Source: Smittium mucronatum (lineage: Eukaryota; Kickxellomycota; Harpellomycetes; Harpellales; Legeriomycetaceae). From it: 64,000 nucleotides of DNA. This document shows, piece after piece, positions 1 to 64,000 of the stretch. Position numbers and translations under genes: made by a program. Numbering within the stretch: the stretch's first letter is position 1; every line of letters starts with the position of its first letter. The stretch lies in NCBI GenBank assembly GCA_001953115.1, contig LSSL01000830.1, positions 1-64,000 of the forward strand, written 5' to 3'. Below the pieces are notes generated by a model, which searched no databases, had not been told where the DNA came from, and was given only the letters and a program-made list of their open reading frames with translations.

Positions 1-1245
1 TGTGGAGTGCGTCAAGGATGCCCGATATCTCTGATTCTGTTTGATTTCTATATCAACGATATTTTCCAGAATGTCCCATAATTATTAGTACCTGGTCTAT
101 CAGAGCGAGTTCCTGGGCCACTATTTGCTGATGACGCGGTTGTACTGGTTGATTCTACAGAAAATCTCCAAATTTCTTTGAACGCAATTACTGAATGGTC
201 AGATACTTGGGAAATATCCATTAATGCAGCGAAATGCGGAATAATGGCAGTTAATTGCATTTATGACACAGAAATGACTCTTCAAAGGAAAAACGTAGGA
301 ATAGCCAATCAATACACGTATCTTAGGTATAAAATGAACAGTAAATGGAATGCCTCAGATACTATAAAAAACAACAAGGATAAAGTTCAAATAGACTTTT
401 TCGCGGCTTATGGATTTTTAAACCAAAACGATGTGTTACTGGCACTAAAAATAAAATTTATCAACACAGTTCTCAGCCCGATTGGATGCTATGGAGGTGA
501 AACATTTGAAATGAGTGAAGCCAGATGCAAACCAATCCAATCAGTGATTGATAGAGCAATGAGATTGGTTGCAAAAGTAGGTAAAAATGCACCACTAGAA
601 CGCCTTAGGGAAGAATTGGGAATCAACCCGGTGTTCATAAGAACGAGTACTGCACGCGAGCGAGCGTACTAAAAATGGCCAACGTCAAAGACTTGGATTC
701 CCGACTTGATTAAGAACCCAATAACTGCGAAAAAGTCTACTTGGGTCACTGGATGCTCACGTTGGATCAAAAAATACTGTCATATTGGCGAAAAAGGACA
801 AACTGTCATCTCATTGGTCAATAGGAAAGAGAATAATAATCGCACCAAAATTAACCAATGGGCGATTCAGAGGAACATCAGAAACAAAGGAAGCTGGATA
901 ATCTTGCAGGCAATGCGTTCAGAAGTAAGAAAAGACCTTCAACATGTCAGAAAAATGAAAATAGGCAGTTTTTGGAATTCACTGAGACTTACCAACATAA
1001 AAATAATAGCAGAAAAGTTCAAAAAATTTCGCCCCTGTTGCGGAATAATAACTCCAGAAACTACTGATCATATCTTAATTGATTCCCCTAAATGGAAATC
1101 GGTTAGAAAAAATAAAATTGGAAGATTTATAGCCGAATCAACCAGTAATATTCGGGAAAGGCGAATACTCTCATCCAATGAAGTTCGGTTGGAACTAGTT
1201 GGAAAACTCCTTGGGGTGGAGAGGGGGGATCTAAAAAATCTATAG
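1..1245 (+). pseudogene. LINE (non-LTR retrotransposon) reverse transcriptase, 3' part, two in-frame stops
   Basis: Reading frame 1 from the first base gives the end of a non-LTR retrotransposon ORF2 protein, which copies element RNA into DNA at the target site. It opens with the RT finger/palm motif GVRQGCPIS (residues 2-10). About 25 residues later comes the catalytic box LFADDAVVL, with both aspartates kept. A thumb region follows, and then a cysteine/histidine end, RPCCG...ETTDHILIDSPKW. This resembles the usual C-x2-C...H...C knuckle of LINE proteins, but the last cysteine is replaced by serine. The frame is broken only by stops at 79-81 and 670-672; both later segments continue in the same frame to the stop at 1243-1245. 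The 5' part (endonuclease, first RT motifs) lies outside the window. There is no clear poly-A tail after the stop. The RT identity is secure; the clade is not determined. Confidence 0.9.
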
Positions 1246-4200
1246 GTTAACTTCATTATTATTTAATCCTACATATTAATTTATAATAATTAGAAAAAAT
1301 ACCCACCTAAATACACATCACTAAATTAAATAAACTATAGTATAGAAACGTTTCATGTTTAAAAAAACATAACAAGGTAAATCTTTTTTTTTTTTGAAAA
1401 ATTATTTATAATAAAGTTTTTTTTATATTCTTAATAAAATTTTAAATTGTATAAATAATTTGCGTATTTTCTATCTATAAGTAAACTAGATACTCAATAT
1501 GTTACTTTGACCTTTAAGTGAATTTGATCCAACTTAATCAAGTGGAATAATTATTTATCTTACCAATTAATATCTTTTTCTAATAAAACAAAGATTTTAT
1601 ATTATACCTATCTAGTGGTCTATCTCTGAAACACGTTTAATTAAATAGATTTATTACTTGTGATATAAATTAATAACTTATTTTTTTATACTAAATATTA
1701 TTTTATATTATTAATTTTTCCAATAAAATTTAAAAAAATAAGTTTCATTGGATTTTTTTCAAGTTTTTTTTACAAATTTTCTTCAAAAAACTTAACTAGT
1801 AATTTTTACAGTAAATGAAAAATATTGCATAACATATATATTTAATTTTGTGGATCAATAATATTCTTAATAACAAATTTTTGTTTTCTTCAAATTCTAT
1901 ATTCTTAAATAATTTTAATTTTTCGATAATTTTCATGTGACATAATTTGTAGTATTATATTCTTAAATTTGATTTTTGAAGCATAATAAAGAGTAATGTT
2001 GTTATGAAATAACAATTAATTGATTTTTTTATTTTGCATTTGAAATGTTGTAAAAGTCAATAAAATAAAATAAAATAAAAACTCTTCCTCCCCGTAAATT
2101 TTTTATTATAATATGTGCGTTCTATAACTCCTAACATTCTAAAAATGTAAAATAAGTCGTATTGAAGAAATTAAGCCAAAAAAATAAAAAATAAAGCTAA
2201 ATATTTTCAATTATAAGAAAATATATTTAAATCATATATAATTTAAAAATAGTTTTTTCTCTTCATTTAAATATTATATAATAACAGAAAAATAATGCAG
2301 TAGTTTTGGGCGAGTAATCATATTAATATATATACATATATATAAATTAACTTAATTGTTTTGCATATCATTGAAATATTTTTTTTTCATTTTATTATCA
2401 TTTGAATTATATTCAAATTTATTTCATCTATATTTGATTAAATTTCTAGAATAATTGGTTAAAATTATCATTGATTTATATTAATTATTAACTTTGGATT
2501 TAAATCAGCGTGTTTATAACCAACATTTAGATAATTTTTTCTAAAAAAATACGTAAAATAATTGCATTAATAGCATACAATATACTATTTAAATCAAATT
2601 GTAGATTGATTTTTTTAAAAAAATAAAAATCATAATAAAATTGTAATAATTTCATTCAACTTTTTAGAAATGAAAAAAATTAAATTTACTTTGACCAGAA
2701 TAAATCAAATTCTAGTTTTAAAATATTAGTTTTATATAATTTGAAAAAATTAAAATTTACGTCTATTTATCAAACATTTTAATTGGTGAAAATAATAATA
2801 ATTGATTTTCATAAATATATTAGATCGAATCCATTAAAGAATCGAAATAAATATTCGAGCATCAAATATAAGTTCTATGTATATATTATGTGTTTTTGAT
2901 TTACAGATGATTTTGATTATTTTTTGGTGATTTTGATACTTAATTGGGTTTAATTATTCTTTAGTTACTGTGGCATTGAGTGATATTTAGTTAGTAATTA
3001 TTTTATTATATTTTAAATCGTTATATTAATTTAATTTAAGATAATATAACGATTAAAAATTTTAGTCAAATTTTTACTTGGAATAATAAATAAACATAAA
3101 AAACCTATTATAAATTGGGATTTATTGTCGCTGCAGAGTACTTTTTACCATGATAGTTTACCCTCAGTTACAAGTTATCACAATATAATTTTATCAAACT
3201 TTTGATATCGGTATTAATATAAAATTTTATATTTTAAAAATTCAAGTATAATTTTAATTTTAAATATCTGAACAAATTAAAATAAATCTAATTGAAAATT
3301 TAAGATTTTTAATTCAAAATTATTAAAAATTTTAAATTGTAAAGCTTTTCATTATAAATATTATTCCAAATAAATCTCATTTTATATGGCTTAGTATTTA
3401 TTTATAACAATAATAAATCTAAATTATTCAGAAAAAGGTACTTTTGGTACATAAAATCAATTTTCTGTTAAAATCCGAGATCTTTTTATGTATAATATGA
3501 CTTTATATTTATAAAATGTGAAAATATATAAAAATTATTCTAAATTTTCAAAAATAAGAAACCAAAATTGAAATTATAAACATTAGCTGTATGAAATTGA
3601 TATAAAAAGAAATTTAGTTTAGAATTTTAAAGCTGATCTGAAAAATAAAACTTATCTGTGATTTCATATTAAAAAATATAAGGTTATGATAAAATTAAGA
3701 ATTTTTTTCTAATTTAACTAAAGCACCCTTATATCACACGATTTTATCTATAATTTACACATAATTGCTTATAAAATAAGATAAATATATATAATAAGTG
3801 CCATTTTATTTAAAATAAGATGGTAAATAAGAATTTCATATACCCTTCAGATTTTGGTTAAGTTTTTTATCTTTATAAAAAGATGTGACTAAAAAACTGA
3901 ATTTTTTTATTAGTTTTAAAATATTTTTTTGGAGTTATTTATTTTTAACATTTGATTATTATAGAGGCTCTAAAGCTTGTTTTATTTTAAACGGGTATTA
4001 TATTTTATATTAAAACAAAACTTATTCAACATATAAAGATAACTTAATAATTTAATTTTATATTATATTCAGATTTGATGTTTCACAATACACAAATAAT
4101 TATATTTCGTTTTAATTTTAATACTAAGAGTTTTAGATTATGTAAAATAGGCTTAATCCTAGATTTATACTAGTGAAAACCCCTAATTTTCCTAGGGTTT

Positions 4201-7200
4201 TTATAAAAAAAACGTTGAATACACGTATTAATTTATTGATATTAACAAATTTCAGAGTCTAGTCTTTATACAACAAAAATCAAATATTTTTACACAAAAA
4301 TACACCTCATAATTGGGGTTCCAATCACATAATCACATAATCAAATTACAAATAAAAATTTATTAGAAAAAAAGGATTAATTAATTGAGCTTTTTCTCCA
4401 CAAAAATTCTGCAGAAAATTCAGGATCAAAATAAATTGGAAATCAAAATAACTTGAAATAAAAACCAGATACAACATATATATATTAAATATTTATTTAG
4501 GGTAAAATTTATTTAATAATTGAATTTTATTATTATTTTATTAATATTTGGTTTTACAGATATTTCACGGTTATGATTTTTTTTTTGAAATTTATAACGA
4601 TTAATTGGAAATCAACGTTTATTATCGATTATTTATCCATTTTCACTGATACTTTTGGTTTTAAAAACTTCCATTAGATATATTCCATAAAAACGGTATT
4701 TTATAAGAAACTGACAAGTTAATCATATATTACAGAATCTATTGACTCCTGAAAAAATTATAATTATTATTAATGAAGTTGAGGCTTATTTTAGTTAATG
4801 AAAATAAAATAAAATTATCAATGAAAAATATTTTTCATGTTCTATTTATAAATTAATGTTAATATTTATGATAATTTTTTTGTAATTTTGTTTTTCCGTT
4901 TATTATTTTCTAAATAATATAACAGAAAGACCCAATTTTATGAAAAATAAACTCATTTTTTAATAAAATTATTGATATCTAAATATTAAATTTTTTTTAA
5001 ATATTAATTTTATTTATCTAAAAAAATAATTTTCAAACTCTTATTGTTTTTTTTTTTTTAGATAAATATGACAGGAAATAAATGAAAGAATATTTCAATA
5101 AAAAAAATTATTGAAACCTCATTTATATAATCAGGATTTTTTATAAAAAAATTATACTTGGAATAAAAGAAAAAACTAAATTTTATAACAAAAAAAACAT
5201 TCCTTATAATGGAAAAAAGCAGAGTTTTCCATTTTTTTTATTAAATTTGAATAAATTTCCCCTTAAAAAGTTTTTCATTGCAATTTTAATCATGTTTTAT
5301 CTTTTGATATTCAATATAAAATACTTAATTTTTATATAAGTTTTGTGGGATATTTGGCTAGAATTATAAAAAAATTGAAATAAGAAAGCTTTTTGAAGAT
5401 TTTTTTTTCCTTTTTAAAGTTTTGGTTTTGAATATATATATAATGAATACACATAAAATTTGCTTTTAAATTTAAATTTAAATATTAAGTATTAAAATTT
5501 CTCAAATATAGATCTTTTAATCAATGAAAAAAATATCTATGAGGCTTTTTTTGGAATAAATATCTTTCCGAATTTTAATAAAATTATATTCCATATTTTC
5601 ATTTGAAACTGAAAATATCTGTTTATACATATATATAGTTTTTATGAAGTTTTATTGGAGATAAACTTGAAAATTTTCAAAAAAATTGTGTAAGTGATAT
5701 TAAAATATTATTTATTGAATATGTTAAAACTCATAATAAATAAAATTTGAATTGATAATTTTTAAAAAAAAAACATGATTGATTATAGTTACAGTCAGTA
5801 AAGTGTAATTTTTATTTTGAATATTCTTTTCTTCAAAATTTTTTTTGAAAGCTTTCCGTGTATTGAATATGAACTTGTATCATAATTTCAATTATAAAGC
5901 TCGCTTCTGTCAAAAAGAGATGATTTCGATATAATTTATTTTTCGAAAAAATATTATGGAAAGTATTATCTAAATTCTTTATGCTCTCATGATATAATTA
6001 ATTTTAAAAAAAGATGAACTTTTAAAGTCTGAATTTTTGTTTTAGGATCTATATTCAATAGTGTAGTCACTTCTTAAAAAGCGGAGCATGTCCCTATTTA
6101 AAATTATATTTGAAAGCGCCCCATTATATGTGTATTGTGACTATTGAGGCTGAAATGAGTTCTAAATATTATTATATGTATGATTTATAGGAAAAATGTA
6201 ATAATATCAATTTTTTTATTTTTAATTAAACGACTATAAATATAACCATGAAGTTTTTTTTTGTTTTTGAAAAGACTAGTGTAAAATTTCGATTTATTTT
6301 TTACGAAAATCTAATATATAGCTTTGCAATATATTATTGAATTTGATTTTTATTTTGTTTTATTGAGAGTATCTTATATTGGATAAAAAATTACTAAAAA
6401 AATTTAGACAAAATTTTTATTCGAATTTTTTCTTTTAAAAAAGAGATATTTTTATACTGATTTATGGGTTAAATTTTATGTAAAATATATTTTAAATTAA
6501 AATTTAGCTATATATTAAACTTATAAATTTTTATGGATTATAAAATGAGAGTTATTAGTTTCAATTTTATCCTAAATTTAATTAATTTATATGTAACATT
6601 CTCATTTAAATACATTTTTGTGTACATATTTTACCGATTTTTTCAAAATTTGTTTTTCTAAGGGTTTTTTCGTCTGGAGATTTCTTTTTTTTTTTTTCGT
6701 TTTGGATAATTCATGGAGCTTTTTAGGTAAAAACTTCTAATAATTCATACACAGATTTTCAGTGGGACTTTTACTCTGGTTTTTTTCAAAGTAATTTTAT
6801 GAATTTTAAATAAAAATCTGCCAATAATATTTATTCTTGAAATTTTGATTGAGATTTTTCTCTACTTCGGTCAAAATAATTTCTGAACAATTTTTAGTAA
6901 AAATATTCAAATTACTTAGTCAAATTTTATTTTCATTGTTTTGACCAGTATCTTTGGTCAAAATATTTTACATCATTTAACCCCGATTTCGGAAAGCTTT
7001 ATTAACTTTTTTATCCTCAATCAGTTCTAAGATTTGCATCATTATGTTTCAAAAATATCTCTTATATTTAATATCAATAATTATTATACTAACTTTATCC
7101 ATTTACTAGTAAATAAATATCACCACAAAAAAAGAGTTTCTTGTTAAATTTCGATACAGTAAACGAAATAAAGGAACAAAAAAAATCATATTTGCAGAAC

Positions 7201-9144
7201 ATATTTCAATAATAGCCTTGGTAACCAAAATTCGTAGTTTTATGAAAATTAATTGTATAAATTTCGGATAGCCAGGTTGTTATAGCTTAAAATAATCCAA
7301 ACCTTAGAAAATCCTATAATAGTTGCCCTTAAACCTCATCATATACATCTGAATATTTCCATGAGGCTAAGAATTAAAAAATATATCTCCCCCCAAAAAA
7401 AGAAAAAAATAATAATACACTGGTATAATTAATTTTTTGAAATTTTTTTATAATTATTATAGACACTAGGGATGTTACAAAAGTACCTCCGCCTTGACTT
7501 TCGTTGAAAATATTAGAAAAATTAACCTTAATTTTATATAACTAACTCAAATTTCTATTACATCCTCAAAAAAAGAAAAAAGTTAAAAGAAAATTTATGC
7601 TTTGAAATTTATCAATATTAAAATAGCGTTATTTATAAAATAATAAATTTTGAACTTATAAATAAAAATCATTAATATTTTGTATTTATTTTGAAATAAT
7701 TCCATTACTTAGTATGTTATTTTATTAACTCTGGTACTTTTTATAATATTTCATGCTTTTGAATATTATGGAAATTCAATGGACATTGAAACTTGAAATT
7801 ATGGTAAATATTTCTTTTAATTTATGTAATAAAATATTTTTTTGGATAATAAATGGTTTTTTAAATACTAAATCACTTTAATACCAATTAAGTATAAAAG
7901 AATATTGAAAGTGGCATATCTCAGATCTTTTTAAAGATCTGGAAAAGAGTTTTATCTTATTTTTTTGGAATTTTTAAATTTTAATATCTCATTTTTGGAA
8001 AAAAAAAATCTATACATTAATAGTATTCTTTTTTTAATGAAACCTTGTTATAAATTTTTAAGGAAAATATCCTATCAAAAAAATTTTTTCATTGCACTGA
8101 TTTTAAATTATATTTTATGTTTTATTTATCTATTTTGAGAAAGAGGAAAATACATTGGAGTCAAAAATTATGCTAAAATATTTTTCACCGACATTTATCT
8201 TCAGTTATTAATAAAAAAATTTCCTAACCCAGTCGTATATACCTTTAAGAAGATGAAATTGTATTTTTTGATCTATAGAAAATATTTTATTATCTGCTAG
8301 AACATTTATTTATAGAAAAATTATGATTACAAGTTATTTTAACTTTCTACTATATTAAATTAGTATATTGAAATTTATGGAAATTTTATTATTTTTTCTC
8401 TAAAATATTTAAACCTAGCCTTGTGGGTTTTTCGTCAAAAAATTAATATGATATCAATTAACTAAATTGTAGAAGAATATAATTTTTTTGATTTTTACAG
8501 TAAATTTGAGATTAATATATAATAATTATTATTATTTATTCTGATATATTAAAATTTTGCATTGATAATTATAAAATATTAATAATTGCTTCTAATTGAA
8601 ATTAAATACAAGTTTAGATTTTTCTTCACTTATTTTTCATTCACTTTTAATATTTTGGCGAGTTTTATTAATGATTTATCAAATTTTTGTTGGGAATTAT
8701 TTTAAAGAGGCTGAATTATTTTGCTTCACTTTCAAAAAAAAAAAATAATATCTTGAGCTTTGGATCTCTTTGATGAAGAGTCAAAAAATGGATATAATGC
8801 TAAACGAATTAATATGAAATTTCTTATTCTCCTAATCATGATTAACTAGAGTTTTATATTATATTTATTAGCTAATATAGAATATAAGATTTTTTTTAAA
8901 ATTCCTATACCTAATTATACTGAAGTTTATTTTTGTAATTATTTCATAAATTTTATTTTCTATAAAGAAAAAATTCATTATTTATTTATATTTTTTATTT
9001 AAATAGATTTTAATCAAGCTTTTTGTGATAAATTAAATAATGTAACCTGAATTAATGTGACAATTTTTTAGATATATTTAAACTCAAATTAAATTAAAAT
9101 GGAATATCTGAGGATTATTAAAGCATAATTAGGGGTTATAAGTG

Positions 9145-9168
9145 AATTAAATTAAATTAAATTAAATA
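9145..9168. repeat. AAATT tandem repeat
   Basis: Four to five tandem copies of a 5-base unit (AATTA register) in AT-rich spacer. Confidence 0.8.
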
Positions 9169-10035
9169 AGAAGCTTTAATTCTTTCTTAATTTCATTTCA
9201 GAGATTAATTGGAAAATATTCATCCTTAGCAGCGAAAAAAATGTTATAAAATCTAATGATTATATAATGAAAAAATAAGGGCGCTCCAATTATTTTAATA
9301 TTAAAATGGTAATATATATAAATAAGGCTATTCATGTATACAAATATAAATATATATTTTAAATTTTCATAGAAAAAACTATGATGGAAAAGAAAGATAT
9401 CTTTTAAAAAAATTGTCAAATTCTGGTCTTTAAAATAATTTTACTTAACCCTTAGAAATTTAAATGTGTTTAAAATGGATTCTGCTTTATTTAAGATAAA
9501 TATTAAGCTAAGAAAGATGATAAATATCCGAAATGAAAATTATTAAAGATAAAATAATCGGTCAATGATAATTTTTTCGATTTTTTTTAGAGTAATTACT
9601 GTATAATTATTAAAATTTATATTGGTTAAACTTGATTTTATGTAGAAAAATAAATACATGGAAAATCTTCCATATACTTTTTTTGAAAATTCAAGCTAAA
9701 TTAATGGCTAAATAATCCAGTAAAATCAAATTTCTCTATATAAGCAACTATTTTTACTTTTGTGAAATAGTATTGTTTAATTTTTTTATAAAACTGAGCA
9801 TTATAAAAATTTAAAATATATAAAAATAAAACTCGTAAGGTTATTAAAATTATTTTAATGCTAATGAAGCCGATTAAAAAAGTGGACGATTTCTTATTGA
9901 AAAATTATGTTGGACAGAAACTTGTTAATAATGTATTAATTTTGTTTTTTTGTAAGAAAAATCAGTTTAATATATATTCCAAAATTATAATACAGCCGAT
10001 TTTACATGCGAATTTTCTATTTTTTTAAATTTTTT

Positions 10036-10071
10036 ATAAATCTGATAAATCTGATAAATCTGATAAATCTG
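10036..10071. repeat. 9-base minisatellite, 4 perfect copies
   Basis: The unit ATAAATCTG is repeated four times without a mismatch. The flanks (an A/T run before, AAATCGCAT after) do not continue the pattern. The perfect copies suggest a recent expansion. Confidence 0.9.
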
Positions 10072-13000
10072 AAATCGCATTTATTTCATTCGTATTTTTT
10101 TGTTTTATATAATTATTTTTATATAATTTTAAATATACTTTCCAGAATTTTACTGTAAGTTTTTTTGTAGGAAATTATGACTTATTTTGAGAACACGCGC
10201 ATACATATCTATTTCTAAAAAATAAAAAGTTTATAATGATCGGTTCTTTGCATAGGTAACTACTCAAAATAAAATCATTGTAATTCTGGTTTATCATATA
10301 AGCAGAGCTAAGCTAAAATTGATTTGCTTAATACGTGAAATTTATATCAATATTTAAATTATTTTCACCATATTTACTAATAGTCCACCAAAAAAATTAT
10401 TTAAAAATAAATATATTGTTATCAACTAATGAAAATTGTGTTTATTTATTTTATAAAAATATTTAAAATATTGATTTTTTTTTTCAATAATTTTATTAAA
10501 AATCATATTTTTTATTAGATATAAAATGTTTTTTCTAAAGGAAATGCTTTATTGGATTTATTTTTGGGATTTTAGATAAATAATCAAAGAATAAATTCAT
10601 TTTGATTTTTTTCGATTACCATATCTCATTAATCACGAAAAAATATATAATTATATGTTGAAAAACTGTCTTGGAATATTTAAATCTATCTTGGACTAAA
10701 TTAATTGTTTTCATTTAGGCAAATGGATGTTATAAATATTTTTATGTATCAAATGTAGAATAAATTTTATCAAGAAAAATTTTTAAAATTTTTAATTGAT
10801 AATAAATATAAGTACCGAAAATTTAAATTTAATTTAGTTAAAATTAAATATGAGTATATGTAAAGTTAGAAGTATTTATACAAAAAAATACGTGGTTTTA
10901 CACAAAATTAGATAATTATACACAAATTATGTACTTATACACAGATTTTTTTGGCCAATATATTCCCTTAAATACTCAGCATTTATCGACAAAACACAAG
11001 AACTATTTTTATTTGACGGTTTTTTTAATTTAATTATATGAACGATTTTTTTTTATTGCAGATTACTTTATCTATAAAAGTAATAGGCCAACTCGACATT
11101 CAATACTATTTCATGTGATTTAAAGTTTTATTTTATAGATTCCATAATTTTTTTGCACCCACGTTATCAATTACAACCGCTTTAGATGTTAATGCATTTT
11201 ATTTTAGCTACATGCGGTTCAATTAAACCTTTAAAATTTTCTAATTAGGAAAGCAGCAAAATTTTATAGAAAATTATCTGGATTTGGAGAAACCCCAATA
11301 AAGTAACTTTGGAATAATTTATCGCATTAGAAATTATTAGATTAAATATAACGGTCAAACAAAAAGAGCTCTTATATTTTGTGTATGAATAAGGAATATT
11401 TAAGGTATTTTATCGGTCAAAAAAGAAATTTTTTGTAATAGTGCATATTTTGTGTATACTTGCCTAATTTCGTGTGCATTCGCGTGGTTTTGTGTATAAA
11501 TACTTTTGATCGTATAAATAATATCCCCACTAAATTTTCTACCGGCTGATGCCAATAAAAAATTGATATCACAAAAAATTTAATTTTAAATATGTGAACA
11601 TGTGTTTTTTAGGAAATTAAAATTAAAATTGAATTAAATCAATAAAATATAAGAGATTTGAAAAAGAATCAATAAATTTTTAAAAGTGGTTTAGAGGTGA
11701 CTATCAAATTGAAAAATAAAATAAAAACAAATTTGAAATTTTAATAATATTGATCTGATGGTTTAAAATACTTGTATAGATATAAGTGTTCAAATAATAA
11801 ATTTATAAAAATATTTAAAATGATCTAAAAGGATTATAAAAAACTCCTGAGTTTTACATATTTTAAGGGTAGGTATATGAAATTGCATTAATAATTTATA
11901 ATACCATATTTGAACTATGAGTGTTCTTAGAATAATATATCCTTATTTATAAATAAACCATCTTTTGGTGAAGTAGGGAATGCTTATAGTAAAACTCACC
12001 CCGACCCCCACCCGCAATTTAGATCTTTTGATTTTATTTCCCTATTTAAATATTATAGGTTTTTTAAATTTTCAATTCTTATTTTAAATAAAAAGACACT
12101 TTTTTATAAATTTTACATTAGATTTTTGCAGAATGTATATATTTCCAATATTGTCTATGAATTTTAAAAAAAATTTAATAAAAACCTACATTATTTAAGT
12201 ATAATTATATTTTCAAGAATTTTGGTTGTAAAATTATCATTATAAATCCGCTATTTTATTGCATCTTTTTTATAAGAAACCCAATTTCATGATTGATATA
12301 TTGGAATTTTAATTTTTATATCATAAAAAAATAAATTCATATTATTTTTAAATATTAATAACACTTAGTTTATTTAATGTGTCAACTTGATATACCTAAA
12401 AAAAATCTTTTCGATTAAGCAGATGATTTTTTTTGATCTAATAAAAAATTTTGTTTTTATTATCAGCTATATATGTAGAGAATTTGTACTGAAAAAATTA
12501 AAGTAAATAAAGTCGGTTTCAGATATACTTGGAAAGTATTTTTATCTTGTTTTATTCAGTTTATTTCGGATTTTTTGAGTTTGCTGATAGTAATTTAGAT
12601 ATATATTCAAAGGAAAATTAACCATTTCCGTTTGGTGTTTATATTTCCAATTATTTCGCCAAAGAAAAATGATCTCTGTATTTGTGAATACTTAGACCTA
12701 AGTCTTTATATACAAAGAGAACTATTAATAATAGAAGTTTACAAAGAAAGTTGTTGGAATTAATATTTTACAAAAGCGTCTATTTTTATTATTTTTTTAC
12801 AAAGAGTTTAAATATAATTAGCACTTTACACGTATGCTTAAGTCTATTTAATCTCCCTGTACAAAGAATACATAGTAAATGGTCATTTCGTGATACTTAA
12901 TTCATAGCTTATAAAATTTATATCAGTTAGAATTTTAGCAGTTAATAATATATATACGGGAATAAATAGAGGAATTTTCCCTATCATTTTTGGGGATTCC

Positions 13001-13318
13001 TTAGTGAGTTTTACTAAAATAAATAAAATTGCTATTACAACGACAAAACACTATTTTCTATTAAATATTTAAATTTTTTGAATAAGGTCAAATAAACTTT
13101 TTTTTGATAATTTATATTTTTTTGAATTTTCTTATAGTTTTATATTTCTAATAAAGTTTTCTAGGGTTTCTAAAATTTGTATTTTTTCAACTAATAGGAC
13201 ATAAATAACTTGTTTTTTTTAGAGAACAAGATATTCTTTTTTTTAAATTCCACATTACAAACTTTACAAATGGTTTTTTTTTATTTCTATTATTAATATT
13301 TTGTAATTATATGAGTTT

Positions 13319-13759
13319 TTGATTAAAGGGTTTCCTGATGAAGAAAATTTTGAAAATAAAAAATCGAAAATTTTGGAACTTTTTAAAAATTCCGGTTTCA
13401 CTTATTCATTATATGCATTAAAACGGGTTTTATATAACTACTATTTTTATATGGAAAAAGCAAAAAGATTTCAAGTTTTTTATTATTATTGTTTTTTATT
13501 AATCCTGTTCATAGTATGCCATAATTGGAATCTCATTATTCATATAGCTTTATTTCGTTTAAATCTAACTTTAATCTTAACCGAAAAATACCTCAAACAA
13601 TCACATATTTTGCAAAATTTATTTAACGTCTGCTATTTCAATTTTAAGAACTTAAAAAATTTCATAATTTTATTAGCTGGTAGTTTGTTGAAAAATAATT
13701 TGGCCTATGTGGTGATAACATCTTCTATAAAAAAATCTACAATTATTGAATCGTGTTAA
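13319..13759 (+). other. Unassigned 146-codon open frame, hydrophobic
   Basis: An open frame of 146 codons that ends with TAA at 13757-13759. In sequence this AT-rich, stop codons should fall about every ten codons, so a run this long is hard to get by chance. The translation starts with a charged stretch (KGFPDEENFENKKSK). It then has hydrophobic segments around residues 53-75 (YYYCFLLILFIVC) and 117-125. The first codon is not ATG; a later in-frame ATG lies at about 13451. I recognise no family. It could be a gene, an exon or an element remnant. Confidence 0.2.
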
Positions 13760-14410
13760 ATTTCAATCTTATTTACTTATATAAAAATTTTATTTTCATT
13801 TAAAAAAATATTACATAAATTTTTAATTTTTTTTAAATGTTTAGTATAAATTTAATATATATTGACAATATTTTGATTAATCTATAGAAAAACCACGAGC
13901 TATGTTCATAAACACAGCAATAATATCCTAGAAAAAAAAACAAAAAATTTAATTTAATTATCATTTTTTTTCATTTCCATAAAAGATAATAGTTATTTTC
14001 AAATTTTATAAATGCTAAATCAACCAATATAGAAAGCCAAAAATATTCTAAAAATATTCGGATAATTTATTCCTGTAAAAATCATATAATATTAATTTAT
14101 TATACCCAAAAAAAATACTTTTTCGAAAATCTCACCTTTTTATAAAATTTAAAACATCTTTAAAACAATTTTTTTTGATTTTTTCGATCGAAGTTATCAT
14201 TATTTTGCAATGATGAAATCTTTAGAAAAATGTAATAAAAAATACAATATTCTTTTTTAATAATTTTTTTTATATAATTTAAAAGTTCCGCATATTTTTT
14301 AATAAAATAGACATAATAATTTTTTACCTGCCATTTTTTCCTTATTTTTGTATAATATATACATTTAATGCTTTTTCTAATATATTAATACACTGTTAAT
14401 CTAACCAGAC
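13760..14410. other. AT-rich spacer
   Basis: Homopolymer-rich AT sequence between an unexplained open frame and the first SINE-like repeat copy. Nothing else is recognisable. Confidence 0.5.
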
Positions 14411-14580
14411 ATTGATTAGATGATAGGATATAAATATTGGTCTTTTTAATGTTTTGAATTGCAACCCTTTTTCTAATAAACTAGTCCATAAGCTCATTTG
14501 AACTAAACACTTTAAATTATCCTGAAATACGCTACACCAGCGGTTATGCGATTGGAGTGCGTATCCCTTATTAACACGAT
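14411..14580 (-). repeat. Possible tRNA-derived SINE, copy A
   Basis: This 170-base segment matches, in reverse complement, bases 47595-47765. Shared blocks include GATGATAGGATA, TTTTTCTAATAA, CCATAAGC, GCGTATCC and TTATTAA.ACGA. Read on the minus strand, the two copies together suggest a pol III-like promoter. An A-box-like TTGCGCAGTG is best seen in the other copy. About 35 bases later comes a B-box-like GTTCAAAT. The homology between copies is directly visible. The tRNA origin is an inference from these two boxes. Confidence 0.6.
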
Positions 14581-14934
14581 AATATTATCCCAAGAAAATT
14601 GCATAATACTCTTTCTTAAAATTTATATAGACTTTTTTTTATGCAATTTGGATTAGTTTTTTATCTAAAAAATCTAAATATTAAATTTCATTAATTTCGA
14701 TGACTAAGAATAGACATGTTCGTTATTTCTTATGAATATCGTATTCCATTGATAATGCAACAATAAACCTGCCATTGAACTCTCGAAAAATATATGTAAA
14801 TTCGGCTTTTAATACGCTAATTTCTTACTTATGTACTTTTTTTTTACGCAGAATTTATTTTTAAACTTAATAAAAATGAATAAAAGCACAGTTAAAAAGT
14901 TGGAAAAAATCGAAAATTTTTCCTATTTAACTCC

Positions 14935-15000
14935 ACTACGACGCTCTACCAGCTCTGTACCCACTGGGCATTGGTTCAAGAGGGTTGGTGATCTAATAAT
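14935..15000 (-). repeat. Short shared segment, partner of 63725-63775
   Basis: Contains CCCACTGGGCATTGGTT, which recurs in reverse complement near 63728 with few changes. An adjoining CGCTCTA block is also shared. On the minus strand it reads GCTGGTAGAGCGTC, close to a tRNA D-arm, so a second SINE-like source is possible. A 73-codon open frame crosses it on the plus strand, but the translation (VPTGHWFKR) also recurs at the second site interrupted by a stop. I therefore treat this as repeat, not a gene. Confidence 0.45.
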
Positions 15001-15458
15001 ACTTTCCGGTGTTATCAATCGATTATCTCAGGTACTGAGAAAATATAAATGATATACACTGTTAGGTATTATCTTTTTCAATTCATTAGTAAAAAAATAT
15101 TTTATCAGAAATATCGAAAATTAAAAGAAAATTTAAAAAAAATGGGAAGTATTCGAAAACTAGATATTAATTTTATTTTGAAATTTTTCTTTGCATCCCC
15201 TTAAATGTGAAAAATTAATAAAGCTCGAAGAATGAATATCGATTATTATTATATGAAAAAAATGGTCTCAGGACTATTTGCATACTACAATTTATATAAT
15301 GGTCATTTCGCATACTTTTTTACCAATAAATAGAGGGAATTAATATTTGAATTTTTTGATGCATAATTATAAGAAATACACAAATTTCATTTTCCAATAC
15401 AAACTTAATCATGTAAAATGATAGACAGAAAAAGTAGACGAAATGGTGGTATGAAAAT

Positions 15459-15609
15459 GGTCATGGCGCCAAGAAAAGGGGGTATATTATGAGATACCAT
15501 CTTTATTACATAATATAAAACGAAATTGCAAATTAAGATAAAAATATAAAACTTAAAATATAAAATAGTAAAGTATGTATTTTGATATCAATATCATCTT
15601 TCTACAAAG
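15459..15609. repeat. Left inverted terminal repeat of the DIRS-type element
   Basis: Matches the reverse complement of 20166-20349. Both begin GGTCAT and share further blocks in the same order: ACC(A)TCTTTATT/ACCTTTATT, AAACGAAATT, AATAGT.AAGT, TTGATATC, TTTC..CAAAG. The right copy is about 30 bases longer because of indels. The match is imperfect, as expected for an old insertion. Confidence 0.75.
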
Positions 15610-15729
15610 GTTAAATGGGGATAGGATGGGTAAAGCTTAATATATCTTCTTTCCTCATAAATTGATAATTAGTCTTCATTTTTCAGGCTTAATTAATTTT
15701 AAATTATATCCCAGAGGAGGTATGTTAAC

Positions 15730-15905
15730 CTACTTCAAATGTAAGATAGACTCAGTAATATTGGTCGAAGGTCCTCTAGAGAGTATATGATAACTATAAA
15801 ATATCTTTTAACTTTGCCATTCTCCCTAATTAATGACTTTTTCATAGAATACACCTTAGTCTGCGGTCAAAGCATCACCTATTGCTTTGGATTTTTGATA
15901 AGGTT
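15730..15905 (-). pseudogene. DIRS tyrosine recombinase, C-terminal end, degenerate
   Basis: On the minus strand one frame reads KSKAIGDALTAD, stop, GVFYEKVIN, stop, GEWQS, stop, KIFYSYHIL. This fits the last part of the tyrosine recombinase fold: an alanine-rich helix, a glycine turn, then G-x-W-x-S followed by F and the region of the nucleophilic tyrosine. That tyrosine would cut and join DNA at the element's circle junction. Three stops interrupt the frame. The upstream catalytic arginine and histidine region (about 15.9-16.7 kb) is too decayed to read. The position, last gene before the left terminal repeat, agrees with DIRS order. Confidence 0.65.
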
Positions 15906-16859
15906 TATTATTATCTGCCGCTATAATCCGGCAATTCGTTTAATATGTATAGTGATAGTATTTGCTATTAGAGGTTTGCTGAAATCATTAGTATTTCTAA
16001 ACAAGTAGTTTATGGATGTTTTTGCGTGATTAACGTTTGTTTTTAAACATATTTCTGTTGCAAACCTTTCCTTGTAAATCCTGTATGATGTTACAGGTAA
16101 AAAAATGTGTTAATATGGATACCAATTTCACATATTTTTATATGTTCACTCCTTTCTCTTCACTTTAAACCCAACAATCATAAAAAAATGGGCCCGATAG
16201 TCGTAAACCTTGATCAAGAATCCGTTACTAGCGTGTGATCATTATGATACATTTTATATCTCTTACTTTTATAAGCTCATGAGTGGCAAGTACCAGAAAC
16301 TTTTTTCTGTAAGAGTCTTAGCATCCAGATCTCTAGTGTATCCTAAGCTTATGATGTGATTTATTATTGGGGTGATATTGAAGGATGGTTTTGTATAAGA
16401 TACCATAAAAATAACACAAAGCGCTTAGAATAAGTTCTTAAACTCTGGTTAGTTCTCTATATTAAGTCAATCATTGTTAGACATACTATTGCTGACTTAT
16501 AATTTTTGATAATTTGAACCTGTAAAATTTTCTCAATTAATAAATAAAATAAGTAGTTAATTATTCGAGTTGCTTTAATGGGGTCTCAATAGCTCATTTC
16601 TTGATTCCAATGTATAAATATACTCTTAATAACTTTATATATAGTCTTTCTTTTGAATATTCTATCACTATTTATGATACCTATAACCATGTTTAAGATA
16701 CCCTCAGATTCAAAAAAACTCCGCTGATTCTGACTGCAGCCAGAGCTCAAGTCTTATTCTCAATTATCAGTGAATTTACGCCTTTTATTCCGATATAATT
16801 GCTGTAGCTTGAATATTAACGGATCCAATATTAATAAATTAACTAGATTCGAGTACCGA

Positions 16860-18730
16860 ATTGCTGATTTAAATCGGGGGTTTATAGTTTTTATGGTAAC
16901 AAGTTTCTTCTTGGGTTTTTTTATCACTTGAGGGATTAGATTCCAAGAAGAGTTACAGTACGGGCTGTCTCGATTCCTCCGGTTTTGAAATAGAGAATTG
17001 AAGCCTATTTACCTCTTATCTGGATATCAGCTGAAATATGCCTATACTTTCTTTTTCTAGGTTGCTGATTATAGATCCGCTCTGTGTAGATATTATAATT
17101 TGTTCACTTCCTTGAAATTTACCATTGACGTAGACCAGTCTGTCTAGCCCGTAAATCTTTGGAGCATCTGAAGGGTTCAAGAAAGTATGTACCTAAGTCA
17201 TTTTTGGAGGGCCATTCATCTTGATACAACGTAACCAAATATTATCTGAAAGATCTAATAGTTTCATAGAAGTGATCTTTTTATGATTATTTATGTATGA
17301 AATTAACATGGTGTTGTCTGAATATATCGACACAAAATTTCCAAAAATCATAGGAAGAAAAAGAGCCATTGATATATCCAATAGCTCTTTCTCGCATATT
17401 TGAATATGTTGCTCTGATGTATGTCACAGCCAAGAAAAGGATATAGATTCCACGACATCCCTCACTCCGAGTCACCGGAATCAGAAAATAGCTTTAGTTA
17501 TGTATAATATTATGGGAAAGATAGTGTTTTCCAAGATTATACTCGGATTTTCCGAAAAAAATAGGTTCTGAATTTCACCCTGAATCAGAGATACTTTCTC
17601 TGACCATTACTTTGTTTTTGTTGGGGAAGTATCATTCAAATCCAAAAGATCTCTGGGCATTAGAAGACTTGGTAGGAGTGCAAAAAATATTGCTTGAACT
17701 TTTCCGGCAAATCTTTCTAGGATCCTTAAAGAATTTTCAACAGAATTTAAAAGTTTTTTTACCTCTCGGAGGATATCCCTGATTTATTAATCTGGGTCCT
17801 CAAGGAACATTGACACAATATAGGTTGTCATTCACAAATGCCGAATTTACTGAGTCCGAATCAGAGAATATTTTGATATCTTTAACTTTTATCCTAATTT
17901 TGTTGGTTTCCTCAAAGCAATCTTTGTGTTGGTGTTTTGGGCTTACTTGAGGGTATCTGATATCAACAGTTTTTATGATACGCAGCTATCCTTATCCTAG
18001 TTGATCTAGCCTATGCCAATATAGGGTGTAGTTTCCTCGTGGATGTGTAATGATTTAACGACAGTCCAAACTGGTTCACTCAGAACTGTTATTTCTTGAT
18101 GTTCCTAGAAAATCTCAAGTACTTCTTGAAATTCTTTTTTATGAGGATGTGGATAAAATCATCTTTTAAATATACTAATTTTAGACAATAATTACTCTTT
18201 ATCAGCTTGAATATCGATTTGAGGGAAACGATCTTGAAATTAATCTGCTCCGAATGCAGGCCCAGATTCAACAGGTAGAATAGTGGCTCTAAAACTCCAG
18301 TTTTTTTTTTTTTTGTATTGGACAATAGTTTGCTTTACAATCCCATCTTTTTTTGTTGAACTCATCAATCACACTCTATGTCAATATTGAGGCTAACTAA
18401 TCTGTCAAAATTATTCTGGTTTTTGGTGACAACTTAAGTTTGTATCGGTGAGATTGAATGTTCAATGGTGAAACCGAATAGGGTATTAGCATTTTGACTG
18501 CTGTACCACAATCCCGCGAAACGTCTTTTAGATGTCTTTTTGTTCAACTTAAAAGATGCGACTCGAGGTGGGAAATAGAAAAAATTTACGCGAATAAATA
18601 TGGTGTAAGCTGATAGAAAATTTGTATAGTGTTTCAATTGAATTCTATTCGCTCCCCATTCTGGAAGGTGATTTTGAACCAATCCTAGATTATTTCCCGT
18701 ACCCACTGACTGTCTATAAGTTTGGAACAT
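16860..18730 (-). pseudogene. DIRS reverse transcriptase / RNase H / methyltransferase-like region, degenerate
   Basis: The RT copies element RNA and RNase H removes the RNA strand. At 18325-18089 the frame contains FKIVSLKSI...LVYLKDDFIHILI...KKYLRF, the DIRS RT core with the first catalytic aspartate in LKDxF. Around 18077-18000, in another frame, is QFGLS...HPILA. Around 17999-17958 is RIRIAAYHKN, where YLDD is expected, so the catalytic pair is lost. At 17800-17650 is a thumb-like IRDILREVKKLL...LERFAGKVQAI. At 17430-17200 is RNase H: EQHIQICEKELL, IYSDNTMLISYIN and LSDNIWLRC. At about 16950-16880, SSWNLIPQVIKK corresponds to the NPPWNLI block of DIRS methyltransferase-like domains, with both prolines changed. 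Several frameshifts and stops separate these pieces. The segment 18330-18730 (open on the minus strand, FYFPPRV) is probably the lead-in to RT. Confidence 0.85.
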
Positions 18731-19416
18731 GCAAACCCGGACATAAAAGGTTGGTTCCCTACCGTAGGCGTATTTATGGATCCTATTGAGTAGCCTTATT
18801 TTTCTTCTTTGACCGGTAAGACTAACCTTTCAATTTACAGGCCTTATTTTTAGAGTAAGATTTATGGATTTTTGAAGCCTGATAGCTCTGCGACTTTGCG
18901 GGATCATCAATTGTTTCTACATACTGGCACTGCCAATTGAGACTTTGCTCTTTCGATTGAGGATCCTTTTCTCCTTCTTGGTTTAAACCACGATTTCGAT
19001 TTTTTTTTTTTTTTTTTTTTTTTTTTNNNNNNNNNNNNNNNNNNNNNNNNNNNNNNNNNNNNNNNNNNNNNNNNNNNNNNNNNNNNNNNNNNNNNNNNNN
19101 NNNNNNNNNNNNNNNNNNNNNNNNNNNNNNNNNNNNNNNNNNNNNNNNNNNNNNNNNNNNNNNNNNNNNNNNNNNNNNNNNNNNNNNNNNNNNNNNNNNN
19201 NNNNNNNNNNNNNNNNNNNNNNNNNNNNNNNNNNNNNNNNNNNNNNNNNNNNNNNNNNNNNNNNNNNNNNNNNNNNNNNNNNNNNNNNNNNNNNNNNNNN
19301 NNNNNNNNNNNNNNNNNNNNNNNNNNNNNNNNNNNNNNNNNNNNNNNNNNNNNNNNNNNNNNNNNNNNNNNNNNNNNNNNNNNNNNNNNNNNNNNNNNNN
19401 NNNNNNNNNNNNNNNC

Positions 19417-19454
<38 letters not shown>

Positions 19455-19922
19455 ACTCAAAAAGTGATAGACCAACATACTTTGCGAGTTTCGAGACTTT
19501 AATCGGGAGCTCCATTGTCTTTTAGGCCAACTCTCTTCTTAACCGGGTGATTTTGGATGCTTTATCGGATATAAGAACGTTCACATCTAAGTATTAATTG
19601 ATATCCTGGTTCTCAGAGTGTTATCTTCACAGACTATTAATCACCCTCTGATAGATATAGAAATAAATGTACCAGTGATGTTCTCCAAGGTGGATTGCAC
19701 TCCGTAGAATGTCGAAACAATCGTCTTCGCCGCCACTGGCGCTGTGTCATTTAAAGTTGGTGGTGTTTGATTTACTGAATCACCCTTAGGACATAAATAT
19801 GCCCTTTTTTTCTCTCTTATTAAATTAATGCACCTGTAAAGTGGTCTTCCTGGACTAGTATGTATATCCTTTAAGAGTTTGGGATAATAAATCAAATCAG
19901 AAATCGTATCTTTAAGGATCAC
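18731..19922 (-). pseudogene. Probable gag-like (first ORF) region of the DIRS-type element
   Basis: This lies upstream of RT on the same strand, where DIRS elements carry a gag-like gene. Readable minus-strand pieces are a 93-codon open stretch at 19922-19641 and two partial stretches either side of the N run (19515-19454 and 18990-18822). The last is rich in Lys, Ser and Gln. I see no zinc knuckle and cannot align it to a known gag by eye, so the assignment rests on position. The lysine runs next to the gap come from the poly-T tracts and are not protein features. Confidence 0.45.
19000..19453. other. Assembly gap (389 N) flanked on both sides by long poly-T
   Basis: N fills 19027-19415. 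The left side ends with CGATTTCGA and about 27 T. The right side starts with CGA and about 35 T before GACTC. The same CGATTT start on both sides suggests that assembly broke in one homopolymer and the flanks may overlap. The true length missing is unknown. Confidence 0.9.
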
Positions 19923-20165
19923 GTGTGGGGGTTTGGTATTTTTGTTTTCAATTTGATTGTGTTGAAACTGATCAGTTCTCTGGAATTGATGTTTAGGAGA
20001 ATAGCTTCTTGAATCTGTGTTTTCTAGGCATTAAACCGATTATTAATCATGCTTAATCCATCAATTGCATTAATGGGGTTGGTTTCGTTCATCTTGATTG
20101 AGAAATATTTAACCTTTAAGTTTAATTGATATAATCTTCTTTTTTGAAATTAGCTGGCAGTGTAA

Positions 20166-20349
20166 CTTTGCGAAAGAAAAAATGAGGAGGATATCAAGAA
20201 TTCACTTAACTATTCTATACTAGAAAATTTTCTATTTTTAGATCTGATTTTTAATTTCGTTTTTTATTAGGCTACCAGTGCAATAAGTGGTTTTATTTCA
20301 ATAAAGGTGGTAACACTTATATATCTCCTTTCAGAGATATAATATGACC
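20166..20349. repeat. Right inverted terminal repeat of the DIRS-type element
   Basis: Reverse complement partner of 15459-15609, with shared blocks listed there. It contains a perfect 8-base inverted repeat (TATATCTC...GAGATATA) near 20321-20342. Confidence 0.75.
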
Positions 20350-22462
20350 AAAAATGTTTGATTGAAAATTTCTTTTTTTTTCATAGAAATTGGCGAGCTT
20401 TATCAGTCTTGATTTTTACTTTATAATTTTTTAAACTTATAAATTTCGAATTTAAAAAGTGTGTACCCGACCAAAAAAGATTATATGTAAAAATATATAA
20501 GAAAAGACTAGCTGTGTATATAAAAATAATTATTACTACTAAATTATTAACAAAAAAAACATTAGATATTTAATTTTAAACTTGAGAATTAATAACTCTA
20601 TTTTTCAAATAACTATATTGAATTTTTTATAAACATTGAATATTTTTTTATACTAAAATTAATTATAAAAACTATTTGCATCACATTTTTTAAAATATTT
20701 TATGTTAAATATTTAATTTAATAATTTGTTAATTAAATTAATTATTATCGCCCCTCTGAACTAAGGTTGATTAAATTCCAAGGATGTCTGATTCGTTAAT
20801 ATTTATTTTAAATAATTATTAAAAAGTTTTATTGAAAATTTATTATTGCGCAACAAGTCAAGAAAATGGATTTTGATGGAAATTCTTGGTCTTTTAATGC
20901 GAATAAAAACTTTTCCAATAATTATTTAGGGGTTTCAAGTTACTTAAAATTATTGATTACACAATTTATTAATTTATTAATAAAAATATAATTAATAAAC
21001 GTATTTAATAAATCCGGAAAAAATGTACCACATCCGCTTAGAAAAAAATTAAAAATTTAGATACATGATTGACTGGGAAAATGAAGATATTACTTTTTTT
21101 CATAGAAAATATATCTTTAAAATAAATAAATAAAATTTTTTTCGGGTTTGTAACATGTTTAATATATGGAAAAATTTTAGATATCAAGCTCATATTTTCA
21201 AAAAATGCAATGGGTTAAGTATATTAGGGGTGTAAAAAAAACGAACAAATAAATTAATAAATATGATTAAAATTATATCAATATTTATTGAAATGTGAAA
21301 TTTTAAAAGCTTTCTACAGGAGAAAAAAATTTAAACAACTTTCTTTGGGATATAAGACATTTCTGAATAGCGTCTAGTTATTTCAAATTATGAAAAAAAT
21401 TTACAAAAATGAATGTGACTTAAGTAACGATAATGTTTTTCCTTTTTCGCCTTGTTTATGTCAGTAATAATGTAGACCAAGATTTCATTATCAAGATAAG
21501 ATTTCTACATAAAAATTTTCAACTTGAAATTTGATTTTTTTTTTACTATTGAAAGATAAAAAAATATTACTAAGAGAATAAGAGAATAATTTTAATGAGA
21601 AAATTAATGTATTTATGTATCAGTTATGGCATAAACTTGTCATTTATTAGTAAAATTTTGGTAAAGGAACCAAAAAAATGTTTATTAATAAAGATAATTG
21701 AAAAAACAAAGCCCCAAAAAGCTTTGATGCAGCCACTATATAAATCCAATTATAAATAAAAAAATTATAGGGAGGAAAATAGATAAAATAGCAATTTCCT
21801 AATAAAATCTTATGAATTAGATTTATTTTATGGGTTTTATTGAATTGATAATTCTGTTACATTATTTAATATAATTGGTGTTTTTTAATTGATATCTAAT
21901 TTATTTTATAATCTCAACCCTCAAAAATACATGATTTTAAATTTTTGAAAAACTTCTTACAAATTATTATTTAAATCCAGTGAAATAAAATATATATTGA
22001 ACTGCGAAAAGCAAAAAAAATAAAACTGTAACTAATTGATAAATTTGAGACTAATAAAAACATTCGATTTATATTATGAAACTAAATATTCAAATATATG
22101 TAACCGATTCAATTATATATATATATATTTTTTTTTTTCTGGATATTTTAATTAAAAATAACACCAATAAAAAGATATTCAAATTTTATTGTTTATTATC
22201 TAATCTATATTAAATTGGGTGACTTTCAAAAAAAAAGCAAAATAATTTCAGTTTTTCGTTTAATTCCCAATATTTACTGATATATTTTCCTAATTTAATA
22301 TATTTGAAAAACATAAATTTCTAATAATAACTCATCTGGATACTTTTACACTTAATAAAAGTTACAAATGTACATAAGTTTTTCTTTTTAACAACGGAAT
22401 ATCTTATCATTTTAAAGTTTTAATAGTCTAATCTTTTTTACCATGTATATTATTTTTCTTAT
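20350..22462. other. AT-rich spacer
   Basis: No coding frame or RNA gene recognised. A short AT microsatellite lies at about 22116-22129, and many A and T runs occur. Confidence 0.5.
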
Positions 22463-22750
22463 TACAGGGTTTTTCATATCGATAGACCCTTTTTTTTAGA
22501 TTTGCGGTGTTATTTTCTTGATGAAAATATCAAAAGCGTTATTATTGGAATAAATAATTATTTATACCAATCAGAAAGCAAAAAATAATAATATTTAAAA
22601 AAGATTAGATTTTAACCAATAATGACATATATTATTGCTTATAAGATATTTTTTCTTATTGGTTATAAGAATGACCCCGCAGGTCCAAAAAAAGATGTCT
22701 ATTGGAATGAGAAAAGGGTCTATTAAAATGAAAACCCGGTATAATAAACT
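22463..22750 (+). repeat. 288-base dispersed repeat, copy A
   Basis: Matches 59985-60272 in the same orientation over its whole length. Shared blocks, in order: GGGTTT(TT)CATA, ATTTGCG, GGTTATTTT.TTGATGAAAAT, TCAAAAG, AATAATTATTTA, ATAATGACC, GTCTATTGGAATGA.AA, and a final AAAACCC. Open frames of 67 and 63 codons cross it on opposite strands, but these are not conserved in the second copy. It is probably a non-coding element such as a SINE, MITE or solo fragment. No terminal inverted repeat is obvious. Confidence 0.75.
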
Positions 22751-24820
22751 TTTTATTTTCTTTTTTTTGGTGTATGTTAAAAACGGAAATCATCAAAATA
22801 TTTATGATCTGAAAAATTCGATACAATCCCGTGCTTAAAATTTGCACAATTAAAATAGTATTTAAAATAAAATAAGGATAATTGGAAAATTATAAAAAAG
22901 TTTTATTGCGATTTTTTATATCAAATAATAAAATACCAATATTTTAATAGACCATTATACTTTATTTATACCCGAAATGATAAGCTTAATTGAAATTTTT
23001 TTAAAAAAAAATTGTGTTGTATTTAACAAAATCTAAGCCTATCTTCCTGTTAAATTATATATTCAATAGGAAAATATAAAAAGCCGAGCTAAATTGGTAT
23101 ATTTTATAATAATAATTTTTCAATACAACAACAAGTGTCACGTATATTATATATTTCTTGATGAAATTATCTTCATTAATCTAAATAATATTTTTAAGTC
23201 AGAATAGATCCAAATCATAATTCAAAAATAAATAAAAGTAATCGCAGAATTATTTTCTAGGGAAATGATCCCTAACCATCTTATTTTTTTAAAAAATATA
23301 TATTAACCTAAAATATTAAATAATAGTTAAAATTATGTAGAATAATTAGAAATAAATTATAGGTTATCTCAATGTTTTTTATACATAATTAGTGGGGCGC
23401 AATGAGAGTTATTTTAATGCCTTTATTTATTGAAAATAACACATGTATAAAAAATTCTTATTTTTTGTTTGTAATTCATTTGATATTAGTAAAAAAATTA
23501 TATATCACATATACCTATTTTTAAAATATATTAATTAAAAAAATATGTTGCTTTTTTTCCTTAAAATGGAGAGTAAGTGTAAATATAAATTAGAACTGTA
23601 TTTTAGATGATTTCATAACCTCATATATGGATTATTTTTATCCTAAAACTAAAAAATTGGAGTGAAAAATGGGTTAAATTAGTATATTTGTTTCTATTAA
23701 CTTGTCATTTTTTTACCGCTGTAAAAATCTAATAAATGAGCCATCTTTTATTGAAAATTTGAAATATAAATTTATTTATCCCTAAAAGGGTTTTTTGGGT
23801 GATGATATTTCTAAAATTTATAATATAAAAGGATTTTTTATCATATTTTTATTGGATAGATTTCATTACTCCTTAAAAAATGGAGAGTGGGCTGTAAAAT
23901 TCGAAAATTTAAAAATAAATAACTCGAATAGATTGTTTGAATACCAAAAGAATACAATTCTCGGTATTCCAAAACACTGATTAAATTTAAATTTAATATT
24001 AACTTACAATCAGCAAAAAATTATAAATATATATATTATATATATATCATGGTTAAAACACGAATTAATTTTTTTAATAACATTTATAGAAATAATGATA
24101 TTTTTTAGTGTTTAATTAGTCCCTTATTTTACTATTTTTTTATTTTTGGGTGATTTTTTCTAGAATTTATGAGGAAAAAGGCAATTGGGGTAATGCTAAA
24201 ATATAACTACTTTTTAATATTATTAACTGTTAATTACATTTTATAAATTTTTAACACAGCGTTAAACCCTGTTATAATTTCAATAAAAAATTATAAATTA
24301 AAATATGTTAAAATAGTTAATATAATAGATTTAAATTTTAATTTCTCTTAAAAATATTTGGAAATTATATTCTGTGGAATATAAGATCAATAGAAAGAAG
24401 CATAAATCATATAAAAATTAAATTCGTTATTACACAGATTAAATTTAAACATTCTCTGATGTTCTACATTAATTTATCTTTAAAACACGAGCGGAAATAA
24501 ATCGTTAAAATTATTACTGCAGGAATGGGCAGTATTTTAATTTAATTTGAAAAAAATCCCAATTTTTTGCTTAATTTAATAATTTAATAATTTAATTTAC
24601 AGGATAAAATCCTTTATATTTAAATAAAACCCATTTAAGATCAAAAAAAACCTTGTATTATGGTATAATACTTAGTTTTGAATATATTGGATTTTTTTTT
24701 TATGGATTTGAAATAAGTCTAGTTTATTTTTACTTCATAATTTTCAATAATTGCATGTTTTTCAATTTTCAATCCTATGATCTCCAGTATTTCCCTCTTT
24801 TTTTTGAAAATCTAATTAAG

Positions 24821-24823
<3 letters not shown>

Positions 24824-24866
<43 letters not shown>
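24824..24866. repeat. Compound (AT)n(GT)n microsatellite
   Basis: About 14 AT units run directly into about 7 GT units. Confidence 0.95.
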
Positions 24867-27800
24867 GAATATACCTAATTTTGAACCGATAAATCCATCT
24901 AACTTTATAAAAATTTTATTTGGAAAATCTGCAAAAAAATATTTACTGTACAGATAAAATGAATAGGAATTATAAATATCTTTATATACCCATAGTGAAA
25001 CGACATAATATTTATTTTGCGATAAAATGGAAGCATATCAATTGATAAGCTAATAAATAAATTTTGAATATAGGTTTTTATATTTTCAAAGAATTATAAT
25101 TTGATATTTTGTGTTGATTTATTTATAGAGTTAATATAGTCGTACTTTCTACTACTATTTATGTATCTCGTTAAAAAAAATTGGGGTTACATTTGTGTAT
25201 TCGCGTTTAAAATTATCCTTATTCTATTTTATTTATTATAAAAAATTGAACTCTTTTATTTAAAATATTACTATATTAAATTAATTTTGTTTCTTTAAGT
25301 GGGCTCAGGGAGTTTAAAAAAATGCATAACTCTGTATTTAGGACTGTTTATTTGTGAAAGAACCAAATATCATCCTCTAAACTAAACGAGAACAGAATCT
25401 TTTAAATAATTTTTTCCTTGGTTGTTATTGAATATAGACATTTATTTTTTATTTATCCGGAGAGTATTTCTAATTCTCAGAATTTTCGCTTTAACGGAAG
25501 TTTTATGATATTTTTTTATAGAAATTTCGGATTTATATAGGATATAATATTTTTAAACTTTGTTATAAGCGATCAAGTAGTTTCTTGTAGTCAAAAATGA
25601 TGTCCATATTTATCATTTAATTATTTCTTCTGTTTTTTGTCAAAGCCTTTTGATGAAACGGCGAAGGATTTACCAAAATTACTTCGTTCTTTTTTAAAGA
25701 ACGTGTATTTGGCGGATATTCTCCTTATTAACATAGAACGTGTTAAATATTTGTGATAGTGAAAATTACTTTGTTCCAGATGCATATCCTTTCCCCGGTT
25801 ATATTTGCTCTTTGAAAAAAAGAGCGATAATTCTCTCTTTATTTTTAGTCAGTTGGATTTTTTTCCTCTAATTAAAATATCTCTATCTATTTATATTTAG
25901 AGGATATAATTTTATTTGAACTAGGTTATTTTTTATTTTATTTTTTGTGGGATTATCAATATCTTACACTTATATTTTTAAATTATATGTTTAAAAGTCT
26001 CAATAAATTTATACTGTTTTCTAAACCATTTTTTATCCGCATCTATTTCTATTATTATTTGAATTTTATTAATTTTTATTTTTAAAATGGATTTTGATTA
26101 ATATTTCCGCTTTACATTAATATCTCTCACAAAATTCCGAAATTGGTGATATTATTTTTCCTTGATCAATAAATCCTTATGTGTGAGATTGACTTTAATT
26201 GAATTTTTTAAATGACATATTACCGCATATTTTGCGTTTTAATAATACCAGTGACCGGATATGCATTTCTATAAACTTTTAAAAAATTATCCACAAAAAC
26301 TCTTTTTTATTGCTTTCAAAACTAAATTTTATTTCAAAATCGTAGGATTTTTTGCAATAGCAAAATTATTTTGCTTATCCATGCAATTATTTATAAATTT
26401 TTCTTTTAGTGAAAGCCAGATTTTTAAATTTCCCAAAAATAAGGGAAATTTAAAATAAATTTTGAAGCCACTATAGCATCAGTTAAGTGATTGGTACCTT
26501 TCTAGTGTTTTAAAAAAATACCTTTTCTACCATCGGGGGGCTTTTTATTCACAGTTTTATACTTGATTATTTTTTTAACATTCCACAAAAAATTTCAATT
26601 TTTAATTCCAAAATATTAAGCATAATTTCGGCCATAAAAGAAAAATCTCTATTTTTTTATAGCTTATATTTATAAAAATAATAAATATTACTTTAGAAAA
26701 TTATATACAGAATAAAGTTTTCTTCTATTTTTATAATTCTGAAAAAAAACAAAATTTAAACATTGAATATTTTGATATTTTTATTTAAAATATATCAGCA
26801 AAATTTAAGGGCCTCTTCTGACCAACTCTATATATGTGTTGATGGAGAAAGTATTTTTTTGTTTTTCCAACTTCAAAAATACTTTACCGATGATTATTAT
26901 TATTTTTTTTTTGATATTTCAATGGAGGATTATATCTTTTGTTTAAAAACAAGTTTATTTTTTGGGGCTTTCTATTGATTTTTTTTTTGCAATATAGACT
27001 AAATAATTATAGCTAGAAAAGTATTTTTGTAAGAAATAACACTTTTCAGGTCTCAGTATTTTTTTTTATTTATTTGAGAAGTTTTTATGATCAATTTTGT
27101 TTTTTATTATATATATTTTATTATATATATTTTATACACCAGTTATTCTTTTATCATTTATTTTAAGAGAAATAAATGTTAAAAGGGGTAATTTAAAAGT
27201 ATAGGAACAGTTTTTATATACAATTATCTTCATAAATATAATATTTTATGCGATGTAAACCTCTCATATAACACTTCATAAATAAATTTTTTTTATTTAA
27301 CCTTTTTACCATAAAATAAACCCGCAATATAAAAAACCTTTTTGTTTGAAAAATTATTTCATTTTAAGTTTCAAATTTAAAACTATATAATTTTAAAAAA
27401 TATATCGATAAATCAAAAAAAATATTCTGAATTATTAAAAAAAATGGTACTTCCAAATAATCTTTATTAAATCTAAATTATTTATTCAAAGATTTTTAAT
27501 TCATATTCTTTTTCATAATAATAGATAAATAATAAATAAATTTGTATTAATTACTCATGAAATAGAATATCCTAAAGAAAACTCTATATAAATCAAAGGT
27601 AAAAAAGGATGCATAAATTATTGGGGGTGTGAAATAGTGAAAATTGGTTGTGTGGATAAAAAAATCCTCAATTATTCGACCAAAATATGAGTTATATTTA
27701 AAAATAAATATATTTTCACCATTAATATATGTATTTAGTAACGATTTTCAGTATTCCCACTCGTATATTTTAGCTATTTTTAATTATGATTATAAAAAAA

Positions 27801-28958
27801 TTCGACTATTATTAACAGTAAGAAAAACTATATGATATAAAAAAATATGATAAAATTATATTTCAATTTTTTATGAATATTTAAAAAAAAATTAAAGATG
27901 TGTTTTAGTGTTTTGGAAGATTTTATCAAAAAGATTAACTTTATTATGATTTATTTTAAAAAAATTATTTGTCCAAAAAATAAAACTTTAGGTGTAAATT
28001 GGGTATTTATAGAAATAAATAAAATTGGTTTAAACAAGCGTCGAATTAAGCAATTTAGAAAAAGTTATAGGGAATTTAAACAGTAGATTTTTGAAAAAAC
28101 AAGATGGGTTTTACGAAAATTTTGATTTATTATTGTTAATTATCGGTAAAATCGCAAATATTTTTTCCAGATTTTTTGGTTAAAATGTGAAAACGTTTTA
28201 ATAAAATGAGTACTATTGACTTTAAAAATATATCAGTAAAAAAATCTACAGGATAATACTCAATAAAGCACCTTTTTTCAAGAATAATCCATATAACTTT
28301 ATTTGATTTTCAAATTTTAAAATTTGTTATTTAATCGTAAAAATATATTGATATTTTCGAATAAAAAAGAATCGATTATATCTAATTTTGGTTATAATAA
28401 AAGCAAAATAGTTATTTGGTTGTTTAGAGTACCTTAAAAGCATTTCCAATTATTTTTCAAGAAAAAAATTAGCATTTTGAAATACTCATTGCACCTTATA
28501 AATTTTTATTTTGGTTTTTTTTTTTTTTTCATCAGAAAAGAAAAAAATTACAAAATTTTAAAATCTTAATCGATACAGGTTTCATAAAGAATCATAATAT
28601 CTGAAATTAATTTAGTTTATTATGAGAATTAAAATATAAAGATATCGTTTTATTAAACTAAAATTATTGCATTTATGTTGTATGAAAAACAAAAATACTT
28701 CATAACTATAAAAAATTACTTTTTTCGGGGTTAATATATTTTATTGTTATTTCTATAAGTGAATTGGTGATATTTTTGATTATAAAAAGACTTTTTTGTG
28801 AATTTAAACGCTTTAGCGGAATACTAGAGTTTATTTTATGATTTATTTAATCTTTAGATTCTTTTAAAATGTGCATTTTTCAAAATATAGATATGTTCGT
28901 GATATATTAAAAAAAAAAGTTTTAAATATTTTTTCTGTTTATATTAATAAAAAGAACT

Positions 28959-28979
28959 AATAATAATAATAATAATAAA
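28959..28979. repeat. (TAA)n microsatellite
   Basis: Seven tandem TAA units. Confidence 0.9.
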
Positions 28980-29277
28980 TATTTCAAAATATTTCAAAAT
29001 AAAGATTTACTCTTTATAATAGAAATTCTGTATAATCCGACAAAAATAGCAGGATATTTTTCGAAAATTTAGGATATTCCTATTTACTCATCTTTACATT
29101 ATTCATAGAAAATTTTTTTTTTGAATAAACAAAAAAAAAAGAATACAAAAACACCCATGATTTATTGTGATACTAATAAAATTACTGATAGTCTATATTG
29201 TAAGACACTGAAGAGACTCGAAATCCAGTTGAAATAAATTTTTGAAAATTGATGCTTCCAACGTTTAAAAAAAATCA

Positions 29278-29297
29278 ATATATATATATATATATAT
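29278..29297. repeat. (AT)n microsatellite
   Basis: About ten AT units. Confidence 0.9.
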
Positions 29298-29942
29298 TAA
29301 TTCACTAATATTGAATTTTATTTTTACATTCATATAAAATAAGCTCCAATTTTATTTAATCCCACGATTTTCTGGTATTATAAATTTAAATAATTTCAAA
29401 ATATATACATCATTTTTGCAATCAAGTATAAAAAATTACCTTCAGAATTTCTAAAATCAAAACAATGGGGTTTAACACAAAGTAGCGGTTTAATATACAA
29501 AAATATCACTCTTATACATATCGCAGTATTATAAATAAAATTTACTAATTTTTTTGCAAATTGAATACGATTTTTTTTTGACATTTCTTTAATATTTATT
29601 TAAAGTTTTTGGGGCAAATTCTGTGTGTAATCAGTATTTTAGCAATTATTTGTGATAGATGAGGATTATTACAGGCCCGTAAACAGTAAAAATATGGCCT
29701 AATTTTAAAAGAAGAACCTGAATAAAAAAAATATAAAAGATTTTTTATATCGATGACAAAAATAAATTAATTCTATCAAAATTATCCGAGATTAAGATAA
29801 TTTATATCAATTATTGAAGCTTTGAATATTTCGTATTAAAATCCATAGACACGCATATATATAAATAAAAATATAGGTATAGGTATAAATAAAATTTTAA
29901 AGATGTTTATTTTTGATACACTGAATGGTAGATTGTTTAATT

Positions 29943-29945
<3 letters not shown>

Positions 29946-29979
<34 letters not shown>
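29946..29979. repeat. (AT)n microsatellite
   Basis: About seventeen AT units, the longest pure dinucleotide run in the window. Confidence 0.95.
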
Positions 29980-29983
<4 letters not shown>

Positions 29984-32300
29984 TTTAATAACATTAATAT
30001 TTTATTGTGCTTATTTTAAAACTCCCCCAAAAATTAATTATTATTATTAGATTTATTTTAAGTTCTAAATTTTATTATAATTATAAAAAAATAAACGGTT
30101 ATTTTTAATTAACAAGCGGGTTTTAATATAATAGATTGAAAAAATGCATATAAAGATAAAATAAGGCATGTAATTAATAAAGACAAGTAAAATAAATTTA
30201 AAATTGCAAATAATTCTGAGGAAAAATATAAAAACTATTTACACCACAACCTCTCAAATATTTCAAAGCTCTTCAAAAAAATACGAAATAATATCAATAT
30301 TTATTTTTAGATTTTCGGAAAATTTTTTTCATTCTTTTTGCTATAATCAAATTTTCCTCTTATTATAATTTTTTCTCATATATCCGAATTTTTTTTAACA
30401 ATAAAGAATTTCAGCTTTCATATTTTTAGTAAGTTAATAAATATAATTCATATTTTCAGTCCAAATAGCCATATATATTTTTCAATATTTGATTCATATT
30501 ATTAATGTATTTAATGTGATAATTAATTTATTAATAATAGCAACCATAATCATTTTTAGTCTTCAGAGTGATGCAGATTCGATTTTTAGTATTTATAACT
30601 AGCTAATAAATTTGGATAAAAGAGAAAATATACTAATTTAATGCTATGTGCATATATTTACCTCTTCATAAAAATATTATCTTATAAAAAAAAATATTTT
30701 TTTGTTTATTGTTCCCCGAGTTCAAAGAATTTTTACAATATCATGCAAAAAAGGTATTTGAACTAATAATAATTACCAATTTATACCAATTTAATTTTTT
30801 ATAATATCCTTTTAATTGTGGATTTTAATAGAAAAAAGGCAAGTAATAAAAATTTACTTTAGATCTAGGTATCTCTAATTTTACTAGAATACTTTTTTGT
30901 GCAATTAAGTGGATAGAATATTTTTTTCTGATTTTATTTATATCGAAAATAACCCGTATTTTTTCTCATTCGAAATTTATATTCAATTTAATTTATAAAT
31001 TATATTTAAATATTCTCTATAAAAAGTTTATAAATCCCATGGAATATTTAAAGCAAGACATTAAAAATAGACAGCTATCAAAGTGTGCTTAGTGGAAATA
31101 ATGATTTATTATTATTTTTTGACTGCCATGATAAAGTCGCAGTGGGATTTTTTTTTGTATATTCGTAGATTTCTGATATTTTCCATTTTCATACTTAACT
31201 TCACTAAAAAATTTCAGCAAAAAGTAATTAAAGAAATAGCTTAATATTAATTAACCATTTCCCAATTAAATAAAAACGAAACTCATAAAAAGCGATGATA
31301 TGAGGGGTGGGGATATTTAACTGATAAAACAGAAAAAAAAGTCCAAAACAAGTTTTTATTATTTTAACAATTTTAATTAATATAAAATATATGTGGTGTG
31401 AGTCGAATGAACGAAAAAAAAAAAATCTTATAAATAATAGAATTTTTAGAGCATCTTTAGCCAAACGATTTCAATTAACCTTTCCCAAATGAAACTTTAT
31501 GGTTAAAATCTGTGAAAAATGGTGGATATCAGAAAGAAAACATAGTGAATATAAATATTTATTCTTTTTTTTTTTAAAAAAAAAATATTATTTTGGGTAA
31601 TCTAGAGATTCTAAATGGAGGATATAATTTTTACACAAAATAATTAAGTGTTTCCAATTTTTTTAGTGGTAAAAAGATATCAATCCAAAAAGAAAGATCA
31701 AATTTTTAATTATCATTACAAAAAACATCATATAAGCGGGCATAATTAATTTTTTCTATTCAAATTTTATAAATGTCTAAAGATCGATGTATATATGTAT
31801 ATGTATATGATCATTTTATAACGAGGAATATACGCGAAATATATCCACTCATTGTTATTTAATTAATACGATTATTTTTTATAAACTGATAGTTTTTTTT
31901 ACCTGATGAGCAATACATATTACATATTACTAAGAAAATTATTAAATCATTAAAATATAAATATAAAGCTGATTATAAAAAAAAATACCGTACAAAAAGA
32001 ATAAATCATTGCTTTCACATATAAAAATTAATTAAGATTCAATATTCAAGGGTTTAAAATGTGAAAATATATATCTCGGAGAACTTAGAAACATATTTTT
32101 TTTTAAAAAACATCTTTGCCGATGTTTTATTCATTAAATTTTTTTGGAATACTGATTTTTTTATTTTATGGCTAATTTATTTTTAAATTCAATAAAAAAA
32201 TTTGGGATGGTGATAAAACATATTTTCACATAATTATTTTTTCTATTATTAATATATAAAGTCGATATTTAAATAAGCTTTTTTTCTTCTATAATATTTA

Positions 32301-35300
32301 GAATAACATTCTCAAAAATTAACAAAAAATTCAAGTGAACAAGGTAGGCATAGCTAAAAACAAGAAAATCCCAAAATCTCAAAGGTGCGAGACAGTTTTA
32401 CGTCTATTAAAGAATCGACAAATCAATATTCATTCCGAATATAAGATAGGTGCTTAAATGGTCATTCCCACTATGTTGAATATGTTTTACCATCGATTTA
32501 AAAATTAATAAAGAAAAGATAAAAAATTCAATTTTTTTTTTTTTTTAAAAATAAACCAAATTCAATGAAAGTTAACAACGTTATTTTTGAAAAAAAGCGA
32601 ATGTGTTGAAATATTGGTACCAAAAAGACTCTTAAAACATTGGCCTAAAAATTTAACTTCATACACCAAGCACTATTTTTTTCATTTATATCTACCCTCA
32701 AGCCACGATGAAATGAAGTTTTGGTAGAAAAAAATATGCTAGTCGGATAAAGCTTAGTTATGGTGAATTATATTAGCTCTTGATAAAAAAAATTAGGGGA
32801 TTTTTTTAATGATGGTAAAAACCCATGTCCTCACAATTTACTTACACAACCTTACTTTTTTGAGTTTTAAAAAATACAATTCAACATAGACACATATTTT
32901 TCATATTTTCAGCCTTTTATATAAAAGATTGCCATAAAATAGAATTGGTGCAGATGTAGATATTAAGCGTAATTTAAATCGATGAATGTTTTTTTTAACG
33001 AAAATAAGCGAGCGTTCAAGCCACGTCTGCATATACGTTTCTAACCCAATAAAGTTTTTATTGGTTTTAGATGACTAGTTTTCTTATAAATTCCAAAAAT
33101 CATCAGTCCTCACTATTAAAATCGTGATGATAATATCATTTGCACATTGAATACATCCAAACATTTTTTATACAAAAAAAAATAGATAAGTGTACAAACA
33201 CGTTATTGTACATATTAGGTATTTAATGAAATTAAACATAATATATATATATATATATATGAATTTAAATTGAGCAAATGCGGTTCACTTATAAGTAATC
33301 ATTAAGCTATTATGCAATTAAAGCTTCATTATATCAATACCATTCTTTACTCCAGAATACCACAAAAAGGATAAATCAGAAGATTTTTATAGGATTGAAA
33401 ATTATTTTATAGTACTGAGTTTATGAAAAAAGAAACCACATTTCTTGATACAGCGATTTTTAACCTTTTTTTTTGAAAAAAAAGAGTATAAAAATTGGTT
33501 TTAATAATACCAATAAGGTAGGTTCATAAAACGGGGCTTTGAAAATTGCAATAATAATATTTAACCCTCTAATAAATATAATAAATAAAGTTATTTCAGC
33601 TTACTACATATAAAATGTTTAAATGGAAGTCCTTTTTTTATTACGCACTTTTATAAAGAAAATGTACATAGATATGTGTTTTGCCGCATAATTAATGATT
33701 CTTTTTTAATTAAGTGGAATAAACCAAAAAAAAAAAGCATTAACATATCTTGAATTCTTTTTTCGATAATACTGGACAGAAAAAAACCTAACGATAACCA
33801 TTTTTTCCCAGAAAAGTTTTGAGTAAATCGATAAGCTATTTTTTTTTAATATACTATGGAAGAATACTGTTAATATTACTTGTGGGGTTTTATGTTTGAG
33901 GGTAGATTATTTTCTTTTTCAGCTAAGATATCAAGCTCAAAAAATATCCATTCTCTTTAGAATAATAATATACCTTCGGATATGAACGGGTAGCGAAACT
34001 CCGGCGGGCATAGGGTTTATTTCCTCTATACTAAAAACAAAATTAAATGGTAGAATTTGCGATTTCAGAGATTAATTTTTAACATCAATGACTCATTCCA
34101 TGGAAAAAAAAATTATCCAGCTAAAATAATGCAAAGCTAAATAAAATGTTCAATGTTTTTTAGAACCAGTAAAAGTTTTTATTTTATTGAATGAATGATT
34201 GATTTGAATGTTTTTATTTTTTTATTTTTTTTGGAATTTATAACTGTTAAACTAAAACGGTGATGCGCTCAGGGGGTTGAAGCGTTAAAGATCAGAATTT
34301 GGTATATTTTTTAGCCTAAGATGTATAATATAACATTAAATCCATTATTTTTTTACTTTGATTACTAAATACATATATTAGGTTAGATTTAGCGATAAAT
34401 ATTCTAAGCCGATTTCCGAAAAAATTAGGGTTTTCTGTTAGAATAATATTTAGCCCCAACTATGAGATTAATATTGATGGATTTCGGATATGTATTTAGC
34501 CCGATGGGTGTAAAAGCTGTTGTTATTTTAGTGACACTCTATACCTTTATTATATACAAAGAAGTATAATTTGCAATCCGTAACACCCAAAATAACTTTT
34601 CTCAATAATTAAATTGATCTCAACTATCCTTTTTAAAAATCATTTTCTTTATTGGATTCTGAAAGGATTGAATATCCTTTTCCGAACATACCCAACAGCG
34701 AAATAGAAGTTACGGATCAAAGGAATGATACCCTTTTCAATTGCGCTTCGTACTCAGAGAACTTTCCGATCCGATGTTGTCAGCCCATAACAGATGAAGT
34801 TGGAAGTTTACGTAATTTTCTCTTAAGTGACTCATGATCTTTTAAAGAACATTACATTTTAAAGTTAAACCATTTCTTATTTGAAAGAAAATGCTTGTTT
34901 GTTAAATCAAGATTCCAATAGTTTGGAGTTTTGGGAAAAAAAAACATCAAAATATATTTTTACGAAATCAAAACTGTTTTCGTATACTTTGGGAAAGCTC
35001 TCTGCCACAAAAAAAGTTAATTTTCACTAAGCGGTGGATAAAGGATAATTTTAAACAATTTCTATTTGTTAAAAAAACCAAACGCATTTAAATTTTGTTA
35101 CATAATATAGACCGATTATATTTCTGCATGAGCTGAGTGATTAAAGCGAGGAGCTATCCTCTTAAATCGATTGTTACTAGGTATTATTTAGAACAGAAAT
35201 AAATTGATATTTATTAATAATAGTTTTATTTTGTTATTACTTATTCAAAAAGGTAAAATCCTTTTTTATTTTTAACACAGTTGGAAACCCAGTATTTTTT

Positions 35301-37245
35301 TTAATTTCAAAATATCAGAGGTTTACTTGAAAAAAATTCGTAACTGATAAAACAGACCATTTATACGCCAAAAAATGACCCATTTCAACTAGGGATCGGA
35401 ATTTTTTTCTATTAGTCGATTAATCGAACAAAACGGGTTTTGGATTTTTAATCGAATTTTTTTTTCGTTACTCGATAAATCGTTTTATTGGACAGTCTTT
35501 TTGGTAATCAACCTTTCTAGTAAACAACCGCGTATTTTCTAATTTGAAAATATCATTAAGGTGAAATAAGTTTCTGCGTTAAAAAAAAAAGATGAAATAA
35601 GTAAACCTATTGGATGTTGAAAAATTGAATTCCAAAAACACAGTTGCGGTTGGCTATATTTTGAAAATAATATAAAAAGAGACATTGCATAAATTCGTAG
35701 GAACATTTTTATATTTTTATTCCCAAATGGAACTACTACATATTTTAACCAATAGTTTATATATAAAAAGGAGTATGAAATATAAAAAATATCCTATTTA
35801 GGAAATTTTAATATTAAAGTACCTGAACTATTATATAATAGAAATTTATATTGCTAAAAAAATTTAATCGATGATCTTCCAGAGCTTAAAACCGATTAAT
35901 CGCCGAACCCTACTTTCAACATCTTTTACTGTCTTCAAACTATCCTTTATTTTCAAAATATTACTCTATCTGACTGTAGTTTTTTTGAATGAAGAATATT
36001 ACTTAAACCCCATTTATTGAATTTGGAAAGATCACTGGTTTAATTTATGCCACTCGAAAAGTTTTCAAGTGTTTCATGATACCTCTTTAACTCTATAGTT
36101 GCAATGCGAAAAAAAATTCTGCCAAAAACCAAAATAAAAATATTATAACAGTTCACCATTCAGAAATTTTTAAACTTACCTGAATAAAATTAAAATAAAT
36201 AAACTCTAACCTATTCTGTTCTCATAAAAAAATACTTTTTAATCTTATCAAATTGCCTTTTATGCAAATACTAAGTATTGATTAAAGAAAAGAAGGCTCA
36301 AATCAGACAAGAAAATTAATGGAATTGGTTATATTAAATATTTATAATCTACAATTGAAAATCAAAAAATAAGATTAAAATTTTTTTTGTGAATAAAAGT
36401 TATTAAATTTTAGTAACAATAAAAAAAATGCTAAAGTGAATTGTGACATCATTTTATGACTATATTTATTCTATCTTGAGCAATCCATTTGGATAAATAA
36501 AGTTAATTGGTTATATCTAGTTTTTAAAAATAAAAAGTCAATCCCTTTCAACCCATAATGCATATACAGATCTAACAGTTAGTGGGCTATGCAAAACTCT
36601 CCTATTGAGCAAACTATTGAGTAAACTGGCATAAATTATTTATAGATTTCGAGTAGGCCATTAGCTACTTTTTCAAAACTTCTAGTTCTCCGGTTTTTCT
36701 AAAGCTTTTTGAAAAATAATTCGTTTTTATTATCGATATTCTCTGATGTTTCAAACTGGAAAAGTAAAATACTTAATTTAAATAGATGCGGTTTTTATCT
36801 AATCGGATTTGTGCAATATTCTGAAAGCAGCTAATATTTAGCGGTAGTGCACATCACTACATTCTCAAAAAAAAAATTAGGGGTGGTCTTAAGGGGTTTG
36901 TGAAAGGTGGGATATCAATTTTTATGATTTAGTGGTAAAACTGGAAATGCCATTTTTAATTTGCGTATAAAATAGTCTCAAACAAGATATGCTCCAGTTT
37001 TTCACAATACTTTTAAATTGCCATAATCAGTTAAAATTTCGATTTCGGGAAATTGTTGCGCCGTTATAATCTTATAATGACAATTTTGATAATTTGATGT
37101 GAATTCTTATTTTTAAATACTTAATCAAAAACCATTTTCATAATTAGATCACAGAAATTTTTTTTCGGCCTATAGAAATAAAAAGGAAAATATAATGGCA
37201 AGTGTTTATAAATAGCATTTCTTTTTAAAATACTTTTTTTACTAC
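32301..37245. other. Spacer of mixed composition with possible decayed coding traces
   Basis: Noticeably less AT-rich than the sequence before it. Apart from the exon-like stretch at 34652-34837, I see short coding-like pieces. One is a 34-codon plus-strand frame at about 34470-34572 (YVFSPMGVKAVVILV). Another is a piece at about 34400-34440 reading NILSRFPKK, which could recall the end of a gypsy RNase H but is too short to call. An AT microsatellite lies at 33239-33260. Confidence 0.4.
34652..34837 (+). other. Unassigned open frame with exon-like composition
   Basis: A 61-codon frame whose base use is far less AT-rich than its surroundings. It encodes a polar peptide (IEYPFPNIPNSEIEV, FPIRCCQPITDEVG) ending in TGA. 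No start codon or matching upstream exon could be fixed. It could be the last exon of an unrecognised gene or a piece of an old element. No family recognised. Confidence 0.25.
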
Positions 37246-37545
37246 AATCATCATTGGTTGTCTACATTACAGCTATATAGATATATTGTTTTACATTTTA
37301 AGCCAATAAACTCGATAATTAATAAGGCTGGATTAAATTGGAAACATGAAATTTGATCCAATCCTATTCCACCTAATGCCACTTCCTCAAGTGACATACT
37401 CATTACTATTTCATCCAATTTTATACCTTCTAATTAGTGTAAAAAAAAACCATCTTGGAATTTATTATCTAGGAATTTCGTTTAAATACGGAGTCAGATT
37501 TATTGGTATACTACCAAATGAAGTGCTGAAGTTTAGTATAATTTT
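37246..37545 (+). pseudogene. Ty3/gypsy-like reverse transcriptase fragment, degenerate
   Basis: With frameshifts, the plus strand reads SYIDI, FKPIN, NKAGLNWKHE, then FDPILFHLMPLPQVTYSLL, and later GIYYLGISF. This follows the order of the gypsy RT palm: a GYhQI-type strand, K-T-A-F...hyEF, the F-G-L..AP block (here FHLMPLPQ), and the place of YLDDIL. The catalytic aspartates are gone. The longest open part is 37346-37549. The identification is by motif order only; chance resemblance is possible. Confidence 0.4.
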
Positions 37546-38144
37546 TTAGCAAAAATAGAAATGAAGATTTAAATTATCATCATGTATAATTTTAAAAAAT
37601 GGCTTAATTTCATTTGTTAGAATCATATTAGTTATGCGTAATGATAAGAAGAAAAAGTTCGAGAGGTGGTAACAGACCAATAGCCCTGATATCTTAAAAT
37701 ATATATTTTTCAAAAAAGAAAATTTCCGAAAATTTACGATGGAAAAGTAATGGAAATTCCTATGGGTCATTGGAAATACTTCCTCATTAACGACACCTAT
37801 TAAAAATAGAAACTACGTGATTGCAGAACTATTAAATTTCAACTACTTTTTGGTCTCATAAGATGAAATATTGAGCTACAAATAAAAATATGCTAATTTG
37901 GGTAAAAAGCACTTTCTATTCGTAAATATAATAGAAATCATAAAAAATAACTGTTTGAATAGTAATTAAATGGAAAATAAACCAATAGTCCTGAAACCCA
38001 AAAGAGCGTTTGAAAAATAAACAAATTAGTGGTGATCTTCCCAAAAAGGAGAATATGGGCAATCTTATTCAGAATTTCGATATTTACTAGCCAAAAAGCG
38101 GTAATAAAATATACTGAAAATATCAGATTAGTCTATGGTTGGTT

Positions 38145-38167
38145 TATATATATATATATATATATAT
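38145..38167. repeat. (TA)n microsatellite
   Basis: About eleven TA units. Confidence 0.9.
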
Positions 38168-38959
38168 AAATGTTTTTTTTATAAATTACAAGCAATTTTT
38201 TTTGCTGAAATAAGCTATCACCGACTATCTCAATATCTACTATACTATAGCTATCTTCGGTCTTCCACCCAATAAAAATTAAAAATTTTAATAAAATGTT
38301 TCCAAATAAAGAAATATATAAAACTTTGAAAGAACAAAATCCACCCTCAAGAACATCAAACTACCCATAATTTTTATAAATAGATTTGCACGCAAATTGA
38401 TTCGACGATTAACGTCACATCATTAACTCATTAAAATTTAGAATCGTCATTATCCTTTCAATATATGTAGCGCAATAATACTAAGATTCTTTTTGAAAGC
38501 AATATTGCCTAATAGCCCTTTCCGGGACCAAAAATGCATTGAATGTTAATTCGTGATATTTAACATATTCCATTCGGTAAATAATGAAAATTAGTCCGAT
38601 TATAAATTCAATCCTTGATCAATCGTTTGCATTGACCAAAAAATTATGGCCATTTTTGTAAATCCAACCTTGAAAAGGATAACAATTTTCGAGTCCAAAA
38701 ATTGCATAATCTTTATTTGGAAATTTTAAATTTCTATTCGACAATGTCCAAAGCCATTCACAATTATACGTTTTTTAAAAGCTATGTGATGTTCTTTCCG
38801 AGACTAGATTTTTTTTCATCCCTTGTGTAATTGACTAAATTTGAATATACAATCTAGTAGGTTAATTATGTTTTGATATCTCAATGTAACCAATGGAAAA
38901 ACATTTTTAAATATGAATTAAGGACTGACCAATAGTTTACAAATGGCTGTGTAAATTTA

Positions 38960-39170
38960 TTTATAATTTAGGAATGTGGCGAAAATAGATTTGAGAGGTG
39001 TCTTTTCACAACTTCACCCTTTTCCCGAAGGTAAGCAGCCGATAGCTTAATGAGGGGTCCATTAAATTATGAATTGTATATTTTTTTACGCGATTCTTTC
39101 TTGTTTTCAATAGGGTTTTAATGAGGTTGTCGAAAAAAAAAAACTCTGTGGCACAAAAAAAAGCCTTTCG
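38960..39170 (+). pseudogene. Ty3/gypsy-like reverse transcriptase fragment, degenerate
   Basis: A plus-strand frame reads NVAKIDLRGVFSQLHPFPEG. This matches the start of the gypsy RT palm, where the aspartate of xKIDLRxxF is the first catalytic residue and a Q-[IL] strand follows. A weaker YFFTRF...F.RVLM follows, where PFGL..AP.TFQ..M is expected. The short LHPFP word recurs near 51.45 kb in a similar setting, which suggests one family. Confidence 0.4.
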
Positions 39171-39274
39171 AAAATATTTACCCATATAATATGGGTGTGC
39201 TTTTCAAAATCAGATTATATTTTTCTTAAAGCTATTGGTATAATATCAATCTATATTACCTTTAAACCAATAAA

Positions 39275-39475
39275 GCTAGAAAAGCATCCTAGCGTGAATA
39301 AAATTCCCACATTTCCACTTTTCGACAATAGAAAATTTCTTTTGTAATTCTGGTTCTGTAATACCCAATGGGTTATAGTTTATCTTAGCACCATATTTCC
39401 AAATTAGGAAGATAGGAAAATTTAATAGAAAGGCATCTGTTCATTAATACAATTTCCCATATGTTGACAGAAAAC
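39275..39475 (-). pseudogene. FLIWK-motif repeat family, copy 1
   Basis: On the minus strand a frame reads TDAFLLNFPIFLIWKYGAK and runs on about 33 more codons (including ITEPELQKKFSIVEKWK) to a stop at 39277-39279. The DNA matches copies at 49295-49475 (same strand) and 52100-52320 (opposite strand). The shared protein core is LN[LF].xFLIWKxxA. See the copy at 51778-52278 for interpretation. Confidence 0.5.
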
Positions 39476-42400
39476 CAGACGGCATTTATGATTTGTTTAA
39501 CTTATTGTATTTTTGAATAAAAAATTTATCACTTTACTTATGATAATATATGAATTTATGACAACGTGACTGAAGGTCTAATTTCCAATTTGTCTAAGAG
39601 AATTTCACCTAATTTTTTGCCAGTGAAAACTCAGGTTTGAATTCAGATTTAAAAAGCGCATTATGTAGAAAGGTATCATTTTTTCAACCCGGAAACGAAA
39701 TAATGAAAATATTAGATCAAATTTTCTGTAATTTAAAAGTCCTGAAAAAGAATTTTTTGACATAAAATGAGTTGGCACCATTGTTTTACCAGTTCAGAAT
39801 TGAAGTTTGAGCTAAATTTTTTCAATTGTGAAAATATTATACTCGAAAAATACTATAAAAAAACCAAATGAAGATCTTTCTAACTAATAAAAGGCTTTAC
39901 CGAAAAATTCCGTGATAAAAAAAAGGTTTTACCATTGAAAAAAATATGATCTACCTCATTAACCCCGATCCACAATAACAGGCGCTCTAAAATAAAATTC
40001 TTTTAACTCTCATTTGAAATATATCAATCACCTCTATTTGAATGAATCATTAGAGTATCTAATTATCTGAGGATAATCATGTCTAGTCATATTTTCAAGA
40101 TTTTTGTTTGGTCCCAATTTAAAACTATCTTTGTATCTTCAATCGTGAAAAAATTGATTTAATAATGCATCAAACTAAAAATTTCACTCTCTCTATCCAT
40201 AGTATCGGATATTATTTTCAAGAGAAGGAACGCATATTCTAAACTCTTCGGTAATGAATATTTGAAATATTTTCATAGTTTAAATTAGACAAAAACATTT
40301 ATCTTGATCGGGTCCAACTATACATTATATGTTGTAAATATCCGAGGTATATTTAAATATAGGAAGCCATTTTACTTCAAGCTAGAATGGAATTATGTTT
40401 TTTTTACAGTGTTAAAAAATAAATTAATTAAATACTGCCATAAATAGGCACAAAGTTCGAAAACACCATAATCCCTACCAATTTTGACATAATGTCTCAG
40501 TTGATAGTAAAAAAGACAAAAAAATAACAGTTTATATTTAAACTTGAGATTTAAATACTCACTCTATAGGGTGACTTTCTCAAAAGATATTACAACTGCT
40601 TTTTAAGTCAAAAATAACAAAATACATTTTCAATAGTAGTTTTTCTACTATGATTTCTAGATTTTTGAAACGAAAATTCTATTAAACGTTAGGATTATAA
40701 ACAGAACATATACTTTTTTTATTTATCTCTTGATCTTTGATTTTTTAAAGTAAAATATTTAGGATTTATTATTATTATTTATATTATGATTGCTATTTAC
40801 TTGTACACATGAGGCGAGATGTCTTAAAATGACTTAAGTCACTTCTATACTTTTGACGGGAATTTATCTTGTAACTTTAAAACATAGATATTTAAAACCC
40901 ATTTTAATATTTTCCTACAAATTCTAGAAGTTAATAACTGTTTTATCTTTACTATTGATAAAAATGTAGGATATTGGTTAATTTCGAATTTCAATTAAAT
41001 AATATCAACAGCATGATCATATGGTTAAAATGCTAAATTATGAGGAGTCGGAAAGTATTTTAAAAAAAGAAAGGCAGTTGCTATATACATACAATCAGAC
41101 ACAGCATGATCATATTTTTTCCATTGGGGAGATAAATAAACCAAAAAAAGGTAAATAAAACACTCCAACTATAGGCGATCGGGTTTAAAAACCAGTATCC
41201 ATATACCTTACTGATGTTATTTTTACTAGATGTGTAAATTAACAGAGAATAATTTGTATTATAACTTGAATATCCAAAAAAATATATAGAATATTTGATT
41301 AGAATATCCCTTTTAAAAATACTTATATGAGGATGCAGATTTTAGAGTACATATTTCGGGATAAATGAATGGTAAATTTGGTCATTTAGCTGATAGGGTG
41401 TTTTGGTTTTGACTTTTGATCTTCAGATTTCCAGAATGAGATTATCAAATGAATCTAAAAGTTGTTAATACTGGGTGAAGTTAAAACTTTAATAAAAAGA
41501 TCCATTAAATATGAATAATTGAGTGCTGTCCTTTTCATAAATAACTAAGTAAATCTTATTAATAAAAAAAGCGATTGTGCTATTATAACAAAAGGGAAAT
41601 CGCTAGAGATTAACATTAAAAGTTGAGATTTGTACCTTGGGTTTCCTACTTTTTACTTTCTACCTCCAGTATGTAACTCACAATAAATGCCGATACCATC
41701 ATTCCTTTCTTGATGTGAATTTATGCAAAAAGAATAGAGGAATTTTTTGATAAATTTATTGAAAAAATAAGTATTTTACCTAATTGATATTGTTTTACGT
41801 TTCAAACATAATCACCTCTTTTTTAACCCTCACTATTAAGAAAAGTCCAGTAGAGAAATTTTTATGCACTTGGTCTTTAAATAATCTCTCAAGTACACAA
41901 CTTATTTTGAAATAGCAGATAAATATAATTTTCAGCGGCTTTGCATTTAAATTATTTCATTATTAAAAGCAAAAAAATAGACATTAGATTCCTTTCTTAT
42001 CGATTAATATCTTAAAGACGGGGCTATAAAGGTCTAAGCCACTCAAGATTGATTACTTTTCAAGCCAATATCAAATTTGTATTTCAAACATATTTTATTC
42101 CAATAAAAGTGGCGTATTTTTTTCAAATTCAGATGATTTCATAATTTTCCTCCCCAGAACACCTCGTCTTTCTGGAAGAAAAAAAAAGTTCGGTTGGTAT
42201 TTCCCTGAACTATACATTACGAATTAAATTAATAAGCAAAAAAAAGTGGCGCCACAATATTGATAACCAAACATAGCAATCTTTTTAAAAAATTTAAAGA
42301 TCCGAGTATTCGGTTCAAGTAAGATTTATAGATAAGTCTTTTTTTAAATACTTAAATTAGCTATAAATTACTAATGGCACCTTACAGCTAGCTTTTTTAT

Positions 42401-44333
42401 TCGGTAAACATGCTGCTAATTACATGTTGATTAATAATTTAATATAACTCATGTAGAAACATGAACTTGTTAAAATTATATTATAGATGCGGCTTATTGC
42501 TGCTTATTTTTTATTCTCAACAATAGAGAATTAAAGAAGTTGAGTTATATATATTTAATATTCATCAGCTTTGCATTCAATTTAACTTATATTAATCAGA
42601 GACATTACATTCACCAATAATTTTTGGTGCTCTGTCTTGAATTTGGAGATTATAAACTAGAAAGTTATTTTGGCTATACATAATCATATATTTTGCATAA
42701 GTAGAGAATGGAGACTAAAAATTTACTTGACCTCGTTTTTTTAATTAAAGCAGATCATTGGAATAAGTTCTGGTTTCTTGTAGCTTGAATCAGGATACAA
42801 ATTCAACTTACCAATTCGCTACCAAGTCTCTATTAAAAATGGATTTTTCAATGACACTATTATATTGAGCTAATATTTTAGCTGCAATTTAATTCATCAG
42901 GATTCCGATAATATATTCTTTTTTAAAGTCACTAACATCTAATAGGTATTAAACAAGAATTTTTTGTCAATAATAATAAAACTCCTCATCAAAAATCTCC
43001 ACTATTTTTTTTATAGATTTCACAAAAATATAAGAGCAGAGAAATAACTAAAACATTTTTTATCCCGTTAGTCCGAGAAAATTAACCTGCATGACTCAGC
43101 ATGAAATCTCGATTTTCCTCTTGGGATCAAGGTGTATATTGAGAGTTTCTGGATTCTTATGGTCTCTAGGTTACATGTCATACAACACTATCGTATCTGT
43201 TAATTTTATTCGTTCCATTCAAAGGTACTGTACATTTTTTCAAGAATATTCATTGGTCTAAATTATGTTCTTTGTTTCATTAACCAAGACGAGTACTGAT
43301 TGTTCTTAGTGGTATTGATCGTAAAGTATTTCGTTTATTAATAAAAAATATAAAAATTCGCTAATTAATTATAAAAAGGTGCCTATTTAGTACCATTCGA
43401 CAATAACAATCCAAATTGGTGATCATGGGATTATAGAAATAAATTAAACTTCTGGCTTATTAAGAAATCCCCCGAACTAGCAATTGACGTTGCAATTTTT
43501 AACTTTTAAACCATTCAATTGGTTATTTATATCCAATAACCAATACTTGTTATCATCTTTAGTCTAATTATTACTATCAACTCCATGAATATCCTAAATT
43601 TGGTCATAATTTTTCGCAATAATAGTTAGGTCCCAACTTATAAAATTTGGAATTTCATGAAATGAATTTTTATTATGTAATTAGTTACAAATAATCAATG
43701 GTTTTTGCTTATTATGCTTCTCTCGTTATTGAAAACAACATTTTATTTTAGTGATACAAAATTTGATAAAGATTACCATATGTGTAGCTCAGTATTTATA
43801 ACAAATATGCTCTTCTAGTTTAGGATAAATTCAATGCATGTGTCTATTTACGGACAAGTATTTAAGTTTGTCATACTAAGACCATTTTTATCAAGATCAA
43901 AAATTGTTTGCTTTTTAAAGCTGAAAAAAAAATTGCTCACCATAAATCTCAAGTACCCTGAATTACAAGAGCATATAAACTTTCTATTGATTTATATAAA
44001 GCCGCATCATTACCCTTTTATAATTTCATTATATTTCACTTGTATTTTGGTTTGTCTTTTTTAAGTGTATACTGGTTAGTCTTTCCCCCGACATTAGAGC
44101 GCCTTGTCAAATACATAGATTTATTGCTTATATTATTAGAACTAGACTTATTCCAAGTAAAGGTAGATTTGTTTTTTTTTTAAATTTTTTTTTAAATCCT
44201 CCCATATTTAGGATCATTTAAAATTTATGCCTTAATTTAATTGAAGAAAAAACTAGCTCTCACAAATCACCATTTCCCTTCCTTCAGAATTCCTCGGCGC
44301 ATATAATTCTTAGTTCTTTTTAAGATACCGAAA
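39476..44333. other. Spacer with no recognised gene
   Basis: Intermediate base composition. It contains a 15-base direct repeat at 41008-41022 and 41101-41115. An open frame of 76 codons lies at 43834-44064 (starts ATG, hydrophobic C-terminal half) for which I have no family. Just before the velvet gene (44168-44200) is a T-rich tract, and a pyrimidine-rich stretch lies at about 44260-44310. Confidence 0.4.
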
Positions 44334-45677
44334 ATGATGCTTAGTAATCTGAAGGAAGCTTTCCCTGAAAGAAGCGATTTAAGCGATTTTCTGAATACAA
44401 TTCAAAATAAGTACGTTTTTACATACAAATTATTATCAACACTTGTTATTATTACTTTACATTCCTTCAAATGTATATATCCTTTTTCATATTTGGTAAA
44501 TTTTTGCTTTTTTTTATCCTTTTCCCCATAAATACCCTTTAATTATCAACTCACAAGTTTTCGCCTTCTTTTTATTTTGAAAATTCAACAATCATTCCAT
44601 TGCACATTTTTTATCTCCTTTTAACTTTACGTAGAAATAATTATATCTACAAACTGGAAATTGTACAACAGCCTATTAGAGCAAGGATGTGTGGTTTTGG
44701 TAATAAGGTACCTATACAGAATATCAAAATAAATAGATTTCATTTTTAATTATAAATTGATTGATTAGGATCGCAGGCCATGTACTCCTCCCCCAATTTT
44801 AAAACTAAATGTATATGATCAAAACAATAATCAAGTTGATCCTAGGTATGCTATTGAGGCAGATCTAATTGCTAAATTTTCCATTACTAGTTTCTAATAT
44901 TATTTTTTTGATGGAACCAAAAATTGACATTAATTAAAAATATAAATTGTTACTAGGACATTAAACATCAGCTTCTTCACAGTTATGGCAAGTCTAACTT
45001 CAAGCGATGGTTCGCAGGACATTGATTTGGTTAGACATAAAGTAGTGGAGGATGGGTCAAGTTACCCGTCTTTTGATTCTAATAGCAACTTAGAGGACTC
45101 TTTGGTTTCTGAAAATGACTCTGAAGAAAAAAATTTTGTTATACATCCCGGTGATTTTTTCAGGATGCACCCTGCTGATAAAGCTGTAAAAAAAGATCGA
45201 CATTTAAGGATGTTGGTAGGAAATACAGTGGCAACAGCTTCATTACTACTCGATTTGAACAACGAACCAGGGATATTTTTCATATTTTATGATCTTTCCA
45301 TCAGAAAGGATGGAAGGTTCAAAATCAAATTCTCATTCTTCTCGCTTGAATTGTACGCATTTATCACTATAATTTTTGACTAGTTAAATCGCAGTTTTTT
45401 GGTTACATGTTATTAACTATATAACATTAAATAGCGAAGGTGAAACATGTATTGCCCAGACCCAAATAAGATCTCAGGTTTTATCTGATGTAATTTCCGT
45501 ATATACTGCAAGATCATTTCCTGGAATGATAGGTACTTTATACTTTTCATTGATTTATTTGAACTTGTTTCCTGAATTTCTTTATATATTTACTATTTAT
45601 TATTAAAACAAATAGAATCGACACATATATCCCACCACTTCTGTAAGCAGGGCGTAAAAATCCCTGCTAGAAAGTAG
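44334..45677 (+). CDS. velB: Velvet-domain transcriptional regulator, VelB-like, six exons
   Basis: Velvet proteins are fungal DNA-binding regulators that link development, spore formation and secondary metabolism; VelB acts in the nucleus with VeA or VosA. Exons: 44334-44410, 44635-44707, 44769-44845, 44957-45352, 45435-45532, 45616-45677, giving about 260 residues. All phases join in frame, with GT donors and TAG acceptors. The domain is complete: VQQPIRARMCGFGNK-DRRPCTPPP (exons 2-3), FFTVMASLTSSDG and LVGNTVATAS...GIFFIFYDLSIRKDGRFK (exon 4), then VYTARSFPGMI-EST...KQGVKIPARK (exons 5-6), directly followed by TAG. An acidic Ser-rich insert of about 65 residues (DSNSNLEDSLVSENDSEE) splits the domain in exon 4, as VelB proteins have. 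The TPPP in place of the DPPP of other members also favours VelB. The start is the first of two tandem ATGs; the short first exon is the least certain part. Confidence 0.93.
44411..44634 (+). other. Intron 1 of the velvet gene
   Basis: Donor GTACGT, acceptor CGTAG, 224 bases, phase 2. It joins the short N-terminal exon to the NNYIYKLE stretch. It is the longest of the five introns, and the exon before it carries no recognisable domain, so it is the least certain. Confidence 0.7.
44708..44768 (+). other. Intron 2 of the velvet gene
   Basis: Donor GTACCT, acceptor ATTAG, 61 bases, phase 0. It splits CGFGNK from DRRP, one continuous velvet motif, so the splice is well supported. Confidence 0.92.
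44846..44956 (+). other. Intron 3 of the velvet gene
   Basis: Donor GTATGC, acceptor ACTAG, 111 bases, phase 2. Removal joins NNQVDP to TLNISFFTVMASL in frame. Reading through would give about 16 more codons and then a stop. Confidence 0.85.
45353..45434 (+). other. Intron 4 of the velvet gene
   Basis: Donor GTACGC, acceptor AATAG, 82 bases, phase 2. It joins FSFFSLE to the EGETCIAQTQ stretch. Confidence 0.88.
45533..45615 (+). other. Intron 5 of the velvet gene
   Basis: Donor GTACTT, acceptor AATAG, 83 bases, phase 1. It splits the conserved FPGMI-EST motif, so the splice is well supported. Confidence 0.93.
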
Positions 45678-46490
45678 AAGTTATATTTTGCATATAATTC
45701 AAATACTGTATAAAAGTTTTCAATTTAATCATTTTTTTGTTCTTCTATGATATTCAGGTGTTAATATTCCATCTATTACATCTAGTGCGGCTCCTATTTC
45801 GCTTTTCGTCTTAGGATATACTTAATCAAATAATTTTCATTATTAATAAAAATTTATAAAAAAACTTCTATAAAAAATATGAGAAATATGTAATATTGAG
45901 TCACTCTTGAAGTGATACCTATGTTCTTGTTATTTTAATTTTAGTTATTTTTAATATTCGCCTATAAAATGACGACAACATCTAATACATCTGACCTTGT
46001 TTTTTATTAAAATTAATTTCATTCAATAAGATATCAACACTAACTTACCTTTGAAACGCCCTCAATAATTGGGAAAATATTTAAACAGCTGTGAACATGA
46101 TTTTGAATTCTAAAAATGGCATCCACATCAGACTTTTACTTTTATATACTTTTGTTTGATTCTTTCTTGAGAATTTCATGAGTCACTTTCAGTATGATTA
46201 TTTACATCAAACGTAAGCAATTGGAAGATTATGTAAATTTAAAAGATAAATTTTAATTTCAAGAAGAGACATTGATAAATTGTTTTGATATAGATCCGAC
46301 TCGTTCACGTAAACAGGTCAAGTATGATTCCTTAATTTATTCGGCGGATAAAAGGTGTATATGTCGACTATAAGTTCATATTGGGCAAAAGTACTACGTA
46401 GATTGATATATATAAAGCAATAAATTCTTAATGAGGCAATATTCAGGATTATAATGTGGAAATATGTGTTTTTTAATTGTAAATCCTTTC
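45678..46490. other. Region downstream of the velvet gene, no gene recognised
   Basis: Contains a short coding-like stretch on the plus strand at about 46281-46367 (DPTRSRKQVKYDSLIYSADK) that ends in a stop and matches nothing I know. No clear AATAAA poly-A signal follows the velvet stop closely. Confidence 0.4.
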
Positions 46491-46494
46491 TTTT

Positions 46495-46660
46495 CCCGAT
46501 ATCTATTGAACGGTGAATGATAGGAAGATGATATCGAGCTATTTCGATACCAAATAGCCGGCAAAACGACTTTGCTATCCGTTCCGCGAATATATCAATC
46601 CAAAGATTCTTCGGAGATGTTATAAAGCCGATATAGAAACAAATGAAGCATTTTAGTATT
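46495..46660 (-). pseudogene. Integrase-like fragment (Ty3/gypsy type), degenerate
   Basis: One minus-strand frame reads SPKNLWIDIFAERIAKSFCR, LFGIEIARYHLPIIHRSID. The spacing agrees with the DDE integrase core of gypsy elements: an aspartate, then a phenylalanine-containing helix ending in LxGI, then a Y-H-P stretch. The usual DxGxxF is altered and the Q-x-N-G-x-x-E end is lost. A second overlapping frame (LPAIWYRNSSISSSYHSPF) also looks integrase-like, but both cannot be right, so the call is tentative. Confidence 0.35.
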
Positions 46661-47594
46661 ATTAACTTGAAAACTAATGAGATATCGAAAAAACACTATT
46701 GAAATTATCCCTATTAGCTTAATTAACCTTTTTGAAAAAATTACTTGACATGTATAAACAATATAAACTCCACAAATTTTAAAATTGGGATTTTCTATAG
46801 AAATCGACCTCTATTCGCATTTACAACATATTACAAATTATAATCATCTTTTCTTTATTTACTGAAATTAACTTAATAAAAACTTTTTTTTTTCAATGCT
46901 ATATTATCTAATTTGCAAATTTCTAATCCCAGAAACATTTTAAAATGGATGAGTTCGATAATAAAAAAATCCTTATTAATATATATTTCCTAAAAAGGAA
47001 AGTATAATATTCCAAAAAAATCCTAAGTGGATATTATTACACATTTGTCTAATATTACTTATTGATTGTTTTTTTGGATTGTTTTCTTATAAAACAAAAT
47101 TATTAATAGATGTGCTTCCTGTTTAAAACTTCCCATCGCTTTGATAATTTATTGTTCCATTTTTTGTTTTCACCTTGATTAACTTCAAAAAAAAGGGGAA
47201 GTCGTATATTTCAATTTATTGGTCGGTATTTTAGGTGAAATTTTATGTTTACACAATTTTTATTTTAAAATATTTATAATTGCCACTAATTTGAGTATTT
47301 TTGAATACTAACATCCGCTATTCCTGATAAAATCCTACCTTTATTCCCATGACTTTAAGAGCCGAGATTTAACATTCCGTCTTTAACCAACAAGAAATAG
47401 TTCAATAGTTTATAATCATGAGACTCATGCTAAACACTTTATGGATGGTGCAAATAGTAGAATATTGTTATTTCTAAATTCCATTAAATAATAATTACAT
47501 TCAAAACAATATCATAACTAAAAGAAATCCATTAGCTATATAAATATTAAACAAGTAAAACTTTTTTTGAAAACCAATATTCATTCTATTTTTG
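46661..47594. other. Spacer, nothing recognised
   Basis: AT-rich sequence with no readable gene or clear repeat. Confidence 0.4.
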
Positions 47595-47765
47595 TCGTAT
47601 TAATAATGGATACGCACCCTAGTTGCAGAACCGCTTGCGCAGTGTTTTGCTGGATAAGTTAAAGGGTTTAGGTCAAATGGGCTTATGGTTTAGCTTATTA
47701 GAAAAAATGTAACTGTCAAAACAATAAAACAAGCTACTACTTGTATCCTATCATCTATCCAATGG
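47595..47765 (+). repeat. Possible tRNA-derived SINE, copy B
   Basis: Inverted partner of 14411-14580. Read on the plus strand it has GGATACGCACCC, then CGCTTGCGCAGTGTT (A-box-like), then GTTAAAGG and TTAGGTCAAATGGGC (B-box-like). Both copies end with a GAT.GATAGGATA block in the opposite strand reading. Divergence between copies is considerable, so both are old. Confidence 0.6.
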
Positions 47766-49294
47766 CTAGTTAAATTAAATTGCACTAATCTATTGGAAGA
47801 TTAGCTACGTGTCGTATATTCTACGATACTTTCTAACCGCTTCAGACCCTTTTTTGAATTCATGTAATCGCTATGGTTGAAACTTCATTAGAGGATCAAT
47901 AGTTTTCTAGCCAATTGGTCAATAAGATGATTTTACGTAATAAAAGTGTGGAATTTTTTCAAGGAAATCCTTAAGGAAATATGCGTTTTTTATATCCATT
48001 CCAATCGCTTCTCTATCCTAAAGGAACTAAATTTAGTATTGTTCTAAAGTTCTTTTTTTATAAAACATGGTTTTTTATTTAGCCATTTTGTTCTTTTATA
48101 CACTTTTTTTATACAAACTATGAATCCATCGAACAAAAATGGCGGTTTATAAAAATTTCACGGAAAATCAAATATTTTATTTTTAAAAAAGCGAAGGGAA
48201 AGTTTTTTCTTTATCAAGTTATTGAATCAATCGTACGATTTTTAAAAAAGAGAATTCTAATCTATAATATTTCGGAGTTTGTCAATTTTCTAAATCTAGT
48301 GATTAGAACATTTGCCTTTAGTGCCATTTTTCTCAAAATAATAACTTTTTAATGAACAATTAATAATATAATTTTAGGTAAGCTGTTTAATTGTGGTCGC
48401 CCAATAATACTATTATTTTATATGTAATCCTAAAACTTTTTCATCCCGAATTTTTTTTTGGAATATTGGCAATACTCCGTCAATGACTTGGTTTTTTTAA
48501 TTATCTTATTGGATGGAGATAGTATAGATATTTATTATTGATCTTATTGGATATTTTAAAGTTGTGATTTGCAAATAGTAAATTGTAATGACGCCTGTAA
48601 TACATATTTTTTACCCAACCAATTATTTACTCTTATATGGTCAGTAGGCCGAATTGCTCAATTATTAATAGCCAATATTTATCGTACTGCTTTTTACTAA
48701 AAATAATGTATCGTTTTCTTGTTTATAAGGTATTGTTGTCAAATAGGTTTAATCAAAATTTAGCAAATCTGCGTACATAATTCATTCTTATTGATAATGA
48801 GATAAGCCGAATTTTATTCTGTAGTTAGATTGTGAAACAGCAGATATTCAAAATTTTCAAAAATGGCTATGACAAAAGGGATTTCTTCCAACTAATTAAT
48901 TGAAAACATTAAAAAAAGATTCATAAATAAACTTAATAATAGTTTTGCCCTTTCTATTTTTGCAACCAATTTAAATGAATGTGTAATTTTACAAATTACG
49001 TACATTTTAATTTTTTTGGGTTCTGATTTTTGAAACAGCGATAGATTGTAAGAAAAAGGGGAAAACTCATTTTTTTTAATATATTACCGATTGGCTGTGT
49101 AATCTGACTCATTTCTTTTTTATAAGAAAAAAAAAAAATTCATCTCGGAGCCTTATTAAAAAAAACATACACTAGGCACAATTAAGTATTGACTATTTAT
49201 AGGATATTCTTTTCAGGACTAGACCTTTTTTTGCTGACTAAACCATTGGCATTATATTAAAATTTTCCATCAAAAACCAGTAAAAATAGAATAA
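47766..49294. other. Spacer, partial similarity to the 51.5 kb relic
   Basis: No gene. The stretch near 48066-48100 (GGTTTTTTATTTAGCCATTTTG) closely resembles 51534-51558, next to the RT-like relic there. This may therefore be a further, more decayed copy of the same element. Confidence 0.35.
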
Positions 49295-49475
49295 CATCTG
49301 GTTCTAATAGCATTTCGATATTTTCACAATAAATAGTTGCTCAGATAATTCCAATTCTTTAGCTCTCAATAATTTTACAGATTTTTTAGCGATGCACTTC
49401 CAAATTAGGAAAGCACTAAAATTCAATATCGAAGTTCTCGCTTTTAATGAGAATCTTCTATGTAAAATAGAAGGA
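49295..49475 (-). pseudogene. FLIWK-motif repeat family, copy 2
   Basis: A minus-strand frame reads RRFSLKARTSILNFSAFLIW, then KCIAKKS and further to LEL and LFIVK. It lines up residue for residue with GRFSFRAVASQLNLPYFLIW at 52.2 kb, and with the copy at 39.4 kb. Conservation in protein as well as DNA, in three places, supports a once-coding element. Confidence 0.5.
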
Positions 49476-50213
49476 AGCTTAAATGAAATTCAGCCTATTA
49501 AGATGTATATTTCCTAGTTAAACATTTCTATCGATGAATAATATCCTTATAAGATACTAATGGACATCTTGAATTTCGATAATAGCATTTAATAATGATA
49601 CAATTTTTTGCATGTTCTATTATTTTTTCCCTTTAAAAATTTGCGGGATTTTTGCTCATCCAAAAACAATTATTGCTTCTTAATATACATTTAAAACTTG
49701 TTTTGCAACTAAAACAGGGATTTCTGTTGAGTCATCCATTATAATCTGAGAAATATAAGCAGTTTAACTTGATACCCTCATAAAGATTTTATACCCAAAT
49801 TTTATGACTGATAAACTCCCATCTCCGCTTCACAATTATTATCTTGCTTAAGGAGATATTAAGAATCTTTTTTTATGTCTAAAGATCATTTGCTTTAATG
49901 ATGATTTTCCAATTTCGTGTCTGGTCGCATCTTTATATTTTCACCCCTCCGATTATATACAGCATAATTCCTTTATTCCAGTCTTTAACTAAAGATTTCT
50001 TACAAACGTTGGGACTATTATATAAAACTTGTATTGAATGTTTCTTAAAAAAGATGAGAAAGCCTACAAGTGATTAGTCTCTCAAGATCATAGTAGGCAG
50101 CCCTTGCTTTAATGTATCGGTTTGAATGATATTTTTAATTGTAGCAATTTAGTTACTGCATATCTCAGTACTATTTAATTTCTAGATTTTGTTCGTGTCT
50201 TGTTCTTTTGTAG

Positions 50214-50430
50214 AGGTCTTTTATTGATTATCTTTTCCATAACCTTATGCCATCTATTCCCAAAATTTGAAAATTTTGCCCTAAAGGAAGTATGCATAAT
50301 TCTTATATATTGTGCGTTAACTAAGCTTAAAAATAAAGATGTCAATGCATTGAGAGGTTATCTTGTCGATATGGGTCTCAATTTGGGACTGGCCGGCCTT
50401 AGTATACAGTCAAATACCCATGAATTATGA
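50214..50430 (+). other. Unassigned open frame with exon-like composition
   Basis: A frame of about 72 codons follows a possible acceptor (TTTTGTAG) and ends in TGA. The first half is hydrophobic; the second reads KNKDVNALRGYLVDMGLN, LGLAGLSIQSNTHEL. Its base use is closer to the velvet exons than to the spacer. I found no joining exon and recognise no family, so it may be an exon or a relic. Confidence 0.25.
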
Positions 50431-51394
50431 AGCTTATCTGCGTTTGAACCTTTTTCTTTTTCTCGCATTCATCTTTCAATGCTTGCTATAAACTCTTTTG
50501 CACAACTATCACAGATGCTTTTAAAAGTTTCCTCCAATTATCACGAAGAATTCTTTACCTACATCTTGAAATTTACGATAATTTCTGTAAAGCTATAAGT
50601 TGGACCATCCGTATCGCAATATTTCAGTATACGGAAGCAGTTCTAAGAATTCTTACATTTAAAATCATTAAATTCGAAAAAATAATGTCCAACGTCAATA
50701 TCAGTGAATTTAGATGTAAAATTATCTTTAAAAACGTTTAAAGTCGCCCAAAGCAATAGAAGAATATAAATGGATTTGAAAGGGTATTATTTGGTACTAT
50801 TTAAACCTCTTTTTAATAATAAACCCTTTCGCTTAGACCTTAATATAAATACTGCCTCAAATAATTCCCGATTTATATTTTTTACCTAAATTTTTTTGCT
50901 TAATTTTGATTGACCACCCCCCTCCCCCAAAAATTAATTTGACAATCAGTAAGTTTGATTTTGTAACCATATTAATAATTTTATTATTATTATTTCTTTT
51001 TTTGTGTTGTAATTCATCGTGTATAAAATTTGACAAGAATTTCTGAGTTTTTAATCCATTCTTAAAACGTTTTCCGATCATCTTGACTGGTCAAAGACGA
51101 TCACCCAGAGTAAAAGTATTTCACCTCCATAAGTAGTCTCTTTGAAACCGATAAAAAAAATATTTCAACAACCTTAAGAACAGAAGATTTTAAAACAAAA
51201 CGTTTTTTTTCGCACTAAAATTCATTATTTTCATTTTAACATACCCTGGAACTTTAATTAGCATCTTTATATTTTGTAATAATTTTAGTCTAAAATAAAA
51301 CTCAATTTCCACATTGACATGGAATATTTGTTCATAGCGAGGAGTAACTCTTGCCTTTTGTTAATCTCGGTCACCTAACTCACCTGAAGAGAGT

Positions 51395-51560
51395 CAGAAA
51401 TGTCTCTTTTTTTGGTAGATTACATCCTTTTCCCGTAGATACACAGCTGAAGGTCTAGTTGAAGAGTTTTCTCCCTTATGAATAGCTTTTTTTGCACAAA
51501 TTTTCTGCTTTTTGAAATTGTTTATTCTAGTATAGTTTTTTATTTAAGCCATTTTGCAAT
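51395..51560 (+). pseudogene. Ty3/gypsy-like reverse transcriptase fragment, very degenerate
   Basis: It shares the translated word RLHPFP and surrounding DNA (CATCCTTTTCCCGTAGATACA) with the piece at 38.96-39.17 kb (CACCCTTTTCCCGAAGGTAA). A following SFLPYE...F.HKFSAF may correspond to the hYEF...PFGL..AP part of RT. Support comes mostly from similarity to the other piece. Confidence 0.3.
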
Positions 51561-51777
51561 AAAATACCATACAAAAAGCTTTTAAAAGCGCATTAAAATG
51601 AAAAAATGGAATGAATTCCCCTTTCATAACCAGGATCTTAGCATTCCAATTAACTTCATTTTTCAAAATTGGTGTCACTAATAAAACTATTTCTAGTCTC
51701 GGTATAGAAGGGAAAACTACAAGATATTGCCCCTATTGTTTTTTTATGGGCATAATTAGATTCAGTAATACTTGAAG

Positions 51778-52278
51778 ATGTATAGGGTGATTATAGCCGA
51801 CATCAAGAAAAAAAATTCTTTGGAACACTTTTTTTTCTATTTTCAAACCCCCTTGTTTATTTTTTACACTGAGATGAGTTATATGTTTCTCAGATCAAAA
51901 GAAAAAAACACAAATGTTCTATTTTACCGGAGTATTAAAATGAACTTATTTTACATCAGGATAAATATGTGCATCTGTCAATATGTGGTCACATTTTCTA
52001 TAGTAGTCATGAACTATCTTATTCAAGCCTATAGATGTAAAGGTGGTCTTAAAAATATTATAACAAAGGACTTTTTTGATCATTTTTAATTCCCGAAACT
52101 ATCCCAAATTAGGGGTTTTTTGTCAAATGGAAGTGGTTTATCTGTTTTTGAATTTTATGGGAGATTCTCGTTTAGAGCTGTTGCTTCCCAGCTAAATCTT
52201 CCCTATTTCCTAATTTGGAAACATGGAGCTGAAATAAAGCACAAAATATCAATAATATGGAAAAAGATTTACAAATGA
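51778..52278 (+). pseudogene. Relic gene with possible helix-turn-helix, FLIWK family copy 3
   Basis: One plus-strand frame runs from ATG at 51778 to TGA at 52276-52278, broken only by TAA at 52087-52089. It would give about 166 residues in sequence where stops are frequent. The second part reads GRFSFRAVASQLNLPYFLIW followed by KHGAEIKHK. The order (basic, S-x-R-A-x-A, L-x-x-P) resembles the first helix-turn-helix of Tc/pogo-type transposases, which bind element ends. That is inference. The same core recurs at 39.4 and 49.4 kb on the minus strand. The first 100 residues are Phe/Tyr/Ile-rich and unrecognised. Confidence 0.45.
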
Positions 52279-54156
52279 GATTTTCTATTGGTAAATTTTG
52301 GAAAAATTCAAAGAGCTACTATATTTTTTCCATTTTTATTGGTTTGATGATAGTGTAAAGTAAAATTTATACAATGATTGCTGTAAAAAAAAAAAAAGTC
52401 CGTTCTTTGAAATAATCTCTCATTTATGGCCATATGTACTTAAACCCAATATTAATTCATTCACTCACTAGCATTAAATATATCTCATGTAGCCGTACAA
52501 AAATATGCAATGTTGCACGTTTCCTACTCATGTTTGATAGTATGTCAACAACTGTTTAAAGATATATATATCCAATTATAATTAAATTACAAATCGAATT
52601 TTAATAACATTGCCTAATGGAACTTTTAAATCGTTATATTTTGTACTACGAATATTTTTATAAGATAATGTTTTATATTTCTCAAGTTTACCAATTTGTC
52701 TTCATACAGATTAGTTGTTGTTTTCTAAATGTACGTATTTAACCTTTTATGAATTCGTTTGGGGCTTCCAGTCCAACAAATTGAACATTACTCAAACACC
52801 AGTAAATCTTTTAAAATCCGAATCGAAAAATAAATAAATTTGGTCATTAGTATTGTGCAAAGTTCTCTATACTGTCGAATCTTCTGCCACCTGATATTTA
52901 TTCTCGTTTAATTAACAATCGAAATGAGACCATCGGAGCCGGACTACCTGCAACAATCCGATCTGACTAAAAAAAAAAAAACAATCCTTTAAAGTTATAA
53001 GTAACTGTTGTAATTTTTTGTCTAAATTTTTGGGGTGGATATGTAAAAAATATTTAATAGATAATAAATTGGATTTCAGTATTCTATTTTTAAATGACAA
53101 GAGTTAAACTTTCTGGTCCATCAATATGCTTAAGGAAAGTTAGCTTCATGAATTAGGTGATCATCATCTCTTCTAGGCCAAAATGATGAAGTTTATAGCC
53201 TCTGTAGAAGTATAAAAATGTGTTTCAATAAATCCTCAAAAATAATTCATCTTTTAATTTTCTTTATTGACACCCATCAACTTTTTGTAGTTATTTTACG
53301 CCAATGCTAAAAATTATTATACACTTATATTAATTTTGAAGCAGATAAATGTTTTGAAATATCTCTATTGGGCTTAAAGTCACTGAATAAAAAATATCCA
53401 CGAAATTTAAATGCCAAAATATGAGATTTTTAAAAAATATGATCTAAATCAAACTAAAAATTGAATACCATCAAAGGCTTTTTAACTGGTAATTGTTGCG
53501 TATTTATGTCTTAATTAAGAATATTTTAGCTATTTAATTAAGCTTTTTTTTTCTTAATTTTTTTGTTTTAAATATTCGATAAATTCTCATTTTTTGTTTT
53601 TCGGGTCAAAATATTTTGTGATTTTTATTAAACGCTTTTAAATTAAAACGAAAATTTATCCCAAATTTTTTCTAAGGGATATTTTTGAAACTCATTTTAA
53701 AAAAGAATATTTTTGTGGAGTTTAAACCTATATTCATGTTATTAAAAAAATTTCTTAATTTTTTCGACAATATATTTCGTTATAAAAACCTTTATTATTT
53801 GTTTTTCATTCTGAATATTTATTATTTCAATTTTATTTTTATAGTTAGGTTTTTCAATGATTTATTTATTATATATGATTTTAAAAATAAATACTTTATA
53901 CTTTTAAAAAATATGTAAAAATCTCCTTGAACCGACCAAAAATTAAAAATGTAAAAAACTTGAAGTAAAGTATGAAAAAAGTAATATAAAATGCTAATAA
54001 CAGAAAATATTTCACGAAAAGATGGATATAAACACCATATGGATATAAAAAATTAAGCGCTTTATTTTGAATAGCATTATAGACTAAAGTTTTTTATGAA
54101 ATATATAATTTTTTAATATTAATTTTCGAGTTTAATATCATCAAAAATGGATAAGT

Positions 54157-54181
54157 TTTTACCTTTTACCTTTTACCTTTT
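54157..54181. repeat. TTTTACC heptamer tandem repeat
   Basis: Three perfect copies plus a partial fourth. Confidence 0.9.
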
Positions 54182-55865
54182 AAAAAAATTATTTGAAATT
54201 TAAACGATAAATTACTAAAAATATATATGTGTGTGTTTTTATGAAAATTCCATAAATTACATGGAAAATTTTCGGTGTTTTCTGTTGGTTTTTTCCGATA
54301 AAATATTTTCAATGTACAGAACAATTGAATAAAAAATTTAAAGAAAAAATGGAGAATTCCTGTTGGCCATTATATCGTATTAAATCCAATTTCAGAGATT
54401 CTAGCTTCTTTTATCACAAAAAAAATAATATAATTTTTAAATCTCACATTCAGTGGTTTTATATTATTAGATAACTTAAATATATATAAATATAGTTCAA
54501 ATTATACTTTAAAACCCATCTTATATTATCATTTTTTTCATGAATATTATTATTAAAACCATGGTCTATTTAAAATTATTTAACTCATCTTTCGTAAAAT
54601 TATGAATATTAGATTTTAAAATTACCAGTTTTTTCAATATATAATATATATTAATTAGGATTTTTTATTGCGTATTTGAATAGAAAAAAAAGAATTGCTT
54701 AATTATTTAAAAAAATTTATAATATATTTTTATAATAAAAAATATTGATTAAAGTGCGTAAAACACTTATTTTTCTTTTTAAAGCCTGATATTGACTTTT
54801 ATTAACAGAAAGTATCAGTATAAATTCCACCATTTAAAATATGTTTTATATTAATCTTTTCTTTCTAATAGTCCAATTTTTTTTCAAAAAAGAAAATTTA
54901 CAGCCAGGATATTATCGATCTTCTGTTAAAATATCGCGATAATTATTCATTTTTATTAATAATTTTTTTTTATTAATTTCTTTAATAGAGACTTTTTTTA
55001 CTAAAAAAATTATATGGATGAAATTTGGTAGGTTGGATTGAAGATTAATTTTTGGGGTTTGGCTTTTTTAACCTATTTAATATAATATTATTTCTATCTT
55101 GCGGATATATTATTTACGATATAGATCCACACATAAACCAGTGGAAAAAAATAAATAAAGTTCAATGCTTTTTTTGTTATTTTTATTTCAAAAAAATCTA
55201 GTGGTGTATATATTATTTTATTTTAAAAAAAAAGACGTAAAATTTTCTCTTGAAATATTCTAGCTATATATAGCTCTAATAGTTTATGATTATTAAGAGT
55301 AATTATATAGGCACTTATCATATTTTTTCCCCAAAATTTTTCGAAAATGTGAATGTTTTGATTTTTTATCAAAAAATAATCAATAAAAAATAATTATTAA
55401 TATTTTTGTATTTTTCGGTGTTAAAAGTATAACTAATTTAATAAAACATATGACATAAGTTTTTGTAATCTTATATATGTCTTTAAATGGATATAAATTT
55501 CTTAAAAAAACTTTAAAATTTTTTTCTATGTTAAATTATAGTTCTAAGTAAGCCCCAATGACCATTTTTAGCAAAATCATTTATATTTTTCATTTTTTGT
55601 CATTTTATTATGCTTCAATAATAATATTGGCTAATTAGTTTGCATATAAATTATTTTTAAATAGATGTTAAGCCATATTTTTTCACCGGTTTAATAACAT
55701 CAAGTTTTTTTTATAAAAGCTAGTTAAATGTCTTTATTTTAATTCAATTCAATTTTTGAGTAGATAGATGCATTAATAATTTAAAAATTGTTTATTAATT
55801 TCAAATATATCCAAATTTGGAACTTCAAATATCCAAATTGTATAAAATACCAATAAACGATCTCA

Positions 55866-55895
55866 AATAATAATAATAATAGTAATAATAATAAT
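55866..55895. repeat. (AAT)n microsatellite with one G interruption
   Basis: About ten AAT units, one changed to AGT. Confidence 0.9.
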
Positions 55896-56719
55896 TTTTT
55901 TAAAAAAAAAAATTAAAGAGATTAAATATTTTATATTACTTGCACAAATTTTTTAAAATTTTGCTCATAATCTATATAAAATTTTAATTTTCAAAAAATT
56001 ATCACACTGCCATATAGAAATATTTCACAATTTTTAATTTTTTTGAGAAAAAAAACATATTTTTACATATATAAACATATTTATTTACATAATTATTTAC
56101 ATAATTTGATTTTAATTTGGGTCCAAAAAACAATTTTTTTGGAAATTGGATAATTTTATTGGATTAATAAATGCAATTATTCTACCATGAACATCTGCTA
56201 CATAGAAAATATAAGGAAATGAATTAAATTTGCGTTATTTCGGCGAGAAAAATTGCTTATATTTATAAATCGAAATTTTTATATAATCTATGCGAATTTA
56301 TTGTTTTTCATACCTTTTTAAGTAACATTCAAATATCCATACGCGGATTTAAGTTTTTTCAAGGCCAAAAAATCTTCTTTAGAAAATATGTAAAATTATT
56401 ATTTTTTATTTCAGGGTTTCAGACTAATTTAAAAAAAAAAAATTACTCATGAACAAAGGTAACTGGTTGATTTGATTACTAGCATCAACTTATTACTATA
56501 AAATTCATCTTTGCTAACTTTGGATGTTGTCACCTCATCAATATTTGGATCTAATTTACCCCCACCCCACCAATATATATAAAGGCACCACTTCCCATAT
56601 GATAAAGAAAACTTATTATTATGTTCAACTAAAGATCTAAAATAAACCTAAAACAATGTAAAAACCAGCTTCATCATTCAATCTTGCTTTAATTTATATT
56701 GAAAAATACGAAGGGTGAG

Positions 56720-56742
56720 TTTAGAATTTAGAATTTAGAATT
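56720..56742. repeat. TTTAGAA heptamer tandem repeat
   Basis: Three tandem copies. Confidence 0.85.
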
Positions 56743-59700
56743 GCAGATTTTTATTTGCGATTTAAAAAAAGAAACGTAGATACAAGTCCTTCAAAGAAGA
56801 GGAAGACATAGAAAAAAGATAAATTGGTCGCTTTTTATAGTTTTATTTTAGATATTTATAAATTATATTAATTAAAAATAAAACATCTGAATATTCCCTC
56901 GATTCGAATATCATTCTGGCCATAAATTTTATAAAAAAAAACTTAGTCTCTTAGTTAATTTTTCAAAAAAATTAAAGATTATTTTTAAATCGGGGATATC
57001 CAGCATGTTTAAAGATGCGTTAATCATAATTTTTCTAACATGAAAAAAACATTATTCGCTCTGTATATTTATAATATTTCTTACCTATTCTTACCAAATT
57101 TATTTTCAGATTTAACCGATATGTATAAAAAAATAGTGAAATCTACCTTAAATATCGTTTTATTTTAAAAAATATAATTTTAAATAAAAATTTTCATCTC
57201 TTCAGACAAAAAATAATTTATTTTATAAATATGATAATGTATTGGCTATATTTTAATATTTAATGTATAAAAAAAAAGCACTTAAATATAAATATTATGT
57301 TTACTCAAAAATAAAAAATTAAGTAATCAACGCCCATTTACCTAAAAAAAAATCCGTCCATTTAGTGATTATTTTTCTTACTAATAGAAATATTTGATCG
57401 TATATATTTTTTATAAAATGTGTTTATAAGATGATTGAAAGTCTAAAATTGTAAATTATTAAATTTAAGAGAAACCATTATAAATAAGTATATTTCAAGC
57501 TCGTTCTAGGGTACCAAAAAGTCGATTTTTTCTTTCAAAGTAGATAAAATATTTTTAAAAAAATTCTCCATTATCTATCAATATTTCTGTGACTTATCAT
57601 CTTGTAGTATGGAATATGTTCAAAATCAAAATCTTTAACTTTTTTAATGGGTATTATTTAAAATTCTAATATACTAGTATATTTCCAAGACTGATATCTA
57701 TCATTAATGGTTCTTTTTTGTCTTCAAAGCCCATTTTTTATTGATGGGATTGATATTAAATATCCATAGATGATTTTAGATATTATTTCAGTCAGTTCCT
57801 CAAGATTTGCATGTTTCTTTATGAAAAGAGTTTCTCTCTTTTCAAAAATTTCAAGCTTTGTGTGCAGCTAAATTCTACAAAAATAAATATATAAAATTTA
57901 GCTAAAATTGTTGCACTTCAAATTTCCAATTATTTTGTTGGAATTTTTATCTACATGAAACTAAAAATATATCTTCAATTAGAATTTCCCAAATTCATCT
58001 GAAGCATTTTTTATCTGCCTAGAGAAATCTGAAATGATGTTTGAAATTTCAAAGTTAATTTTTTACTTTCCAGTATTTTTTTTAGTGTATTAAACATTTG
58101 CAAATAAAGAATTTTGTTTTAGCTGCTCAAAATAGAGTAAACTGTTGGAATGACTTTCTGATTTAAGTAATTAATAATTGAGACCATCACCGGAAATTTT
58201 TCATAAATTAGCTTAAAAGTTGATTATACTTTTAAATTAGTGGCTTTTGATGATATTTTTATTATGTTTTTTGATGTCACAGCGACCTTCAAGTTTTCTA
58301 TATCCGATGAAAAATCCTTGACACATGAAAGATTTGAAAGGTTTGAATGATTTCTTTTGAGAACTTTGTGCATATTTATTCAAAAAATCCAGTCGTACCT
58401 GGGCTCATTTTTTGATTCTTTCCTTTGTAATAGTTCACAATAAAGTATATTAAATTAATATCAATGGGATTAACATCTTTTTTTAAATTTTTTTCTTAAT
58501 AATTTTAGACTTTAGACCAAGCTTGTGTAATCCAAAAATGTATTTTTTATGGTCAATACTTTTATTTGTGACGCAATTATTGCAGTGATTATTTCCTTAA
58601 AAAGTAGTAATTCTCCATAATAAGATATGCAAACTATTAATATAAACAGGAAACCATTACGTTTAGAATTCAAAGAGCGGTAATCTGCTTTAGCAAAATA
58701 TTTTAGCTTTTTGGAATAATTCTCTCTCAATTTTTTTTATATTTTTTCATACAGCTCATTCATCTCCAAATACCACTCGAAAACAAAAACTTAAATTATT
58801 AATATAATTTCTGTTAAAGTTTCAATATTAATGTTTAATAAGGTATGTTTTTCAAGCGAGTTAAATGAAAATTAAATTATTTTAGTGTTTATTTAAGAAA
58901 GAAGAATATTATTTAGATGACCAATATGAGTACAAATTTACAATAATGGTTTTTTAAATTAAGAAATCACAAATTTACATTAAGAAAAAAATATCTAAAA
59001 TGATTTGTTTAATTTTTTTAATACATTTATAAATATTTTGTTATTTTTAACATTAAAATCTTTTAAGAGTTTAAATGTTGAGCTTATATTATTTTTAAAG
59101 TAGTGTGTGGTTTCATTAGACGCAGTGTATAATGGTATTGTTTTTTAAAAAAATAGCTTAATTTTTTACAATATCTTTTTGAGGAGAATAAAGGATTTTT
59201 TTTCTTAAACTGGCTGTATTATGGAATAATTTCATAAAAAAAATTATTATAATTTTACAAAAAAAAAAATTGGGAATTATTGAAAATTTTTAATCTCATA
59301 TATTTTTAGAATTATTTCTATATTTCTATTTCAAGTTATGGTTATTTATTAATTTATTTGTAACTTTTAAGCCTAAATCACATTTTTTATATAATAAATA
59401 TTATTAATACAGAAAATTTAGCAAATTCGATTATATCTTATAAATCAAACTTTATATTTTAAATGTGATTATTTTTATTAATATTTTGTGGTTATTGATT
59501 TTTTTCATGAATTTAATCATAAAAATTTGATTAAAAATAGATTTTATTCTTCTTTTCAATAAAAATAATTTTGGTAATAAATATCGATTGCATTGATTAT
59601 TTTGTGAATATAAAGTCATAAAATTGGATTGATTTTCATTTTTCCATCCTATTTTAAGGCGATATGCTGAATTTGGACAGTAAATTCAACCTTAAATCCT

Positions 59701-59984
59701 ATAAGATTTAAATCTAGAGAATTAAAATTTTAGCTAATTATGAATAATTAAATTATATTTGTTTTTTTTTTATTTATCATACCACTATTATAATAGTATA
59801 ATTCAATTTTTTTTATTTAAGGTTTCGGATGATGATTTTTTTTATAATAAAAAAAAGGAAATCATAATAATTATTTTTGGTGCAAGGGCTCTCTCAAAAA
59901 TATCCTTTAAAATTTTATTTATTTATTTATTATTAAAACAATTTAATATAATTATAATTTCGGGCTTGATTAATAATTTTCCTT

Positions 59985-60272
59985 TTATAGGGGGTTTCAT
60001 AGAAATAGATCATTTTCTTATATTTGCGAGGTTATTTTTTTGATGAAAATTTCAAAAGTGCCATTATATGATCAAATAATTATTTACAAAGAACAAAAAA
60101 AAATCACTGAAAAAAAATTAAGAGCAATTAAATTCTAAATAATAATGAAATAAATCAATTTTTATATGGGAAAATAGCCTTTTTATTATAATAATGACCT
60201 CACAAGTATAGAAAAAAATGTTTATTGGAATGAAAAGAAGGGTATATTGATACAAAAAACCCAATAATTACT
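59985..60272 (+). repeat. 288-base dispersed repeat, copy B
   Basis: Same-strand partner of 22463-22750, equal in length. A C-only run of ten bases lies just beyond its end at about 60280. Confidence 0.75.
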
Positions 60273-63200
60273 CAATCACCCCCCCCCCATACCAAATTTT
60301 TTTTAACTTATAATTCTTATAAATCGAATATGAAATTTAAAATATTTAAAAATTTATCGATTATATTACAAGTAAACTATGTTTATCATATATTGTATTT
60401 TTAAAATTGTTAAAATTCTAATTTAATGAAGTTCTATTTTATTCAAAAAAATTTAAAATTATAATTAATATGAATTTATAAATAATTATAGGTTAAATAA
60501 TAAAATATATTCGAATTTGATTGAAAGAAATCAAAAATCAATTTGTTTTTCAAATTAAGTAAAAAATATTTATTTAGGTATACATCGATAATTTTTAAAT
60601 CGGCTTAGGTAAAAGTTTTTTTTAACATTTTCAGAGCTAAATTTTTTCCTACTCTTGTTTTTATAATTTTAATTTTGCTGAATTGCATGATTTAACCAAA
60701 TATACATATACATATATAATCGAATAAAAAATGAAAGCTATTTTTTTACAATCGGCTATTTAATGATTAAATTTGACAGAAAATATGAAATAAAGTTGCT
60801 TAATGTTCAAATTTATTCAAGTTAGTATATCTTTAAACCCGAAAGCCCTTCTATAACCACACAAAAGCAAACGTATAGATTATTTTTAGATTATTTTTGA
60901 AATCAAAATTCTTAATGATTATAGATTTTTATTGGTTAATTTATGATTGAAAGAGTATCAAATAACCCTCAAAACTATATGAGTTAAAATATAAAAAATA
61001 TTAATTGTAGACTTGTTGAAACATATCATCCTATCGAGGATAAAATCGTGCCAAGCTCCTAGGGTACATCTTTTCTTGAGTAATGGATAATTTAATATTT
61101 TTAAAATTTTAATTAACCAATATTATTTACTTTTAGATCCAAAATGGATAATTTTTTAAACTCTTTTTAACTTAACTCGATTTAAAATTTACAAATTTGT
61201 GTCTAATTTTTTTTTTTATACTTAATATGACACATAAGAATATTTTTGATTTTCATTAACACAATTTGATTCAAATTTACTTGTTTTGATTTCTTTCAAT
61301 CAAACTTGATTCAATTTTACAATTTAAAAATAATTATATGGATATTAAATATTAAAAAATTAAAAAAAATTCACAATTTATTCATTGTTTTTAATTGCTA
61401 ATATTGAGATTCATCCATAATTTATCTTATTTTTTGATATAAATATACAAAATTTTAAATCTTATAAAATCTTATGTATAATGATCGAACTTATAAAATT
61501 ATAAATAAACATTTACAAATAATTAAATCTTAAAAAAAAAGAATATAATCTCAACAAATTTTTAAATTGTCTTAAAAAACGCCCAAATTGTGAATAATCT
61601 GTCAAATAGTACAGTTAAATTTAAATATTGAGTTAAATAGAAAATAAAATTTCATTTATGAGTTTTAAATTAAATATGAAATCAATCAACAGAGTAAAAA
61701 GATAAAACAAAAAAACGAAAATAAATACTATATGATTTTATTGATTTTTTTCTCGATTTAACACTTGAATTCTTTAATATATCAAATAATTTCATGAAAT
61801 AAAACTTTATTTTTAAAAATTTATCAAAATAATATATATTTTTACCATAACATATTTGGATAGAAAAAAGAAGAAAATATTTGTTACACAAAACTACATA
61901 ATAATCTTTTAATAGTATCAATAATTTTATTTATTTAAATTCAACCGATTTACAGTACGCGAATGACAAATTTTTGAAATTTAAACATGATTTTGTGATT
62001 TAAAAATAATTTTGAATTGTAAGTATATAATGTAAATTATACTTATTATTATTTTTTTTAAAAGGTAAATTATTTATAATATTTGTATACTAGAAAAAAC
62101 TAAAATAAAAATATAATGAAATGAAATTATACTTATTTAGTTTCGAAAAATGCTCATATATATGTGAAAATAAATATATATGTAGAAGTTCAGGTGTCGC
62201 AATTGGTTCCGACCAATCAGGATCTGATTAATACAATACATATTCATCCGAGTCTTAGCTATACGGAAATTTCTGGATATTTTATAGCCCCTGTAATAAA
62301 ATAAAACACAAACAGTATTACATAGAATTAATGGATAATGTAGTATTATGCTATTATTATATTATCATACAATACTAATAACTGAGAAATTAAACAAGAA
62401 AAAAATTATTGAAAATAGGCCACTATTGACACTCAAAAATTTTTTACGCGTAATCGCATTAATAAAAGCAAAAAAATACTACTACTTATAAAAAATAGGA
62501 TTTTTTTTTAAAAAAAAACTTTAAATCATGGCACTTCAAATAAATTATTATTAATATATTTAGAAAGAGCATTTTTCCTGAAATGAAAGAGAATTATGTC
62601 TTTTTTTGAAAATAAGAAAACACCTATACAAGAAAATTTGATACTTGTTTGCTTTAAAAGCTTAAATAAAAAAGTAATCATCATTAAAAAAAGATATTTC
62701 TATTCAGATTAACAAAAAAAATTCAAACTTTTAATGAATTTTTTACTATTATATTCCTCACTATTTTTTCTTCTGTTCTATTTTTTAACGAAATAAAAAC
62801 AAATACTTATAAAAAATAAAAATAAAAACTCATAAGAAAAAAAATAAACAAAAAAACCATAAGAAAGCTAGTAATAAAAGAAAAAACAGCCTTTAAATTC
62901 AATACCAAAAACATCATAGTACAGCTATTATCTAAAGTAAATATCAATTTATGATGAGCCCTCAATATATCACTTAGAACCCCTAATAATGGTAATTAAA
63001 TACCAGAAAATTCAATATGAAAATATTTTCGTACGTGGTAACTTTATAAAAATTTTAAAAAAAAATTCTATTTAGTTTATGACCTCATTGTATTTGTAAT
63101 AAAAAATATTTAATTTTAAATTTAAAAAATTAATTTGTTTTAAATGATAAATTATTTAGATAAAATTTTGAATAAAAAATTATCTAGAAAAAACTTATTA

Positions 63201-63724
63201 GTGATGTGGTTTGGATGAATATATAAAAAATTATTTTTAATTGTAAAAATATTAATCCCACGCGAAAATCTTAATATTTTTAAATCTCTAAGAAAAAAAA
63301 GGAAAAAATAAATTCTTTTTTATTAGAATTTTTGTATGCGTTTTTTTAAAAATTTCTTCTGAAATTTGGAGCCAAGAAAATTAAAGAGCAATTGAAATTA
63401 TTATCTGGTTAAATTCAATATACGTGTCTGAATTTGATCTCTTTTCTTCAGTTATGGGAATTTTTTTAAAAATATACAAAAAAAAATCACCCTGATATAT
63501 ATTTTTACAAAATTTATCTTTATCCAAAATAAATATTCGTTATTTTTTTAAAAAAATTAAACTATACACCCAAAATATCATTATAAAAATATCATATAAT
63601 TATTCATATATTCATTTTTTGTAAAAAAAATATGAAAATTCGGTTGAATATTGAAATATCTAATAATTTTTTTTTAAAAAATTAATCATTTAAAAACAAA
63701 TATTTATAGGGTTTTAATTCTTTT
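60273..63724. other. AT-rich spacer
   Basis: No gene recognised. A slightly more GC-balanced stretch at about 62185-62290 is too short to interpret. Confidence 0.5.
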
Positions 63725-63775
63725 TAACCAATGACCAGTGGGAACGGGGTGCTAGAGCGGCGGAGGGGTGTAGGA
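63725..63775 (+). repeat. GC-rich island, partner of 14935-15000
   Basis: A 50-base patch, rich in G, surrounded by almost pure AT. It contains AACCAATGACCAGTGGGAAC and GCTAGAGCGGCGG. Its reverse complement matches the segment at about 14.95 kb, where the plus strand reads CCCACTGGGCATTGGTT. Confidence 0.5.
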
Positions 63776-64000
63776 CTAGATATTTTTTTATTTTTTTTTA
63801 AAAAAATTAAATATTTTTGTACTATTTTTATATTGTTTAAATAGCGCCCCAAGCTAAAAAAAACTTGAATAGTTTTAATAATAGTTTTCTATTTCTTTTA
63901 TGAGGAATAAAACAATTTAATTATTATTAGGATATTTTTAATTTATATTCTCATTAATCACCATTTTCCTTTTTTATAAATTTGAATTTTTTACAATTCA

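Follow-up and report, generated by a model that had tools for sequence, protein, structure and literature searches.

The question raised by positions 44334-45677 (+ strand) of this Smittium mucronatum contig is whether the open segments found there, within a window of 64,000 nucleotides (the whole stretch of DNA that was analysed), make up an intact host gene and, if so, to which branch of its family the gene belongs. With a probability of roughly 0.87, the locus is best explained as a gene that encodes a velvet transcription factor of the VelB type in this insect-gut fungus, with a mode of action expected to follow that of its Aspergillus counterpart. Sequence evidence places the protein in the velvet family and, in phylogenies, on the VelB side; its DNA-binding region and its dimerization region are both complete, its insert lies where that of VelB proteins does, and the genome also carries a gene of the VosA type. 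On these grounds the locus appears to be an ordinary, intact-looking VelB-type gene and a previously unknown member of a well-known family.

The gene model consists of six exons:

44334..44410, + strand: exon 1, starting ATG ATG at the first ATG of its open stretch; N-terminal arm, residues 1-25 plus 2 nt
44635..44707, + strand: exon 2, first half of the DNA-binding region (YKLEIVQQPIRARMCGFGNK)
44769..44845, + strand: exon 3, the other half of the DNA-binding region (DRRPCTPPP), running into the variable region
44957..45352, + strand: exon 4, remaining variable region, insert, and alpha part of the dimerization region
45435..45532, + strand: exon 5, linker and beta part of the dimerization region, to FPGMI
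45616..45677, + strand: exon 6, C-terminal ESTHISHHFCKQGVKIPARK and stop; carries Ile at the site of Aspergillus VelB L331

Joined, the exons give 783 nt encoding 260 amino acids and a terminal stop. The five introns (224, 61, 111, 82, and 83 nt) all have GT...AG ends, no internal stop or frameshift was found in the 260 joined codons, and the C-terminus of the protein is IPARK. The original prediction of six in-frame exons ending at an IPxRK motif proved exact at these coordinates, and its statement that the gene bears no visible damage was borne out: the 260-residue, six-exon model reads as an intact gene. The inference that the window is fungal also agrees with its source, S. mucronatum.

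Spliced protein-to-DNA alignment was performed with our own aligner and four relatives as queries. All four queries placed introns after GFGNK, SLE, and FPGMI, and two placed the one after VDPR. With three of the four queries the aligner also removed part of the insert as an intron, which we attribute to the short inserts of those queries. Exon 1 was reached by none of the four and is less firmly supported than the others because it rests on its splice sites, its open frame, and an N-terminal resemblance, in which LSDFLN...NNYIYKL is similar to LASFLRSRPQYEDYRFDL of Tieghemiomyces; the N-terminus of the Dimargaris protein is similar as well. An alternative acceptor for exon 5 at 45394 was rejected since it breaks the frame.

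Five velvet loci were located in the S. mucronatum genome, the present gene and one each on the contigs designated C126, C290, C1432, and C1106. The assembly examined comprises 73.8 Mb in 2,957 contigs, and genes may be missing from it relative to the published assembly of 102.35 Mb, which is described as having 26.05% GC and 8,712 gene models (PMC5954228). An intron within FPGxx|(E)S in phase 1 and another just after the alpha part in phase 2 occur in all five gene models. Three of the five have an intron before (A)DRRP, although its phase is not constant among them, and four have a phase 2 intron behind the DNA-binding part, at roughly the same place. The two in-phase sites common to all five models are hard to reconcile with a wrong splice model, with the qualification that the other four models were made by the same spliced aligner as was applied to the present gene. 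Four of its five splice donors read GTAC, as compared with none of the 15 introns in the four paralogue models; these may be weak splice sites, and the contrast may be partly a product of the aligner, whose small donor bonus favors A (GTAA) over GTAC.

The claim that the locus encodes a velvet protein was confirmed by the Pfam Velvet profile (PF11754), which matched residues 31-260 of the joined protein over profile positions 1-235 of 237 with 220.3 bits (E 4.8e-65; cut-off 25 bits). In a six-frame PF11754 search of the organism's own genome, this locus was the best match (98.3 bits). Aspergillus VelB is reported to need an arginine cluster in its DNA-binding region (PMC13389560). When the protein was aligned to A. 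nidulans VelB (4n6r_B), all 15 DNA-binding residues scanned, at positions taken from the same paper (PMC13389560), were found to be kept, including R71, R80, and R81. Within the dimerization region, G240 and L331 have been reported to matter in Aspergillus VelB (PMC12077163). The equivalent of G240 is kept, as it is in 240 of 240 collected proteins. At the equivalent of L331 the protein has Ile; of the 232 other proteins among the 240 collected that fitted the search pattern (8 did not), 231 carry Leu and one carries Met. Substitution of L331 by Ala damages the Aspergillus protein (PMC12077163); Ile for Leu would be a conservative change. One hundred relatives with the full domain, a set rich in Aspergillus, Penicillium, and Coemansia judging by the names of the matches, define 37 columns with conservation of 95% or more; the protein departs from three of these columns, and 9 of the 100 relatives depart from more.

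The nearest proteins among the matches listed come from S. culicis (70% identity over 63% of the query) and S. simulii (49% over 90%), followed by Coemansia, Tieghemiomyces, Dimargaris, and Kickxella. The S. culicis protein AYI69_g1630 (165 amino acids) is identical at 116 of 165 positions and has the same 54-residue insert length, but its deposited model extends only from MCGFG to just past the alpha part, whereas the S. mucronatum gene is complete. The deposited model is probably truncated; its end coincides with the site of the intron after exon 4. S. simulii BB561_002639 (229 amino acids) ends in IPxRK and differs in having a shorter insert. No deposited S. mucronatum protein matching the gene was present among the best 120 of 128 matches (467 candidates of 143-455 amino acids), and a separate search with an exon 4 fragment (9 candidates of 72-229 amino acids) gave one match, from S. 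culicis, and none from S. mucronatum. The gene therefore appears to lack a deposited annotation, unless its entry has a length outside the searched ranges. No paper on velvet genes of Smittium appeared among the titles listed in the open literature, and in PMC10386755 the word denotes the assembler. The present gene supplies a complete VelB model for a true Smittium; among deposited proteins, the one close model that was found, from S. culicis, looks truncated.

An alternative that deserves consideration is that the locus is a recently silenced VelB copy, a pseudogene that has yet to acquire stops and whose role could be taken over by other velvet genes. Five velvet loci in one genome would permit this, and the GTAC donors in four of five introns (subject to the aligner bias noted above), the Ile in place of the Leu found in 231 of 232 others, and the failure to find a deposited protein in the lengths searched (among the best 120 of 128 matches and with the exon 4 fragment) all fit with it. 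The gene also appears to have diverged further than its companion, with 70% identity to S. culicis over 63% of the query as against 95% over 71% of the domain between the VosA-type gene and its S. culicis counterpart. A silenced copy is nevertheless difficult to square with 260 codons free of stops and frameshifts, five GT-AG introns, all 15 DNA-binding residues, and changes at only three of 37 near-invariant columns, a count exceeded by 9 of 100 relatives. Moreover, a block within the insert is kept between S. mucronatum and S. culicis (see below), and both phylogenetic trees place the gene closest to that of S. culicis, so that no better VelB ortholog is seen in the examined assembly. We therefore regard silencing as unlikely and an intact VelB-type gene as the preferred reading.

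The assignment to VelB over VosA was evaluated by several comparisons and was upheld. Among sequences of solved structures, the protein matched VelB (4n6r_B) with 138 bits, ahead of VosA (75) and VeA (70). A tree of 51 rows, which included a single VeA row and no VelC rows, grouped the protein with the two Smittium proteins (98/99), but the VelB/VosA split was weak (62/78); several rows in this tree were very long and the bootstrap had not settled. The single VeA row grouped with the VosA rows, apart from the present protein. Eight mostly long-branched rows (three S. mucronatum paralogues, Mortierella, Lobosporangium, Geosiphon, VeA, and one Kwoniella) were dropped to give a tree of 43 rows without VeA or VelC. 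In this tree the VosA rows lie on one side of a branch (100/99) that excludes the protein, which joins S. culicis and S. simulii (100/97) and, together with them, the VelB proteins of Coemansia, Kickxella, and Martensiomyces (100/98). Placement with VosA was rejected on the 43-row tree, at a cost of 27.5 log-likelihood units (p-AU 0.0068). The strong VelB/VosA result required removal of the eight rows, and the tool warned of meeting long branches in the 43-row tree (A. nidulans VosA, a Kickxella b group, and Glomus with Diversispora). The original prediction had called for a tree spanning VeA, VelB, VelC, and VosA; VelB is favored over VosA, and the test is mainly one between these two types because VelC was absent from the rows and VeA was represented by one, in the 51-row tree.

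Some local features point in the same direction. The motif TPPP after RRP (PCTPPP in this protein) occurs in 79 of the 120 VelB-seeded matches listed and in none of the 120 VosA-seeded matches, where DPPP is found in 92; the pattern was unmatched in 29 and 9 of these, respectively, and TPPP is a criterion of our own that is taken from no paper. The use of TPPP as a VelB sign was thus supported, though not as an absolute one, since the VelB-like paralogue on C290 has DPPP. The region between the motifs, at 101 amino acids, fits VelB better than VosA (medians 140 for VelB-seeded and 49 for VosA-seeded matches, the latter with a 95th percentile of 94). The acidity of the insert had also been put forward in favor of VelB. 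Here the length fits but the acidity does not: Asp plus Glu make up 16.8% of the between-motif region, as compared with medians of 7.0% in the VelB-seeded (n=103) and 14.3% in the VosA-seeded (n=113) sets. An AlphaFold model of the S. simulii ortholog, not of the S. mucronatum protein itself, has a mean pLDDT of 85.3 and a pTM of 0.78, and a structure search with it returned VelB 4n6r_B first (E 8.6e-20, TM 0.83 by target length), followed by VosA and VeA.

In the published velvet phylogeny (Chen et al. 2024, PMC10845976), the Zoo-VelB and Zoo-VosA clades cover Kickxellomycotina, the subphylum of Smittium, Zoo-VelC is confined to Zoopagomycotina, and the tree as presented names no VeA clade for Zoopagomycota. 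Smittium is unnamed in the main text of that paper, and the present gene may or may not belong to its sample. A second alternative is that the protein belongs to another clan (VosA, VeA, VelC, or a group confined to Harpellales) and is VelB-like only through ancestral motifs. This could account for the weak VelB/VosA split with all 51 rows (62/78) and for a between-motif region as acidic as that of the VosA set, but not readily for the p-AU of 0.0068 against a VosA placement, the 100/98 grouping with Kickxellomycotina VelB, the TPPP motif, or the 63-bit lead of VelB over VosA among solved structures. We consider membership in another clan very unlikely and retain the VelB assignment.

A mark of VelB proteins is an insert at a fixed site, after a five-residue boundary that mostly ends in K/R-H (PMC12614781). 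DLVRH at residues 99-103 fits the published boundary and is followed by 54 amino acids, 8 of them Ser, and then the LVG block:

45039..45200, + strand: codons of the insert (IDD), residues 104-157, 54 amino acids, directly after DLVRH
45105..45170, + strand: codons of the conserved block VSENDSEEKNFVIHPGDFFRMH, residues 126-147, inside the insert

The C-terminal end of the insert was set by hand, four residues before LVG. By position and boundary the insert conforms to the VelB rule, and its disorder is putative. The 22-residue block is present in S. culicis AYI69_g1630 and is lacking in the S. simulii protein. It is identical to S. culicis at 20 of 22 residues, whereas the rest of the insert is identical at 11 of 32 (31 of 54 for the whole insert). 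When matches were shuffled within the insert, such a block was reached in 0.065% of 20,000 trials; the block length was chosen post hoc, although every trial was free to use its best block at any position. No other sequence among the 240 collected velvet proteins contains any of four sub-strings taken from the block.

For the Ascomycota, a MotifIDD has been described that is absent from VelB of other divisions, whose insert sequences differ considerably; the average insert in 'Zygomycota' is given as 28 amino acids, and the Aspergillus VelB insert is reported to favor VosA and to tune stability (PMC12614781). We put forward tentatively, as a possibility with the odds somewhat against it, that true Smittium evolved its own VelB-insert element, VSENDSEE[KR]NFVIHP[GE]DFFRMH, as a MotifIDD counterpart by which a gut symbiont that has at least five velvet genes, none of them VeA-like, would select the VosA partner or control VelB stability. 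The block common to the two species may have a role in partner choice; two sequences are too few for a firm claim. The 20 of 22 residues held in common in an otherwise drifting insert make this a small, testable case of a lineage-specific insert motif.

Comparison with A. nidulans VelB provides the framework for a mechanism. In addition to the 15 of 15 scanned DNA-binding residues and G240, the two proteins have in common the position of the insert after LV[KR]H. They differ in the length of the insert (99 residues in A. nidulans, 54 here), in the longer linker of A. nidulans VelB between the dimer parts, in the residue at L331 (Ile here), and at the C-terminus, where the 377-residue A. nidulans chain runs about 30 residues past the IPxRK site and the S. 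mucronatum protein ends at IPARK. By analogy with Aspergillus, the protein would fold as an NF-kappaB-like beta sandwich and would dimerize chiefly with the VosA-type protein encoded on C126, or with itself. The dimer would then be expected to enter the nucleus and to bind promoters of development and spore genes through the arginine cluster, and the insert may tune stability and partner choice. VelB-VosA is a likelier main dimer than VelB-VeA, since the published tree as presented is without a VeA clade for Zoopagomycota (PMC10845976).

The candidate partner gene on C126 corresponds to the deposited AYI68_g470 (100% identity over the 178 domain residues searched). It is a velvet gene of the same genome with intron sites in common with the VelB-type gene, but it differs from it in belonging to the VosA clan and in having a long C-terminal tail; VosA is its best solved match (146 bits). 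Among the remaining paralogues, the C290 gene is VelB-like (VelB 132 bits, VosA 85), with DPPP and a short variable region; the C1432 gene (VelB 92 bits, VeA 66) is long-branched and lies on the VelB side; and the C1106 gene is divergent (VelB 70 bits, VosA 67), with the RMCGFG part changed to ACVVEAG. None of these four other velvet genes had VeA as its best solved match. Hosts of S. mucronatum are described as restricted to Psectrocladius midges (PMC5954228). Together with the VosA-type gene on C126, the present gene suggests retention of the core VelB/VosA pair by an obligate insect-gut fungus.

The surroundings of the gene had been portrayed as a transposon-rich AT desert in which it is the only gene in 64 kb without visible damage. 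The AT-desert part of this picture does not hold at the locus, as the gene's own block (32001-54000) has 27.2% GC against the genome mean of 26.05%; blocks at 2-14, 20-32, and 54-64 kb are AT-rich (19.6-20.7% GC). The label transposon-rich is reasonable for the window as a whole, which has ten main multi-copy stretches at approximately 0-1.25, 10.8-11.5, 12.6-13.1, 22.4-22.8, 35.4-35.9, 39.3-39.5, 47.6-47.8, 56.2-59.3, 60.5-61.4, and 62.2-63.0 kb, and weaker matches near 14.8-15.0, 49.2-49.5, 51.4-51.6, and 52.2-52.4 kb, but the only recognized transposon coding piece is a reverse-transcriptase fragment at 1-1255. The segment 39480-47570 is nearly single-copy: with every candidate scored (2 of 2 for 39480-44333 and 2 of 2 for 44334-47570), its copies in the rest of the genome amount to one match of 53 bases and one of about 80. 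Outside this segment the best 39 or 40 candidates per search were scored, so that repeat counts are lower bounds and repeats may be missed; the search skips simple repeats and very common words.

Pfam scans for other genes covered 176 of the 222 N-free stop-to-stop frames of at least 48 amino acids (46 low-complexity frames were left out). Six-frame reads with stops as X gave no Pfam families in 42 pieces from 33.2-54.3 kb outside the gene, and RVT_1 only in 48 pieces from 1-3, 14-19, 19.45-22.45, 56-59, and about 63.9-72.9 kb of the contig; for the AT-rich sequence outside these intervals, coverage came from the frames of at least 48 amino acids. Other recognizable host genes nearby were rejected, the scans having given one marginal match besides, to PF21578 (117-like_vir) in one frame of the 32.5-63.5 kb set (E 0.0027), which was treated as chance. 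The tRNA and Rfam scans of the 64-kb window found nothing. These results are consistent with a solitary gene, although such scans would miss a gene that lacks a Pfam domain or has very short exons. One recognized gene in 64 kb is sparse relative to the published density of one gene model per 11.7 kb, but many genes lack a Pfam domain.

The isolation of the gene among repeat-bearing stretches would also suit a chance assembly of open pieces or a transposon-captured exon that is no host gene, but this reading has a negligible probability and is refuted as far as sequence can refute it by the E-value of 4.8e-65 over the whole domain, the S. culicis counterpart at 70% identity, the intron sites common to the paralogues, and the near absence of copies of 39.48-47.57 kb (two short matches of 53 and about 80 bases).

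Several other elements of the window were characterized in passing. The reverse-transcriptase element fragment at 1-1255 (RVT_1, E 1.3e-11) consists of frames 82-669 and 673-1242 with a stop between them, and its copies, at 68-90% identity, occur on at least 17 contigs. An AT-rich repeat of about 3 kb at 56202-59252 has copies at 66-77% identity on at least 23 contigs and no Pfam match within 56-59 kb. An assembly gap (N run) lies at 19027-19415 between long T runs. A short repeat at 22443-22791 (about 270 bp), whose ends contain inverted sub-matches, is found on at least 39 contigs at 79-87% identity. Finally, a repeat of about 0.9 kb at 60465-61355, present on at least 21 contigs, has ends (60465-60536 and 61284-61355) that are inverted copies at 78% identity, and looks like a small inverted-repeat transposon.
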